Below, one piece after another: positions 1-64,000 of a stretch of DNA of 64,000 nt. Source of the stretch: Nelumbo lutea (Eukaryota; Streptophyta; Magnoliopsida; Proteales; Nelumbonaceae); the NCBI GenBank assembly GCA_022828595.1, contig JAKGHH010000005.1, positions 60,383,655 through 60,447,654 of the forward strand, read 5' to 3'. The notes beneath the pieces are model-generated. The model did not search any database, was not told the origin of the DNA, and was given only the letters and a program-made list of their open reading frames with translations. The position numbers and the translations under genes are program-made. The number at the start of each line of letters is the position of its first letter. Within the stretch, counting starts at the first letter, position 1.

Positions 1-139
1 AGCCCGGCTCGAATTTATTGCAGGCCAGACTCCTTGGCCCGAGGTTAAGCCCGCGGGCCCATATACTTGTTCAAGCCCGTCAGGGGGCCGGGTCAGGCCG
101 GGCCGGCCCGTCGGGCCGCCCGGCCCATGAACAGGTCTC
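1..139. repeat. GC-rich GGCCCG-type repeat
   Basis: This stretch is far richer in G and C than its surroundings and repeats GGCCCG and GGGCCGG words. It looks like the edge of a GC-rich transposon or repeat that continues left of the window. I see no open reading frame that I trust and cannot assign it to a family. Confidence 0.4.
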
Positions 140-451
140 ACTAGGTGCTACTTGGGATGCCTCATTTAATTGGGTACCAAGGAGCTCTAATATGTTGGCT
201 GATTCTTTAGCAAGAGCAGGGGTGGGTAGGGAAAATTTTGAACGGGGATGCCCAGGGCTGGGTGCTAATTTGTAATCTGTCTTTTTTGTAAGCTTCTTTT
301 GTAAAGTTTTTTCCTTTTTTCTATTGGAGTGAATCACCTAGCAAGGTGTTGTAATGTTCTATATTGTCGGTTTTTGGCCTCTGCTTGTTTTTTTTTTTTT
401 GAGCAGATTGGTTCTATTTCAATGAAATATTTCCATTACTAATAAAAAATC
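140..451 (+). mobile_element. 5'-truncated LINE, RNase H end
   Basis: The first part encodes the last ~35 residues of the RNase H domain found at the C-terminus of plant L1-type LINE ORF2 (WVPRSSNMLADSLARAGVGR, then a stop near 275). A T-rich 3' untranslated region follows and ends in AATAAAAAATCC. Other LINE copies in the window have the same tail layout. The endonuclease and reverse transcriptase are absent, as expected for a 5'-truncated insertion. The left boundary with the GC-rich repeat is approximate. Confidence 0.6.
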
Positions 452-881
452 CACATTTGTAGTAGGTACACATAATTCTCTCTCTCTCTCTTCTCTCTTT
501 TCTTTCCTCAGACTGGCCTCACTTACATTTTAGAAAATCCTCAACCTAAGCCTGCTCAAGTTGCACTCCTACTTTGTATAATAATGTGATTTTAGTTTGG
601 CATATCTCTAACATATATCAATTGATAAACTTATAATGTGAAGCCAAAAGCTTTGATCTGGGGATAAAGGACCCATTGCTAGTTTGAGAACCCCCCCTCA
701 ATAATTTTTCATGTGTCCTAGTTTAGGATGATCAAGACTCACCATTCAATAGGTCATATCTTGAAGATGCTTTGCTAAATTCAGTTTAAAATCTTATCAC
801 AATGTGGGTTTTTGTAGAGAACATTTGGATGGTGGTTGGAAGTTCTACATAAACTCTTTTAAATCTCAGATAATGATACAT
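452..881. other. Non-coding sequence with CT microsatellite
   Basis: AT-rich sequence with a CT run near 478-500. I see no coding segment, RNA gene or clear transposon end here. It is the left flank of Copia-A. Confidence 0.5.
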
Positions 882-886
882 GAATC

Positions 887-1083
887 AGTTGTTTAAGGTG
901 AAGCCCAAAAACAAAGGAAGAAGAAGAAAGTTACGAAGGTGTGTCTCGAGTTACTATTCACACCATAGACAAAAAGTTTATAATGTTGCTGAACGTATAA
1001 GTTTTCCCTTGGGTGCCCCAAATAAAAAGAGGAAATGAAAAAACCAAAAAAAGGCCCTTTCATCCTATTGCATATTCTCAACA
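887..1083 (-). repeat. Copia-A 3' LTR
   Basis: On the minus strand the LTR starts TGTTGAGAAT and ends CAACT. It matches 6941-7165 along its whole length. The ACT end is not the usual CA. It is inferred from the exact GAATC target duplication and from the identical AGTTGT start in both copies on the + strand. Confidence 0.8.
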
Positions 1084-1991
1084 CTCCTATCTATCATGCT
1101 TAACTTGCCTAGGTTACTATCGAACTTTGGCTTGTGAACTCCTTTAGTAAAGCAGTCAACAAGTTGATCCTCAGGTCTTTATAAAGATTAGGCAAATTTC
1201 TCCACTATCAATTTTCTCTTGGATGAAATGCCTATCCACTTCAATATGTTTTGTACGGTCATGGTGAATTGGATTATGAGCATTGTTTATAGTTGCCTAA
1301 TTGTCATAGTAAAGTCTCATAGGATTTTCTGTTGGAATCCCCATTTCCGTTAACAAGATTTTCAACCATAACAACTTTGAAACCGCATGAGCCATTGCGC
1401 TGTATTATGCCTCTGCACTAGAGCGAGCAATGATAGATTGCTTCTTGCTCTTCTAAGATATCACATTGCCCCCCAACTAAGGCACAATAGCTAGAAGTAG
1501 ATCTTCTATCGTCCATTGGCCCTGCCCAATCTGCATCTGTGTAGGCCTTGATCTTCAAATGCCCATGATTGGAGTATAACATTCCTTTGCCAAGACACCC
1601 CTTCAAGTAAGCGAGAATCCTGTTGATAGCTTGCATGTGAGAGGTTCTGGGCATATATTGACTAACCACATTGACTGCATAGGATATATCTGGTCTTGTC
1701 AAACATAGATAGAGAAGACAGACAACCAATATTTGATAGACATCTCTATTTAGAAGAAAATCTCCATATGTGGCATTCAACTTGTGGTTAGGGTCTATTG
1801 GGGTTCCAACTGGTTTACACCCCAATTTTCCAACATCCTGGAGCAAGTCAAGAACATATTTTCTTTGAGAAATGAAAATACCTTTATTTGATCTTGCTGT
1901 TTCAATTCCCAAAAAGTATTTAAGATCACCAAGGTCCTTGACTTCAAATATGGAGGCAAGAAAAGATTTCAACTCAGAGATTTCCAGAGAT

Positions 1992-3103
1992 CAATGTTTT
2001 AAAAGGCACGCTTGAGGCGCAAGGCGAGGCGCATTCCAGAGTTGGCGCCTCACATGGGTCAAGGCCGTCAGACTTTAGGAAGGCGCTTGCCTTTGCGCCT
2101 AAGGAGTGCGCCTCAGGCCAGGCTCCAGGCGGTCTAGGCGAGCAATTATTTTAAATTGCCCTTTCTTTTTTTTGTTTTTAAATTTAGTTTTATAGATGAT
2201 TATAATCGTATTTATAATATTTATTTCCTTTTATGTGCCAAAATATTGGGATATGGTATGGCAAATTTGAAAGAAAGAATTGAAGACCCAATTGAGAGTG
2301 AAAAAAACTTGTCATGCAAGGCTTTCACAAAAATCTTCTCAGACTCCCACTATCAGTCGAAGTCTTGAATGGCAAAGTTTAGAGCCCTTGGCCCTCAACC
2401 CCATGGTTCTTCTTGGATCATCAAGTTCAGGTCTGTCTCAGTTATCTTAGACTCTCAATTGATCAGCCACCTTCGAAGTTTGATTATCAGAGGCCATCTC
2501 TCAGTCGGACCACCAATTGCAGTGTCTTCAACTCTTCAGAAAAACAGGGGCTTTGCCCAATCATTTTTTTTCGTTGTGTTACTGTTTCTTTGCTTTTTAC
2601 ACTGAAAACAGGGGTTCCGCCCGCCTCCTCCTTCTTATTCTTCTTCTTCTCCTCCTCCTTCCTTCTTGTTCACAGAAAAATAGGGGCTTCGCCCAATCTT
2701 TGTTTTCATTGTGTTTCTTCTTCGGGAATTGTTTTATAGTAAAATGGGGGCTCCGCCCCCTTCTTCTTCTTCTGTAATTGTTTCACACTAAAACAGGGGC
2801 TCCACCCCCTTCTTCTTCTTCTTCTTCTTCTTCTTCTTCTTCTTCCCTTGTCTGTTTCACACTAAAACAGGGGCTCCGCCCCACTGTTACACAATGTTTT
2901 TTATCAGCAAATATTAATTTGAAAACAGTAAAACAGGGCTCCACCCCATTGTTTTTATTTTATTTTCAGTTTTTTCTTTACTTCTTTCTTCCCCTACTTT
3001 GTTTTTTGATATTTTCTTGTGCGCACGCCTCGCCTTGCACCTTGCGCCTTAGGCGCATTTGGAACTTGTCGCTTTTTGTGCTCCTTTTGCTTTTAAAACA
3101 CTG
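1992..3103. mobile_element. Non-autonomous hAT-type DNA transposon
   Basis: A 1.1-kb insert in the Copia-A reverse transcriptase. It is flanked by an exact 8-bp duplication, CCAGAGAT, at 1984-1991 and 3104-3111. Its ends are inverted repeats: CAATGTTTTAAAAGG on the left, and the complement of CTTTTAAAACACTG on the right. Subterminal GGCGC/GCGCC words are frequent. An 8-bp duplication with CA-starting ends is typical of the hAT superfamily. No transposase is visible, so it must have been moved by an enzyme from elsewhere. The copia reading frame resumes across the site, which confirms the boundaries. Confidence 0.85.
2530..2960 (+). repeat. Degenerate minisatellite inside hAT element
   Basis: About seven imperfect units carry the core AAACAGGGGCTCCGCCCC, separated by pyrimidine-rich spacers with CTTCTT runs. 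Cores are near 2540, 2608, 2680, 2740, 2790, 2865 and 2930. The core is partly self-complementary (GGGGCTCCGCCCC) and could fold into a short hairpin. The TTC run at about 2809-2845 is one of the expanded spacers. Confidence 0.7.
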
Positions 3104-6100
3104 CCAGAGATGTCATCTCCAATCAAAACAATATCATCTACAGAAACTATCAGCATGGTCACCCGATCATCATGCCTTCTTATGAACAAAGTATGTTTAG
3201 CCTAAGACTGAGAGAAGCCAACTGTCAAGATTGCTCTTTTGAATCTATCAAACCAAGCTCTTGGAGATTGTTTACATCCATATAGGGGCTTCTTTAAGTG
3301 TCAAACCTTTCCCTCACTATTAGGAAGGCTCACTCCTGGTGGTAGGTCCATATAAACTTTCTCTTTTAGGTCTCCGTTAAGAAAGACATTTTTCACATCC
3401 ATATGATATACAGGCCAAGAGAAGTATGCCACAAGAGACAAAATCACACAAATAGAACTCATTTTAGCTATTGGAGCAAACGTTTCTCGGTAATTCAATG
3501 CCATAAGTCTGAGTATACCCTTTGGCTACCAACCGTGCCTTATATCTTACAACATAGCAATCAACTTTGTGTTTGATTGTATACATCCACTTATATCCAA
3601 CTGTAGATTTATCCTTGGGAAGAGTAACAAGCTCCGAAGTCTGGTTCTTTATGAGGGCATCCATTTCTAGATTCACAACTTTCCAAGGAGGTGATTTCAC
3701 TGCCTTTGTAGCACTATGAGGAATAAAAACAAAAGTGATAGCTGAGATATAGGCACAATAAGAGGGTGAAACAACATCATAGGAAACATAATTGGTGATG
3801 GGGTAGTTGGTGCACTTTCTCTTTCCCTTGTGAATGGCAATGGGAAGATCAAGGTTGGGATTAGTGATAGGAGCATTAGTAGGTTCAAGAGGAGTAGGAT
3901 CAAGGTTACCTGAGTTTGGGTGTTCAAATTGTGGCGAACGTTCAGCATAAGCAGCCACCTTTTTCTACTGCTTGATAAAAAAATGTTGCCAAGACCGAGG
4001 ACAATACATAGGAGGGGAAGGAGGAGGTGAAGGAATGGTAGTAGAAGATGGATTGGAAGTTGAAGATGAGTACGGAATAGGGAGACAAAAGGGAGTCCGA
4101 TCTTCATTGACATTCTCCCCTTGAAGAAAAGGACGCGTTGGCTGGAAAAACGTGGAGGACACAATGAATGTAACATCCTTAGAACAATATCTCCTTCCAG
4201 ATCGGGGATTAAAGTAGTGGTACCCTTTCTTGACAGAAGAATAACCAAGGAAAACACATCTGATAAACTTAGGATCAAATTTGTGTCTAGAGGGACTCGT
4301 ATCACAAACAAAGTAGAGGTAACCAAAGGCCCTAAGAGGGAGGCTGAAAGGTGGCTCATCTGGAAAAAAGGAGTTGATGAAGAGATTGATGTTTGAGGCT
4401 CCTTGATGGAAGTCGGTTAATGAGGTAGTTAGCTGTCTCACTAGCATCTCCCCAAAAACGAGTGGAAACATGAGTTTGAAACAACAACCTTCTAGCAACT
4501 TCAACATGTCTATTCATTCTCTCAGCAACCCCATTCTGTTGTGGAGTACGAGTGCATGAACTCTGGTGGATGACTCCCTTTTCTTCAAGAAATACTTGTA
4601 GTTGGTTTTCAAAGGATTCTTTTGCATTTTTAGATCTTATTATTTTAATTCTCTTCTCAAACTATGTTTCTACCGTATTCATGAAATTCTGGACAATTTT
4701 AGGAACCTTGTCTCGACTTCGCATCAAGTAGAGCTTGGCGTATCTAGGATAGTCATCAATGAAAAGAATGAAGTACTTGTAACCTCCCATAGAAGTAATA
4801 GTATATGGGCCCCAGACACCAGTGTGGATTAAATGAAAGGCAACATTGCTTCTTATATTACTTACAAAGTATGTGGTTCTACATTGTTCTGACAAATAAC
4901 AAACTTCACAATTAGGACTCAAGCTTAATACTGACTCAAACAACTTTGAAAATAGAAGTTTAACGTAAACAAAAGATACATGACCAAGACGACAATGCCA
5001 TAGTTGCAAAAGACTCAATTTTTGACTTTTAGAGGACTCAACCTAACACAACATTCCTTGTTCCAAAGCTTTATCAAAAAGGTAGACTCCCTCAACTTCA
5101 AGTCCATTTCCAATCATCCTCCTTGTGCTCAAGTCCACAGGGCAGTTATGACACTTATTAAGAGAATTAACAAATAATAGATTTTTATGCAACTAGGGAA
5201 CATGAAGGACAGATTTTAAGGAAAGGTTGTTGGCAAGCTTAACTTCACCTAGACTAGATATAGGAGCTTGGGATCCATCAGCAACTGTAACTTTACCTTT
5301 TATAGTCGTCAATGTGTATGAAGAAAAAGAGGAAGACATACTAGTCATGTGGGCATTGGTGTGGAGAGGAAAGCAAATGCAGTACCTGTCCTAGCATAAG
5401 CATTGGAAGGATTACTATAACGAGTGGATGTCCCATTTTTCTCCAAGTGCAACAAGAGGCCTCTCAGTTTATGCATTAGATCAGAAGACTCCTGAGAGGA
5501 AGTCATAGGAATAGGTGGCTGAACATCATTACCAACTACAACCAAGTGTGCATTGCCCTTCTTTCCTGTCTTCAACTTTTTAGGCTTCAGGTGTGGATGA
5601 AACTTCCAACATTTGTCCTTAGTATTTCTGGGCTTCTTGCAATATTGACAAATGATATCATCAGACCCCTTGATGATTATAGACTTATTATTTGCTTTGC
5701 TTGGGCTTAGAGAACATGAGAGCAGAATGTTCAACCATGGGAGATGTCATCATGGCTGCTCTCCTACTTTCCTCACCTTACACTAGGGAGTAGGCAACAA
5801 GAGAAATAATGGCTGCACTTAGGATATGCTGTTGAGTAAGGTCAAATACAGAGTTTAACCCCGCCTAGAAATCAAAAACCATATTCTTGTCAACATATTT
5901 CTTGTACTGCTCCCCATCATGTGGACCTTTCCACTGTAAGGCCTCCAAATGATCCATTTCTTCCCACAGGGACTGTAAGGAGGAGGAGTACATAGCTACA
6001 ATGCTCTCCCCCTAACAAAAACGACAGGCTTCTCTATGGAGCTGATAAATTCGAGTAGTGTTTTTGACTTGAGAATAGGTAGCTGTGACCCTATCCCAAA

Positions 6101-6940
6101 TATCCTTAGCAGTGGATAAGAACATATAGTTAGAAGCTATACGTGGCTGCATGGAGCAAACCAACCACGACATTACCATCAGATTGTCTTGTTCCCATTT
6201 ATCAAACTTTGGGTCTTCTAATTTAGGCTTTATTTCCTTTTTGGTAATAAAACCTAGCTTTCCTCTTTGTCCAATGGTGAGCTTAGTAGATTGGAACCAT
6301 TCCAAGGAAGTTGGTTCCATTAAGTTTCGCAGTGGTTATCATGCCACTGGAGGTATCCACGTTTCCTGGAAGCACTCTGGGAACTAAGTGAACATCCTTC
6401 GAAGCTCCTATTCCTTAACTAGGAATAATTTTTAAGAGTCACAAAGAGTTCCAATGCACCACCGACACACAACAAATCCAAGGGAAGAGCCAACACATGG
6501 CTAAGAAGCGACAATCCCAACAATAGTTTGGGCGGCAGAATATAGGAAGAAGAAAAAACCCCAAAAAATTTCTATGGTTTAGAAAATTACATGACCACTT
6601 TCTATCTTCCTAGAAATATAAAACGAGCCAAATGAAATTGGTTTGAAGGAGAAACACTCCATTAAATGCGTTGAAACAGCATCAAACTTGAATATGAATT
6701 TTTTGTGAATTTCCTTTCAGAAAAATCCTAACAAATCACAAAGGTTACAAATGGAGGTGAAACCTATACCAAAAACCCATAAATTCAGGGCGATTTGAAC
6801 CATACCGATTTTAATAATGGTTGCTGCCACTTGTATTGGCTGCTGACGTCATTTGGTGTTGGTCTGATGTCAGTAGGTTGCCTCTAGGGTAATGAACACC
6901 AGCAAAAGCCTACCTTGAATCCAGATGAGCTTTGATACCA

Positions 6941-7165
6941 AGTTGTCTAAGGTGATGCCCAAAAACAAAGGAAGAAGAAGAGAAAGGAGGAGAAGAAGAG
7001 AAGAAGAAGAAAGTTATGAAGGTGTGTCTCGAGTCTGTTCACACCAAAGACAAAAAGTTTATAATGTTGCTGAAAGTACAAGTTTCCCCTTACTTGGACA
7101 CCCAAATACAAAGAGGAGATGAAAAACCGAAAAAAGCCCTTTCATCATATTGCATTTTCTCAACA
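6941..7165 (-). repeat. Copia-A 5' LTR
   Basis: Homologous to 887-1083 but longer, through an expanded AGAAG/GGAG purine tract near 6967-7015. It directly abuts the primer-binding site at 6927-6940, which fixes the orientation of the element as minus. Confidence 0.8.
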
Positions 7166-7170
7166 GAATC

Positions 7171-8976
7171 AGATTTCAACAGTAGTGGCTAGCAAGTTGG
7201 AAAAGCTAATGAATGATTATCTATGGGAACCGGGGGAGGAGAAAAAGGACCATAGGGTTGGGTGGGAGGTAGTGAGTAGAGGTAAGAATTTTGGTGGTTT
7301 TAGCATTGGGAATATCAGGAAGAGGAACTTGGCTCTCTTAGGGATGTGGTTGTAGAGGTTCCCCATTGAGAAAGAAAAGTTGTGGGCTAAGATTGTAACT
7401 AGTATCCATGGGCTTGTGGATAATGGGTGGGACTTTGGGATTCTGGCTAGGAGTACAAGATTTTACATTTACATAATGGATGGGACCTTGGAAAGCAATT
7501 CAAGCTATCTTGCCTCTATTTTCTCCCTGGATCAGACATGATTTTACATTTAGGTAACATCATCAAATTTTGGGAGCAGGTTTGGGTTGGAAATTCCCCT
7601 TTGAAAGACCAATTTCCAACTTTAGTTGCTATGTCTGATTATAAAAATGAACCTATCTCCACTTTCCTTGTACCTTCTAACTCGACTTCTGGGTTTGATG
7701 GAACTTGGGTTTGAGAATTATTAGGGACACAGAATTGGACAGCACTTTAACTCTCTTGGGCATCCTTGATGGTATTTTTCTAGACCCCACACAATTAGAT
7801 AATAGAATTTTGACCCCATCTCCCTCCGGTTTCTTCACTTGTGCCTCCTTTTTAAGACACTTACTCAACGAGTTGACCTTTTTGGCTTGTCTTTCCCTGT
7901 TAAGGAAGTCTTGTGCCAGCCTATCCCTCCTAAGATTGGGAGTTTATGTTAGGAAGTGTTTCTGGAAAGAACCAACACAGGCAATTTGCTTCAAAGAAAG
8001 AGACCTAATAGATGTTTGTCTCCTCATTGGGGTGTTCTCTGTAAGACTGTTGGTGAGTCCAGTTACCACTTATTAATTGCCTGTCATTTTGCAAAAAGTA
8101 TTTGGGAATGATTTACTTCTTTGTTTGGGTGCAGCAGTTGGAATCCCCCTCTGAATGTGCAAAGCCTATTTTTTTCTTCCTTCAGCTGGACAACAAAAAG
8201 AGGAAATGTTATGCAGAGATGTGTTAGGGCTGCTGTATGTTGGTATATTTGGGAGGAAAGAAACTCAAGAATATTTTCTGACAAGGAGAGTAGAAAGTGT
8301 CATGGAAGTGTCCACATAAGGGCAATACACTGGCTGAAATCATTGGAGCTGTTTACAGATTTCTCAGTGGTGATCTGCTATGAAGCTGGAAGGAATTGCA
8401 AAGTCAGTCCTTTCTAAGGTGAATTCAAGTCCATCATGGAATCCTCCCCCTCATGGCTTCATCAAACTGAATTTTGACAGTAGCAGTTTGGGAAACCCAG
8501 GACCTTCTGGCATTGGGTGAATGCTATGGAATGAACAAAGGAATATAATAGCCATGTTTTCTGGTCCAATTGGAGTGGGAGACTCCCAAGGTAATGGTAG
8601 TCATGGAAGGGGTAAAAAGAGCAAGGGACCTGAATATCAATATGCTGGTCATAGAAGGTTATTCTGAGGTAGTAGTGGGCTGGTTAGGAAGAAAAGATTG
8701 GGCTCTGGAACTATAACAATGAGAAGAGGAAGTTTAAGTGGTTGACTAAGGACATTGATGTAAAATGTATTTGGGTAAAGAGAAGAGCCAACTCCTTTGC
8801 CGATGGTTTAGCTAAGCAAGAGGTATAGGGATTCTATTTTCTGGGCTCATTTGTAATTGGTTTTTCTCTCCTTGATTGTTTATTCTGATGGAGCTAAGAT
8901 ATATTCTCCCCTCTGTATTTTAATTTCTTATGTTAATGAAATGATTCCTGTTGTTGATCAAAAAAAAAAAAAAAAA
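7171..8976 (+). mobile_element. 5'-truncated LINE with poly(A)
   Basis: The 3' part of an L1-type ORF2. The region after the reverse transcriptase (ASKLEKLMNDYLWEPGEEKK, near 7185) is followed by the zinc-binding zf-RVT segment (7700-8300, with VCWYIWEERNSRIF) and an RNase H-like segment near 8450-8830. It ends in a poly(A) run at 8960-8976. Many stops and frameshifts make it a dead copy. It is closely similar to LINE-B at 32750-34565. Copia-A sits directly on its left, so its original 5' end is not clear. Confidence 0.8.
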
Positions 8977-9633
8977 CATTGTAAGTTACAGGGTCCTGAT
9001 AATGCTGATTTTTTGGTGTAGGACCTCTGTTAAGTGGTTGGGTCCTGATAATTTGGATATCTGCCACATTGTAAGTTACAGGGGTCCCAGATTACATTTT
9101 GCGATTTTGTGCCCCCAAACCTGAGAAAGTCCCTACTTTAGTTTATTTCTTTATGGTGATATTGTACAGACATTAATAGTAGAGATATAGGGGCAGGTTA
9201 GTTTTGCCATTTTCCTTGTATTATTTGCTGTACTTTACTGTACTTGTAGATTGGCTGTACACTGTTTGTATCTTAAGGACTGGATAGTCCTTTTATCTTT
9301 TAATATAAAAGGTCATCTTTCTGGGTGTGGGAGTCAGTTAGACATACCTAATCAGCTCTTCTTTTCTTCTCCTTCTCGACCTAACTCTGACGATATTTCA
9401 CAAAATTTCAACATATCAAGTATTTTGGCAGAAATGCTGCAAGTATTTCCTCTAAATTTCATATTTATGGTGATACTGTTAATAAATTCATTGGGATGGT
9501 TAATCATGTGGGGAATACTGTTAATAGATGTGAATTGTTGTTGGTAACAAAAATGGAACAGTAATTCAACATCAAGCCACCTGTATATTGCTACTTTCTT
9601 TGTCTTACCTTTTCTTCTGTTGCTGTTTTGAAG
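8977..9633 (+). other. Intron or flank upstream of first visible NUP188 exon
   Basis: Mostly non-coding AT-rich sequence. Two short direct repeats occur: CATTGTAAGTTACAGG near 8976 and 9069, and GGGTCCTGATAAT near 8992 and 9044. No exon of the host gene could be recognised here. Confidence 0.45.
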
Positions 9634-9703
9634 ATACTACTTCAATACTACATTGAGCGACAGTGCTTGCTGAAGTGTACAAGGCAAATTCTTATGCATG
9701 CTT
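9634..9703 (+). CDS. NUP188: NUP188 exon 1 of window
   Basis: A small internal exon of a nuclear-pore scaffold protein, encoding a helix with YYIERQCLLKCTRQILMHA. It follows a pyrimidine-rich acceptor (TTCTGTTGCTGTTTTGAAG) and ends before GTAAGT. It ends in phase 1, and the T left over joins TA of the next exon to give Leu, making LMHALYIGNVSKDG across the junction. That continuity is the main support. The 5' end is less certain than the 3' end. Earlier exons, including the start codon, are outside the window or not recognisable. Confidence 0.65.
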
Positions 9704-10188
9704 GTAAGTCATCATTTTCTCATCTTTTCTTTGGGATAGCATTTCAATTCATGTTACCATTTCCCACTTGTTTCCTTATATTCCTTAACATGTTTTCAAT
9801 TTTGGGTTACCATGGTGAAACTTTACTTATGTTTATTTTATTTTAAACTTAGTATTGAGAAATAAATTGTATCGTTATCTGATGTTTGAGAGTATGTGAC
9901 CTAAACCTTTTTTTTTTAACCTCACTAATATACAATGGCAAATGAATTGAACATCAAGGAAATTAGCCATGCAATTTGGGCAGGTCTAGCCCAATTTCAG
10001 TCTGGTTCAATCCATGCTTTTGCATGGGCTAGCTTGGACTTTGAAGCTCTGGGTTTGGCCTGGGTGTGAAAATTTAGGCTTAACCTCAACTTGGTTGGGC
10101 CGAGGCCTCAAGTAACCCAAGCGACTTAAAATGCAACTTGAGCCTGACAGGCTTTCTGTAATATATTTATCCCAAGTATATATGTACA
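9704..10188 (+). other. NUP188 intron sequence
   Basis: Start of a 3.2-kb intron. The part at 9960-10140 is rich in GGGC/GCCC words and looks like an old repeat. No coding segment is visible. Confidence 0.45.
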
Positions 10189-10202
10189 ACATGCATATAT
10201 GC

Positions 10203-10594
10203 ATGTTGGTAGGGTCTGGGTTATATGGCATTGGGCCTAATAAACTCGTCAAAAAACACAAAAGATCAGAGAAAAGGCGACTCGAGGATTGTTCTCAAAA
10301 AGCTGATAAGAAGAGTCATTGAGTGGGAGTCTTGGTTGGGTTTGGGCAGTAGGGGTGGGTTTCCGAAGGGTGTCAATTTTGGTTGGTAGGGTCTGGGTTT
10401 TGCCTTAGTGTTGCGGTGTTTTTTTTTTTTTTCTTTTTTCTGGGTCAAAGATTCTTGTTTGGGGTGGTTTTTCTTTTTGGGGCTTGGGGATTCTTTGCTT
10501 GGGTCTCTGTTGTTTTGATTTCCCTCTGGTGATTGCTTATCACCTTGTATTTGCATTTTTGATTTAATAAAAAATATTTTATCTTAAAAAAAAA
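10203..10594 (+). mobile_element. Small retroposed element with 14-bp target duplication
   Basis: A 392-bp insert ending in a poly(A) run (10586-10594), flanked by ACATGCATATATGC at 10189-10202 and 10595-10608. Poly(A) plus a long target duplication is the signature of LINE-driven retroposition. The 5' part can be read as a short basic peptide ending DCSQKADKKSH and a stop, which may be the very end of a LINE protein. Whether it is a truncated LINE or a SINE is not clear. Confidence 0.65.
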
Positions 10595-10608
10595 ACATGC
10601 ATATATGC

Positions 10609-11050
10609 TATGTATAATTTACAATACTTTACATACTCTAGTATAGTTGTCGAGTCGTTGCCTAGGCGACAAGGTGCTCATGGAGGATCACCTCGCCTAA
10701 TTGCCACGATATTTTTTACACTGTTCCTAGATACTTTATATTCTTAACCTTTTGAGATTACAATAATAAAAGGCATTATTAAACTAAATTATTCAGTTTA
10801 ATTTAAAATACTAGTCAAAATATTGCTTGGGTTCTTATGATGCTTTCCTACTTGAGAAACAAAATCCAAAACTGAACTGCCATGCAGGCCCTTTCAATCC
10901 AAAAGTCAGAGCTTGCTGTTGGGAGATTGCGCACATGAAAATGAATGTGCTTGTGATATTCTTCAGATGAAGGGGGGGGCATGGAATTTGTCTTCTCATG
11001 AATCTTATCCAAGAAAGTTAGTTATGCTGTTAACAGTTTTTTTTTGTTGA
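10609..11050 (+). other. NUP188 intron sequence
   Basis: Non-coding. A segment near 10650-10705 with CCTAGGCG and CGCCTAATTGCC words resembles the subterminal part of hAT-type elements such as the one at 1992-3103. I could not find its ends. Confidence 0.35.
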
Positions 11051-11274
11051 GTAATCAAAATGTTTAATTAATATATGAAATTATATTTATAGATACACAA
11101 AAAAGCCTCTAGCCATACAATAAGCTTTACAGAGCAGTCTCAAACATCTCTTTATTTCTTGTGTAATCAAAATGTTTAATTAATATATGAAATTATATTT
11201 ATACATATACAAAAAGGCCCCTATCCATCCAATAAGCTTTACAGAACAGTCTCAATCATCTCTTTATTTCTTGT
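11051..11274 (+). repeat. Tandem duplication, 112-bp unit
   Basis: Two imperfect head-to-tail copies, 11051-11162 and 11163-11274. Both start GTAATCAAAATGTTTAATT and contain AATAAGCTTTACAGA. The mismatches show the duplication is not recent. Confidence 0.8.
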
Positions 11275-11811
11275 GCTTTAGCAGCTGACATTTTTTTATT
11301 GGCAACAAAGATCAAGTTTATTGATCAGAAGAACATATATACAAGGACTTCATAAAAAGAGGCACCTAATGCTGTCTAATACAATAGCTGACATTTTGAA
11401 CCATTTCATGCTTCTCTTGGTGTTAAATGGGAACCCTTGTGGAAATTCTGAGTCTTTTGAAGTGTTTTTCTTTGTCTACTGCAGAAATTTTGAGTCTCAT
11501 GAGATCATTTCAGATTTGATCTTTATCAGAGTAGTTCATTGAGGTCTTGACACTTGACAAGGTATTGTTGTATAGAGTTCTCTATTGATTCAGTTATCAG
11601 AGGATGGCAGGCTCTTTCTGGTTCTATGAGTTGTAGAAGGTGAAGTTATAGAATTGATCCCTTCCAACTTGATGAGCTGTTAAACTCAATTGTGATGGCT
11701 GCTCTTTTGGGAAGACTGGATCCTTCTGTGTTGGTTGTTATAAGGATGTGGGTGGTACTACCATCATGGTGCATTCTGGTCTTGTGGGCCATTCACATGT
11801 GCTGATATTTC
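11275..11811 (+). other. NUP188 intron with possible LINE debris
   Basis: Non-coding sequence. A T-rich start at 11291 (TTTTTTTATTGGCAACAAAG) looks like the reverse of a retroposon tail. The part from about 11730 may be RNase H debris of the LINE continuing at 12158. Neither is strong. Confidence 0.35.
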
Positions 11812-12136
11812 GGGCCTGTTTGGCGCATCTTTCCACGTGGTCTTTCGGCTGTTTACAAGCCGGGAAGACCGAAAATCGGTCTATTTCCGTTTGGCACGCG
11901 GAAGATCTAGCCGCCAAAAGACGGGATGCCGAAAAGACGTGAAAAGCCCATTTTGGGCTGATTTCAGGAAGCTCCAAATGAAGCTTCTCGCGTCTTTCGC
12001 ATTTTAATCTCGCGCAGAAAGACACGTCTGCCAAACGGTCTTCGGGCTGCCCAAATCTTATGTCAAAAGCCCAATGCGTATTTTGACTGTCAGAGCTACA
12101 AGAAGATCTTCTCAAAAAGACTTGCCAAATGGGCCC
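11812..12136. mobile_element. MITE-like element, GC-rich
   Basis: A compact 325-bp block with terminal inverted repeats: GGGCCTGTTTGGC on the left, and GCCAAATGGGCCC on the right. It is rich in CpG and GAAGAC/GTCTTC words, unlike the AT-rich sequence around it. Size, inverted ends and lack of coding capacity fit a MITE. I found no exact target duplication, so the superfamily (PIF/Harbinger or hAT) is open. It appears to sit inside LINE debris that continues at 12158. Confidence 0.6.
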
Positions 12137-12157
12137 TTAGTCTTTCTATGGTTTTAG

Positions 12158-12565
12158 GCTCTCATTCCATCAAGGTGTTGAGAGTATAGAGATTGAGGGA
12201 GATTTCCCGGTGGTTTTTGGTTTGATGCTTGGTTATTCTATTGGTCCCTGGTCCTTATGGCATCATATCAAACAAGCAAGAGCTTTGGTCTCTAGAGTGA
12301 ACAGCTTGTTATGTGTATCCCAAAGTTGGCTCATTTTTCCACTGATAGCTTGACCAGGGGTGCTCTCATTCCATCAAGGTGTTGAGAGTATAGAGATTGA
12401 GGGAGATTTCCCGGTGGTTTTTGGTTTGATGCTTGGTTATTCTATTGGCCCCTGGTCCTTGTGGCATCATATCAAACAAGCAAGAGCTTTGGTCTCTAGA
12501 GTGAACAGGTTGTTATGTGTATCCCAAAGTTGGCTCATTTTTCCACTGATAGCTTGACCAGGGGT
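12158..12565 (+). repeat. 204-bp tandem duplication of LINE RNase H fragment
   Basis: Two nearly identical copies, 12158-12361 and 12362-12565, each starting GCTCTCATTCCATCAAGG. Each encodes part of a LINE RNase H (VESIEIEGDFPVVFGLML, then SIGPWSLWHHIKQARALVSR). The copies differ at only a few bases, so the duplication is younger than the LINE insertion. Confidence 0.8.
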
Positions 12566-12910
12566 GCGATAGGGTGGTTCAACTTGTTTATTATTATTAT
12601 TTTTTTAATACCAAGATAATACATTTGTAGATCGTTCATTGTGTTTGTTTTGTTATGTCTATTTTAGATGGGATCTTCTAATAGGGGCTCTTCTTCAAAA
12701 GAAAGAACCTTATCTAATAGCTATATGTTGTTTTTTTTTAATATAATTTTTTGTTATTGATAAAAGGAGAATTATATATTTCATTCTTGTTTGTTTATTG
12801 AGTTCTAATACCAAGAGCCTTAGACCTCATTTATGTGGCTCTGCTTGAGTTCTTATCCAGTTAAGCCGGATCTGAAGTCTCTCTCTCTCTCTCTCTCTTC
12901 TTTGATGTAG
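12566..12910 (+). other. Intron end with TC tract
   Basis: Non-coding. It ends with an almost pure TC microsatellite (about 12880-12900) that also serves as the pyrimidine tract of the acceptor at 12909-12910. Confidence 0.55.
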
Positions 12911-13044
12911 TATACATTGGAAATGTATCCAAAGATGGTAATGCCGTTCAAGAGGAGGCACTGAAGCTGTTTGCTGATGGATTAGAACGAAAGTTATTAT
13001 CCATTCTTCAGAACCTTCTATCCTCCAAATATCCAGAACATATG
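12911..13044 (+). CDS. NUP188: NUP188 exon 2 of window
   Basis: Encodes YIGNVSKDGNAVQEEALKLF and onward to SSKYPEHM, part of the helical solenoid of the Nup188/Nup192 family of inner-ring nuclear-pore scaffold proteins. The acceptor is TTTGATGTAG at 12901-12910 and the donor is ATG|GTATGT. It starts with two bases that complete a Leu codon from the previous exon and ends in phase 0. The following intron is 12.4 kb and holds Copia-B and TD1. There is no stop or frameshift. Confidence 0.8.
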
Positions 13045-14205
13045 GTATGTTGAACTGCATAATACTTTTCTTTTAATTTGGAACTGTCAGCTAGTATGTT
13101 GTGAAATATTTCTGATGCTGATACCACTTTGCATTTATAATATTGTTTTAGTTTGACCACTTATAATTGATGTATAGGCTTGTTCTAAACCATATTCATG
13201 GAGTTGTTAAAGCTTGGTGGTTGCTATAAACCATTTAGATGGGCTTTAATTTTATTTCTCTTATTCGCTTTACATTTTCTTGCTTTCATACAAGTGTTAA
13301 GCCCCTGTTATGTGTTCCAGCTGTGGGCATGTGTCAGGGAATTGAATTTCTCTGATATTAAACTATTGGGATTTGGGATATCATGGTTTAGTCTTCATGC
13401 TGGTCTAGATGGATGACCAACTGGATATTTGTCCATTTATTGGAAGTGTATTATTAATCTTATGTCTTGTGGCAGCCAGGGGTATCATTGTAATTATTCA
13501 CTTCTTTTAGATGTTCATATAAATAGAAAAGAAAATGTAACATACACTCCAAGAAACTGTTCCATATTCTTTTCTTCCCCTTTCTCCATCTTCTCTGTCT
13601 CTTTCACATTCTTGTGAATTTACATTTTTTCTTACCATTTTTTCTGAACCTACAAATTTGTTGGTTGCGTAGAACAGAAATCCTGGGAAGAACCATAAGC
13701 TTAGGATCAACAGATTGAATGGGGATCTAAGAGGGTTGGTCATTATAATTGAAACTGATTTTGTTAGGATTTATTGAGATTTGTCTCTGTTTTTCTATTG
13801 CTTAGGAGTAGTCTGAGAAAATTGGCCAAAAGTATCAGTCTTCAATTTTTTGATTGTCAACCCTAGGAAGTTGCTTTGGAAGTGGCACTCTTGCATTAAT
13901 TAATCTCAAGGATATTTCCCTAGAACTAGAGGGTAGTTTGAGTTTTTTAGTGCACCCCTCTTTCTCTAGTTCTATTTTTGCACAGGTTAGGTTTTCCACC
14001 TACAGAACCTTTTTGGTCCTGACTATCAGTCAGTTTTTGTAATTGTTTATCATTCCTTTTTATTGAGGAATATTATTGGAATTTTTTTAGATCCCTGGAT
14101 CCTTTTGGAAGTGACCGAAAGCTAGGCCTAGACCAGAATATTGTCTCGAGCAGTGTTGGAAAGAGTTGAGATGTGCTGGTGGCCACTCTTAAATTGGATA
14201 AACCA
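13045..14205 (+). other. Start of the 12.4-kb NUP188 intron
   Basis: Non-coding. The part at about 13540-13660 (TTCTTGTGAATTTACATTTT) is similar to 15160-15240. The pair could be the worn LTRs of a small Copia remnant whose gag piece lies at 14206-14646. Confidence 0.4.
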
Positions 14206-14646
14206 GTCTGGAGTTGTTTCAGTCTATGAAAATGTACATAGATGGGTGTGGAAGTCTTGGGTACATTACAGGAGAAACTGTGAAAGCAGAGATTGTGGAT
14301 CCACATTGTGGTAGATGGGTACAGGAGAATTACGTGGTTACTTTTTGGCTCATTAACTCAATGCAACCACATATTAGTAAGAAAGTACTTGTGGGCAAAT
14401 ACTGCAAAGGAGATGTAGAATTGTGAAGATAAGACTTGTTGCCAGGCATTAAATGTGGCTAGAGCATATCAATTGTACAACAAGATAAATAATCTAAAGA
14501 GGGGGGAGAAAGCACTATCATTGTATTTTTCCACTCTAAAGTCTCTCTAGCAAGAGATCTATCATGTGGAAACAAGGGACTGAGAAAGCTCCAAGGATGC
14601 TATGGATTCCAGAAGGTGGGTGACATTTTGTCTTGAACAGTTACTG
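14206..14646 (+). pseudogene. Copia gag fragment
   Basis: Matches the UBN2-type gag of the other Copia elements here. The segment VDPHCGRWVQENYVVTFWLI followed by NSMQPHIS aligns with Copia-B gag at about 20310-20400. Frameshifts follow. It is split on the right by the minus-strand LINE at 14659. No protease, integrase or polymerase remains. Confidence 0.65.
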
Positions 14647-14658
14647 GTATTATTGTAC

Positions 14659-15078
14659 ATTTTTTTTTTTGATTGGAAACAGTAACTTTCATTAATTCTT
14701 TAATAAACTTGGTACAACTGTCACCTTCAGAAAACAAGGTGACCCCTCACCAAATTACAAACAGGCCCAAAAAAGGTTCTGCCTACTAACTCCTTGCTTT
14801 GCTAAAGTATCAGCCATTGCATTGGCTGATCTCCTAGTCCATTTAAACCTGACTTCGTGCTCCCCTTTTAGTTGCATAATCTCCGTTACAGGTTGTCCAA
14901 GGGACCAGGTGCCTAAGTTGTTTGTTTGCATCCAACCTATTACCAGTTTTGAGTCTCCCTCCACTTCCAACTGCTGAAAACCCAGCTGTTTAGCCAGCTT
15001 GAGCCTTTGTAGGAGTGCCAGAACTTCTGCTCTAAGAGAGTCCTCTGGGCTGAAGCTGTTTAGCCAGCTTGAGCCCTT
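14659..15078 (-). mobile_element. Short 5'-truncated LINE, minus strand
   Basis: Poly(T) at the left end marks the 3' tail of a minus-strand LINE. A 12-bp target duplication, GTATTATTGTAC, flanks it at 14647-14658 and 15079-15090. The minus strand encodes the end of RNase H (MEVEGDSKLVIGWMQ ... RRSANAMADTLAKQGVSRQ). The segment GCTGTTTAGCCAGCTTGAGC occurs twice, near 14987 and 15055, so the 5' end carries a short internal repeat. Confidence 0.85.
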
Positions 15079-15090
15079 GTATTATTGTAC

Positions 15091-15476
15091 TTCTTCAGGA
15101 GGTTCAGATAATTAGAAAGGAAAGGGGTTCAAACTTGGAAAAGAAAGGGCTTTACACGTTTTAAATTCTTTCCATATTCTTTTCTTTTCTTTTCTCTTCT
15201 TTCTCTCTTTCATTCTTGTGAATCTACATGTTTTTCTTATTATCATTCGTGTGATTTCATATTCTCTTCTCTCTTCTTTCTCTCTGTCTCTCTCGCATTT
15301 TTTGTTCTTTAATAAAACCTTACTTTTACTTATCAAAAGGAAAAAACCAATACAACATAAAATAGCAAGTGATTGTCCTAACTAGGTGTCCTACTCTTAC
15401 TTGGCTTCTTAGGATTATTAATTTGCACTGTAAACCGAGAACTATGACTCCTAACAACTATATAACTAAAACAACT
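15091..15476 (+). other. Intron sequence left of Copia-B
   Basis: Pyrimidine-rich non-coding sequence. The segment 15145-15260 resembles 13540-13660 and may be the second worn LTR of a small Copia remnant. I see no gene. Confidence 0.35.
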
Positions 15477-15862
15477 ATAGAGATAGTTAGTAGTGTGTGT
15501 GGTTCCAACCCCAACTGTTGAAGAGAGAGTTTTAGTAGTGTGTGTAGTTCCAACCCCATACTTATTTATTTTGTTTTTTATTTATTATTTCCTTTTATAG
15601 TTGGACCGGCTGGGCCTTGTTTATGTTTATCTTTTTTATTTTGTGTTGGAGTTTAAGTAGGGGTATTAGAGTAACTCCTACTATTGTAAGGAGATTAATG
15701 TTTATAAATAACAATTAAATGGGGCGGCAGGTATACACAACCGAATCCCTTCTTTCTTTATCTCTTTTCTTTTCTCTCTCTCTTCTTCTCTTCGAAGTTT
15801 GAACCTGTGTTTCTTTTCTTAAATTACATCAGTCCACAGCAGTGTTCTATTTGTTTTATTCA
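15477..15862 (+). repeat. Copia-B 5' LTR
   Basis: Similar to 24437-24779 from GATAGTTAGTAGTGTGTGTG onward, ending ATTCA before the primer site. It has an extra ~45 bases near 15705-15750 that the 3' LTR lacks. Its start is approximate because the terminal TG is changed. Confidence 0.75.
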
Positions 15863-16299
15863 AGTTGGTATCAGAGCTCGATCTAGGGCTTCTCATGTGA
15901 GTCTAACCCAGCCGACCGCATGAGAATTATCTAGGGCTGGAAGATTAGAAAGGAGCTATCTTTGCCTGATTCTTGGAGGTTACCAGAGATCTTTAGCAGT
16001 TGTCCGAAGATTGGAGAGTGTTTTTTTTGGTAATCAGGAAGAATCAGAGAAGGTTAGAGGAATCTAGATTGGATCTTTATCAAGATTGAAGGTGGCAATC
16101 AGAGTTTTCTGGGTAAGTTTTCATTTCTTCTTGAGCCAGCAGTAGTAAGAAATAAGTTAGATTTATTTAGAAGGTACGACTGGGAAAATCTGAGTTTTCT
16201 AGGGTTTGTTCTTAACCCTACGAATTATTTTTTGACTGTGAGCCTTTCTTGGAGGGATCATCTGGAAAAGATCTGATCTTGAACTTTTGACTGTGAATA

Positions 16300-16829
16300 T
16301 GTTATGGGCCCGGGAATAGGATCTCGTCACGGGTCGGTCCGCGGGGAAAACCTCCTGTTTTCCCTTGTCCCTTCTTGATGAACCTATCTTGGTGCCTTTG
16401 GTGATTTGTTCAAGAGATCACCAACTCTCTTAACTCACTTCTTTAACTGAATATTCGATATCTTTATTGACTGATAGCAGCTCCTTAAATAGGAGATTAC
16501 AAGAGTCCTAATCTTAGGGAGACTCCTTGCTGATTAGGGAGACTCCCAATTCTATCTTGCAAAGGATCAGATAAGCTAGTCCTAATCTGATGATCTACTA
16601 ATAAGATAAGATAAGCTAATCCTAATCTGATAGTCTACTAACAAGATAAGATAAGAGCATCAGAATAAGATAAGAACAAGCAAGATGACTAATCTAATCT
16701 AGATGAGACTGCTGTTGCCGAACTGGGTAGGATGAGAATCATTGGATCACTGCTGCTGCTGGCGGTGGGTCAGGTTCCTGTTGCTGCCGGCGGCGATGGT
16801 ACGTCTTCCCGAGGAATGCGTCCATAACA
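16300..16829 (-). repeat. TD1 3' LTR
   Basis: 530 bp, homologous to 19319-19828 over its full length. It contains repeated GATAAG words at about 16565-16680. It is a little longer than the other copy through an extra GATTAGGGAGACTC repeat near 16530. Confidence 0.85.
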
Positions 16830-17068
16830 TTACTCCCCTCCTGGACTACGAGCTTGTCCTTAAGCTCGAACTCTGGATATGTGGCGTGGAACTCTGCCAA
16901 TGGGAGTCATGTGGCTTTGGCCGATGGTAAATTACACCATTCTACCAAGACTTTAACAGCAGCACCAACAAAGAGCTTAGCTGACTGATGGGGAAGCTCA
17001 GTACCAGTATCATCAAGAAACAAGTTGCATAAGATGTTGTTCTTAGGTCCTTGAGAGCCATCAATCCC
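16830..17068 (-). pseudogene. TD1 chromovirus pol tail with chromodomain
   Basis: After WGPLFG the frame leaves cellulose synthase and reads [10 protein letters not shown], then [16 protein letters not shown] and LAEFHATYPEFELKDKL. The LVEW-NLP-ATW pattern is the chromodomain found at the C-terminus of chromovirus integrase. FELKDKL-VQEGSN runs across the purine tract into the LTR. TD2 keeps the last part of the same tail. This identifies the parent element as a Ty3 chromovirus. Confidence 0.72.
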
Positions 17069-18450
17069 AAATAGGGGGCCCCATGAGCCATAACCATTGT
17101 TAATGGCATCCGATATTCCAGCAACAACTCCAACCATGTTAAAGATAATCAGTGTTGTAGGAGGAATGAGAAGTGTAGTCCATTTGAAGAGGTACAGTTC
17201 ACCAAACTCTGTATCATCTGCAGCCTTTGAAGTTACAGTGAAGTTGGTGTCAACTCCTGCAAGAACTTTAAGAAGGCCTTGGAAGACGACAAAAAGATGA
17301 GCTGAGACACCTCCTATCACCCAGAATTGTTTATTGCACCACCAATCCTGAATGCTAACACCGCTCCATCGGAGCTCAAGCACACCGGTGGCTATGATGG
17401 ACAGGAAGAGGGCAATGAACCATATGCTAGCAAGATTATTCAGAGTGGGAATGGTGAACTTTCCAGTGAGAAGACAGACAGCAGGAATGATGCAATAGGC
17501 AAGCAAAGGAATGGAAGTTGAAGGGTAAACAATGGTGTTAGTATAGGTCAACCTCTCTAACCATTTTAGTTTTCCTCCATAGCCATACCATAGAGGGCAA
17601 TGCCGACTAAGGAATATCTCAACTGATCCAAGAGCCCACCTGAGAACTTGGTGCAGACGATCTGAAAGATTTATAGGAGCTGAACCTTTAAATGCAGCTA
17701 GTTTAGGAACACAATACACTGACTTCCATCCTCTGCAGTGCATCTTGAATCTGTCAATATGTCTTCTGTGATTAAGCATAAATCCATCCAAGCTCTTTTC
17801 CCCATTCAGTTTTCTCTTGATAGCCACAACTAATAACATGAATAGCCTCCTTAATGAGGGTTGTGTTGTTGGTACCCTCAGGAAGACCACCTTCTTCCAT
17901 AAGTGTTGAAGCATTGAAGACAGGTGACTGTCCAAACCTCTTCTCAAAGTTTTTCTGAGACATGAGAGATGATTTCTCTAGCTCATCGTATCCTTCAAGC
18001 CCTTCTTCAATCTCTTCAAGATCAAGGATAGGGGCAGAGCCTTTCTTGGAATAGTCCTTTGCCATCACTTTCGTCTTCTTGCTGTCAAACCCTCCAAACA
18101 AACTTCTTTCTCCCTTCTTTGATTTCAACTTTTTCCTTGATCCAGCATAACAACAGCAACACCAAGAAGGCCAGCAATCACAAGTCATCTTTGGTCTCTT
18201 TTCAGACACTGGTGGGTCATAGCCATACAATGCTTGCCTGTTCAAGACACAACCAGTTCCAACGTAGACTGGTCCTTGGATCCCATCCAAGCCTTTCTTG
18301 TTGATATCAAAGAACACTATATTGCGATTAGCGTATCTATCGTGGCGATCAATATCGTCGAACCTCTATGGAAACTGGAGATAACATAGCTTCTTTCCAA
18401 GCTGAGGATCCATCAGAAAGCACATGGCTTCCCTTACAGCCTTGCTTAAA
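17069..18450 (-). pseudogene. CESA: Captured cellulose synthase fragment
   Basis: Encodes the C-terminal half of a plasma-membrane cellulose synthase catalytic subunit. In order: [29 protein letters not shown], the [11 protein letters not shown] segment, the plant class-specific region, [11 protein letters not shown], the glycosyltransferase QVLRW box, several membrane helices, and YGSWGPLFG at the junction with pol. The TED-motif region (near 17750-17790) contains a frameshift, and a stop sits in QFP*RFD near 18378. There are no introns, whereas genomic CesA genes have many. The class-specific region is closest to a secondary-wall type such as CesA4, as far as I recall. Not functional. Confidence 0.88.
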
Positions 18451-18960
18451 TCACATAGAGTGGAGGTGGCAGTAATTCTGCTAAATTATGCTGCTTTAAT
18501 TTCTTTGTATGCAGAACCCCTAGTTGGTGCTGGACAAGCAAGGATGCTTTCTTCAGAGATTTCGGGAGACTTGAAAGGTACTTCTTTCGGCGTGCAATGG
18601 TCTCCATAAGGCTTTTCTTGTGTTGCTCTAGTTTCTCATGAAGTTTGCAGAGTTTTTTTCGCCGGAAAAGCTCAAAATTAAGCCGCCTTAGCATCAGGTC
18701 ATGTGCACTGTCTTTTGATAGTATAGATCCTTTAATATCTTGAGGGGCTGAACTGAAAAACTCTTCCTCAGGCACAAGTTCAATATCTGGATACTTTGAC
18801 TTGAAATCTTTGCGCACCTTTATGGCTTTCCCAAAATGAATTTTCTCATACATCACATTGTGAAGCTGCAATGTAGTGAAATCTACTGGTGCCTTAGCAC
18901 GTTCAGTTTATGCTTTAACACGATCCTCTTCTAGCAATATAGAACGATTTACCTTATCCC
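18451..18960 (-). pseudogene. THOC5: Captured THOC5 fragment
   Basis: Encodes a piece of THO complex subunit 5, which in the nucleus couples transcription to mRNA export. It reads on the minus strand from NRSILLEEDRVKA through FKSKYPDIELVPEEEFF, SAHDLMLRRLNFELF and [18 protein letters not shown] to PPPLYVI. There are no introns, although this stretch is normally split between exons (from knowledge of plant THOC5 genes), so the source was a spliced mRNA. A stop interrupts VKA*TERAKAP near 18908, and a few residues are deleted in SSLPKSLKKAS. Only the N-terminal third of the protein is present. Identified from recalled family sequence. Confidence 0.78.
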
Positions 18961-19295
18961 GGTCATCTGTTCGTTGATTCCGAAAAAACTGCTTGCAGCG
19001 ATACAGCCAGCCTAAGGGGTTTCCGTTTTCGTTGTACGACGGGAATTCCAGCCTGCTGTACTTCGGCTACCGGGGCGACGACCTGCTGTTCGTCGAACGA
19101 CTCCGCCAAGTCTGGTTGGTGGCTGTTTGTGGTTACAGCCCCTTCTGGATCCCTCTCCTGGTTAGAGAAATACGATTCCAGCAAGCGTCGCAGCTCCCGG
19201 ACATCGTCTTTGACCTCACGAACCTCCACGCGGGTTTCCACGAGCCTATGCTCCAGTTCGTGGACCTTGGATGATAGCTGCACCAGATCTCCCAT
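18961..19295 (-). pseudogene. TD1 gag-like leader ORF
   Basis: Starts MGDLVQLSSKVHELEHRL at 19295, right after the primer site, and forms a heptad-like charged helix (VREVKDDVRELRRLLESYF). TD2 has the same protein start at 38846 (MGDLEQLKTRVHELELKI). The shared peptide runs about 80 residues and then stops being similar, at the point where each element switches to its captured gene. Its place and shape fit the N-terminus of a chromovirus gag, but the capsid core and zinc knuckle are missing. Confidence 0.7.
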
Positions 19296-19303
19296 GACGG
19301 TAG

Positions 19304-19315
19304 GCTCTGATACCA
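19304..19315 (-). other. TD1 primer-binding site
   Basis: On the minus strand this is TGGTATCAGAGC, complementary to the 3' end of plant initiator tRNA-Met. It fixes the direction of the element. TD2 has the same 12 bases at 38824-38835. Confidence 0.85.
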
Positions 19316-19318
19316 TGT

Positions 19319-19828
19319 TGTTATGGGCCCGGGAACAGGATCTCGTCACGGGTCGGTCCACGATGAAAACCTCTTGTTTTCCCTTGTCCCTTCTTGATGA
19401 ACCTATCTTGGTGCCTTTGGTGATTTGTTCAAAAAATCACCAACTCTCCTAACTCACTTCTTTAACTGAATATTCGATATCTTTATTGACTGATAGCAGC
19501 TCCTTAAATAGGAGATTACAAGAGTCCTAATCTTAGGGAGACTCCTAGTTCTATCTTGCAAAGGATCAGATAAGCTAGTCCTAATCTGATAATCTACTAA
19601 TAAGATAAGATAAGCTAATCCTAATCTGATAATCTACTAACAAGATAAGATAAGAGCAATAGAATAAGATAAAAACAAGCAAGATGATTAATCTAATCTG
19701 GATGAGACTGCTGTTGCCGAACTGGGTAGGATGAGAATCATTGGATCACTGCTGCTGCTGGCGGTGGGTCAGGTTCCTGTTGCTGCCGGCGGCGATGGTA
19801 CGCCTTCCCGAGGAATGCGTCCATAACA
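19319..19828 (-). repeat. TD1 5' LTR
   Basis: 510 bp. On the minus strand it starts TGTTATGGACGCATTCC and ends GGGCCCATAACA, three bases before the primer site. It shares blocks with the TD2 LTRs, including CTCGTCACNGGTCGGTCC and the TTCCCTTGT region. Confidence 0.85.
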
Positions 19829-20103
19829 GATTATTGGACTGAATACAGTCCATGTTTGTCTACCAGGGAGTTAATCCTTGACTGTGTTTGCATTCTTGGA
19901 AAGGGTCTATCGGCTGATTACAGTCCAGATCTGTCTACCAGGAAGTTGACCTTTTTCTGACTGTGTTTGCACTGTTGGAAAGGATCTATTGGCTGAGATT
20001 AAATTCTGGGTTGTCTTCTCTATTTTTTAGTGTTGCAGAAAAAGAATTTATCCTTTTAGGTATTCTTCTTGGAAGTTTTTAGCTTATTAGTGCTCTCTTA
20101 AGA

Positions 20104-23100
20104 ATGGAGAAGTTTGGAAGTGAGTTAAAAACACAAGGGGAAGGATTTTTTGGGACTGGTAACATGACTGGAAATTCTTTTCAAATTACCACTGTTAGAT
20201 TTGATGGAACCAATTACTTGGAGTGGGCCCAATCAACAATGATGGCTATTGGAGGTAGAGGTAAATTAGGCCATGTGACTGGAGATACAAAGAAGCCAGC
20301 AAAGGAAGATACTTTACATGCAAAATGGGTTCAAGAGAATTACTTAGTAATGACTTAGCTATGTAATTCCATGCAGCCCCACATCAGCCGCAACTATCTT
20401 TGGGCAAAAACAACCAAGGAGATTTGGGACAGTATGAAGGAAACTTATTCCCAACCACTCAATGTTGCTAGGGATTATGAGCTGAAGTGTGAAGTGAATA
20501 ACCTCAAGCAAGGGGAGAAGCTAGTCTCAGTGTATTTTGCTACTCTGAAATCTCTTTGGCATGAAATTGATCACTTAGAAACTATTGAATGGAAAAGCCA
20601 GAGGGATGTAGCAACATTCAGAAAACTGATTGAAACAAATAGAGTTTTTGAGTTATTAGCCAGTCTAAACTCAGAGTTAGACATTATAAGACAACAACTT
20701 CTCACTAGGGAGAGTGTGACTTTATCTCAGGCCTACTCATTAGTCCACAATGAAGAGAGTAGGAGGAAGGTTATGCTATCTTTTCAGCCCATAGAAGCAG
20801 CCTTGACAGCAACAAAATCTAAGGTTGGAGGGGGAAAGGAAAGGGAAATTAGGAAGGAACACAAGAGAGATTTTTTGTGATTATTTCAAAAAGCCCAAAC
20901 ACACTTGGGATACCTATTGGAAATTGCATCCTCACCTAATGCTAGCTAGACTTAGAAACAAGAAGGGGAGTGCCAATATAGCAACTACTACTGACAGTAC
21001 ATCTTCTTCCAGCACAAGGACCACATCCTTGGATGCTTTAGTAGCTGTCTGGGCTACACAACACAACTAGAGAATGAAGCTGGTATTTTTGGATCTACAT
21101 CTCATTTTTCAGTCACCACTCCTACTCATCCTACTTCAGCCCTTGCTCATACAGGTACAAGAGCTATTGCATGTCATGCTTCTGTCCTAGGTAACACTAG
21201 GCCTTTCTAGGTAATAGATTCAGATGCTTCAGACCATATGACCAGCCTATCTACTTTGTTTACCACCTATTGTTTATCCTCTAGGAGAGACAAAGTTTCT
21301 ATTGTTGATGGCTCCCTTGTGCCAATTTCTGGCAAGGGAGACATCAGATTGTCTGATGCCATCTCCCTATCCTCAATTTTGCATGTTCCTAAGCTCAGTG
21401 CTAACTTACTTTCAGTTAGTAGTATTACTAAAAATCAAAATTGCTCAGTAACCTTTTTTCCTGATCAATGTGTTTTTCAAGATCTGAAAACGAAGAAGGT
21501 GATTGGGATTGGCTGTGAGATGAATGGAGTTTACTTGCTTGAACATCCAAAGGGGAAGCAGAGTGAAGTGGGAAAATTGTTTGTCTCTCAGTCTTGGAGT
21601 AAGATTATGCTTTGGCATAATCAATTAGGTCATTTGTGTTTTGGGTCTTTGAAGAGTCTTTTTCCAAATTTATTTGAGTCAGTCGAAGTGTCTAGTTTGA
21701 AGTGTGAAAGTTGTGAACTTGCAAAACACAGTATATCATCTTATCCTTTGAGTAACAAAAGAAGCAACCTTCCTTTTGAAATTGTGCATACCGATGCTTG
21801 GGGGCCATATCATACTCCCACTATGGGGTGGGGGGGGGTACAGATATTTCTTGTTATTTGTTGATGATTATACCCGCTTCTCATGGGTTTACCTTATGCA
21901 TTCTCGAGATGAGGTCCCTTTTCTGACCCAGGCTTTCCATCATATGGTTCTAACCCAGTTTGAAACGAAGATCAAAATTCTTAGATCCGATAATGCCAAG
22001 GAATATTTTGCAAAACCCTTGGCATCCTATCTCCTTGATCATGCGGTCATTCATCAGAGCACTTGTCCTCGTACACCTCAACAAAATGGGGTTGTTGAGA
22101 GAAAGAATAGACATATATTAGAGGTAGTAGAAGCATCATGCTCAACTCCAATGTTCCCATACGTTTATGGGGGGATGCATTCCGTACAGCCGTTTACCTT
22201 ATTAACATGGTTCCTTCATAGGTTCTAAACTTGCAAACACCATTCAACCTTATGTATCCAAATAAGGACCTGTTCACTATTCCTCTCAAAATTTTTGGGT
22301 GTATTTGTTTTGTTCAAATCCTTGGACCTCATCGTTCCAAGTTTGATCCCAAAGCTACTAAGTGTATTTTCCTTGGGTATGCACAAAATCAAAAAGGATA
22401 TTGTTGTTATGAGCCTGTTTTAGGGAAACGTTTTGTGTCCATGGATGTCACCTTTTTTGAGGATATGCCCTACTATTATAGGGCTTCTCCTCAGGGGGAG
22501 AATGGTGAGGAAGGGATTTCAATTTCAGCCCCAAAAGTTCCTTTACCTGTCCCAGTTACTGAGAGGGAGTGTCGTGAAGAGGGTTGTCAAAAGTGCAGGG
22601 AGTTGAGGGTATATCACAGAAAGTGGTGGAGGCATGTTGATTCCTGTCCTCAGTAGCAATCCGGGTCAATCCCAACATCTTCTATGGCCCCAGATCCAGA
22701 CACTACCACTGCTCCTACTGTTGAGCCCACTATTACTGATGCTCAGCCTCCACCGTCAGATGACCTTGATCTTCCAATTGCAATTCGTAAAGGGAAGCGT
22801 CGTTGCACCTCATCCACTGCCCATTGTATCTCCAAGTTCCTTTCCTATGATTTTTTCTTAGAGTCCTATAGATCTTACCTGGCATCTATTGTTACTATTC
22901 CTATACCCAGAAAAGTGCAAGAAGCTCTTTTGATACCTGAGTGGAAGGAGATAATGAAAGCAGAATGCCCTTGTTAAGAGCACATGAGAACTAGTTAACC
23001 AGCTTGAAGGGAAGAAACCTGTTAGATGCAAATGGGTGTTTATTGTAAAATATAATGTTGATGGTACTATAGAGAGGTATAAGGCCAGATTGGTTGCAAA

Positions 23101-24430
23101 AGGATTCACACAAACTTATGGCATAGACTATGTGGAAACCTTTGCACCTGTTGCAAAAATGAACACTATTAGAGTCCTACTATCCATTGCTGCAAACTTC
23201 TCATGGCCACTATTTCAGCTAGATGTTAAGAATGCTTTCCTCAATAGAAACTTGCAAGAAGAGGTATACATAGAGTTACCCCTTGGATTTTATAGTAAAA
23301 AAGCAAGAAAGAAAGTTTGCTTACTAAAGAAGGCTTTATATGGCCTGAAACATTCGTCGAGAGCTTGGTTTGATAGGTTTAGACTGGCTTTGGACAAATT
23401 TGGCTACATACAGGCTCAATTAGATCACACTCTCTTCTTTAAGAAGACATGTCTTTCCCTGACACTACTTGTAGTCTATGTAGATGACATTGTGATATCA
23501 GGGAGTGATATTAGTGAGATTGAATCTCTTAAACAACATCTTCACAAGGAATTTGAAGTGTAGGACTTAGGGGAATTGCACTATTTCTTGGGAATTGATG
23601 TAGCTTGATCTAAGCATGGCATTTTTATCTCTCAGAGGAAATATGTTCTTGACTTATTGGAGGAAACTAGAAAGTTGGGAGTGAAGCAAGCTGACACACC
23701 TATTGAGCTTAACCATAAAATAAGTGTAGAAAGTGGAGTACCTCTTGAGGGCAGGGCTATGTACCAAAGGATGGTTGGGAAACTTCTTTATCTTTGCCTA
23801 ATTCGGCCAGATATTTCATATGCTGTTAGTGTTAGCCAATACATGCATTTTCCTAGGACCACTCACCTCCTTGTAGTGGAAAGGATTCTTGACTACTTGA
23901 AGAGATGCCTAGGGAGAGGTATACTCTTCAAGAATAATGGTCACATGAAGATAGAATTGTATACGGATGCGGATTAGGCTGGTTGTGTTGATGACAGGAG
24001 GTCTACCTCTGGATATTGTGCATTTGTGGGGGCAAATCTTGTTTCCTAGAGAAGCAAGAAACAAATTGTTGTTGCTCACTCTAGTGCAGAAGCTAAATAC
24101 GGATCCATGGCCAATGGTGTTGCAGAAGTGTTATGGCTGAGATCCTTGCTTAATGAGCTAGAAATTGATTATGAGAAGCCTCTGATGCTGTATTGCGATA
24201 ATCAAGTTGCAATTAATATTGCCCACAACCCAATACAGCATGACAGGACAAAGCATATCGAGGTGGACAAACATTTTATCTGAGAGCGAGTTGCATCTCA
24301 AAAAGTATGTCTTCCTTACATTGCCTTAGACATGCAATTAGCTGATCTCCTTACCAAAGCAGTCACAAAGAGCAAGCTGGAGACAAATTTATGCAAGTTG
24401 GGAATGACAAACATCTACTCCCAACTTGAG
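20104..24430 (+). pseudogene. Copia-B gag-pol remnant
   Basis: Starts MEKFGSELKTQGEG at 20104. UBN2-type gag runs to about 20870 with an in-frame TAG at 20356. The knuckle that follows is altered (CDYFKKPKHTWDTYW lacks the usual second and last Cys). The protease motif reads DSDAS instead of DSGAS near 21217. The integrase zinc part and HTDAWGP lie near 21610-21810, with a frameshift at a G run near 21830. Reverse transcriptase (23036-23563) keeps YVDD. RNase H follows to 24430 with several stops. Inactive. Confidence 0.85.
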
Positions 24431-24436
24431 GGGGAG

Positions 24437-24779
24437 TGTAAAGATAGTTAGTAGTGTGTGTGGTTCCAATCCCACACTGTTGAAGAGATAGTTTTAGTAG
24501 TGTGTGTGGTTCCAACCCCACACTTATTTATTATGTTTTTTATTTATAATTTCCTTTCACTGTTGGGCCGGCTGGGCCTTGTTTATGTCTATCTTTTTTA
24601 TTTTGTGTTGGAGTTTAAGTAGGGGTATTAGAGTAACTCCTACTATTGTAAGGAAATTAATGTTTATCTCTCTTCTCCTTCCTTTCTCTCTTTTCTTTTC
24701 TCTCTCTCTTCTTCTCTTTGAACCTGTGTTTCTTCTTAAATTACATCAGTTCACAGCAGTATTCTATTTGTTTTATTCA
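24437..24779 (+). repeat. Copia-B 3' LTR
   Basis: Starts TGTAAAGATAGTTAG right after the purine tract and ends TTTTATTCA. It repeats GTTTTAGTAGTGTGTG twice within its first 100 bases. Confidence 0.8.
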
Positions 24780-25425
24780 AGTACAACCTTGCTGTAAACA
24801 CTCTCCTAACAAACTTCTAACATTACTGTTTCATAAACTCAATTACTAACTCATAACACTCAGAATTTATTCTAGCTCGCAGCTAGAATCTTCTCAATTA
24901 TTGTGCAAAATAAGAACCAAAGCCTTTGAATTGTTGAGCGCTTATCTTTCTTCAATAAGTCTTGAAGTTTGCTGTATGATCCCTATCAATATTATTATGG
25001 CTTACTAATATTTGATACTTATTCTAGTATGATGTTTCTGTTTGAGAAAAATAGTAAGGGCGATGGGTAGAATTCTTCCTTGTCCGTTTTGTTCGTGTTG
25101 CTTGCCATTCTTTCCTTTTTATTCTTAACTTCTCTCAAAAAAAAAGACCAATTATTTATTTTAATTTCTGATGTGGAATTGTGAGGATGCATTGTAGGAA
25201 ATTGACCTTGCCACTTTGTGGGCTGAGGAGACTCTGATTGAAGATAGTTTGGTCTTGGACATTCTTTTCCTCGCTTATTACGAGTCATTTTGTGCTTGTA
25301 ATGGTGAACAATGGAAGAATTTGTGTTTGCTTTACAAGGTACTATCTTGATTTTTTATTTTTTATTAGATGCTGGATCCTGTGCAGTTTTCCATCTGAAT
25401 CCTTGCGTATGGTGCCTAATTTCAG
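24780..25425 (+). other. End of the 12.4-kb NUP188 intron
   Basis: Non-coding AT-rich sequence between Copia-B and the next exon. I see no transposon end or RNA gene. Confidence 0.5.
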
Positions 25426-25583
25426 GGTGTCTTATCTGGGTCTTTTAACTTTGCAATGTTGACATTATCAATTGAAGCAAGAAATTCTTTATATCGTGCT
25501 AAAGTTCAGCTACTGCTAATTCTTATTGAAACCTTGGACCTGGAAAGTCTTCTTCAAATGGTTCATGATGAAGTGCCTTTCAG
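25426..25583 (+). CDS. NUP188: NUP188 exon 3 of window
   Basis: Encodes GVLSGSFNFAMLTLSIEARN through LLILIETLDLESLLQMVHDE to VPF plus two bases of Arg. The acceptor is TAATTTCAG and the donor CAG|GTATGC. It begins in phase 0, matching exon 2, and ends in phase 2, matching exon 4. The residues fit the amphipathic helix repeats of the Nup188 solenoid. A TC/TA microsatellite lies just downstream of the donor. Confidence 0.85.
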
Positions 25584-25596
25584 GTATGCTGCAAAA

Positions 25597-25632
<36 letters not shown>

Positions 25633-25789
25633 GTGTGTATATATATATATATATTTATTTATTTTTTCTTTTTTTTTGTTGATAATCAACCGGTCTACAA
25701 CTTTTATTTATTAGACAAGAAAATTCTTCTTCTTATTTTTCGTTGTTTTCTAGTTTGGTTATTGGATCACTTTTGACATTCTTTATCAG

Positions 25790-25958
25790 GCAGGGTCACT
25801 CTGTTTTTTCCTTGAAGGATGTCCAAGTGATGGATTCTGTGATTTCAAGTTTCAATGTTCTTGAGACAGGAGAAGCAAGTCCTTTGATACTTGCATGGGC
25901 TGTATTCCTCTGTTTAATTTCCTCACTTCCTGAAAAACAAGATAATAATGTGCTCATG
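25790..25958 (+). CDS. NUP188: NUP188 exon 4 of window
   Basis: Encodes QGHSVFSLKDVQVMDSVISS through ASPLILAWAVFLCLISSLPE to NNVLM. The acceptor is CTTTATCAG and the donor ATG|GTATAT. The first base completes Arg from exon 3 and the exon ends in phase 0. The LILAWAVFLCLI helix is characteristic of the Nup188/Nup205 family. Confidence 0.87.
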
Positions 25959-26080
25959 GTATATGACCTTGCTAAAATGTTCTCTCTCATATCAGCTCCA
26001 TTCTTACTTTACAATTTGATGTTGACTCAACATAGTTTCATGAGATTTTTTTTTTTCATTTGATTGGTGTATTATTTCAG

Positions 26081-26179
26081 GAGATTGATCATGTGGGGTA
26101 TGTTCGCCAAGCTTTTGAGGCCGCACCATTGAATTTATTTCTTGAAATTCTGGAGAATGATAGTTTGAAGGATTCAGAT
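26081..26179 (+). CDS. NUP188: NUP188 exon 5 of window
   Basis: Thirty-three complete codons, EIDHVGYVRQAFEAAPLNLF to NDSLKDSD, between ATTATTTCAG and GTAAGT. Phase 0 at both ends. The next exon lies 21.7 kb away, beyond the LINE nest, TD2 and Copia-C. Confidence 0.87.
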
Positions 26180-26649
26180 GTAAGTTACTCTAATATCAGA
26201 AATTAAAAAGATTTGTTTCTTTTGAACTTGTTAGAAAATATAATATTTGCTTTTTAAAATTTGTTACTTAATTGCATCTTCTTAACTTATATCTCAATTT
26301 GCTATTATTTCATTGTTTGTGCTTCTTGTTGAGTTTGCAACTCCTGTGTCTGTTGTACTTGGTCTCTTTGGTATCTATTTGTATGTTACCTTCCATTCCA
26401 TTACAATGACTGTCTTTGATTGGTGGCTGATCAGAGATCTTGTTAATATATAGAGATGAAGCAGTGTATATTCTGGGGTAGAGAGGAGGAAGAATGAGTA
26501 AGAACTAATAGCCTAGTCCAAACAGCTACCCTCTCCCATTGAAAGTAAGCATAACAATGAGAAAATGAAGCCCTTTATCTATGGTGTGTGGGATTTTTTG
26601 TGGGAGTAATGTAATGCACTAATACCCATTTCTCTAACAACAAAATTTA
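26180..26649 (+). other. Start of the 21.7-kb NUP188 intron
   Basis: AT-rich non-coding sequence between exon 5 and LINE-A. Nothing else recognised. Confidence 0.5.
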
Positions 26650-26660
26650 AAGAATCAACT

Positions 26661-26904
26661 CTAGGTGAGGAGTTGACTTCAAGAGGGACTTTATTGAAAG
26701 TGTGTCCATGAGGATTATCAGTTGGAATGTGAGAGGATTGGGAAGTGCTAGGAAAAGGAGGGTAATAATGGATTTATTCACAAGAGAGAAGCCTAATATT
26801 GTGTTGGTGCAAGAGACAAAGCTCTCTGAACTGGATGGAAGATGGATAAGAAGTTTTTGGAGGATTAGGGGTGTTAGTTGGTCCTCGGCTCCATCTTGGG
26901 GTGC
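26661..26904 (+). mobile_element. LINE-A, 5' segment
   Basis: The start of an L1-type ORF2: an endonuclease beginning MSMRIISWNVRGLGSARKRR, with VLVQETKL. It breaks off after SSAPSWGA, where LINE-B begins. AAGAATCAACT at 26650-26660 recurs at 38084-38094, after the end of the LINE segment 34566-38083. I therefore read both segments as one insertion split by LINE-B. Confidence 0.7.
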
Positions 26905-26935
26905 CTAGAATGGGAAAACTACAGGAGGCCCTATT

Positions 26936-28040
26936 TTGGCTTGGCGAAACATGAAACCTCTGCAATGGGTCCCTAGATCAGTGCCTGAGCATTCAAAAGG
27001 AAGCAGCTCAGTGAAAGATCGACCGAATCTCAGATATGTAAGAGAGGGTGGCACGGAAAAGGAAGGGGTTGATGAGGGCTGGGCCAACTACCAACTAGAA
27101 GACCCAGATTTGGAAGAGGACTTGGACGACCAGTCCAGCATAGGCAGTACGGAGGTAGACCAACTTTCAGAGGCGGACTTGGCTGCAACCCTGCACCTTA
27201 GTACATTGTTTTCAGAAGACATAGGGGAAGGATATAGGCTGGATCGGCTTATACACAGGAGAACAAGGGTGGGGAAGGCAACGGCGATCTGGACTTAGAA
27301 GTTCCTGAACCAAAGCTTGATAATGGGTGAGAGTTAGTAAAGAACTATCCATGACTCCTCTGAAGCAAAGCAAGAACGTAGAAAGGAGGGACGAACAACT
27401 GGGTGCAGAGAGGGACCGCTGTAAAACGAAAAAGACAGGGAGGTTCACTCCACAGATCCAAACTAAGGAGCTTTCCAACAACCACACCTTCCAGGATCCG
27501 ATAGCTTTTAACTCCAGTGCCTCCAGTCCGCTCCAGCTAAACCAAGGTAACAGTGTCTTTTCAGTTATTGGTACTAATGGTTGCTCTGTGTCCTGTGTGC
27601 CAGATTCCGATCCCATTTCAGAGTTTGCAGTCTGTGTAGGAGAAGGGGGGGCGGGTATTAGTTGTAGAGGTAGAGAGGAGTTAGAGAGGGAGGAGGAGGA
27701 GAATGAATGGTTAAAAGGAAGGGATACTGAGACTAGGTTAGGGTACAACAAGGAGGAAGAAGGCACAGGTGGGGACACAGGCCTGGGAGATAAAATGAAA
27801 GAATCAGAGAGAAAAGAATTGGCAAGTGAGGATTCTGTGGCAATATTTGTATAGAAACTGGGGTGTAAACTGAAGGATCCAAATAAGCTGAAAGCATTCC
27901 TTGAGAAAAAGAGAGAAGAAGTCAAGGCCGAGTGGAGGAGAATGAGTGAGGCTGGAAGCAAGGTGAAGGAAGGGGCAAGTGACAAAGGCATTAGAACTAG
28001 AGGGGCGAGGAGGGGAGGAAGTAGGTGAGGGAAAAGGAGC
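26936..28040 (+). pseudogene. LINE-B ORF1 remnant
   Basis: The 3' part of a LINE ORF1 (RNA-binding chaperone in the family). It includes WVPRSVPEHSKGSSSVKD, an acidic stretch rich in Asp and Glu (27100-27200), and Glu/Lys/Arg-rich sequence to about 28040. It is broken by several stops, such as at 27298 and 27852. No zinc knuckle is seen because the 5' part is missing. Large antisense frames over this segment are shadows of its biased codons. Confidence 0.55.
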
Positions 28041-28062
28041 GAGGGGCGGACATAAAAATAGT

Positions 28063-28854
28063 AATGAAAATTATAAATTGGAATGTGAGAGGACTGGGTA
28101 GTGCAATGAAAAGAGCAGTAAGGAGTCCGAAAAATGGACCCCGATGTGGTACTATTACAGGAAAAGAAAAGAGTAGAATTTGATACCAAATGGGTAAGGA
28201 GTGTGTAGAGGAGTAGGGGGATTAGTTGGGTGGTCCTACCATCTTGGGGATCAGTAGGGGGGTGGTGACATTGTGGAAGAATGAGGTAGTGGAAGGCCTA
28301 GAGGAATTGGTAGGACAATTCATAGTCTAACTGAAATTTAGGCAAGTGGAAGATGGTTTTGAATGGGTATTAACCAATGTGTACGGGCCAAATACTACAG
28401 AGAAAGAAGATTATTATGGGAGGAGTTTGCAGACATAAGGGGTTTGTGGGAAGGTCCATGGTGCCTAGGAGGTGACTTTAATGTAACAAGATTCTTGGCA
28501 GAAACAAATAGTTCTAGGCAGAGGAGCACCACAAGTACGAGGAGGTTTAACCAATTCATTGAGGCCTTTGAATTAAAAGAAATTCCATTGTCACAGAGGT
28601 GATATACTTGGTCCAATCTCCAAACGAATCCAATTTGCTCTAAGTTGGACAGATTCCTATTTGCAAACGACCTGGAAGAACATTGGGGGAATCTGAACTC
28701 TGGAGCACTCCCAATGGTGACTTCTGACCATTGGCCTATTGTACTTTGTAAGGAGGAGGTGCATAGTGTGGGTCCAGCTCCATTTAGATTTGAGAACTTG
28801 TGGTTAGAGCATCCGGGGTTCATTAGGAAGGTTGAAGAGTGGTGGGTAGAGAGC
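28063..28854 (+). pseudogene. LINE-B ORF2 endonuclease remnant
   Basis: Starts MKIINWNVRGLGSAMKR, the usual beginning of a plant LINE apurinic-type endonuclease that nicks target DNA. GGDFNVTRF is near 28471, and MVTSDHWPIVLCKEE near 28712 gives the catalytic SDH motif. It has frameshifts near 28115 and 28250 and stops such as at 28602. The frame is cut at 28854 by the Ty3 element and continues at 31149. Confidence 0.75.
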
Positions 28855-29178
28855 TGTTAGGAACCTGCCTAACTCGGGGCTCTTCGAGAGAGAGAGAGAG
28901 AGTTTAATGCTGAAAGAGTCCTCCCTTATTCCTTTTTTGGCTCTACTACTTATAGTGTTACAATCTTGACTGTTACAGCTGTTACAAGTGGATGGCAGTT
29001 GTGACAAGTGGCTGCTGATGTGGCCTATTCTTGTAACTGACTAACTGTCTTCTGTTGGTCTGTTCCAACAGTCTTGACAGTCCAAGTGGATGGCGGTTAT
29101 TACAAACTGCTGGTTAGTGGCCTCCTCTTGTAAAACTGACTAACTGCCTTCTGTTGTTCTGTTCCAACAGTCTTGACA
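28855..29178 (-). repeat. Ty3 element 3' LTR
   Basis: On the + strand it starts TGTTAGGAACCTGCC and ends TCTTGACA. It lacks the ~30 bases present near 30795-30825 in the other LTR and has a shorter GA run. Confidence 0.85.
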
Positions 29179-29181
29179 ATC

Positions 29182-30676
29182 TTCCCTTCCTTTAGAGTGA
29201 CCTTGCCCTCAAGGTCTAATGTAGGAAAATTTGATTGCAGATCTAAGTAGGAAAATTTGAGTCCATGTGCATGAATATGGGCTGATCTAGGTCTCCTCTT
29301 TGCTTTGTCAGTGTTGCAAGACTGATGGGCCTTGGGCCTTTGCATGTCTGCCCTTGTAGATGGACTGTAGAGTTTCCTGATGTGAAGTCCATGGTGAGAC
29401 GGGCCCAGTCACAGACCACGGGTCCTAGCTGCCTTAACCATTGAATGCCTAGCACCACGTCTGCTCCACTGAGATGGAGAGGATATAGGTCCACCGCAAA
29501 CTGATGACCCTGAATCTTTAGTGGTAGGCCCATGCAAATGCTATTGCAAGATAGGCTTTTACCATTGGCCACATGAACCGTAAAGGTCGTTGTTGGTTGC
29601 ACCGGAAGTCCCATTTTATCCACCAAGACTTGAGTTATGAAGTTAAGGGAGCTGCCACTATCTATGAGGATTGACACTTGGCGCCCTAGAATCAGCCCTG
29701 CAACTCTCATTGTTTGAGGGGACGCAAGTCCCGTAAGGGTTTGTAAGGATATTTCAGGCATGCCATTGGATTGTATTTCCTAACTTGGGTTAGATTCTCC
29801 ACAATCGGGGATGTCGTCTTCCTCTTCGACATCTGTTTGGAGGAGAAATGCTTGTTGTTTCTTTCAGTGATGGCCCGACCCAAATTTCTCTTCACAGTTG
29901 TAACAAAGACCTTTGTCTCTGCGGGCTTGCATCTCTGCCCAAGCCAGCCGTTTGAAAGGAACCAGTGGGCCTGGGCTAAGAACTCCTTCCTCCTTGTCTG
30001 GTGCTGTTGTCCTCTCTTGCTCCCTTCTTGCTTCTGGACCCCATGGTCGCTGCACCTTTCTTGCTTGACTGAACTTGTCCTCATACTATCTTGCTAGTGC
30101 TGCCGCATTGATGACCGAAGTGGGCTGCATCACTTTCACTTCCAGTTGCAGTTCTTCTTTTAGGCCGCCTACAAAGCTTCCCACTAATGCCTTCTCCGTC
30201 CATCCTTGGACTCTCACAGCCAACCTTTCGAACTCCATCTGGTATTCTTTTATTGATCCCACTTGCCACAGTTTTGCCAAGTTTTCATCAAGATCTTCGA
30301 ACCTTGATGATCCAAAACGGACAGTTATGGCGTCCGTGAAGTCTGCCCAGGTTTGATGGGGGTGCCCCGTTCGGTACCATTGAAACCAGAGGATAGCTTC
30401 CCCTTCAAGATGCATAGAAGCCAGAGCTACCCTATCCTGTCCCGGTGTTTCATGTTTATCGAAATACCTTTCTGCTCTGAGAATCCAGGGGGTTGGGTCG
30501 CCGCCTGAGAATATGGGGAAGTCGATTTTGGCTATTTGTGTTGTCGCCCCTATTCTGTGACTGTTTTCATTGCTGCGCTCTTCGGGGCTACCTCTGTCAA
30601 TGCTTGTTGCCCCCTACTTCAGTCGATGGAGGAGAGCAGTGAAGCTTTCCTTCATTTCTTTGAGATCTGAAGACAT
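29182..30676 (-). pseudogene. Ty3 gag-protease with pol tail
   Basis: Reads right to left. MSSDLKEMKESFTALLHRL starts at 30676. The Ty3-type capsid region has AILWFQWYRTGHPHQTWADF near 30400. A knuckle-like CYNCEEKFGSGHH near 29880 has lost its last Cys. The aspartic protease near 29700-29400 has catalytic ILIDSGSSLNF and VVLGIQWL. It then passes to FPTLDLEGKVTLKEGKIV near 29240-29182, which matches the last residues of a chromovirus-like pol. The whole polymerase and integrase block is missing. Stops and frameshifts are present. Confidence 0.78.
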
Positions 30677-30758
30677 TCGAGGATCTCGACCTCATCTGAT
30701 CCACTCGGGTGTCTACTGATGTGTTTCTTGTGTTGGTCAACCTGGCTCTGATACCAAA

Positions 30759-30820
30759 TTGTTAGGAACCTACCTAACTCAGGGCTCTTCGAGGGGCCAA
30801 CCTCCTGAATTCTTGGAAAG

Positions 30821-30855
<35 letters not shown>

Positions 30856-31148
30856 AATGCTGAAAGAGTCCTCCCTTATTCATTTTTTGGCTCTACTACT
30901 TATAGTTTTACAATCTTGACTGTTACAGCTGTTACAAGTGGATGACAGTTGTGACAAGTGGCTGCTGATGTGGCCTCTTCCTATAACTAACTAACTGCCT
31001 TCTGTTGGTCTGTTCCAACAATCTTGACAGTCCAATTGGGTGGTAGTTGTTACAAGTGGACGGCGGTTATTACAAGTGGCTGGTTAGTGGCCTCCTCTTG
31101 TAAAACTGACTAACTGCCTTCTGTTGGTCTATTCCAACAATCTTGACA
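30759..31148 (-). repeat. Ty3 element 5' LTR
   Basis: Homologous to 28855-29178. It carries a longer GA microsatellite (about 30823-30853) and an extra piece of sequence near 31035-31075. It abuts the primer site at 30744-30755. Confidence 0.85.
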
Positions 31149-34100
31149 AGAGCAATCCAGTAGGGGTGTGGTATGGAATGAGGTTTCATAAGAAGCTCTA
31201 GTATCTGAAAGGGAGAATCAAGGAATGGAATCTACTAGAATTTGGGAGATTGGAGGAAAGGAAATAGCATGCGATCACACAAATTGCGGACCTGGACAAT
31301 AAAGAAGGGAGGGAAGGCCTAACTGAAGAGGACAAGGAACATAGGTGGAGTTTAAGGAAATAGTTAGAAGATTATATGCTTAAGGAGGAAATAAGTTGGA
31401 GGCAGAAGTCAAGATGCAAGTGGTTAATAGAGGGGGATAGGAACGCTAAATTCTTTCATGCCTTGGCTTGTGGTAGGAGGAAGAATTCTATTACTAGATT
31501 GGAAATTGAAGGGAACAACATCACAAGACAGAGAAAAATAGCGGGAGCATTTGCAGATCATTTTAGGAGCATATATATAGAAGGCCACTGAATAATAGGG
31601 TATGGTGGAGGGCTTGGATTGGCCAACACTGAAGAGAGAAGAGAAGGATTGGTTGGAGAAGAAATTTGAGTTGGAAGAAATAAAAGAGGCAGTATTTTCG
31701 ATGGATAGATCAAAGGCACCGAGCCTAGATGGTTTTACGATGGCTTTCTATCAGGGTTGCTGGGAGATCTTAAAGGACATATTGTTGGTATTTGATGAAT
31801 TCCATACCAGAGGAGTGATTAACCCAGGGCTAAACTCCACATTCATTGCTTTAGTTCCCAAGTGAGGCAAGGCCACCCAAAGGACTACAAGCCGATCAGT
31901 CTAGTTAACAGCCTTCATAAGATCATCACGAAGGTGCTGTCAATTAGAATCGGAAAGGTGCTACCATCTATCATCTCGAACAATCAAGGAGCTTTTGTGA
32001 GGGGGAGAAAAATAACATATCAGATATTGGTAGAAAATGAGAGTTTAGAGGATTACAAGAGATCCGGGAGAAGAGGAGTGGTCTGCAAACTAGATCTAGG
32101 AAAGGCTTATGATATGGTTGATTGGTCCTTTCTATTGGAGGTGATGATGAATTTTGGGTTTGGAGATATCTAGTGCAATTGGGTGATGGGATGCATTAAG
32201 GATTGTCACTATTCTATCTTGGTGAACAGGACCGTGGTGGACTATTTTCTAGCTTTGAGGGGGATCAGACAAGGAGATCCTCTATCCTCCTTTTTGTTCA
32301 CATTGGTAGCTGAAGTGCTAGGGGGTTTGATATCTAAAGCAGACTCCAGGGAGCTTATAAGAGGGTGGAGAGTTGGAAGGGATAATGTACCATTTACACA
32401 TCTACAATTTGTAGATGATACGATTCTGTTTTGCAAAGGTGGGGATGTCAATTGGATTAAAAATTTGAAACTCTCTATACAACTCTTTGAACAGATGTCA
32501 AATATTAGGGTGAATTTTGAAAAAAAAAGTTGTATAGTTGGAGTCAATATGGGGGAAGGGGAGATGGGGGAGTTTGTAGATATTTTGGGATGTGCAGTGT
32601 CTAATTAGCCATTAAACTACCTGGGCTTACCTTTGGGAGATAATCCTCAAAGAGATGATTTTTGGGCCCATGTTTTGGAGAGATTTGAAAAGAGGCTGGC
32701 CAACTGGAAAAGAAATTATTTGTCCCTTGGAGGGAGAATCATCCTAATTAGGTCTACGTTGGCTAACCTTCCTGTATATTTTCTGTCTGTTTTTAGGATA
32801 CTGACGAAGGTGGCTAATAGGTTGGAAAAGCTAATGAGGGATTTTTTGTGGGAGCTGGGGGAGGAGAAGAGGGACCATAGGGTCAAATGGGAGGTGGTTT
32901 GTAGAGCTAAAGAGGGAGGGTTGGGTATTGGTAATATTAGGACTAGGAACCTTGCACTACTAGGAAAATGGTTATGGAGATTCTCACTGGAGAAAGATAG
33001 GTTGTGGGTTAAGGTGGTGGGAAGTATACATGGATTGGCAGATAATGGTTGGGATTTAGGAGTTCTAGCAAGGGCCACAAGAGATTCCCCTTGGAGAGCC
33101 ATTCAAGCCATCTTGCCTTTATTCTCTCCATGGATCAGGTATGACTTGCATTCTGGTACCCTTATAAATTCTGGGAACAGGTCTGGGTTGGGGACTTCTC
33201 TCTGAAAGATCAATTTCCATGCCTTTTTGCTTTGTCCTCCCTCAAGAATGAATCAATTTCTTCCTTTATTGCTCCTTCTAATTCACCCTCTGGGTTTAGT
33301 TGGAACCTAAGCTTGAGAAGAGGTGTTAGGGACACAGAGATTGCCTGTACCATAGCCTTACTTTCCATCTAAAGCAGATAGCAGAATCTGGACACTCACT
33401 CCCACGGGCTCTTATACTTGTGCCTCCTTTTTCAAAGAACTATTACCCTCTCATCTCGCTGTCTTTTCTTTTCATGTTAAAGAAATGTGTTGTCGACCTA
33501 TATCTCCCAAGGTTGGGAGTTTTTGTTGGGAAGCCTTTCTCGGGAAGAGTTAATACAAGGGGTCTACTCCAAAGGAAAAGACTCGACAGCTGTTTCTCTC
33601 CTCATTGGTGTGTTCTCTATAAGTTTGATGGTGAGTCTGGATATCACTTGCTAATTTCTTGTCGGTTTGTTAAAGCTATTTGGGTATGGTTTACTTATTT
33701 GTTTGGATGCAGGTGGACCCCCCCTTTGAATGTTCAAAGCTTGTTTTCTTCCATGCCTAATTGGCCAACTAAAAGGGCTAAAATCATGTGGAGGCGTGGT
33801 AGAGCTGCAGTATGTTGGACAGTGTGGGAGGAGAGGAACTCAAGGATCTTCTCAAGTAAAGAGAGAGGTATGGAAGAATTTATAGAGAGAATTCACATTA
33901 GAATGACACAATGGTTGAGAACACTGGAGCTGTTCAAAGTGTTTTCATTTGTTGAGTTGATAAGGAATTGGAAGGAGATTGCAGATTCATGCCTATGTAG
34001 AAAGTTATCAAAAGCTTGTTGGAGTCCTCCACCTATTGGATTCACCAAACTGAATTTTGATGGTAGCAACATAGGCAACCCAAGGCCTTCTGGAATTGGA

Positions 34101-34451
34101 GGTGTGATAAGGGATGGAACAGGGAACGTGTTAGCCATGTACTCTGGGCCGATTGGGGTGGGAGATTCATTGAGGGCTGAGATTCTTGGAGCTATTGAAG
34201 GAATTCAAAGGGTCAAGGAAATGAAGATCAAAAAGGTGGTTATAGAAGGTGATTTTGCAATGGTGGTGAAATGGCTGACAGAGGACAGTGCTATGATGTG
34301 GAAATACAACAACGAAAAGAGGAAATATAAATGGTTAACCAGGGACATGGAAATTCAATGTAATGGAATAAAGAGAAGTGCAGATGCATTGGCTAATGGT
34401 CTAGCTAGGCAAGGGGTAAATAGAGACACATTATTTTGGGCTGTTTTGTAA
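31149..34451 (+). pseudogene. LINE-B reverse transcriptase to RNase H
   Basis: The rest of ORF2. A linker carries CKWLIEGDRNAKFFH (31411). Reverse transcriptase runs 31602-32600 with APSLDGFTMAFYQGCW, RQGDPLSSFLFTL and the catalytic box QFVDD, where FADD is more usual. The zf-RVT zinc segment is near 33400-33860 (VCWTVWEERNSRIF), and RNase H at 34020-34451 ends QGVNRDTLFWAVL. Stops at 31863, 32173 and 32608 and several frameshifts make it inactive. Confidence 0.82.
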
Positions 34452-34565
34452 TCACTACAAGATTAGAAAGTTCTTGGGTAACTGGAGTTAAGACGTTTTA
34501 GCTCCATCCTGTTGTAATCTTGTTTTATCATTAATAAAATTTCAATGTTACTGATAAAAAAAAAA

Positions 34566-37500
34566 TCTGGTCTCTAGAGCTTTGCCTAGGGTCACATCAG
34601 ACCATTGTCCCATCAAGATCAGTGTGGAATCCCTAATTAGTGGACCTAAACCATTTAGGTTTGAGAATATGTGGTTAACGAGAAGTTAAGGGGAATAAAG
34701 TGGAAATGAATCAAATTTCATCAAAAGTTGAAGAGACTGATAGTCAAATTGAAGGAGTGGAATAAAGATCACTTTGGTAGAGGAACAAAAGTTGAGCCTA
34801 TTCACACAAATTGAAAAAAATGGATGAGAGGGAAGCCCAAGGGTTGCTGAGTGAGCAGGATAGAGAATCAGGAAGGCAATTGGAGGACCTAGAAGAGGTT
34901 TTACTCAGAGAAGAGATTTGTTGGAGGCGGAAGTCAAGGCATAAGTGGATTAAGGAGGGGATGGGAATGCTAGGTTCTTTCATGAGTTGGCAAATGGTAG
35001 AAGGAGGAAGAACTTAGTGGCTAGATTAGAGCTAGAAGGGTAGGTAATTACCAATCAAGAGGACTTTGAATGAGAGGGTGCCTTTGGAAGGATTGGAATA
35101 GCTGAGATTAGATGGAGAAAAAGCAAGGTGGTTAGAAAGGAATATTGAAGAAGAGGAGATCAGAAGGGCAGTGTTTATGATGGATAGATCTAAGGTGCCA
35201 GGTCCCGATGGATTTACTATGGCTTTCTACCAAGATTGTTGGGACATTTTGAAAGAGGATTTATGTGATGCTGTTTAGGAATTTATAGAGATTCATATAG
35301 TAAGTCCGGGAGTCAATGCCACTTTTTTGGCCTTAGTCCCTAAGAAATCAGATGCTATCCAACCTAAGGATTTCAGGCCAATTAGTTTGGTAACTAGTAT
35401 TTATAAAATCTTGGCTAAGGTGTTGTTTTGGAGGCTTAAAGCAGTTTTTCCATCCCTAATAAGCCACGCCCAAGGATCCTTTGTACAAAGGAGACAAATA
35501 GCAGATCAGATCCTAATTGCTAATGAGTGCGTGGAGGATATGAGAAGATCTAAAAGAAAAGGCTTTGTTTGTAAGTTGGATCTAGAAAAGGCCTATGATT
35601 TGGTGGACTGGCATTTTTTTGGTACAAGTATTGTGAAATTGTGGATTTAGGAATAAATGGTGTAGTTGGATTTTTGGATGTATTAGTTCCTGCCATTACT
35701 TTGTCTTGGTTAATGGAGTGGTGGAGGACTTCTTCCCAGCCTGTAGAGGTATCAGGCAAGGGGACCCTCTATCACCTTTCCTCTTCATTCTAATAGCAGA
35801 GGTGCTTAGTAGTATGATCTCAAAGGCTGATAGAGAAGATGTGATTAAAGGGTGGAGAATAGGTAGGGATGGTATTGCGGTCACCCATCTCCAATTTGCA
35901 GATGATATTTTGATTTTCTGTGACGGGGATGATATTGAGAAAGTGAGAAATCTCAAGGATCTGGTTATAAGTTTTGAGAGATTGTCAAATTTGAGTGTCA
36001 ACTTTGAAAAGAGTTGTGTAGCTGGTGTTAACTTGGAGGATTGGGAGGTGGAGTTTATAGCAAGAAGCTTAGGATGTTCTATGTCGTCCTGGCCTATGAC
36101 CTACTTGGGGCTTCCGCTAGGGGCAAACCCTAGGGAGGAGAGTAGCTTTTGGTGTCCAGTGGTAGAGAGGTTCCAAAAGAAGTTAACACCGTGGAGTAAA
36201 AACTACTTATCCTGGGGGGGTAGAATCATGTTGATAAGAGCCACACTTGCTAACTTACCAACCTATTTCCTGTTTGTGTTTAGGATACCACCTAGGGAAG
36301 CTAAGAAGCTAGAGAAGTTGAGAGATTTTCTTTGGGAGCCGGGGGACAGTAAGAAGGATCACTTGATAAAATGGGAGGTGGTATGCCAGAATAAAGAGGA
36401 AGGGGGATTAGGGTTAGGGAATTTGATTAAAAAAAATAAAGCATTGTTGGGGAAGTGGCTGTGGAGGTGGCCAGTGGAGAGAGAGAGACTTTGGCATGAG
36501 GTGGTGAGTGGTATTCATGGTCGCTCAAAAAATGGATGGGATGCTAGAAGTATCATGGCGGGCAACCTTGGCAACACCTTGGAAAGCTATTGATGGCATT
36601 CTTCCTCAGTTTCTTAGTTTTGTTAGGTATGATGTTTGCAATGGTAACTCAGTCCTATTTTGGGAGGATACTTGGGTTGGAGAGGCTCCATTGAAGGACC
36701 TTTTCCCTTCTTTGTTCTTTGTTTCAAGGTATAAAAAGCATTTTGTGTCAAAGTTTTTTTCCATTATGAATGATCCATTAACACCAAATTGGGACTTTGG
36801 GTTTCGTAGAGGTTTAAGGGAAGAGGAAATTGTCTCTCACAAATCTACTAAGCCTACTTGATACAGTATGTTTGGACCCTTCTGAACCTGATAATCGAAT
36901 TTGGACACCCCAGCGGAATGGATCCTTTTCATGCGCTTTTTTCTTTAAATTCATTACTCAGTCTATCTCTACTCCCAACCAGCCTTTCCCTTTTAAGGAA
37001 ATTTGGTGCAAGCCTGTCCCCCCTAAGGTTATGGCTTTTTGTTGGGAAGTGTATTATGGAAAAATAAACACCTTTGACATTCTACAAAAGAGAAGACCTT
37101 TTCTCTGTCTCTCACCTTCTTGGTGTATTCTTTGCAGGTCACATGGTGAGGACTGTAACCATTTACCAACATCTTGTTCATTTATTGCAGAGTTATGGGA
37201 GTGGCTCTTCTCATTGTTCTCTGCAAGTTTGATTTTTGATCCTGCTTTCTTCCCTTGGCGTCACATAAGAGGAAGAATTATGTGGAGGTGTGCAAGAGCA
37301 ACGCTGATCTGGTCCGTGTGGGAAGAAAGGAATACCAGAATTTTCCAAGAGAAAGAGAGAAGCCCAAAAGAGATGAAGGACTGCATTCTAAATAGGGTGA
37401 TTTTGTGGCTAAAATCACTGGACCTATTCCATCAATTCTCATTTAATGATATTTGGAGGAATTGGTTAGCAGAGGCTAATTGTTCATCTATAAAGACTAA

Positions 37501-37945
37501 AGTGAGTATGGCTTGGGAACCCCCTCCTGAAAGATTCTTGAAGCTGAATTTCGGCGGAAGTAGTCTTGGTAATCCTGGTCCGTCAGGGGTGGGAGGGGTA
37601 TTGAGGATTGAGAGTGGGAATGTGGTTCTTGTTTTCTCAGGACCCATAGGAGTTGGAAACTCTAATAGGGTGGAACTTGCTGCTGCTATCCAGGGAGTAC
37701 AGTTAGCAGTGCAGATAGGTGTGGAATAGTTTGTAATAGAAGGGGATTCCAAGGTGGTAGTGGGCTGGCTACAAAATTCGGAATCTATAGTGTGGTGTTT
37801 TAAGAATGAAATTAAAAAATTCAACTACCTAACAAGAATCTTGACAGTGAGAATACAATGGGTGGGGAGATCAGCAAACTCTACGGCTGATGGTCTTGCA
37901 AAGCAAGGGGTAAATAGGGAAAGTTTGTATTGGGCTCAATTGTAG
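34566..37945 (+). pseudogene. LINE-A reverse transcriptase to RNase H
   Basis: Reverse transcriptase spans about 35160-36590, with VPGPDGFTMAFYQDCW, RQGDPLSPFLFILI and an intact-looking QFADD box near 35895. A zf-RVT segment follows at 36990-37330 (LIWSVWEERNTRIF) and RNase H at 37500-37945, ending QGVNRESLYWAQL. The part 35706-36593 is an uninterrupted 295-codon frame, better kept than LINE-B. Stops near 35040, 35277 and 37728 and frameshifts near 36590 still make it inactive. Confidence 0.82.
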
Positions 37946-38083
37946 ACTGAATCTATTTTCTATCTTTTGTCTTTCTTCCTAATGTTAGGAGAGGACGCAG
38001 TTCGTGCCTCTCCACGGGAAGCTTGCAACTGCACTAGTTTTTATTAATGAAATTTATCATTCTTATTTATCAAAAAGAAAATC
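34566..38083 (+). mobile_element. LINE-A, 3' segment
   Basis: Resumes L1-type ORF2 at the end of the endonuclease (LVSRALPRVTSDHCPIKI) directly after the LINE-B poly(A). It runs through reverse transcriptase, zf-RVT and RNase H to an A-rich tail (CAAAAAGAAAATC). It ends at the copy of AAGAATCAACT (38084-38094) that also precedes 26661. Compared with LINE-B, about 450 bases of endonuclease are missing between the two LINE-A segments. Confidence 0.75.
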
Positions 38084-38368
38084 AAGAATCAACTACTGAT
38101 AAAATCTGGGGCTTTTGGCCTCTGATACAGATTCTATACAGGTTCTGGCTGCTGGTCTTTATACTAGCCGATCAAGGTGTTCATACAAGTAACTATAAAT
38201 CTAGCTTTCTGAATGCAGTAGTGTAACTGCCAAGGCCCTGGGAAATCATTTCTCATCAAATCAATAATCAACTGTTAATCTTCTTTCACTTCAAGATTGA
38301 CATTCTAATGAGCAGTTGAGGTGAAATAAATTATATCAAGTCAAGGATTTAGATCTAAGTTTCGAGTA

Positions 38369-38820
38369 TGATGTGGACGTGTTTATTGGGAAGAAGTATA
38401 GCCGCCGGCAACAACAGTAATTGGGTGTTCTCAGTTCTCATCTTATCTAATTCCAGCTAGATACAGTTCTATCTTATCTATTCAGCATTCTTATCTTATC
38501 TGTTTTCAGTAGTAGGATTAGTAGGGAGTCGTATCTATTCAGTGTTCTTATCTTATCTATTCAGTAGTATAGATTAGTAGGGAGTCTTCCTAAAAGCAGG
38601 ACTCTTATCTCTTGTAACCCTCAATTTAAGGAGCTGATAATATTCAATAAAGGCATGAAAATTCTCAGTCAAGACAGTAGAGGAGAGTTGGTGACCTCTT
38701 GAACAAATCACCATTAAGGCGCCAAGATAGGTTCCTCATGAAAAGGGAGGAACAAGGGAAAACAGGAGGTTTTCCCCGTGGACCGACCGGTGACGAGATC
38801 CTATTCGTGGGCCCATAACA
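38369..38820 (+). repeat. TD2 5' LTR
   Basis: Starts TGATGTGGACGTG and ends GGGCCCATAACA. It has two copies of a unit with CTTATCTTATCTG and GTAGTA, fewer than the 3' LTR. Confidence 0.87.
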
Positions 38821-38845
38821 ATTTGGTATCAGAGCAAGGCGATTC

Positions 38846-39085
38846 ATGGGTGACCTTGAGCAGTTGAAGACTAGGGTTCATGAACTGGAGCTCAAGATCG
38901 TGGAAAAAAGCACGGAGGTGCGCGAGATCAAGGACGACGTCCGAGAATTAAGGTGCTTGATGGAGTTGTACTTTTCCAGCAAGGAAAGGAACTTGGAAGG
39001 GGCTGCAACCACAACCGACTGCCGACTAGACATGGCAGAATCGTCTGGCGAGCAGCAGGTCATTGCCCTAGTGCAGGTTAGCAAC
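38846..39085 (+). pseudogene. TD2 gag-like leader ORF
   Basis: Starts MGDLEQLKTRVHELELKI ten bases after the primer site and continues EVREIKDDVRELRCLMELYF, then EGAATTTDCRLDMAESSGEQ. It is about 60 percent similar by eye to the TD1 leader, and the two stop aligning where TPR sequence begins. The predicted form is a coiled coil. Its role in an intact parent would be the gag N-terminus. Confidence 0.7.
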
Positions 39086-40345
39086 ACCCAGAATGTTCCG
39101 AGGATTCCATCGACGAGATTTCAAAGAAGAATAAGAGCAACTACTCCAAGGTCGCCATTGCTGACCTCAACGTCGACCCTCCCGAAAGCGATGACGATGA
39201 CTGTGCCTTCATCGCTCCTTCTGATTCCACCAGGAGCATTAAGGAAGAAAATTGTGGGGAGAAAAGTACCTCAGTATGTAAAGACGCTATGGTTGATGCC
39301 ACAGAAGGAGAAGCTAAATGGTTAAATAAACTGGGGAAGTGTCGTTCAAGAATTAACAAGGGCAAATGTTCTCTTGAATGTGGGCCTGATACGGATGCCA
39401 ATCAACACTATCAAGGGGCTCCAGCATCCCGTGAGGAAAAAGTCAGCAACCTTAAAACTGGTTTGGTTCATGTTGCAAGGAAGATGCCCAAAAATGCCCA
39501 TGCACATTTTATACTTGGCCTAATGTACCAGAGGTTGGGTCAGCCATAGAAGGCAGTGCCAACATATGAAAAGGCAGCAGAAATATTACTTCGGAGTGAG
39601 GAAGAGACTGACAGGTTGGGTCAGAAATATTACTTCGGCCCTAATCAATTACGCATTTCTTCTTTTGTGTAAATATGGTTCAGTTGTTGCAGGTGCGGGG
39701 GCAAGTGCTGGTGAAGGAGCTTGTATGCCTCATGTTGCGGTTGCAAATGTTGCGAAAGAGTGTTTGTTAGCTACAGTCAGATCAAATCGTAGGGCTGCAC
39801 ATATCTAGGTGAATCTTGCTAATGCATACTATTTGGCTGGTGATCATAAAGTGCTGGAAATTGCCTGGAGAAGGCAGCAAAACTGGAGCCTAATTGCATG
39901 TCAACTCGATATGCTGTTGCGCTTCATCGTATCAAGGATGCAGAAAGGTCTCAAGATCCCACTGAACAACTTTCATGGGCTGCGAGTGAAATGGCTTCAA
40001 TACTCAGAGAAGGGGACTCTGCAACAATTGAGCTTCGGATAGCATGGGCAGGACTTGCCATGGTTCGCAAGGCTCATCATGAAATTGCAGCAACGTTTGA
40101 AACTGGACATATTGATTTGACGGAAGTGGAAGAGCGAGCTCTGTACACACTAAAGCAGGCAATAGAAAAGGATCCAGATGATGCAGTTCAGTGGAACCAG
40201 CTTGGCCTTCACAATCTTTGTACTCTACGGTTCAAGACATCTCAGAAGTACCTTAAGGCTGCAGTTGCCCGCGGCAAAGAATGCAGCTACGCATGGTCAA
40301 ATCTTGGTATCTCACTGCAGCTGTCTAAGAATGAACCCTCTTCAT
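39086..40345 (+). pseudogene. Captured TPR-protein fragment
   Basis: An intron-free piece of a plant tetratricopeptide-repeat protein. In pieces of different frame it reads VAIADLNVDPPESDDDDCAF, AKWLNKLGKCRSRINKGKCS, LVHVARKMPKNAHAHFILGL (a TPR helix), then INYAFLLLCKYGSVVAG, VNLANAYYLAGDHK, ERSQDPTEQLSWAASEMASI, and ERALYTLKQAIEKDPDDAVQ to GKECSYAWSNLGISLQ. Frameshifts or stops occur near 39180, 39547, 39640, 39806 and 39870. It resembles the plant TPR proteins often labelled SPINDLY-like, but I cannot name the gene. Lack of introns points to an mRNA source. Confidence 0.75.
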
Positions 40346-40464
40346 TGGAACCCGATCTAGGTGGCAAAATCATTCCACCTATCCTGGATTCCTTTGACTG
40401 AGTTTCAAGACACATATCCTGATTTTGAGCTTGAGGGCAAGCTCTTAGTCCAGGAGGGGAGTAA
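40346..40464 (+). pseudogene. TD2 chromovirus pol tail
   Basis: Reads LSWIPLTEFQDTYPDFELEG and KLLVQEGSN, the same C-terminal pol residues as TD1 (LAEFHATYPEFELKDKL, VQEGSN). The frame continues into the LTR as VDAFIGKKYSRRQQQ before a stop. Less of the chromodomain is kept than in TD1, so the capture junctions of the two elements differ. Confidence 0.72.
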
Positions 40465-40981
40465 TGATGTGGACGCGTTTATTGGGAAGAAGTATAGCCG
40501 CCAACAGCAGCAGTAATTGGGTGTTCTCAGTTCTCATCTTATCTAATTCCAGCTAGATACAGTTCTATCTTATCTATTCAACATTCTTATCTTATCTGTT
40601 TTCAGTAGTAGGATTAGTAGGGAGTCTTATCTATTCAGTGTTTCTTATCTTATCTTATCTGTTTCCAGTAGTAGGATTAGTAGGGAGTCTTATCTATTCA
40701 GTGTTCTTATCTTATCTGTTCAGTAGTATAGATTAGTGGGGAGTCTTCCCAAAAGCAGGACTCTTATCTCTTGTAATCCCCTATTTAAGGAGCTGATAAT
40801 ATTCAATAAAGGCATGAAAATTCTCAGTCAAGACAGAGTAGAGAGGAGTTGGTGATCTCTTGAACAAATCACCATTAAGGCGCCAAGATAGGTTCCTCAA
40901 GAAAAGGGAGGAACAAGGGAAAACAGGAGGTTTTCCCCGTGGACCGACCGGTGACGAGATCCTATTCGCGGGCCCATAACA
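40465..40981 (+). repeat. TD2 3' LTR
   Basis: Matches 38369-38820 but is longer because a ~65-bp unit (TTATCTTATCTG...GTAGGATTAGTAGGGAGTC, about 40585-40745) is present three times. The units are rich in GATA/TATC words. Confidence 0.87.
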
Positions 40982-41206
40982 GAGTAGTGTTCTGACCTTG
41001 GTCATAATGAAAGTAATTTCTGAAAATTTGCAGGATGATGTAGCAGGCCAAAAGTTTCAGGGGAATAATCAGTATATTTGAAATTATATTTTTGGGTACA
41101 TGATTTACAATTATGTTTAGCCATTTATCTTGCCCCTTCTTTTAATTGTGTTTTACGTAACCATCCGATTTTTCTCCTATTTACTACCTATTATGGGCTG
41201 AAACTA

Positions 41207-41370
41207 GATATTTTTCAACATTTCGTTCCAGCCATCCTTGGAACCAGAAAGAAATGTTGAAATTTCGAAAATTCTGACAATTTTTAAACCTTGGTGTAAT
41301 AGAGAGAGCGATTCATCTCTTTTGGAGTTTCCAACACCCATCAAACCTGACTGAACCATCAAAGCTTCTT
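41207..41370 (+). repeat. Flank duplication, copy 1
   Basis: Starts GATATTTTTCAACATTTCG, contains CATCCTTGGAACCAGAAAGA, and ends CCTGACTGAACCATCAAAGC plus TTCTT. It matches copy 2, which starts at 42408 and continues after Copia-C at 47591-47627. It lies immediately left of the LINE 3' tail. It holds about 40 bases (41315-41345) that copy 2 lacks. Confidence 0.75.
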
Positions 41371-42405
41371 AATTTTTTTTTGAGAAAAGTTGACTGATTT
41401 CATTTAACAAAAAGAGGGGTGCACAAGAGGGTGTACAAGGAGAAAAAGAAAGAAAAACAGGGATCAGACCCCTGAGAATTACACAGGGGGGATCTTATCA
41501 CAGTACAGTTCTAAAAGAGTACCTAATTTTGCTAACCCATCTGCAAGAGCATTGAGCTCCCTTGGGATCCAGTGCAGGTTTGCATTTGAAGCTGCCAATA
41601 AATCCCTTGCTTCTGCTAGGGAGTGACTGAGTCTCCACGGTCCAGCCTTCTGTCTTCCTAGCCACTTTATGGTGTTAGCTGAATCTCCCTCTATGGTTAA
41701 GTTCTGAATGCCTAGCTAGTTGATTAAGCAGATCCCTGTCAGTGCAGCCATCACTTCAGCCTTAGTAGAGCCAGCTGTACCTATCGGTCCGCTGTACACC
41801 CAGCAGGTGTTTCCATTTTCATCCCTTAGTGCTCCCCAATACCAGCAGATCCAGGGTTACTTGAAGCACTTCCGTCGAAGATTAGGGTCCATGTTTCTTC
41901 CATCCTAAGGGGAGGCCTCCTGTAGATTGGGGGGAAGGAGGTGGGGGGGGGGAGGAGAAAAGGAAGAGACTGGCGTCCCTGTTGAGGTCATTTATGGAGA
42001 CTCCTTTAAACTTGTCTGAACTGGCTGCCCACTGATTACAGAGATAGGTGTTGTGTGAGATCAAATCAGGCCTTGACCTTGCTCTATTCTCAAAAGGGCG
42101 GTTGTTCCTTTCTTCCCAAACTCCCCAAAGCACAGCATGCAGAATTATTTGTCAAAACACCTTGCCTCTCTTGCTTAATCCTTTTCCTTGCCACTGGTGA
42201 ATCAGGTCCTGAAGTTGATTTGGAGCAGCCCACCTATACCCCGCTAGCTGGAGGAAATGACTCCAAATGTCTCTGGTTTCCTGACAGAGGATGAAGAGGT
42301 GATCAGTTGTTTCCCCTTCTCTCAGGCAAAGGATGCAGACATGGGGGGAGATAGGTAGTCTGCCAAGGTTCTTCTTTTAAAGCATCTCACAAGTGTTTAT
42401 CCTTT
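41371..42405 (-). mobile_element. 5'-truncated LINE, minus strand
   Basis: Poly(T) at 41371-41381 is the 3' tail. On the minus strand it encodes zf-RVT (RINTCEMLKRRTLAD near 42400, LWGVWEERNNRPFENRARSR at 42130) and RNase H to about 41470, with LTIEGDSANTIKWLGRQKAG and LNALADGLAKLG. Frames are broken. The flanks are the two copies of a ~165-bp duplication rather than a short target duplication. Confidence 0.8.
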
Positions 42406-42407
42406 TC

Positions 42408-42503
42408 AGATATTTTTCAGCACTTTGTTCTTGTCATCCTTGGAACCAGAAAGAAATGTTAAAATATCAATAATTCTGACTAAGTTTTAAACCTTGTGCA
42501 ATC
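42408..42503 (+). repeat. Flank duplication, copy 2 (split by Copia-C)
   Basis: GATATTTTTCAGCACTTTG through CATCCTTGGAACCAGAAAGA to TTTTAAACCTTGTGCAATC. The match to copy 1 continues on the far side of Copia-C, at 47591-47627 (AGACCTGACTGAACCAGC). The duplication therefore predates Copia-C. Confidence 0.75.
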
Positions 42504-42770
42504 TGTTTTGGAATGGTAGAATACTGATATGTTTCATTCTATTGCCAATGGGCATATTTATACAGTAAGTTGCTGCAATAAATAGAAAGAAAGAAAGAAA
42601 AATAGAAAGAAAAGAAAATAGAAACAAGAAAAAAAAGAGAAAATAGAAAGTACAAAAATAGAAAGTACAAAAATAAAAAGAAAAAACTTTCTAAATCAAT
42701 CCTTCCACAATCCTAGGAATATATAAAATTCTATTTCAGATCTGAACCAGTAACTCCACGTTTTCCAACA
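42504..42770 (-). repeat. Copia-C 3' LTR
   Basis: 267 bp. It holds an irregular GAAA-rich purine array at about 42580-42685 that differs in length from the 5' copy. Ends as in 47329-47590. Confidence 0.88.
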
Positions 42771-42777
42771 CTCCCCC

Positions 42778-45700
42778 TCAAGCTAGTGAATAGAGATCCT
42801 CCATTCCCAGCTTGGCTATAATTCTCCGAAAGTCTGTACTATTGAGCCCTTTAGTAAGTACATCGGCCAGTTGTCCTTTTGTAGACACATAGGGAGTGCA
42901 AATCAACTTGCTGCCCAGTTTCTCTTTTATAAAGTGTCGGTCAATTTCGATGTGCTTCATAGGCTCTTCTCGTGGAAGACCTGAGCAATATTGATGGCTG
43001 ACTTGTTGTCACAATATAGTTTCATAGGCTCTTCTCGTGGAATCTTCAGGTCTTCTAAAATTATCTTCAACCAGAGTAATTCACACACTCCTTGTGCCAT
43101 AGCCCTGAATTCTACCTCTGCACTTGACCGAGCCACTACATTTTGCTTCTTACTCCTCCAAGTGACTAAGTTTCCTCCTAAGAAGGTACAATAACCAAAA
43201 GTGGACCATCTATCTACTAGAGATCCTGCATAATCGACATCTGTATATGCTTCAAGAGTCAGTCCTCCATTTCTTCTGAATAAAATTCCTTTTCTTGGAT
43301 TGGCTTTCAAATAGTGCAGAATTCGATGAGCAGCCTGCAGATGAACTTCTTTAGGATTATGCATAGACTGACTTGTTACACTTATAGCATATGCAATATC
43401 CGGTCGTGTATGTGCAAGATAAATGAGTTTTCCAACTAGTCTTTGGAACATCTCCTTGTCTACACTTGCATTCTCGTTGGCTTCTCCAAGTTTATGATTG
43501 GGATCTATATGCGCGGAAGCTGGTTTATATGCCATATTTCCTGTTTCTCTCAAAAGATCAATAGCATACTTTTGTTGAGAGATAAATATGCCTTGTTTAG
43601 AATGTGCAACTTCAATTCCGAGAAAATACTTTAGTCTTCCCAAGTCTTTTATCTCAAATTCTCTGGCAAGGCAGTTTTTCAATGCTTCCTTCTCCTTTTT
43701 ATCATTCCCAGTAACGATTATATCATCCACATAGACTAATAGTGCAGTAACTCTCCCTGAGGTTGTGTGTTTGATAAACAATGTGTGGTCACATTGACTT
43801 TGCTTGTAACCTATACTCAGCATTACCTTCGTAAACCTTCCAAACTATGCTCTCGAAGATTGTTTGAGACTGTATAGTGCTTTCTTCAACTGACAAACTT
43901 TGTTCCCTTTAATGCCTTCTCCAAAACCCGGTGGAATGTCCATGTATATCTCTTCTTCTAGATCACCATGGAGAAACGCATTTTTTACATCAAACTGTTG
44001 CAAATCCCAATTATAGTTAGCAGCCAACGACAGTAACACCCTTACTGTATTCATTTTAGCTACTGGGGCAAAAGTCTCCTGATAATCTACCCCATAAGTC
44101 TGTGTATATCCCTTGGCTACCAGGCGTGCTTTGTACCTTTCTAATGACCCATCAGATTTGTACTTAATTGTGAACACCCATTTACAACCTACCGTCTTCT
44201 TGTTTCTTGGTAGATCCACAACTTCCCATGTGTTGTTTTTTCTAGTGCCTCCATTTCCACTCTCATGGCTTTTCTCCACTCTTTATTAGAAAGTGCCTCG
44301 GCTAGAGTATTAGGAATTGGAATGGTGTTAAGGCTGGCAAGAAAACTTTTATGGGATTTAGAGAATCTTTGGAATGATACATATTTGGCTAAAGGGTACA
44401 ATGGGTGTTTGGTACATTCTCTAGTTCCTTTTCTCAGTGCAATAGGTAGGTCATACTCATACTCAGACTGTGAAGGTTTAGGTTCAGGATCTAAGCATCC
44501 CTCAGTTCTAGGATTAGGAGTTGAATCTTGGACTTGCACAAGTTGAGGATCTGGATTTTTCCTCCTAGAGTAAACCTGCATATATCTCACAGTATCATGC
44601 ACATCATTCGTGGGGTTAACAATGTCCGAATTTGGTTCAATGGTCGGGTTGTTTGACTCTTGTTGAGACTCGGGAATGTGGGGCTCCGAGGAATGTAACT
44701 CAAAGGGATGTGATTCTTGACGATTGAATGTCTATGAGGAGGGTAATACATCTAGGGAGAGTAGATCCGAGGCCTTATCTTCCATTAATGAGGGCTCCCT
44801 TTGAAGATAAGGTTGAGTGTAAAAAGATTTTCCTTCCTCAAATGTGACATCGATGGAGGTGTAGAATTTTCTAGTGGCTGGATGATAACATTTATAACCT
44901 TTTTGAGTTGGGGAATATCCCAAGAAGACACACTTGATTGCTCATGGGTTTAATGTCCCCTTATTATGGACATGAACAAAGGTAGTGCAACAAAAAATTC
45001 TTGGTGTGAGATTATTTGCGGCTCGAATATCAGGGTAAAATTGAGAAAGGACTTGTATTGGGCTTCGGTTGTCAAGAACTTTAGATGGTAGTCTATTTAT
45101 GGTGTAGGCGGCAGTAAGGACAACTTCCCCCCAATATTGTTTTGGCACCTGATTTTGAAAGAGAAAGGCTCGGGTGGTTTGCAAAAGATGGCCATTTTTT
45201 CTCTCATCTACCCCATTCTGTTGGGGAGTGTTAATACAAGAGGATTCATGCACAATGCCTTCTTTCTGAAAAAATGGGAACAAATTCTGATTAAAATAAT
45301 CTGTAGCATTATCAGATCGAAACCTTTTAATTCTCACACCAAACTGAGTTTGGACCATGTTATGAAAGTTGGGAAGAATCGTACCCACATTAGATTTAGA
45401 CTTAAGAAGAAAAATCCATGTGACCCTAGTGCAATCATCAATAAAGGTGACGAACCATCTGGAACCAGTAATGTTGGGAATTTGAGAAGGGCCCCATATA
45501 TCCGAATGAATCAAATAAAAAGGAGTTGAAGATCTTTTATTGCTGATTGGGAAAAAAACCCTTTTGTGCTTAGCAAGTTTACAAACATCAATTCCTTTAA
45601 ACAAGGAAGGAAGCATTGTTTTTAAAATAGGAAATGAAGGATGACCAAAACAGAAATGATGACGCCAAATTAAATCTTTATTGGAGGTAGATAAGAATGA

Positions 45701-47190
45701 CTTGTGTGTGACATGCATAACAGTGTGAGATGATTTGCTGGTTGCTTCAAGGTAGTAGAGTCCATCTCTTTCCTTAGCAAGTCCAATCTTCTTCCCCGAA
45801 ACCTGGTCCTGAAATACACAATAAGAAGGGAAGAACACAACATTGCAGTTCACATCCTAGGTGAGTTTATGTATAGAGATAAGGCTAGTGGATAACTTAG
45901 GAACATGAAGCACATTTTTAAGTAATAAGGATGGAGTAATTTGAATATTCCCAAACCCTGCCACTGTGGTGAAAGAACCATCAGCAACAGAAATTTTTCT
46001 ATTACTAGCACAGGGTGTATAGGTGAGAAAATGTAGTGAAGAGGGTGTCATGTGGTCAGTAGCTCCAGAATCAAGAATCCATGGAAAAACACTAGCCGAG
46101 GCATGTAATCCTAGAGATAAAGACTCACCTGAGAGAGCAAGAGAGGTAGAACCACTTCCTGGTTTCAAGGATTTCAGGAAGCACCTTAGCCTTTCAATTT
46201 TTTCATCATTAAATGGTCCCTGACTTGAGTGTTCTTGCTGCGGGGTTGTGGAGACATTATGGGCATGTTGAACTCCTTTTGAAACTCATCGATTTCCCCA
46301 TTCTTTGCTGGATGTGGGAGGTTTCTCATTAAGTTTCCAGCACTGATCTTTCGTGTGTCTGGGCTTCTTGCAATAGGTACACCAAAGGTTATTGTTAGAG
46401 TCATGGGTGGTTGTGTCACGAGCCAAGTTGTGATTGTTCTCACCCTTTGAACCACTATAACTTCCTCCCCTTGGCACCATGGCTGAGCCTTCGGGATCTT
46501 TAGGCTCAAGCATGATTCCACAGCGGCTTTCCTCAGCTCTGACAAGGGCTATGACTTCATTCAATGGAGGCAATTCTTCTTTGCCAAGAATTTGTATTCG
46601 GACCTAATCAAATTCAGCATTCAGTCCGACCAAAAAATCATACACCCTATCTCTTTCAATAAAATTCTTCAAGATCACAGCATCATTAGGGCACTTTGTC
46701 TCAAGAACCCGATAATGATCAAACTCATGCCATAAATTTGCAGCAGATTTGCATACTCTCTGTAACACTTCTGCTCCCTTGTTTGGCCGCCACTGTCTTC
46801 ACTTTGACCTCATAGACACGAGCAGCGTCATGGGCTTTGGAATAGGTTTGTCGGACAGCATCCCAAATAGCCTTTGCAGAGGGAAGAAACATACAAGTAT
46901 CACTGATCTCGGGTGTCATTGAACTCCACAACCATGACATAATCATGGAGTCCTCTTCGTCCCAAGCATCAAAATTTGGCTCGCCCAACCTTGGTCATGT
47001 TCCAAGGAGGTGACTAATTTTTCCTTTTCCCTTCAAATAGGTACGCACTAGTTGTGACCACTTCAAGTAATTCTGGCCATTCAGTCTATATGTTGCCTGA
47101 ATATTCTGCAAATCACTAGTGTGAGGATGAGAATTTGTTGCTCCTTCATCGGTTTGGACAGGAGCACTTGTTGCAGTCATGTCGGACATT
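42778..47190 (-). pseudogene. Copia-C gag-pol remnant
   Basis: Starts MSDMTATSAPVQTDEG near 47189. The gag core, with SMTPEISDTCMFLPSAKAIW, is near 46920, and the knuckle CTYCKKPRHTKDQC near 46390. Protease DSGATDHM is near 46070. Integrase keeps HSDIWGP, RSDNATDYF and QQNGVDERKN (45600-45190). Reverse transcriptase 44279-43700 has YVDD, and RNase H runs to about 42780. Catalytic residues look intact. Breaks include a shift near 44195, a stop near 43845 and stops in gag. Confidence 0.85.
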
Positions 47191-47328
47191 GTTAATGGAG
47201 GAAAAATAAGGCCAGCAGGAAAGGAGAATAAAGGAACACTTCTGGCAATGAAGGCCGAAAAACACAAAAAACTGGCAATGAAGGTCGAAAAAATCTCAAG
47301 GTTGACAAACCTAGAGCTCTAATACCAT

Positions 47329-47590
47329 GTTTTGGAAAGGTAGAATACTGATATGTTTCATTCTATTGCCAATGGGCATATTTATATAGTAAGCTGCTGC
47401 AATAAATAGAAAGAAAGAAAAATAGAAAGAAAAGAAAATAGAAATAAGAAAAAATAGAAAGAAGAGAAAATAGAAAGTACAAAAATAGAAAGAAAGAAAT
47501 AGAAAAAACTTTCTAAATCAATCCTTCCACAATCCTAGGAATATATACAATTCTATTTTCAGATCTGAACCAACCCCACGTTTTCCAACA
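47329..47590 (-). repeat. Copia-C 5' LTR
   Basis: 262 bp, closely similar to 42504-42770. It abuts the primer site at 47316-47327, which sets the direction. Confidence 0.88.
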
Positions 47591-47914
47591 CAATCAGACC
47601 TGACTGAACCAGCAAAACTTCTTATGACATTCCATTACCATGTTTTCATTGCTCAACATTCAAGGTGGCTTGTGCAGGTCCCTGCACATTCTGTTTCAGC
47701 ATAGATTTTAGATCATTTTACTCTCTGCATACATCAGTCTTCTTTTCTGTTAAAATTTTATTTCCTCGTTTGGATTATCAAGGAATTGTGTACATGCATT
47801 TACTTTTTTTTTTAATTAGCTGGTCATGGAATTTAGTGTATTATTAAGATGCTTTCTTTCTTAAAAGAGAACATATGCTAATTTTCCATATTGATTGTGG
47901 AAATTATCTTGCAG

Positions 47915-47992
47915 GGTCCTATTAGTGGTTATCGAAGTGTCTTGAGGACATTCATTTCTGCATTTATTGCATCTTATGAGATTACACTTCAG
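47915..47992 (+). CDS. NUP188: NUP188 exon 6 of window
   Basis: Twenty-six codons, GPISGYRSVLRTFISAFIAS to YEITLQ, between ATCTTGCAG and GTAACT. Phase 0 at both ends, in step with exon 5 although 21.7 kb lie between. The intron must be spliced across the whole LINE nest, TD2 and Copia-C. Confidence 0.87.
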
Positions 47993-48075
47993 GTAACTTT
48001 GGTTTGAAATTCTGTTATTATATTTGAAATAATCTACTATGCTTCTTGCTTATCCTTTCTTTCTTCATGGTGCAG

Positions 48076-48135
48076 ATAGAAGATGATACCCTTAAGTTGA
48101 TTTTGGATATCCTCTGCAAAATTTATCAAGGAGAG
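48076..48135 (+). CDS. NUP188: NUP188 exon 7 of window
   Basis: Twenty codons, IEDDTLKLILDILCKIYQGE, between ATGGTGCAG and GTTTGG. The donor GAG|GTTTGG is weaker than most here but leaves the frame intact with exon 8. Confidence 0.83.
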
Positions 48136-48240
48136 GTTTGGTCACAATACTGGTTGTTATAATTTATAAAGATATTCACGTTCACTATGTTATGCTGTAA
48201 CTAGCTTAGTTTATGGAGGTTATTGCCATTTATTGTGCAG

Positions 48241-48398
48241 GAGTCACTTTGTGTTCAATTTTGGGATAGAGACAGTTTTATAGATGGTCCTATTCGGTGT
48301 CTTCTTTGCACTTTAGAGGGTGAGTTCCCATTTCGAACTGTTGAACTGGTTCGCTTCTTATCTGCCCTCTGCGAAGGAACATGGCCTTCTAAATGTGT
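48241..48398 (+). CDS. NUP188: NUP188 exon 8 of window
   Basis: Encodes ESLCVQFWDRDSFIDGPIRC, LEGEFPFRTVELVRFLSALC and EGTWPSKC. The acceptor is TTTATTGTGCAG and the donor TGT|GTAAGT. It ends in phase 2. The FPFR-ELVRFLSALCEGTWPS segment is strongly conserved in the Nup188 family. Confidence 0.9.
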
Positions 48399-49432
48399 GT
48401 AAGTAGAATTTCTTTTATGTATTTATATTTTCTGTGTTGGTTGTTCTTTGTTTTTGTTTTGTTAATTTGTTTGCATGGCTCCATTTTTTTGCCCTGTAGA
48501 AGATTGTAGGGTCTTCTCTCTCTTTCTTTGGAGGACCCTTTACAGTAGAAGCAGATTCTTCTAGTTTTACTGTTGCGTATATGAGGCAGGCTGTGTATAT
48601 TTTCCAAGAGTGTCTCATTCTCTGTCTTTGTTTATATTTGTGCTCTTACTGATGTTAACGAGTTTGTTGATTCAATAGCAAAAGATGGTGTCCTAGCTTA
48701 CTAACAGAAATGGTGATGTAGTTTTGGCTGGGGTTTTGATTTGGAAGTATCATGCCAATCTAATATGAGGAATCTGGATAGATGACACATCATGGAACAC
48801 CTCTCATGGTAGTTGGAAGTCACAGTTTGTTAGGATGCTTATATAAATATATATGCATAAATATGTATAGGTGTAATACCGGAAGAGCTTTGACCAATCA
48901 AAACCCCCAGGCAAATTTTGATGAATGCCACTTGATTGGTTACCACTTTTTTGATATTGTGTTGGTAGGAGAGATTCTTATATCCTGTAGAAGCAACTAT
49001 TTGATGACTATAAAATGATGAGTGGCTGTTATATTTCCGTTTTCTTTTATTTTTTTTAAACACAGAAATACTAGAAAATTTCTGTTACTCCATCTTTTGC
49101 ATCCACACATTCGTTGTGGTGATTAGGGAGGAAAGACATTTACTTTAAAGCTTCCATCCTAATTTTTGAAAGTAAAGACTGTACTAGGTTTGGGGAAGTG
49201 CATATCCATAACCTGCATTCTTCCCCAAACATAAAATTGTTCATGCTTAAACCAATAATGCAAACCATTTTCTGTACTGGATGTTCAGCCCATAATTGCA
49301 TATATTGTATACTGCTTTTTTTTATTTATTTTTTCTATTTTTCATTCTTGAAAGATTTCTTGGATACTGTTCAGATCAATTCTGGCTACCAGTGTAGTCT
49401 GATGCTATTTTCTTTGCTTATCATTTCAACAG
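48399..49432 (+). other. NUP188 intron, no feature seen
   Basis: A 1-kb AT-rich intron between exons 8 and 9 with no recognisable transposon, exon or RNA gene. Confidence 0.55.
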
Positions 49433-49628
49433 GTATAACTTTTTAGAAAAGTCAGTTGGTATATCAACATTGTTTGAGATCCCTGGTGATGTAGAAAACA
49501 TTTCTCAGATCATGGAGACATACTGGCCGCTGCATGTTCCTGGGGTTGAAGGCCTTCTGATTCCTAGTCAAACTCATGGTCACATTTTGAAAATCATTGA
49601 AAGAAATACTGCTCTTGTTCGTTGGGAG
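49433..49628 (+). CDS. NUP188: NUP188 exon 9, SH3-like region
   Basis: Encodes YNFLEKSVGISTLFEIPGDV and LHVPGVEGLLIPSQTHGHIL to ALVRWE. The last part matches the small SH3-like beta domain inserted in the Nup188 solenoid (a pattern of LxVPG, LIP, G and LVRWE). This domain separates Nup188 from Nup205, so it is the best evidence for the gene name. The acceptor is TTTCAACAG and the donor GAG|GTATAT. The first base completes Val from exon 8. Confidence 0.9.
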
Positions 49629-49925
49629 GTATATGGGCCTAAATGCTGAACATTCAATTTTTCTTTGTGATCTTTAATCTGGGTATTTAATTTGGATAAC
49701 TATATTAGACTTCTCTTGTTGTGGTTTGGTAAAATTTATTCATGCTTAGCCTCATCCTCCAATTTGTTTCCATGTTAATGGTCTACGGATTTTTTTTTTA
49801 ATTAGAAAAAAGGACTTGTAAATTATGATGATGGAGAATACAATATTCTTCTTTATAACTGTCACTATTGTTTTTATTCCATCTTTCGTTTTGGTTTTAC
49901 CTGACATGTATCACATATGGTGCAG

Positions 49926-50045
49926 TGTGCACAATCTGGAGTGTTAGTGTTGCTCCTGCGTTTGGCCCGGGAGTTCTATTTTAACAGACATGAGGAAGTA
50001 CTTGTTATTCTTGACCTTCTTTGTCGACTGGCGTCCTTTAGCAAG
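49926..50045 (+). CDS. NUP188: NUP188 exon 10 of window
   Basis: Forty codons, CAQSGVLVLLLRLAREFYFN to LLCRLASFSK, between ATGGTGCAG and GTATTC. Phase 0 at both ends. A 7.4-kb intron holding a tandem duplication and Copia-D follows. Confidence 0.87.
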
Positions 50046-50240
50046 GTATTCTGCTTTTGATATTTCATCCTGACCTGCTTTGTCAATCGGTGTTCCTCCT
50101 TAATGTTGTTGCTTACCTAATTATTTAAAATTTGGGTCTACCTATGAGGTTGTGATGAATGGCTGTGGACAGAAACTTGGGGAGGCTGTGAGCTGTGGGT
50201 GTTAGCATGATTATCACATTCTGACATGGCTATGTGGTTC

Positions 50241-50880
50241 TATAAACAGCAGGTCCTCAAAATCTATGAGACTACGAGTGTTGACTTCATGCTTGTACAT
50301 CATGGCCACACTGTAGTACAACAAATGTAGTTGGCCACACTTCATAGCTGCTTAATCATGCACATTTTTTTTTGGTAGAAAAAGACGAATAAGATTCCAA
50401 ACTAAATCATGGGGTCCAAATAGAGTACAGAGGACATATTGAACACACCCCACTCTAGACATACAACACTATGCTCTCCAGAAAATACTACCACTCACCA
50501 TGCATATATGATGTACATTATAAAGTAGATAAAGTAGTACTATCCATTTCACCAACATTATATAAACTGCAGGTCCTCAAAATCTATGAGACTACGAGTG
50601 TTGACTTCATGCTTGTACATCATGGCCACACTGTAGTACAACAAATGTAGTTGGCCACACTTCATAGCTGCTTAATCATGCACATTTTTTTTTGGTAGAA
50701 AAAGACGAATAAGATTCCAAACTAAATCATGGGGTCCAAATAGAGTACAGAGGACATATTGAACACACCCCACTCTAGACATACAACACTATGCTCTCCA
50801 GAAAATACTACCACTCACCATGCATATATGATGTACATTATAAAGTAGATAAAGTAGTACTATCCATTTCACCAACATTA
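50241..50880 (+). repeat. 320-bp near-perfect tandem duplication
   Basis: Copies 50241-50560 and 50561-50880 differ by one base that I can see (TATAAACAGC against TATAAACTGC). TAT occurs at all three boundaries, so the duplication could have arisen at that microhomology. It is non-coding and inside the intron after exon 10. It is either very recent or an assembly artefact. Confidence 0.9.
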
Positions 50881-51156
50881 TATCTGGCAAGTGTTTCATG
50901 GTAATATGCTTCTAGCACACCAGAAATTTATAGGAACTGCAGGCAATGAGAATGACATTCTTATTGGATTTCCGGAGAGTAAAAGTGGAAAGAGGTTCTC
51001 AAATTTATTGGCTGCGTCAATAGTAGAGAGGAGGGATCATCACATATGAGACATCTAGTTGGAAAAGCCAAAGCTCTTGCATCTGGATTGAATATTTACT
51101 TGTAAAAAACAAAAAACCTGGAGTGAATATCCTCATTCACATGAATAAGGAGATTG
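50881..51156 (+). other. Intron sequence left of Copia-D
   Basis: Non-coding. Nothing recognised. Confidence 0.5.
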
Positions 51157-51161
51157 GTAAT

Positions 51162-51425
51162 TGTAGAGAAGATGGGCCGAATGGCCCATAGGTTGTTTAT
51201 TCTTTATAGTTATTTATGTTTCTTTTTGTAATGGGCCTTATTCTGGGCCCATCTTTTCTATATTAAGTTCTTTGTAAATTCTTGCCCACCTAAGGGTCTC
51301 CTTGTAATTATTCAAATATATCTTAATAAAAGAATGTTAGGGTGTTGAGAGAAGTAGGTTCGAAACACTCATTCTCAGACCCTCATTGCTGAATTCTCAA
51401 GCTCTCCTCTCTTCAGTTTTCTTCA
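51162..51425 (+). repeat. Copia-D 5' LTR
   Basis: 264 bp, TGTAGAGAAGATGGGCC to TTTTCTTCA. It has several TGGGCC/GGCCCA words (51174-51260) and an AATAAA signal near 51325. Confidence 0.9.
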
Positions 51426-51580
51426 TGGTATCAGAGCATATCTGAACCTGAATATCATAGGGTTGGAAGCTTAGTCACATACTGCCTGATTCTTGGAGGT
51501 CAGTGGACGAGCCCAAGACTAGAATCTCTTGGGGAAGGGGTTTGGTGACCAGGAAGAATCAGAGAAAAAAAAAAAAGGGG

Positions 51581-52392
51581 AAGGAGAAGGGGAAAAGCTC
51601 GGTTCTGTTTTTGAAGCTCGATTGTGTTTGGACTGTTGAAGCTCGAACTGTAAGTTGTGCTCAGTTTTCTACTCTTAAGTTCAACTGTGTTTGGACTATT
51701 GAAGCTCGACTGTGTTTGGACTTGTTGTTATGTTTTTGAAGCTAGACTGTGTTTGGAATGTTGAAGCTCGAAATGTAAGTGGTGCTCAGTTTCTAATTGT
51801 TCTGTATTATCTTCGACTGTGTTTGGACTGTTGAAGTGTCCGAAAACCCTAGCTGTTTTGTACTACCTTCGACTGCATTAAATCTAGTTTAACCCAGGAA
51901 TTTCTGGACTGTTTTTTCTCTTCTTCTTGGACTGTTAAAACCTGCCGAAAGTGTTTGGATGTGTTTGAAGCTCGGTTCTGTTTTTGAAGGAGAAGGGGAA
52001 CAGCTCGGTTCTGTTTTTGAAGCTCGACTGTGTTTGGACTGTTGAAGCTCGAACTGTAAGTTGTGCTCAGTTTTCTGCTCTAAAGTTCGACTGTGTTTGG
52101 ACTATTGAAGCTCAACTATGTTTGGACTGGTTGTTCTGTTTTTGAAGCTCGACTGTGTTTGGACTGTTGAAGCTCGAAATGTAAGTTGTGCTCAGTTTCT
52201 AATTGTTCTGTATTATCTTCGACTGTGTTTGGACTGTTGAAGTGTCTGAAAACCCTAGTTGTTCTGTACTACCTTCGACTGCATTAAATCTGGTTTAACC
52301 CAGAAATTTCTGGGCTGTTTTTCTCTTCTTCTTGGACTATTAAAACCTGCCGAAACATCCTTGTAACAAGGTTGTGTATTGTTAATCATATT
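51581..52392 (+). repeat. 406-bp tandem duplication in Copia-D leader
   Basis: Two copies of a ~406-bp unit starting AAGGAGAAGGGGAA, at 51581 and 51987. Inside each unit the words GACTGTGTTTGGACTGTTGAAG and TGTAAGTTGTGCTCAGTTT recur, so the leader is repetitive at two scales. No coding role is seen. Confidence 0.8.
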
Positions 52393-52660
52393 TTGGTTGT
52401 TTTAAGGGGCTGTACGAACTATTTTTTGGGGTCTTTTCTCTTCCTTGACAGTGGGGCTGTCTCTATTGCCCACACTGTGTTTGTGAAAAGGCCTGTTCAG
52501 CAATACCGATTGGTATTTACTCTTCTTGGCTGAGTGCACAGCCTTGAAAAGGTACTTCGGCTGAGTGCACAGTGCCTAGGAGTTTCTGATTACTTCTTGA
52601 AGGCTGAACTCAGTATATTGTCTTCTTGTGGTCGGCTGAACTCTGTTTTAGAGTGTTTAC

Positions 52661-55600
52661 ATGATGTACTCCTCAGAGTTTGAAAACAAAAGTAGTGCTG
52701 AATATGGACTGGTTCAGGGAGCTCCAAATGATTCCTTATTGACTGTGACCACAGTTGAAGTAGATGGAACTAATTATCTGGCATGGTCACAATCAGTAAA
52801 GGTTCATGTTTGTAGTAGAGGAAAGTGGGGATTCATTTCCAAGAGTAAGAAGGCTCCCCCAGAAAATGATCCATCCTATGAGAAGTGGATGCAAGAAAAT
52901 TACACTGTCATTGGGTGGCTTGTGAACTCAATGCAGCCACAAATCAGCGAACACTACCTATGGATGAATTCAGCAAAAGAAATTTGGGACAGTGTTGCGA
53001 AAACCTATTCACAAAAACTCAATGTGGCCTGGGCATATAAATTGAGAAGTGATGTAAAGAATTTAAGACAAGGGGAGAAACCTCTTGCTGTATATTTCTC
53101 AACCCTAAAGTCCTTATGGCAAGAGATTGACCTAATAAAAGCAGTACCTTGGGACACCATCAATGATGCAGAGACCTACAGAAATTTGGTTGAAAGGAAC
53201 AGCGTATTTGAGTTCTTAACTGGACTAAACCCAGAATATGATATCACAAAACTGAATATTCTTTCCAAGGAGTGTGTCTCTTTGTCACAAGCTTATGCAT
53301 TGGTGAATAGTGAAGAGAGCAGAAGGGCTGTTCAGGTTCAAGGGGCTGATATGAATGATCACTTTGCCAATATGGGGATTAAACCTAAAGGGAATGCTGG
53401 AACTTCTGGTGGCATAGGAAAGAAAGAAGTTATATGTAAGTACTGCAAGAAGTCAAAGCACACCAAAGATAAGTGTTGGAAACTACATCCTAATCTTGTT
53501 CCCAGTCGGTTTTAGAAAAAGTATGATAGTAAAAGATCAGGAAGTGCAAATGTAGCTGCCGGGATAGATAGTGAAGAAATGTCTACTTCTGCACAGTTGG
53601 CAGCCATGAGAGCAGAATATGAAAAGTTTGGAAAGATGATTAACCAGCTGAGTGATGTGACCTCTTCTTCTAACGCTTCAGGCAATTCTTCTGCTGCTTC
53701 AGCATTTGCTCATTCAGGTATAAGGGCTTCTGCCAATCATGCTACCACTTTAGGTAATCTCAAGATCCCTTGGATTATTGACTCAGGTGCTTCTGACCAT
53801 ATGACCAATCTTTCTACCCTATTTGTTTCATATGACTTGCTCCCTGGACGTGATAAAATCACTTTAGCTGATGGTTCACTTGCCCCTATCTCTGGTAAGG
53901 GAACCATCAAGGCTACGGATTCCTTGTTCCTACCTTCTGCCCTTCATGTACCTAAACTAAATACAAATTTGTTGTCTGTAAGCAGTTTAACCAAGTCACT
54001 AAACTGTTGTGTAACCTTCTTTCCTTCCTACTGTGTTTTTCAGGATCTAGAGTCTTAGAAAGTGATTGGGAGTGGCCATGAGGCGAACGGAATATACCTG
54101 CTTGATACCTCGGAACAATGCACTGATCATCTTGGGAATGCTGCTCTTGGATCTGTTTCTTCAGAGTCTGTTAGTCGGATTATGTTGTGTCATCGTCGTT
54201 TTGGTCATCTGTCTTTTTCTGCCTTGAGTCATCTTTTCCCTGAACTGTTTAAGGGAATTAGTTTGTCTAGTCTTCATTGTGAGTCTTGTGAATTGTCAAA
54301 GCATTGTAGAAACAATTATCCTTTGAGTAATAAAAGATCTTTCTTTTATTTTAATATTGTGCACTCTGATGTGTGGGGGCCTTACCACTTACCTTCCATG
54401 GGTGGCTATAAATATTTTATCCTGTTTATTGATGATTTTTCTCGGTTCACTTGGATATTCCTGATGAAATCCCGTGATGAAGTTCCAAGACTTGTAAGAC
54501 AATTCCATGAATTTGTTTTAACCCAATTCGATACCAGGATTAAAATCTTCAGATCTGACAATGCAAATGAATACTTTGAGAAAAACCTATCCTGCTATCT
54601 CTCTGACATGGGGGTTATTCATCAAAGCTCATGTGCTAGGACCCCAGAACAGAATGGGGTTGCTGAGAGGAAAAATAGGCATATTGTTGAAGTTGCAAGA
54701 AGTATCTTATTTGCCTCACATGTTCCTACCAGGTTTTGGGGTGATGTTGTTCTTACTGCTACCTATCTTATAAACCGTATGCCATCCAGGGTTTTGGGGT
54801 TTAAATCTCCCTTCAATCTTCTTTATCTAGACAAGGACCTTTTTCTTGTTCCTATTCGTGTCTTTGGCATAAATTTGAACCCAAAGCTCAAAAGTGTATC
54901 TTCCTTGGTTATTCCCCCACACAGAAGGATTATTGTTGTTTTGATCCAAAGTCTGGCAATCGGTATGTCTCAATGGATGTCACGTTTGATGAGCTTTCCC
55001 CCTTTTATGGTTTCTCTCCAGAAGGACATTGTCCACAGGGGGAGGATTTGTCACAGGTGTTTGCTCTTCCTCTTCCCGTCCCTGTTGAGTCTCTTGATGT
55101 GTCTGCTTCTCCTTCAAATGCATCAAGGGTGGATCAGTCGTTCCTTTCTCCTTGTCCCAGTACTCTACCTCCTCGTCCTATCCTCAATCCTAAGGTGTAT
55201 CAAAGGCAAAGATCTAGAAATGTGTAGGTTGTTTCTCCTACAACACATGGGCCTCATACACTTTCAGTCATAGAAGAGACAACAGGTACTGTTTCAGCAT
55301 CTTTGGATTCATCCTTCTTTGATCTTGATATTCCAATTGTTGTTAGGAAAGGAAAACGGAAGTGCACTACACACTGCATTTTTTAGCACCCTTCTTATAG
55401 TTTGCTTTCACCTCCATACTTTGCCTATCTCTCTTCTGTTGCTTCTCATCTTATTCCCAGGTCTATGTCAGAAGCTCTTAAGATTCCAGAGTGGAGGGAT
55501 GCAATGAGATCTGAAATCGATGCCCTATACAAGAATGACACATGGGAAGTGGTGGATTTGCCTGAAGGGAAGGATCCGGTCGGTTGCAAGTGGGTATTTA

Positions 55601-56990
55601 CTATCAAATACCAAGCTGATGGCACTATTGAAAGGTACAAGGCCAGGCTGGTTGCAAAAGGCTATACACAGACATATGGGATTGATTATTTAGAGACCTT
55701 TGCACCTGTTGCCAAGATGACATCTGTGAGGGTTCTTCTATCTTTAGCTGCTCACTTTGACTGGCCCCTTTATCAATTGGATGTGAAGAATGCATTTCTG
55801 AATGGTGAATTACATGAGGAGGTTTATATGTCTCTTCCTCCAGGGATGTATGGAACTGATATGAAAGGGAAGGTATGCAGGCTGAAGAAATCTCTTTATG
55901 GACTAAAACAGTCCCCTAGAGCATGGTTTGAGAGATTTAGAACAACACTTGTTAACTTTGGTTATGTGCAGACACAGTCCGATCATACTCTTTTTGTGAA
56001 GAGGAGTGGACCTCTGGCAGTATACCTCATTGTGTATGTAGATGATATTGTAGTGACTGGTAATGATGTTTCAGGAATTCATGATCTAAAATCTTTTCTC
56101 CATACAAAGTTTGAGATTAAAGATTTGCGGGACTTGAGATACTTTCTTGGTATAGAAGTGGCTCGATCCAAGGATGGGATTCTTATCTCCCAAAGGAAGT
56201 ATGTTCTTGACTTGCTCTCCAAGACTGGAAAGATGGGTACTAGACCAGTTGCTACTCCTATTGATATGAGTCATAAACTCTCAGCCTCAAGAGGGACATT
56301 GTTAGAAGACAAAGGAATCTTTCAGGGACTTCTTGGGAAACTTTTGTACCTACACATGACTCGACCAGATATTGCATATGCAGTCAGTTGCATTAGCCAA
56401 TTCATGCATGCTCCCCGAGACACTCATATGGCAGCAGTTGAGAGAATCCTATGTTATTTGAAGGGCTCCCCAGGAAAAGGTATTATGTTTGCCAAGCATG
56501 GTCATATGAAACTTGAAGCCTACATCGATGCTGACTGGACCGGAATCATTGATGACAGAAGATCTACTCTGGGTATTGCAGCTTGGTGGCTGGTAATGTT
56601 GTTTCTTGGAGAAGCAAGAAACAATCTGTTGTTGCTCGGTCTTTTGCTGAAGCAGAATATAGGGCCATGGCACATGGAGTTTCTGAATTATTTTGGCTAA
56701 AATCATTGATGGAAAAATTTATAGTTGAATATGACAAGCCAATGATGTTGTATTGTGATAATCAGGCTGCCATCAACATTGCTCACAACCCAGTGCAACA
56801 TGATAGAACCAAGCATATTGAAGTTGATCGACACTTCATTAGGGAAAGGATCTCTTCGGGTGAAGTGTCTTCCTTTCATCACATCTGAAGGACAGTTGGC
56901 AGATTTTCTCACCAAAGGCATTCCCAAGGCAAAACTTCAGCATGATACCAGCAAGCTTGGCATGATTGACATCTATGCTCAGCTTGAAGG
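52661..56990 (+). pseudogene. Copia-D gag-pol
   Basis: Starts MMYSSEFENKSSAEYG. Gag runs to about 53400, and the intact CCHC knuckle CKYCKKSKHTKDKC is at 53437. An in-frame TAG follows at 53513, then protease IDSGASDHM near 53778 and a second in-frame TAG at 54056. Integrase keeps the H-H-C-C part, HSDVWGP, RSDNANEYF and the catalytic Glu in EQNGVAERKN. A deletion shifts frame near 54870, and stops occur at 55227 and 55384. Reverse transcriptase 55402-56200 has YVDDIVV. RNase H continues with a shift near 56575. Confidence 0.9.
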
Positions 56991-56994
56991 GGAG

Positions 56995-57252
56995 TGTAGA
57001 GAAGATGGGCCAAATGGCCCATAGGTTGTTTATTCTTTCTTGTTATTTATGTTTCTTTTCTGTAATGGGCCTTATTCTGGGCCCATCCTGTCTATATTAA
57101 GTTCTTCGTAAATTCTTGCCCACCTAAGGGCCTCCTTGTAAATATATCTAAATAGAAGAGTGTTAGGGTGCTGAGAGAGAGAAGGATTGAAACTCTCATT
57201 CTCAGACCCTCATTGCTGAACTCTCAAGCTCTCCTCTCTTCAGTTTTCTTCA
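56995..57252 (+). repeat. Copia-D 3' LTR
   Basis: 258 bp, matching 51162-51425. The AATAAA-like signal of the 5' copy is changed here. Confidence 0.9.
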
Positions 57253-57453
57253 GTAATATTGGGTTTACTTAACCAGGTTTGTGTTGATAGAATTGAGCCT
57301 TGTTTTTTGCAATTCGGTTCTTTAGTAAGAAAGACCTGTATTTAAGAATAGACCATCATGTCTATGTATTATGTGGATGAGGCTGCTATTGGGATTCTTT
57401 TTATTTTAAATATGTTTTGTCCCTGAGCTGATTTTAAGTTTGTAATTTTGTAG

Positions 57454-57539
57454 GCTGTATGTTTTTCATTGTTGGACATTGGTAATTCATCTCCAGTTCA
57501 AGCAGCTCGCACAAGTGGGCATATAGAAGAGAGTTTACG
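57454..57539 (+). CDS. NUP188: NUP188 exon 11 of window
   Basis: Encodes AVCFSLLDIGNSSPVQAART to HIEESL plus two bases of Arg, between TTTTGTAG and GTAATT. It starts in phase 0 like the end of exon 10, across Copia-D. It ends in phase 2. Confidence 0.85.
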
Positions 57540-57707
57540 GTAATTTACTGGCTTACAAAATTTTCTAGATATTTACTTTCATCGAGCCTTCACATTTTGT
57601 TTTATTGATTGTGCCCTATGATCATTTTGGATATTCTTCCATGTCCTTTTTTACAAATAGTTTACTATTCTATTTTCTCAGTATAAATTGTTTATTGTCT
57701 TCTGTAG

Positions 57708-57818
57708 GGTTGATGTTGTTGAGATTATCTGCACTTTGGTAAAAAATTTATCGCCTGATGGTAGTGGTGCAAAACTGATGGCCTTGAGTATTACTATAAT
57801 GGCGAACATGTTGAAGTG
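57708..57818 (+). CDS. NUP188: NUP188 exon 12 of window
   Basis: Encodes VDVVEIICTLVKNLSPDGSG and KLMALSITIMANMLK plus two bases of Cys. The acceptor is CTTCTGTAG and the donor TG|GTATGC. It fits exons 11 and 13 in phase. Confidence 0.85.
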
Positions 57819-58249
57819 GTATGCCATTCATGTTTCTGTTTGCTTTGCACATGTATTGTGATTCTGAATACGTATTGTTGTATGGTTGTATCACTAAGCT
57901 AAGCTATACAGAAGGTGAACACCAAATGGACAACTATAAACAGAAGGCTCATTAGTAGTTACTATTCATCAGCTTCTCAAGAACCTTGGCCTGTATAACT
58001 TAACTCGGCCTTAATCCCAATTATTTGTAGTCATCTACACGAACTATCTCCCTCCATTATAGGCCATCAAGAGCTTTCCTGTTAGGTTATAAGCCCTTGG
58101 ATTATTTCTTACTTTAAATAACCATCAGCTAATATATTGCATTCTTTTAAATTCAAAATGAGATTGTATTTGCTACTACAATGAATATGATATTAGATGA
58201 TTTGCTAGTTTCTACAGTTCCAGAGATACTCCAATTGGCTCACTATTCA
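57819..58249 (+). other. NUP188 intron, no feature seen
   Basis: Non-coding sequence between exon 12 and the MITE-like block. Confidence 0.5.
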
Positions 58250-58613
58250 GTAAGGCTGTGTTTGGTAAGAGTGCAAACGCTGAACTGAAGCGAATTTGCA
58301 AACAGGTTCAGCTTTGCAGGTGTTTGGTAAGAAAGCATTTTTATTACAGAAAATGACAGTAAATTTGTTTTGTCTGACATGTTTCATTCAAAATAGGAGC
58401 AAAGTTTGTTTTTGAAAACTCGAAGCAAACTTTGGCACCCAAAGTTGATCAATGTAAAAATGGTAGATTCCTGTCTTGGAATTCATGTATGTACCCATCA
58501 CAACCAAATACATTTTTTAAGAATACAAAATTTATCAAGGCAGAACCAAACCAAGTCTGCATTTTTTCATGAACTATTTGCATTTGCATCTTACCAAATG
58601 CACTCTAAATGTT
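58250..58613. mobile_element. MITE-like element
   Basis: A ~360-bp block with inverted ends: GTGTTTGGTAAGAGTGCAAA on the left, and the complement of TTTGCATCTTACCAAATGCAC on the right. The GTTTGGTAAGA core is common in small hAT-like MITEs. A second internal GTGTTTGGTAAGAAAGC occurs at 58320. The target duplication is not clear. Confidence 0.55.
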
Positions 58614-58820
58614 TTCACATTTCTTCTTTTACTTTTTATATGAATGATTCTGATTTTTTTTTTTTTTGCTTCAGTAGATTTTTTTCATTTATACTAACCT
58701 TTTATGGACTTATTTCATTGATATTATGCAATTATTAAGTTTTGCAAGTCTACCATTTCAAACATGTTCATGTCTTACACTGTTGGCCATAGAAGAATAA
58801 ATATAATGTAGTTAATTTAG

Positions 58821-58973
58821 GGAAATGTAGTTGAACAAACAGTTTCCAAAGCCAAGTCTTTTATTTGTTTGCCATTTGCCTTAACTTGTGGTATTGGGGG
58901 AAATGTGGCCGAACAAACAGCTTCCAAAGCCAAGGTATTATTTTTATTTGGCATTTGCCTTGCCTTATGGTTA
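58821..58973 (+). repeat. 78-bp imperfect tandem duplication
   Basis: Two copies, starting GGAAATGTAGTTGAACAAAC (58821) and GGAAATGTGGCCGAACAAAC (58899), each with TTCCAAAGCCAAG and GCATTTGCCTT-like words. Non-coding and intronic. Confidence 0.7.
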
Positions 58974-59286
58974 ATCATGGTCAGGAGGACATTGATAAAA
59001 GTAAAGAGGTGCTCCTGATTATTTAAATCTCTGACAAAATGATTAATCACAATCATATCCTTATATGAATTTGATATTAGAAAAATGTTTGACAATTTCA
59101 TGTTAAAATTTGTGTCGATTTTCTTCTATAACTGGAAAGTAAGGCTCCTTGAAAAAAATAATAAAATAAATAATTGAGAAGGGTTTCCATTCTTCCTGTA
59201 CTGTGTGTACATATAAAAGAAAGATTTTTTTTTTTATAGTGTGTAATGGTGAACTTTTTGTCACAATTCTTTTGTTGCAATTGCAG

Positions 59287-59382
59287 CTCTCCATCTCATG
59301 TTGCTGTGGTGGCTCTAAAGTCAAATATACTTGATGTGGCCCTGAGGATAAATAATTTTGAAGAGAACAGTAATGTGTCAAG
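59287..59382 (+). CDS. NUP188: NUP188 exon 13 of window
   Basis: Encodes SPSHVAVVALKSNILDVALR and INNFEENSNVS plus two bases, between TTGCAATTGCAG and GTGAAT. Its first base completes Cys from exon 12. It ends in phase 2. Confidence 0.84.
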
Positions 59383-59989
59383 GTGAATTCATAGTCAAAC
59401 AATATCCTTTTCTTATTCCTAAATAACTTGGTCTTAGCTTGGTGGTAATAGTAGTTGTTATTTACACAAGTGGTGAAGGTTCAAATCACATTACATGGAT
59501 ATTATTTTATTCATAAATCCTTCTTTTATCCCTTATTGGTGCATCAAAGAAATGTTTAAGAACTTATAATCTGCTTGCTTCATCTTACTTTTGAATTTTT
59601 AACAGAATTATGTTATTTTGACAATGATGTACTTGTATTTTAGTATTCCTTTTAGTTTACAAAGCTGCTTTTATATGCATTCCAAATTTATTGTAATAAG
59701 TGTTGGTTCCCTTGATGTTTCCATCCATGGAATGTTTTCAATCAATAATTTAGTATATTTTTTGCTTGCAACTCTCCTAACTTAGTAGAATATATTTTAA
59801 TAAGTATACTATTCTTCCCTTTTAGATTTTTCTTCTTTCACCTTGGAAAAGGATTAATCTCAAATACACTTTGTACGCTTTTCCCCACTGTTTTTGTGTT
59901 GCTATTAGAAGAGCATTGTTAGATTGATTTAAGTTTTAGATTTAAAATCAAGCTTTCATCTTGTCACAAGGAACTTCTCTTCTTTTCAG
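59383..59989 (+). other. NUP188 intron, no feature seen
   Basis: AT-rich intron with no recognisable element. Confidence 0.5.
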
Positions 59990-60078
59990 TGGCAGATGGT
60001 GTCTGTCGGGTGGACTTGCAAGAATGCTCTTAATTGATTGTGAACAGAATGAGGAATGTTGCCAATTGACTATTTCAG
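59990..60078 (+). CDS. NUP188: NUP188 exon 14, GC donor
   Basis: Encodes GRWCLSGGLARMLLIDCEQN and EECCQLTIS. The acceptor is CTTCTTTTCAG, and the first base completes Ser from exon 13. The exon most likely ends TTTCAG|GCATGT, a GC-AG intron donor, because no GT lies at a suitable place before the reading frame loses family similarity. Later exons are beyond the window. Confidence 0.78.
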
Positions 60079-60406
60079 GCATGTTTCTCTGATTCTTGTT
60101 GAATGAACAATTGTCTTTAAACTGTTTTTGTTTGTTGAGGTTCCTACATTATGTTATTGTTAAGTTTCCTGTTTATGCTTAATGTTTAAGTCCTGCTTCT
60201 CTATTCACACCATTTCCATTCATTGGCTATTCATGTCATTAGCCTCTTCTAGCATACTCTAAATCCTGAATCTGTTCTGGCTATTTGACCAAGTTGATTG
60301 TTAGCAAATTCAATATTAGATAAACAGTTATGGTGATCATATGTCCAGTTATGTGTAGTTCATCTTATTGGTTAAATTTTAACTAGGTTTATTTGAACAT
60401 ATGTTT
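60079..60406 (+). other. NUP188 intron sequence
   Basis: Non-coding sequence up to the target duplication of the next LINE. Confidence 0.5.
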
Positions 60407-60422
60407 AACTAAATAATACTAT

Positions 60423-61440
60423 CCCACCTATGGTTCGAGCTTTCTGCAAGGAATCTTTCCTTGGAAAGGTTAGCGCTTGTGATGTGCTGCAAAGAAGAAG
60501 GCCTTTTTGCTGCCTCTCTCCTCATATGTGCTTGTTGTGTGGAAAAGTGGAGAAACCCTACCCCACTTATTAATCTCCTGTTCCTTTGTTACTCTTATCT
60601 GGGAGTTTCTCTGTGATCTCTCCGGTTGCAGATGATTCCCTCCTCAAGAGGTGGCAGACATTTTCAGGCCTATCTTCCTTCAGCAATTAAAGAAAAGAGG
60701 AAGGTTGATATGGTGAGCTACTAAGGCTGCAACTGTTTGGGTGGTTTGGGAGGAAAGGAATAACAGAATTTTTAATGGCAAAAGTAAAACTGTGGAGGGG
60801 GTTATTGTGACAATGGAATACTTTCAGAGTTCACATTTTGGATTGAAAACATGGAATGCTTTCAGAATTCACATTGACTGATATTCTAAGGGCTTGGAAG
60901 GAGAATAAAAATGGAATGGAAACCCCCCACAAGGTAGTAAAGATAAGCTGCACTTTGATGGATGCTCTCTGGGTAATCCGGGTATGGCAGGTATTAGTGG
61001 GGCAATTAGAAATTCAGAGGGCAAATTGGTGGCCCTTTACTCCGGGACACTCGGTGTGGCTAATTCCATAACTCTGAAATATTGGCTTTACTACAAGGTC
61101 TCAGATTAGCTAAGCAATTGGGCCTCAGACAAGTAGAGGTGGAAGGGGACTCAAAAGTTCTCTTGGGCATGAAGTAATAGACATATTCCATGGACTCTCA
61201 AGAATGCTTTCAGGGAAATAGAAAGGACTTCAAAAGAGCTGGATGCTGAATTCAAACGGGTTAGAAGGATTGCAAATGGGCTAGCTGACTTCCTTTCTAA
61301 ACAAGGGGTAGAAAGGCAGCAATTGTTTTGGGGATCTTTGTAACATAGTGTTGGTTTTAGGGCTGATGTTGTGGTCATTAAATTAAACTTTTAATGCTTT
61401 TCACATATTTTTAATATAATCAAAGTTCCATTGATAAAAA
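60423..61440 (+). mobile_element. 5'-truncated LINE with 16-bp target duplication
   Basis: A 1-kb LINE 3' end. AACTAAATAATACTAT flanks it exactly at 60407-60422 and 61441-61456. It encodes a zf-RVT piece (VSACDVLQRRRPFCCLSPHM near 60470, VWEERNNRIF near 60753) and RNase H debris to about 61340, then a short A tail. Several frameshifts. The intact long duplication shows simple target-primed insertion into the NUP188 intron. Confidence 0.88.
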
Positions 61441-61456
61441 AACTAAATAATACTAT

Positions 61457-61892
61457 GGTTCTTAGTGCTGATCATTTTCTTTTCTACTTAAGACATAAGG
61501 TTTTCTTGTAGTAAGATTAAGTTGAGCTTTTCCTTGGTATACTAGTATTGCATTTTAGTTTAATTTCGGGTCTTTTTTGTTTCTCCTGTCATTGTTTCTT
61601 TTCTCTTCTTTCCATTGTACATTTTGTTGGAAGAGGAGATGTATTCTTCTGTTTAATTATATGGTACTAATTAAGCTTTGTTGCTAACTTTGTGGGCTAC
61701 CAATACATCATGACATGTGTTAGTGCATTTGTTAGATTGCTTGGTATTTAGTGTAGCAATTTTTTCTTTTCTTTTTTTCTTTTTTGTATGTATTTGGTTC
61801 ACATAGTGGAATCCAGAATAAGCTTATCACTTTCTTTGCAAAGTGCAATATGGTAAGAAGAATATGACTATGTTGGTTCAATGCAATCATTT
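61457..61892 (+). other. NUP188 intron sequence
   Basis: AT-rich non-coding sequence between the LINE and Copia-E. No further NUP188 exon is recognised here. Confidence 0.45.
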
Positions 61893-62182
61893 TGTTAAAG
61901 TTCGACCTGCCCTAGAAGTCTGTTTTGTTTGTTAGCTGTAAAGTAAACAACAAGAAGGAAGAGAGGAAAGAAGAAGGAACAAAGAGGAAGGAGAAGAGAA
62001 AAGGTCTGGTTCGAAAATAGGAAAAAGTCAACCCTAGTTTCGGCTAGACCTATTATTATATTATTAATGTGACTAGAAAAGACATAAGTGCCCTTATTTA
62101 AGTAAAGGGCACTTGAACTAACATAGTAGTACACATCAGCACTCTCAACAGGTACAAAGACCAAAATACCCCTTCACTAACA
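61893..62182 (-). repeat. Copia-E 3' LTR
   Basis: Starts TGTTAGTGAAGGGG and ends CTTTAACA on the minus strand. It is called from its ends and from its position next to the purine tract, since the second LTR is not in the window. Confidence 0.65.
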
Positions 62183-62189
62183 CTCCCCC

Positions 62190-63993
62190 TCAAGTTGGTG
62201 AGTATATATCATATAATTCCAGCTTGTTACATATGTAGTCCACTCTCCCCCGACTCAAACCTTTTGTAAACAAGTTTGCCCACTGATTTCCTATATTAAC
62301 ATATGCAGTCTCTATCACTCCATTCAGCACCTTCTCTCTCACAAACTGACAGTCAACTTCGATGTGCTTGGTTCTTTCATGAAACACCGGATTTGAAGAG
62401 ATATGAACCGCTGCCTGATTGTCACAATAGAGCTTCACTGGAGTACTGATGTCATATCCTATCTCCTGTAGAAGATTCCTTAACCACACTAATTCACAAG
62501 CAATATGTGCCATGGCCTTCTATTCTACTTCCGCACTGCTTCTTGCCACAACTGTTTGCTTCTTACTTTTCCACATTACCAGGTTACCCCCTAGGAAGGT
62601 ACAATAGCCTGTGGTAGACCATCTATCATACATGGAACCTGCCCAATCAGCATCGGTGTATCCTTCTACTTCCAGTTTTCCACCACTTTTGTACAGTAAC
62701 CCACGACCAGGAGCTTCTTTCAAGTACCTCACAATCCTTAGAACTGCATTCCAATGTGGGACCAAAGGTTTCTGCATGAACTGACTCACCACACTAATCG
62801 CAAATGAAATATCTGGCCGAGTAATGGTTTGGTAGTTTAGTTTGCCTACAAGACGTCAGTATCTGCCAGGGTCTTCAAATACTTCACTTATATCACTGCT
62901 CAGCTTCGTATTTGTTTCCATTGGTGTCTCAGTCAGTTTAGTACCCAACAAACTTGTTTCTTCCAGTAAATCAAGCACATATTTCCTCTGACACAAATTA
63001 ATGCCATGCTTAGATCTTGCTACATCTATGCCCAAAAAGTATTTCAATTTGCCAAGGTCCTTTGTCTGAAAGTGTTCTTGTAGGAATGCCTTCAATCTGT
63101 CAATGCCCATTTTATCATTCCCAGCCACAACGATATCATCTACATACACCACCAATAGTATTTTTCCTGCTGGAGAGTCATGATTGAAGACAGAATGATC
63201 AACTTGGCATTGTTTTATACCAAACTTCTCGACCATCTCACTGAACCTACCAAACCATGCTCGAGGGGACTGTTTAAGTCCATATATAGCCTTCTTAAGT
63301 CTGCATACCTAACCATCCTCCCCCTAAGCAACAAACCCTGGTGGTTGCTCCATGTAGACCTCCTCGAGCAAATCACCATGAAAAAGGCATTTTTTATATC
63401 TAGTTGATGTAGAGGCCAATCGTACATAGCTGCCAGGGAGATGACAACACGAATTGACCCTATCTTAGCAACTGGGGAGAATGTCTCTATGTAGTCAATG
63501 CCATAGTTTGGAAGTACCCTTTTGCAACTAGCTGCGCCTTCAGACGCTCAACACGACCATCTGGCAAGTACTTAACGGTATACACCCACTTACAACCGAC
63601 AACCTGCTTCCCAGGAGGAAGAGCGGTGAGGTTCCAAGTGTGATTATGATGTAAGGCAGAGAGCTCTTCTTCCATAGCACGACACCACTTTGGAGAGGTA
63701 AGGGCTTCCTGGACATCCTTAGGAACAACCACTGAGGATAAGAAGGAGATGAACTGGCAATGGGAGGCAGAGAGGTGAGTAAGGGAAACAAAATTGGAAA
63801 TAGGGTGAAGGGTGCAGGTGTGTTTACCTTTCCGTAAGGCAATAGGGAGATTGAAGTCAGAGGCTGGTGTCGGATTTGGAGTTGGATCTGTTGACGGTGA
63901 TGAAGCCGGAGGAGGCGCAACCGGTACACGTGGGCAATGTGTATACACGTGACGGATAGGTGGATGGTCAACGGACAGTGGCATCGGAGGCAA
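62190..63993 (-). pseudogene. Copia-E reverse transcriptase and RNase H
   Basis: Reads right to left. A Pro-rich spacer is followed by FNLPIALRKGKHTCTLHPIS near 63860 and [20 protein letters not shown] near 63575. Reverse transcriptase has VVYVDDIVVAGND near 63150 and KYFLGIDVARSKHG near 63030. RNase H has VEGYTDADWAGS near 62660 and LYCDNQAAVHISSNP near 62430, ending at about 62190. Frames shift near 63505, 63330, 63240, 62850 and 62515, so it is inactive although the YVDD box is kept. Confidence 0.85.
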
Positions 63994-64000
63994 AGGCGTA

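Follow-up and report, generated by a model that had tools for sequence, protein, structure and literature searches.

The locus at 16300-19828 of the lotus window (by which we mean the whole 64-kb stretch of Nelumbo lutea DNA that was analysed) raises the question of how sequences from two host genes, THOC5 and CesA, came to lie within a single LTR retrotransposon. We show that this is a non-autonomous element of 3,529 bp on the minus strand, and we consider it highly probable that it is a Ty3-type element into which nested THOC5 and CesA4 cDNAs were brought by template switching, and that the chimera was then copied again and inserted. Its parts, listed in element sense, are the following:

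19319-19828, minus strand: 5' LTR, 510 nt, TGTTATGG...CCATAACA
19304-19315, minus strand: primer binding site TGGTATCAGAGC, 3 bases inside the 5' LTR, read directly
18956-19295, minus strand: truncated, frameshifted gag start (ORFs 18963-19436 and 18908-19066)
18449-18955, minus strand: THOC5 cDNA segment 1, about residues 79-249 of Liquidambar THOC5 (P0001), one in-frame stop
17775-18446, minus strand: CesA4-type cDNA, first half, residues 528-752 of Telopea CesA4 (P0281), one in-frame stop
17066-17749, minus strand: CesA4-type cDNA, second half, P0281 residues 762-989, frame shifted relative to the first half
16955-17068, minus strand: THOC5 cDNA segment 2, P0001 residues 372-409
16833-16954, minus strand: putative Ty3-type pol 3' end, 41 residues, ending in the purine tract
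16833-16842, minus strand: purine tract AGGAGGGGAG, 3 bases before the 3' LTR
16300-16829, minus strand: 3' LTR, 530 nt

The original prediction had placed an LTR element at these coordinates, and both the limits and the presence of LTRs, primer binding site and purine tract were borne out, with the element on the minus strand. The LTRs are direct repeats with TG...CA ends, identical at 493 of 510 aligned sites and differing by one 20-nt indel (K2P 0.034). Plant substitution rates lie at about 7e-9 to 1.3e-8 per site per year, and at such rates this divergence would correspond to an age of roughly 1.3-2.5 million years. The primer binding site is one that we take, from its match to the tRNA, to be of the initiator tRNA-Met type. 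The flanking pentanucleotides, GAATA and GATTA, match at four of the five positions of a putative target duplication. The whole unit is inserted in an older Copia element, a short way inward of its 5' LTR (15478-15865), and the reverse transcriptase region of that Copia element has a PF07727 (RVT_2) match at 23000-23563. This host element and a second LTR element, related to the first, complete the set of features on which our argument draws:

15478-24782: host Copia element, LTRs 15478-15865 and 24439-24782, 82.5% identical
38369-40981, plus strand: second related LTR element, LTRs 38369-38820 and 40465-40981, perfect 5-bp duplication GAGTA

In the internal frames scanned, only the THOC5 and CesA families rose above the Pfam cut-offs, and no protease, reverse transcriptase, RNase H or integrase was found; the element at 16300-19828 has none of these proteins of its own and is therefore non-autonomous. 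The gag fragment has no Pfam family match and the 41-residue pol tail has none at E 10, so for both the naming relies on motifs and on resemblance to the second element. The gag start is identical to that of the second element at 201 of 296 aligned sites, in a slice that includes the primer binding site and some cargo, and the pol tail to its internal end at 75 of 104 sites, in slices that include cargo. From its motif, the pol tail is presumably of Ty3 type; the narrower chromovirus label in the original prediction found no support in these matches.

Searches against plant proteins retrieved the THOC5 and CesA families, as had been anticipated. The claim that sense-strand pieces of both genes are present found support from Pfam, PDB and database matches, but it had overlooked a second THOC5 segment and the nesting that this reveals, since the internal order in element sense is gag, THOC5 part 1, CesA, THOC5 part 2 and pol tail. 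Both THOC5 segments were found by tblastn with all five plant THOC5 proteins used. Segment 1 is 75-78% identical to these five (in alignments that overrun the junction slightly) and 82% identical to the best match of the protein database search; it matches PF09766 with E 6.5e-50 for 18446-18907, or 1.4e-53 when read through to 19066 with stops as X, and compared with THOC5 proteins it has one in-frame stop and is three codons short. Segment 2 is 69-77% identical to the same five proteins, with E values of 2.5e-12 to 1.0e-14. Pfam and PDB searches with this short stretch came back empty, and it was considered as a third host gene and as an intron remnant; we rejected the former because THOC5 proteins align to it, and the latter because it is THOC5 coding sequence. 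The two segments are collinear, one on each side of CesA, and about 122 residues of P0001 are absent between them, with CesA in their place.

The CesA cargo corresponds overall to residues 528-989 of the 1056 in P0281 and has neither of its own gene ends. Its first half is 85.4% identical to P0281 and 95.9% to the Nelumbo protein P0241, and its second half 91.7% to P0281 and, over a stretch that includes the THOC5 junction, 95.2% to P0241. Both halves match PF03552 (E 4.7e-66 for 18446-17775 and 3.4e-124 for 17749-17066), and the best PDB match of the second half is the CesA structure 6wlb (E 5e-127). The CesA cargo carries one stop and a net -2 frameshift. Given these lesions and those in THOC5 part 1, the cargo is a pseudogene in this copy. 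Thus, the fused THOC5-CesA cDNA that had been proposed stands in that both genes are present, but stops and a frameshift mean that it is not an open fusion.

The cargo had also been described as intron-free, and indeed none of the four cargo segments, together about 660 codons, contains an insertion of intron size when compared with spliced proteins, or anything beyond a few codons. This uninterrupted colinearity indirectly supports the view that the cargo derives from spliced cDNA. In Cannabis, 14 exons are usual for a CESA gene, although one single-exon CESA is also reported there (PMC11636989), and introns would accordingly be expected within a CesA stretch of 460 codons. The consulted text of a common-bean CesA study gave no exon numbers, and no exon count for THOC5 was found in the titles and abstract openings of the literature. 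These data bear on the possibility that the genes were captured as DNA, by a Helitron, a Pack-MULE or ectopic recombination, and lost their introns later. Captures by DNA transposons are known in plants (PMC13317346), but the absence of any intron remnant from the cargo codons, together with the presence of LTRs, primer binding site and purine tract with the cargo between them, makes an origin of this kind extremely improbable.

The second element carries the cDNA of a TPR protein (AT5G63200-like, a name taken from P0189) that is 90% identical to the Nelumbo protein P0121. Its LTRs are identical at 433 of 451 aligned sites, with one 63-nt indel and a K2P of 0.041 (measured on slices 1-2 bases off the limits), and the TGGTATCAGAGC motif adjoins its 5' LTR as well. 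Between the two elements, LTR distances are far larger (K2P 0.35-0.51 in four comparisons), which indicates related but separate families. Moreover, the gag and pol breakpoints of the second element are not those of the element at 16300-19828, and the two captures therefore look independent. P0121 starts with the gag start of the second element and has the 3' junction in common with it (QNHSTYPGFL, 10 of 10 residues), while P0125, also from Nelumbo, ends in its pol tail; on these shared ends we identify both proteins as further copies of the TPR-cargo element type.

Other repeats surround these elements. A Ty3-type gag (PF03732) and protease (PF08284) at 29243-30613 on the minus strand belong to another element, and this region is flanked by a direct repeat at 28886-29179 and 30836-31149 (314 columns, 88.5%). 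LINE-type reverse transcriptase frames lie at 35637-36593 (PF00078) and, by resemblance only, at 32174-33205. A tandem duplication of 326 bp (99.4%) is found at 50238-50883 amid older repeats. ARAGORN found no tRNA genes in the window, and no Rfam family reached its gathering score there.

Could the two cDNAs instead be processed pseudogenes, made by LINE enzymes, that entered an LTR element in succession? The window does contain a LINE-type reverse transcriptase domain (PF00078 at 35637-36590), and template jumps by LINE enzymes are reported to have produced a tripartite chimera in a fungus (PMC2104539). However, poly(A) is absent at all four cargo junctions, both cDNAs lie in element sense, and gag and pol have been replaced rather than interrupted. 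In addition, another member of the lineage is built in the same way around a different gene. Collectively, these features render successive LINE insertions very unlikely. By contrast, a CesA stretch inside THOC5, followed by a collinear return to THOC5, is the expected trace of template switching by a reverse transcriptase, and this return to the first template would be the main support for that mechanism. The junctions themselves are less uniform: at the boundary from CesA to THOC5, the letters TGGGA can be assigned to either gene, judging from codon possibilities rather than parental DNA, and this overlap may fit template switching, while no clear microhomology was seen at the boundary from THOC5 to CesA.

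P0241, a Nelumbo nucifera database protein of 474 residues annotated across the junction of CesA and THOC5, passes from the one to the other at the same place as the element at 16300-19828, with 95-96% identity in CesA and without the frameshift. The original prediction had expected other copies with the same junctions; one of the four cargo junctions is visible in P0241, and the other three are not. Since the frameshift is absent from P0241 and 4-5% of residues differ, we take this protein as another copy and not the same locus, so that a second copy of the CesA-THOC5 chimera very probably exists, although P0241 could, much less probably, be an allele of the same locus from another cultivar. 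Its annotation as a protein spanning the junction would also suit a fusion gene of the host that an element took up whole. In such a case, however, CesA would hardly be expected in place of the middle of THOC5 and without both of its own ends, and no fusion gene was found by name among the best 120 of 406 THOC5 matches or the best 120 of 2988 CesA matches. We therefore regard uptake of a ready-made fusion gene as scarcely credible.

Phylogenetic trees were built from these best matches. For THOC5, 120 of 120 passed the coverage filters; for CesA, 112 of 120 passed and 8 were dropped. In the CesA tree (113 sequences), the element and P0241 form a pair with support of 0.999. The pair shares a stem of 0.093, about three times as long as the element's own tip (0.031). 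This would mean that divergence of the captured CesA was already under way when the two copies split, although part of this stem may be the history of the lotus gene itself. The pair falls outside the Proteaceae CesA4 group, as the sister of 77 other sequences (support 0.826). In terms of distance, the nearest sequences to the element's CesA after P0241, among the matches listed, are the CesA4 proteins of Telopea and Macadamia; Nelumbo and Telopea both belong to the Proteales. In the THOC5 tree (121 sequences), the element groups with four Proteaceae proteins (support 0.69), and its tip of 0.149 is the longest of the 121. None of the best 120 of 406 THOC5 matches is named as a Nelumbo protein. 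These relationships, and chiefly the element copies among Nelumbo proteins, point to lotus as the source of the window. An attempt to order the two captures by divergence failed, as the THOC5 tip (0.149) and the CesA path (0.031 + 0.093 = 0.124) are similar and the trees consequently give no order.

On this evidence, the claim that two host mRNAs were transduced into one LTR unit is supported: the cargo is in element sense and colinear, lies between primer binding site and purine tract inside near-identical LTRs, has no poly(A) at its four junctions, and shares its CesA-THOC5 junction with P0241. Under the template-switching origin that we favour, a Ty3-type ancestor would have been stripped of most of gag and pol and would have acquired sequence from spliced THOC5 mRNA when a reverse transcriptase, supplied in trans by an autonomous relative, changed template within a virus-like particle. 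During that round or a later one, the enzyme would have left the THOC5 RNA, copied some 460 codons from a CesA4 mRNA packaged alongside it, and then come back to THOC5 at a point about 122 codons closer to the 5' end of the mRNA, leaving CesA inside THOC5. A final switch would have led from THOC5 to the element RNA, the whole path being covered in one or more rounds. Because LTRs, primer site and purine tract were kept, the chimera would have remained competent for further rounds of copying, and the copy seen here would then have inserted into the leader of the older Copia element. We infer the supply of proteins in trans, the template switching and the order of events alike.

The nested structure is of interest in itself, as it lets template switching between co-packaged RNAs be read. 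Copies of this kind are also a possible source of annotation errors, as P0121 and P0125 are element copies that have been entered as lotus proteins, and P0241 very probably is another. Furthermore, the presence of two related elements with different cargo within 64 kb suggests that capture is frequent in this lineage. It is tempting to speculate, although we consider it rather doubtful, that a capture-prone lotus lineage repeatedly acquires host mRNA sequence in the interval from gag start to pol tail, can nest a second gene in a first and multiplies the resulting chimeras, and that the parental genes may be affected by products such as the P0241 frame or by small RNAs made from the cargo.

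No title on this lotus element was found among those listed for the open-licence literature. Gene transduction by plant LTR elements has nevertheless been established since maize Bs1, an LTR retroelement with segments of three host genes (proton ATPase, xylan endohydrolase and beta-1,3-glucanase), none of them full-length (PMC13317346). The proposed parallel with retroviral transduction is therefore supported as to the transduction, but the novelty that it implied was overstated. In pepper and other plants, spliced mRNAs are found in LTR elements, about 72% of retroduplicated NLRs lie in non-autonomous ones, and genes inside LTR elements number from 1,398 in rice to 3,898 in potato across six species (PMC5664825); another survey counts 672 LTR-captured genes in rice and 1,343 in sorghum (PMC3726574). 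Captured genes in plant LTR elements usually lie in element sense (PMC7264820). The lotus element resembles Bs1 in holding host gene fragments within an LTR unit, here intron-free and in element sense, and differs from it in host and genes and in having a related element with a different gene within the same 64 kb; a further feature of the lotus element is that one cDNA lies inside another. Whereas the pepper work emphasises NLR genes, the cargo here is a two-gene chimera, and the text of the rice and sorghum survey available to us presents no such nested case (PMC3726574). Complex LTR elements attributed to template switching in Triticeae join two retrotransposon sequences, in contrast to the host mRNAs found here. 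What is new in lotus is thus this member, its nested two-gene structure and the related family with other cargo nearby.
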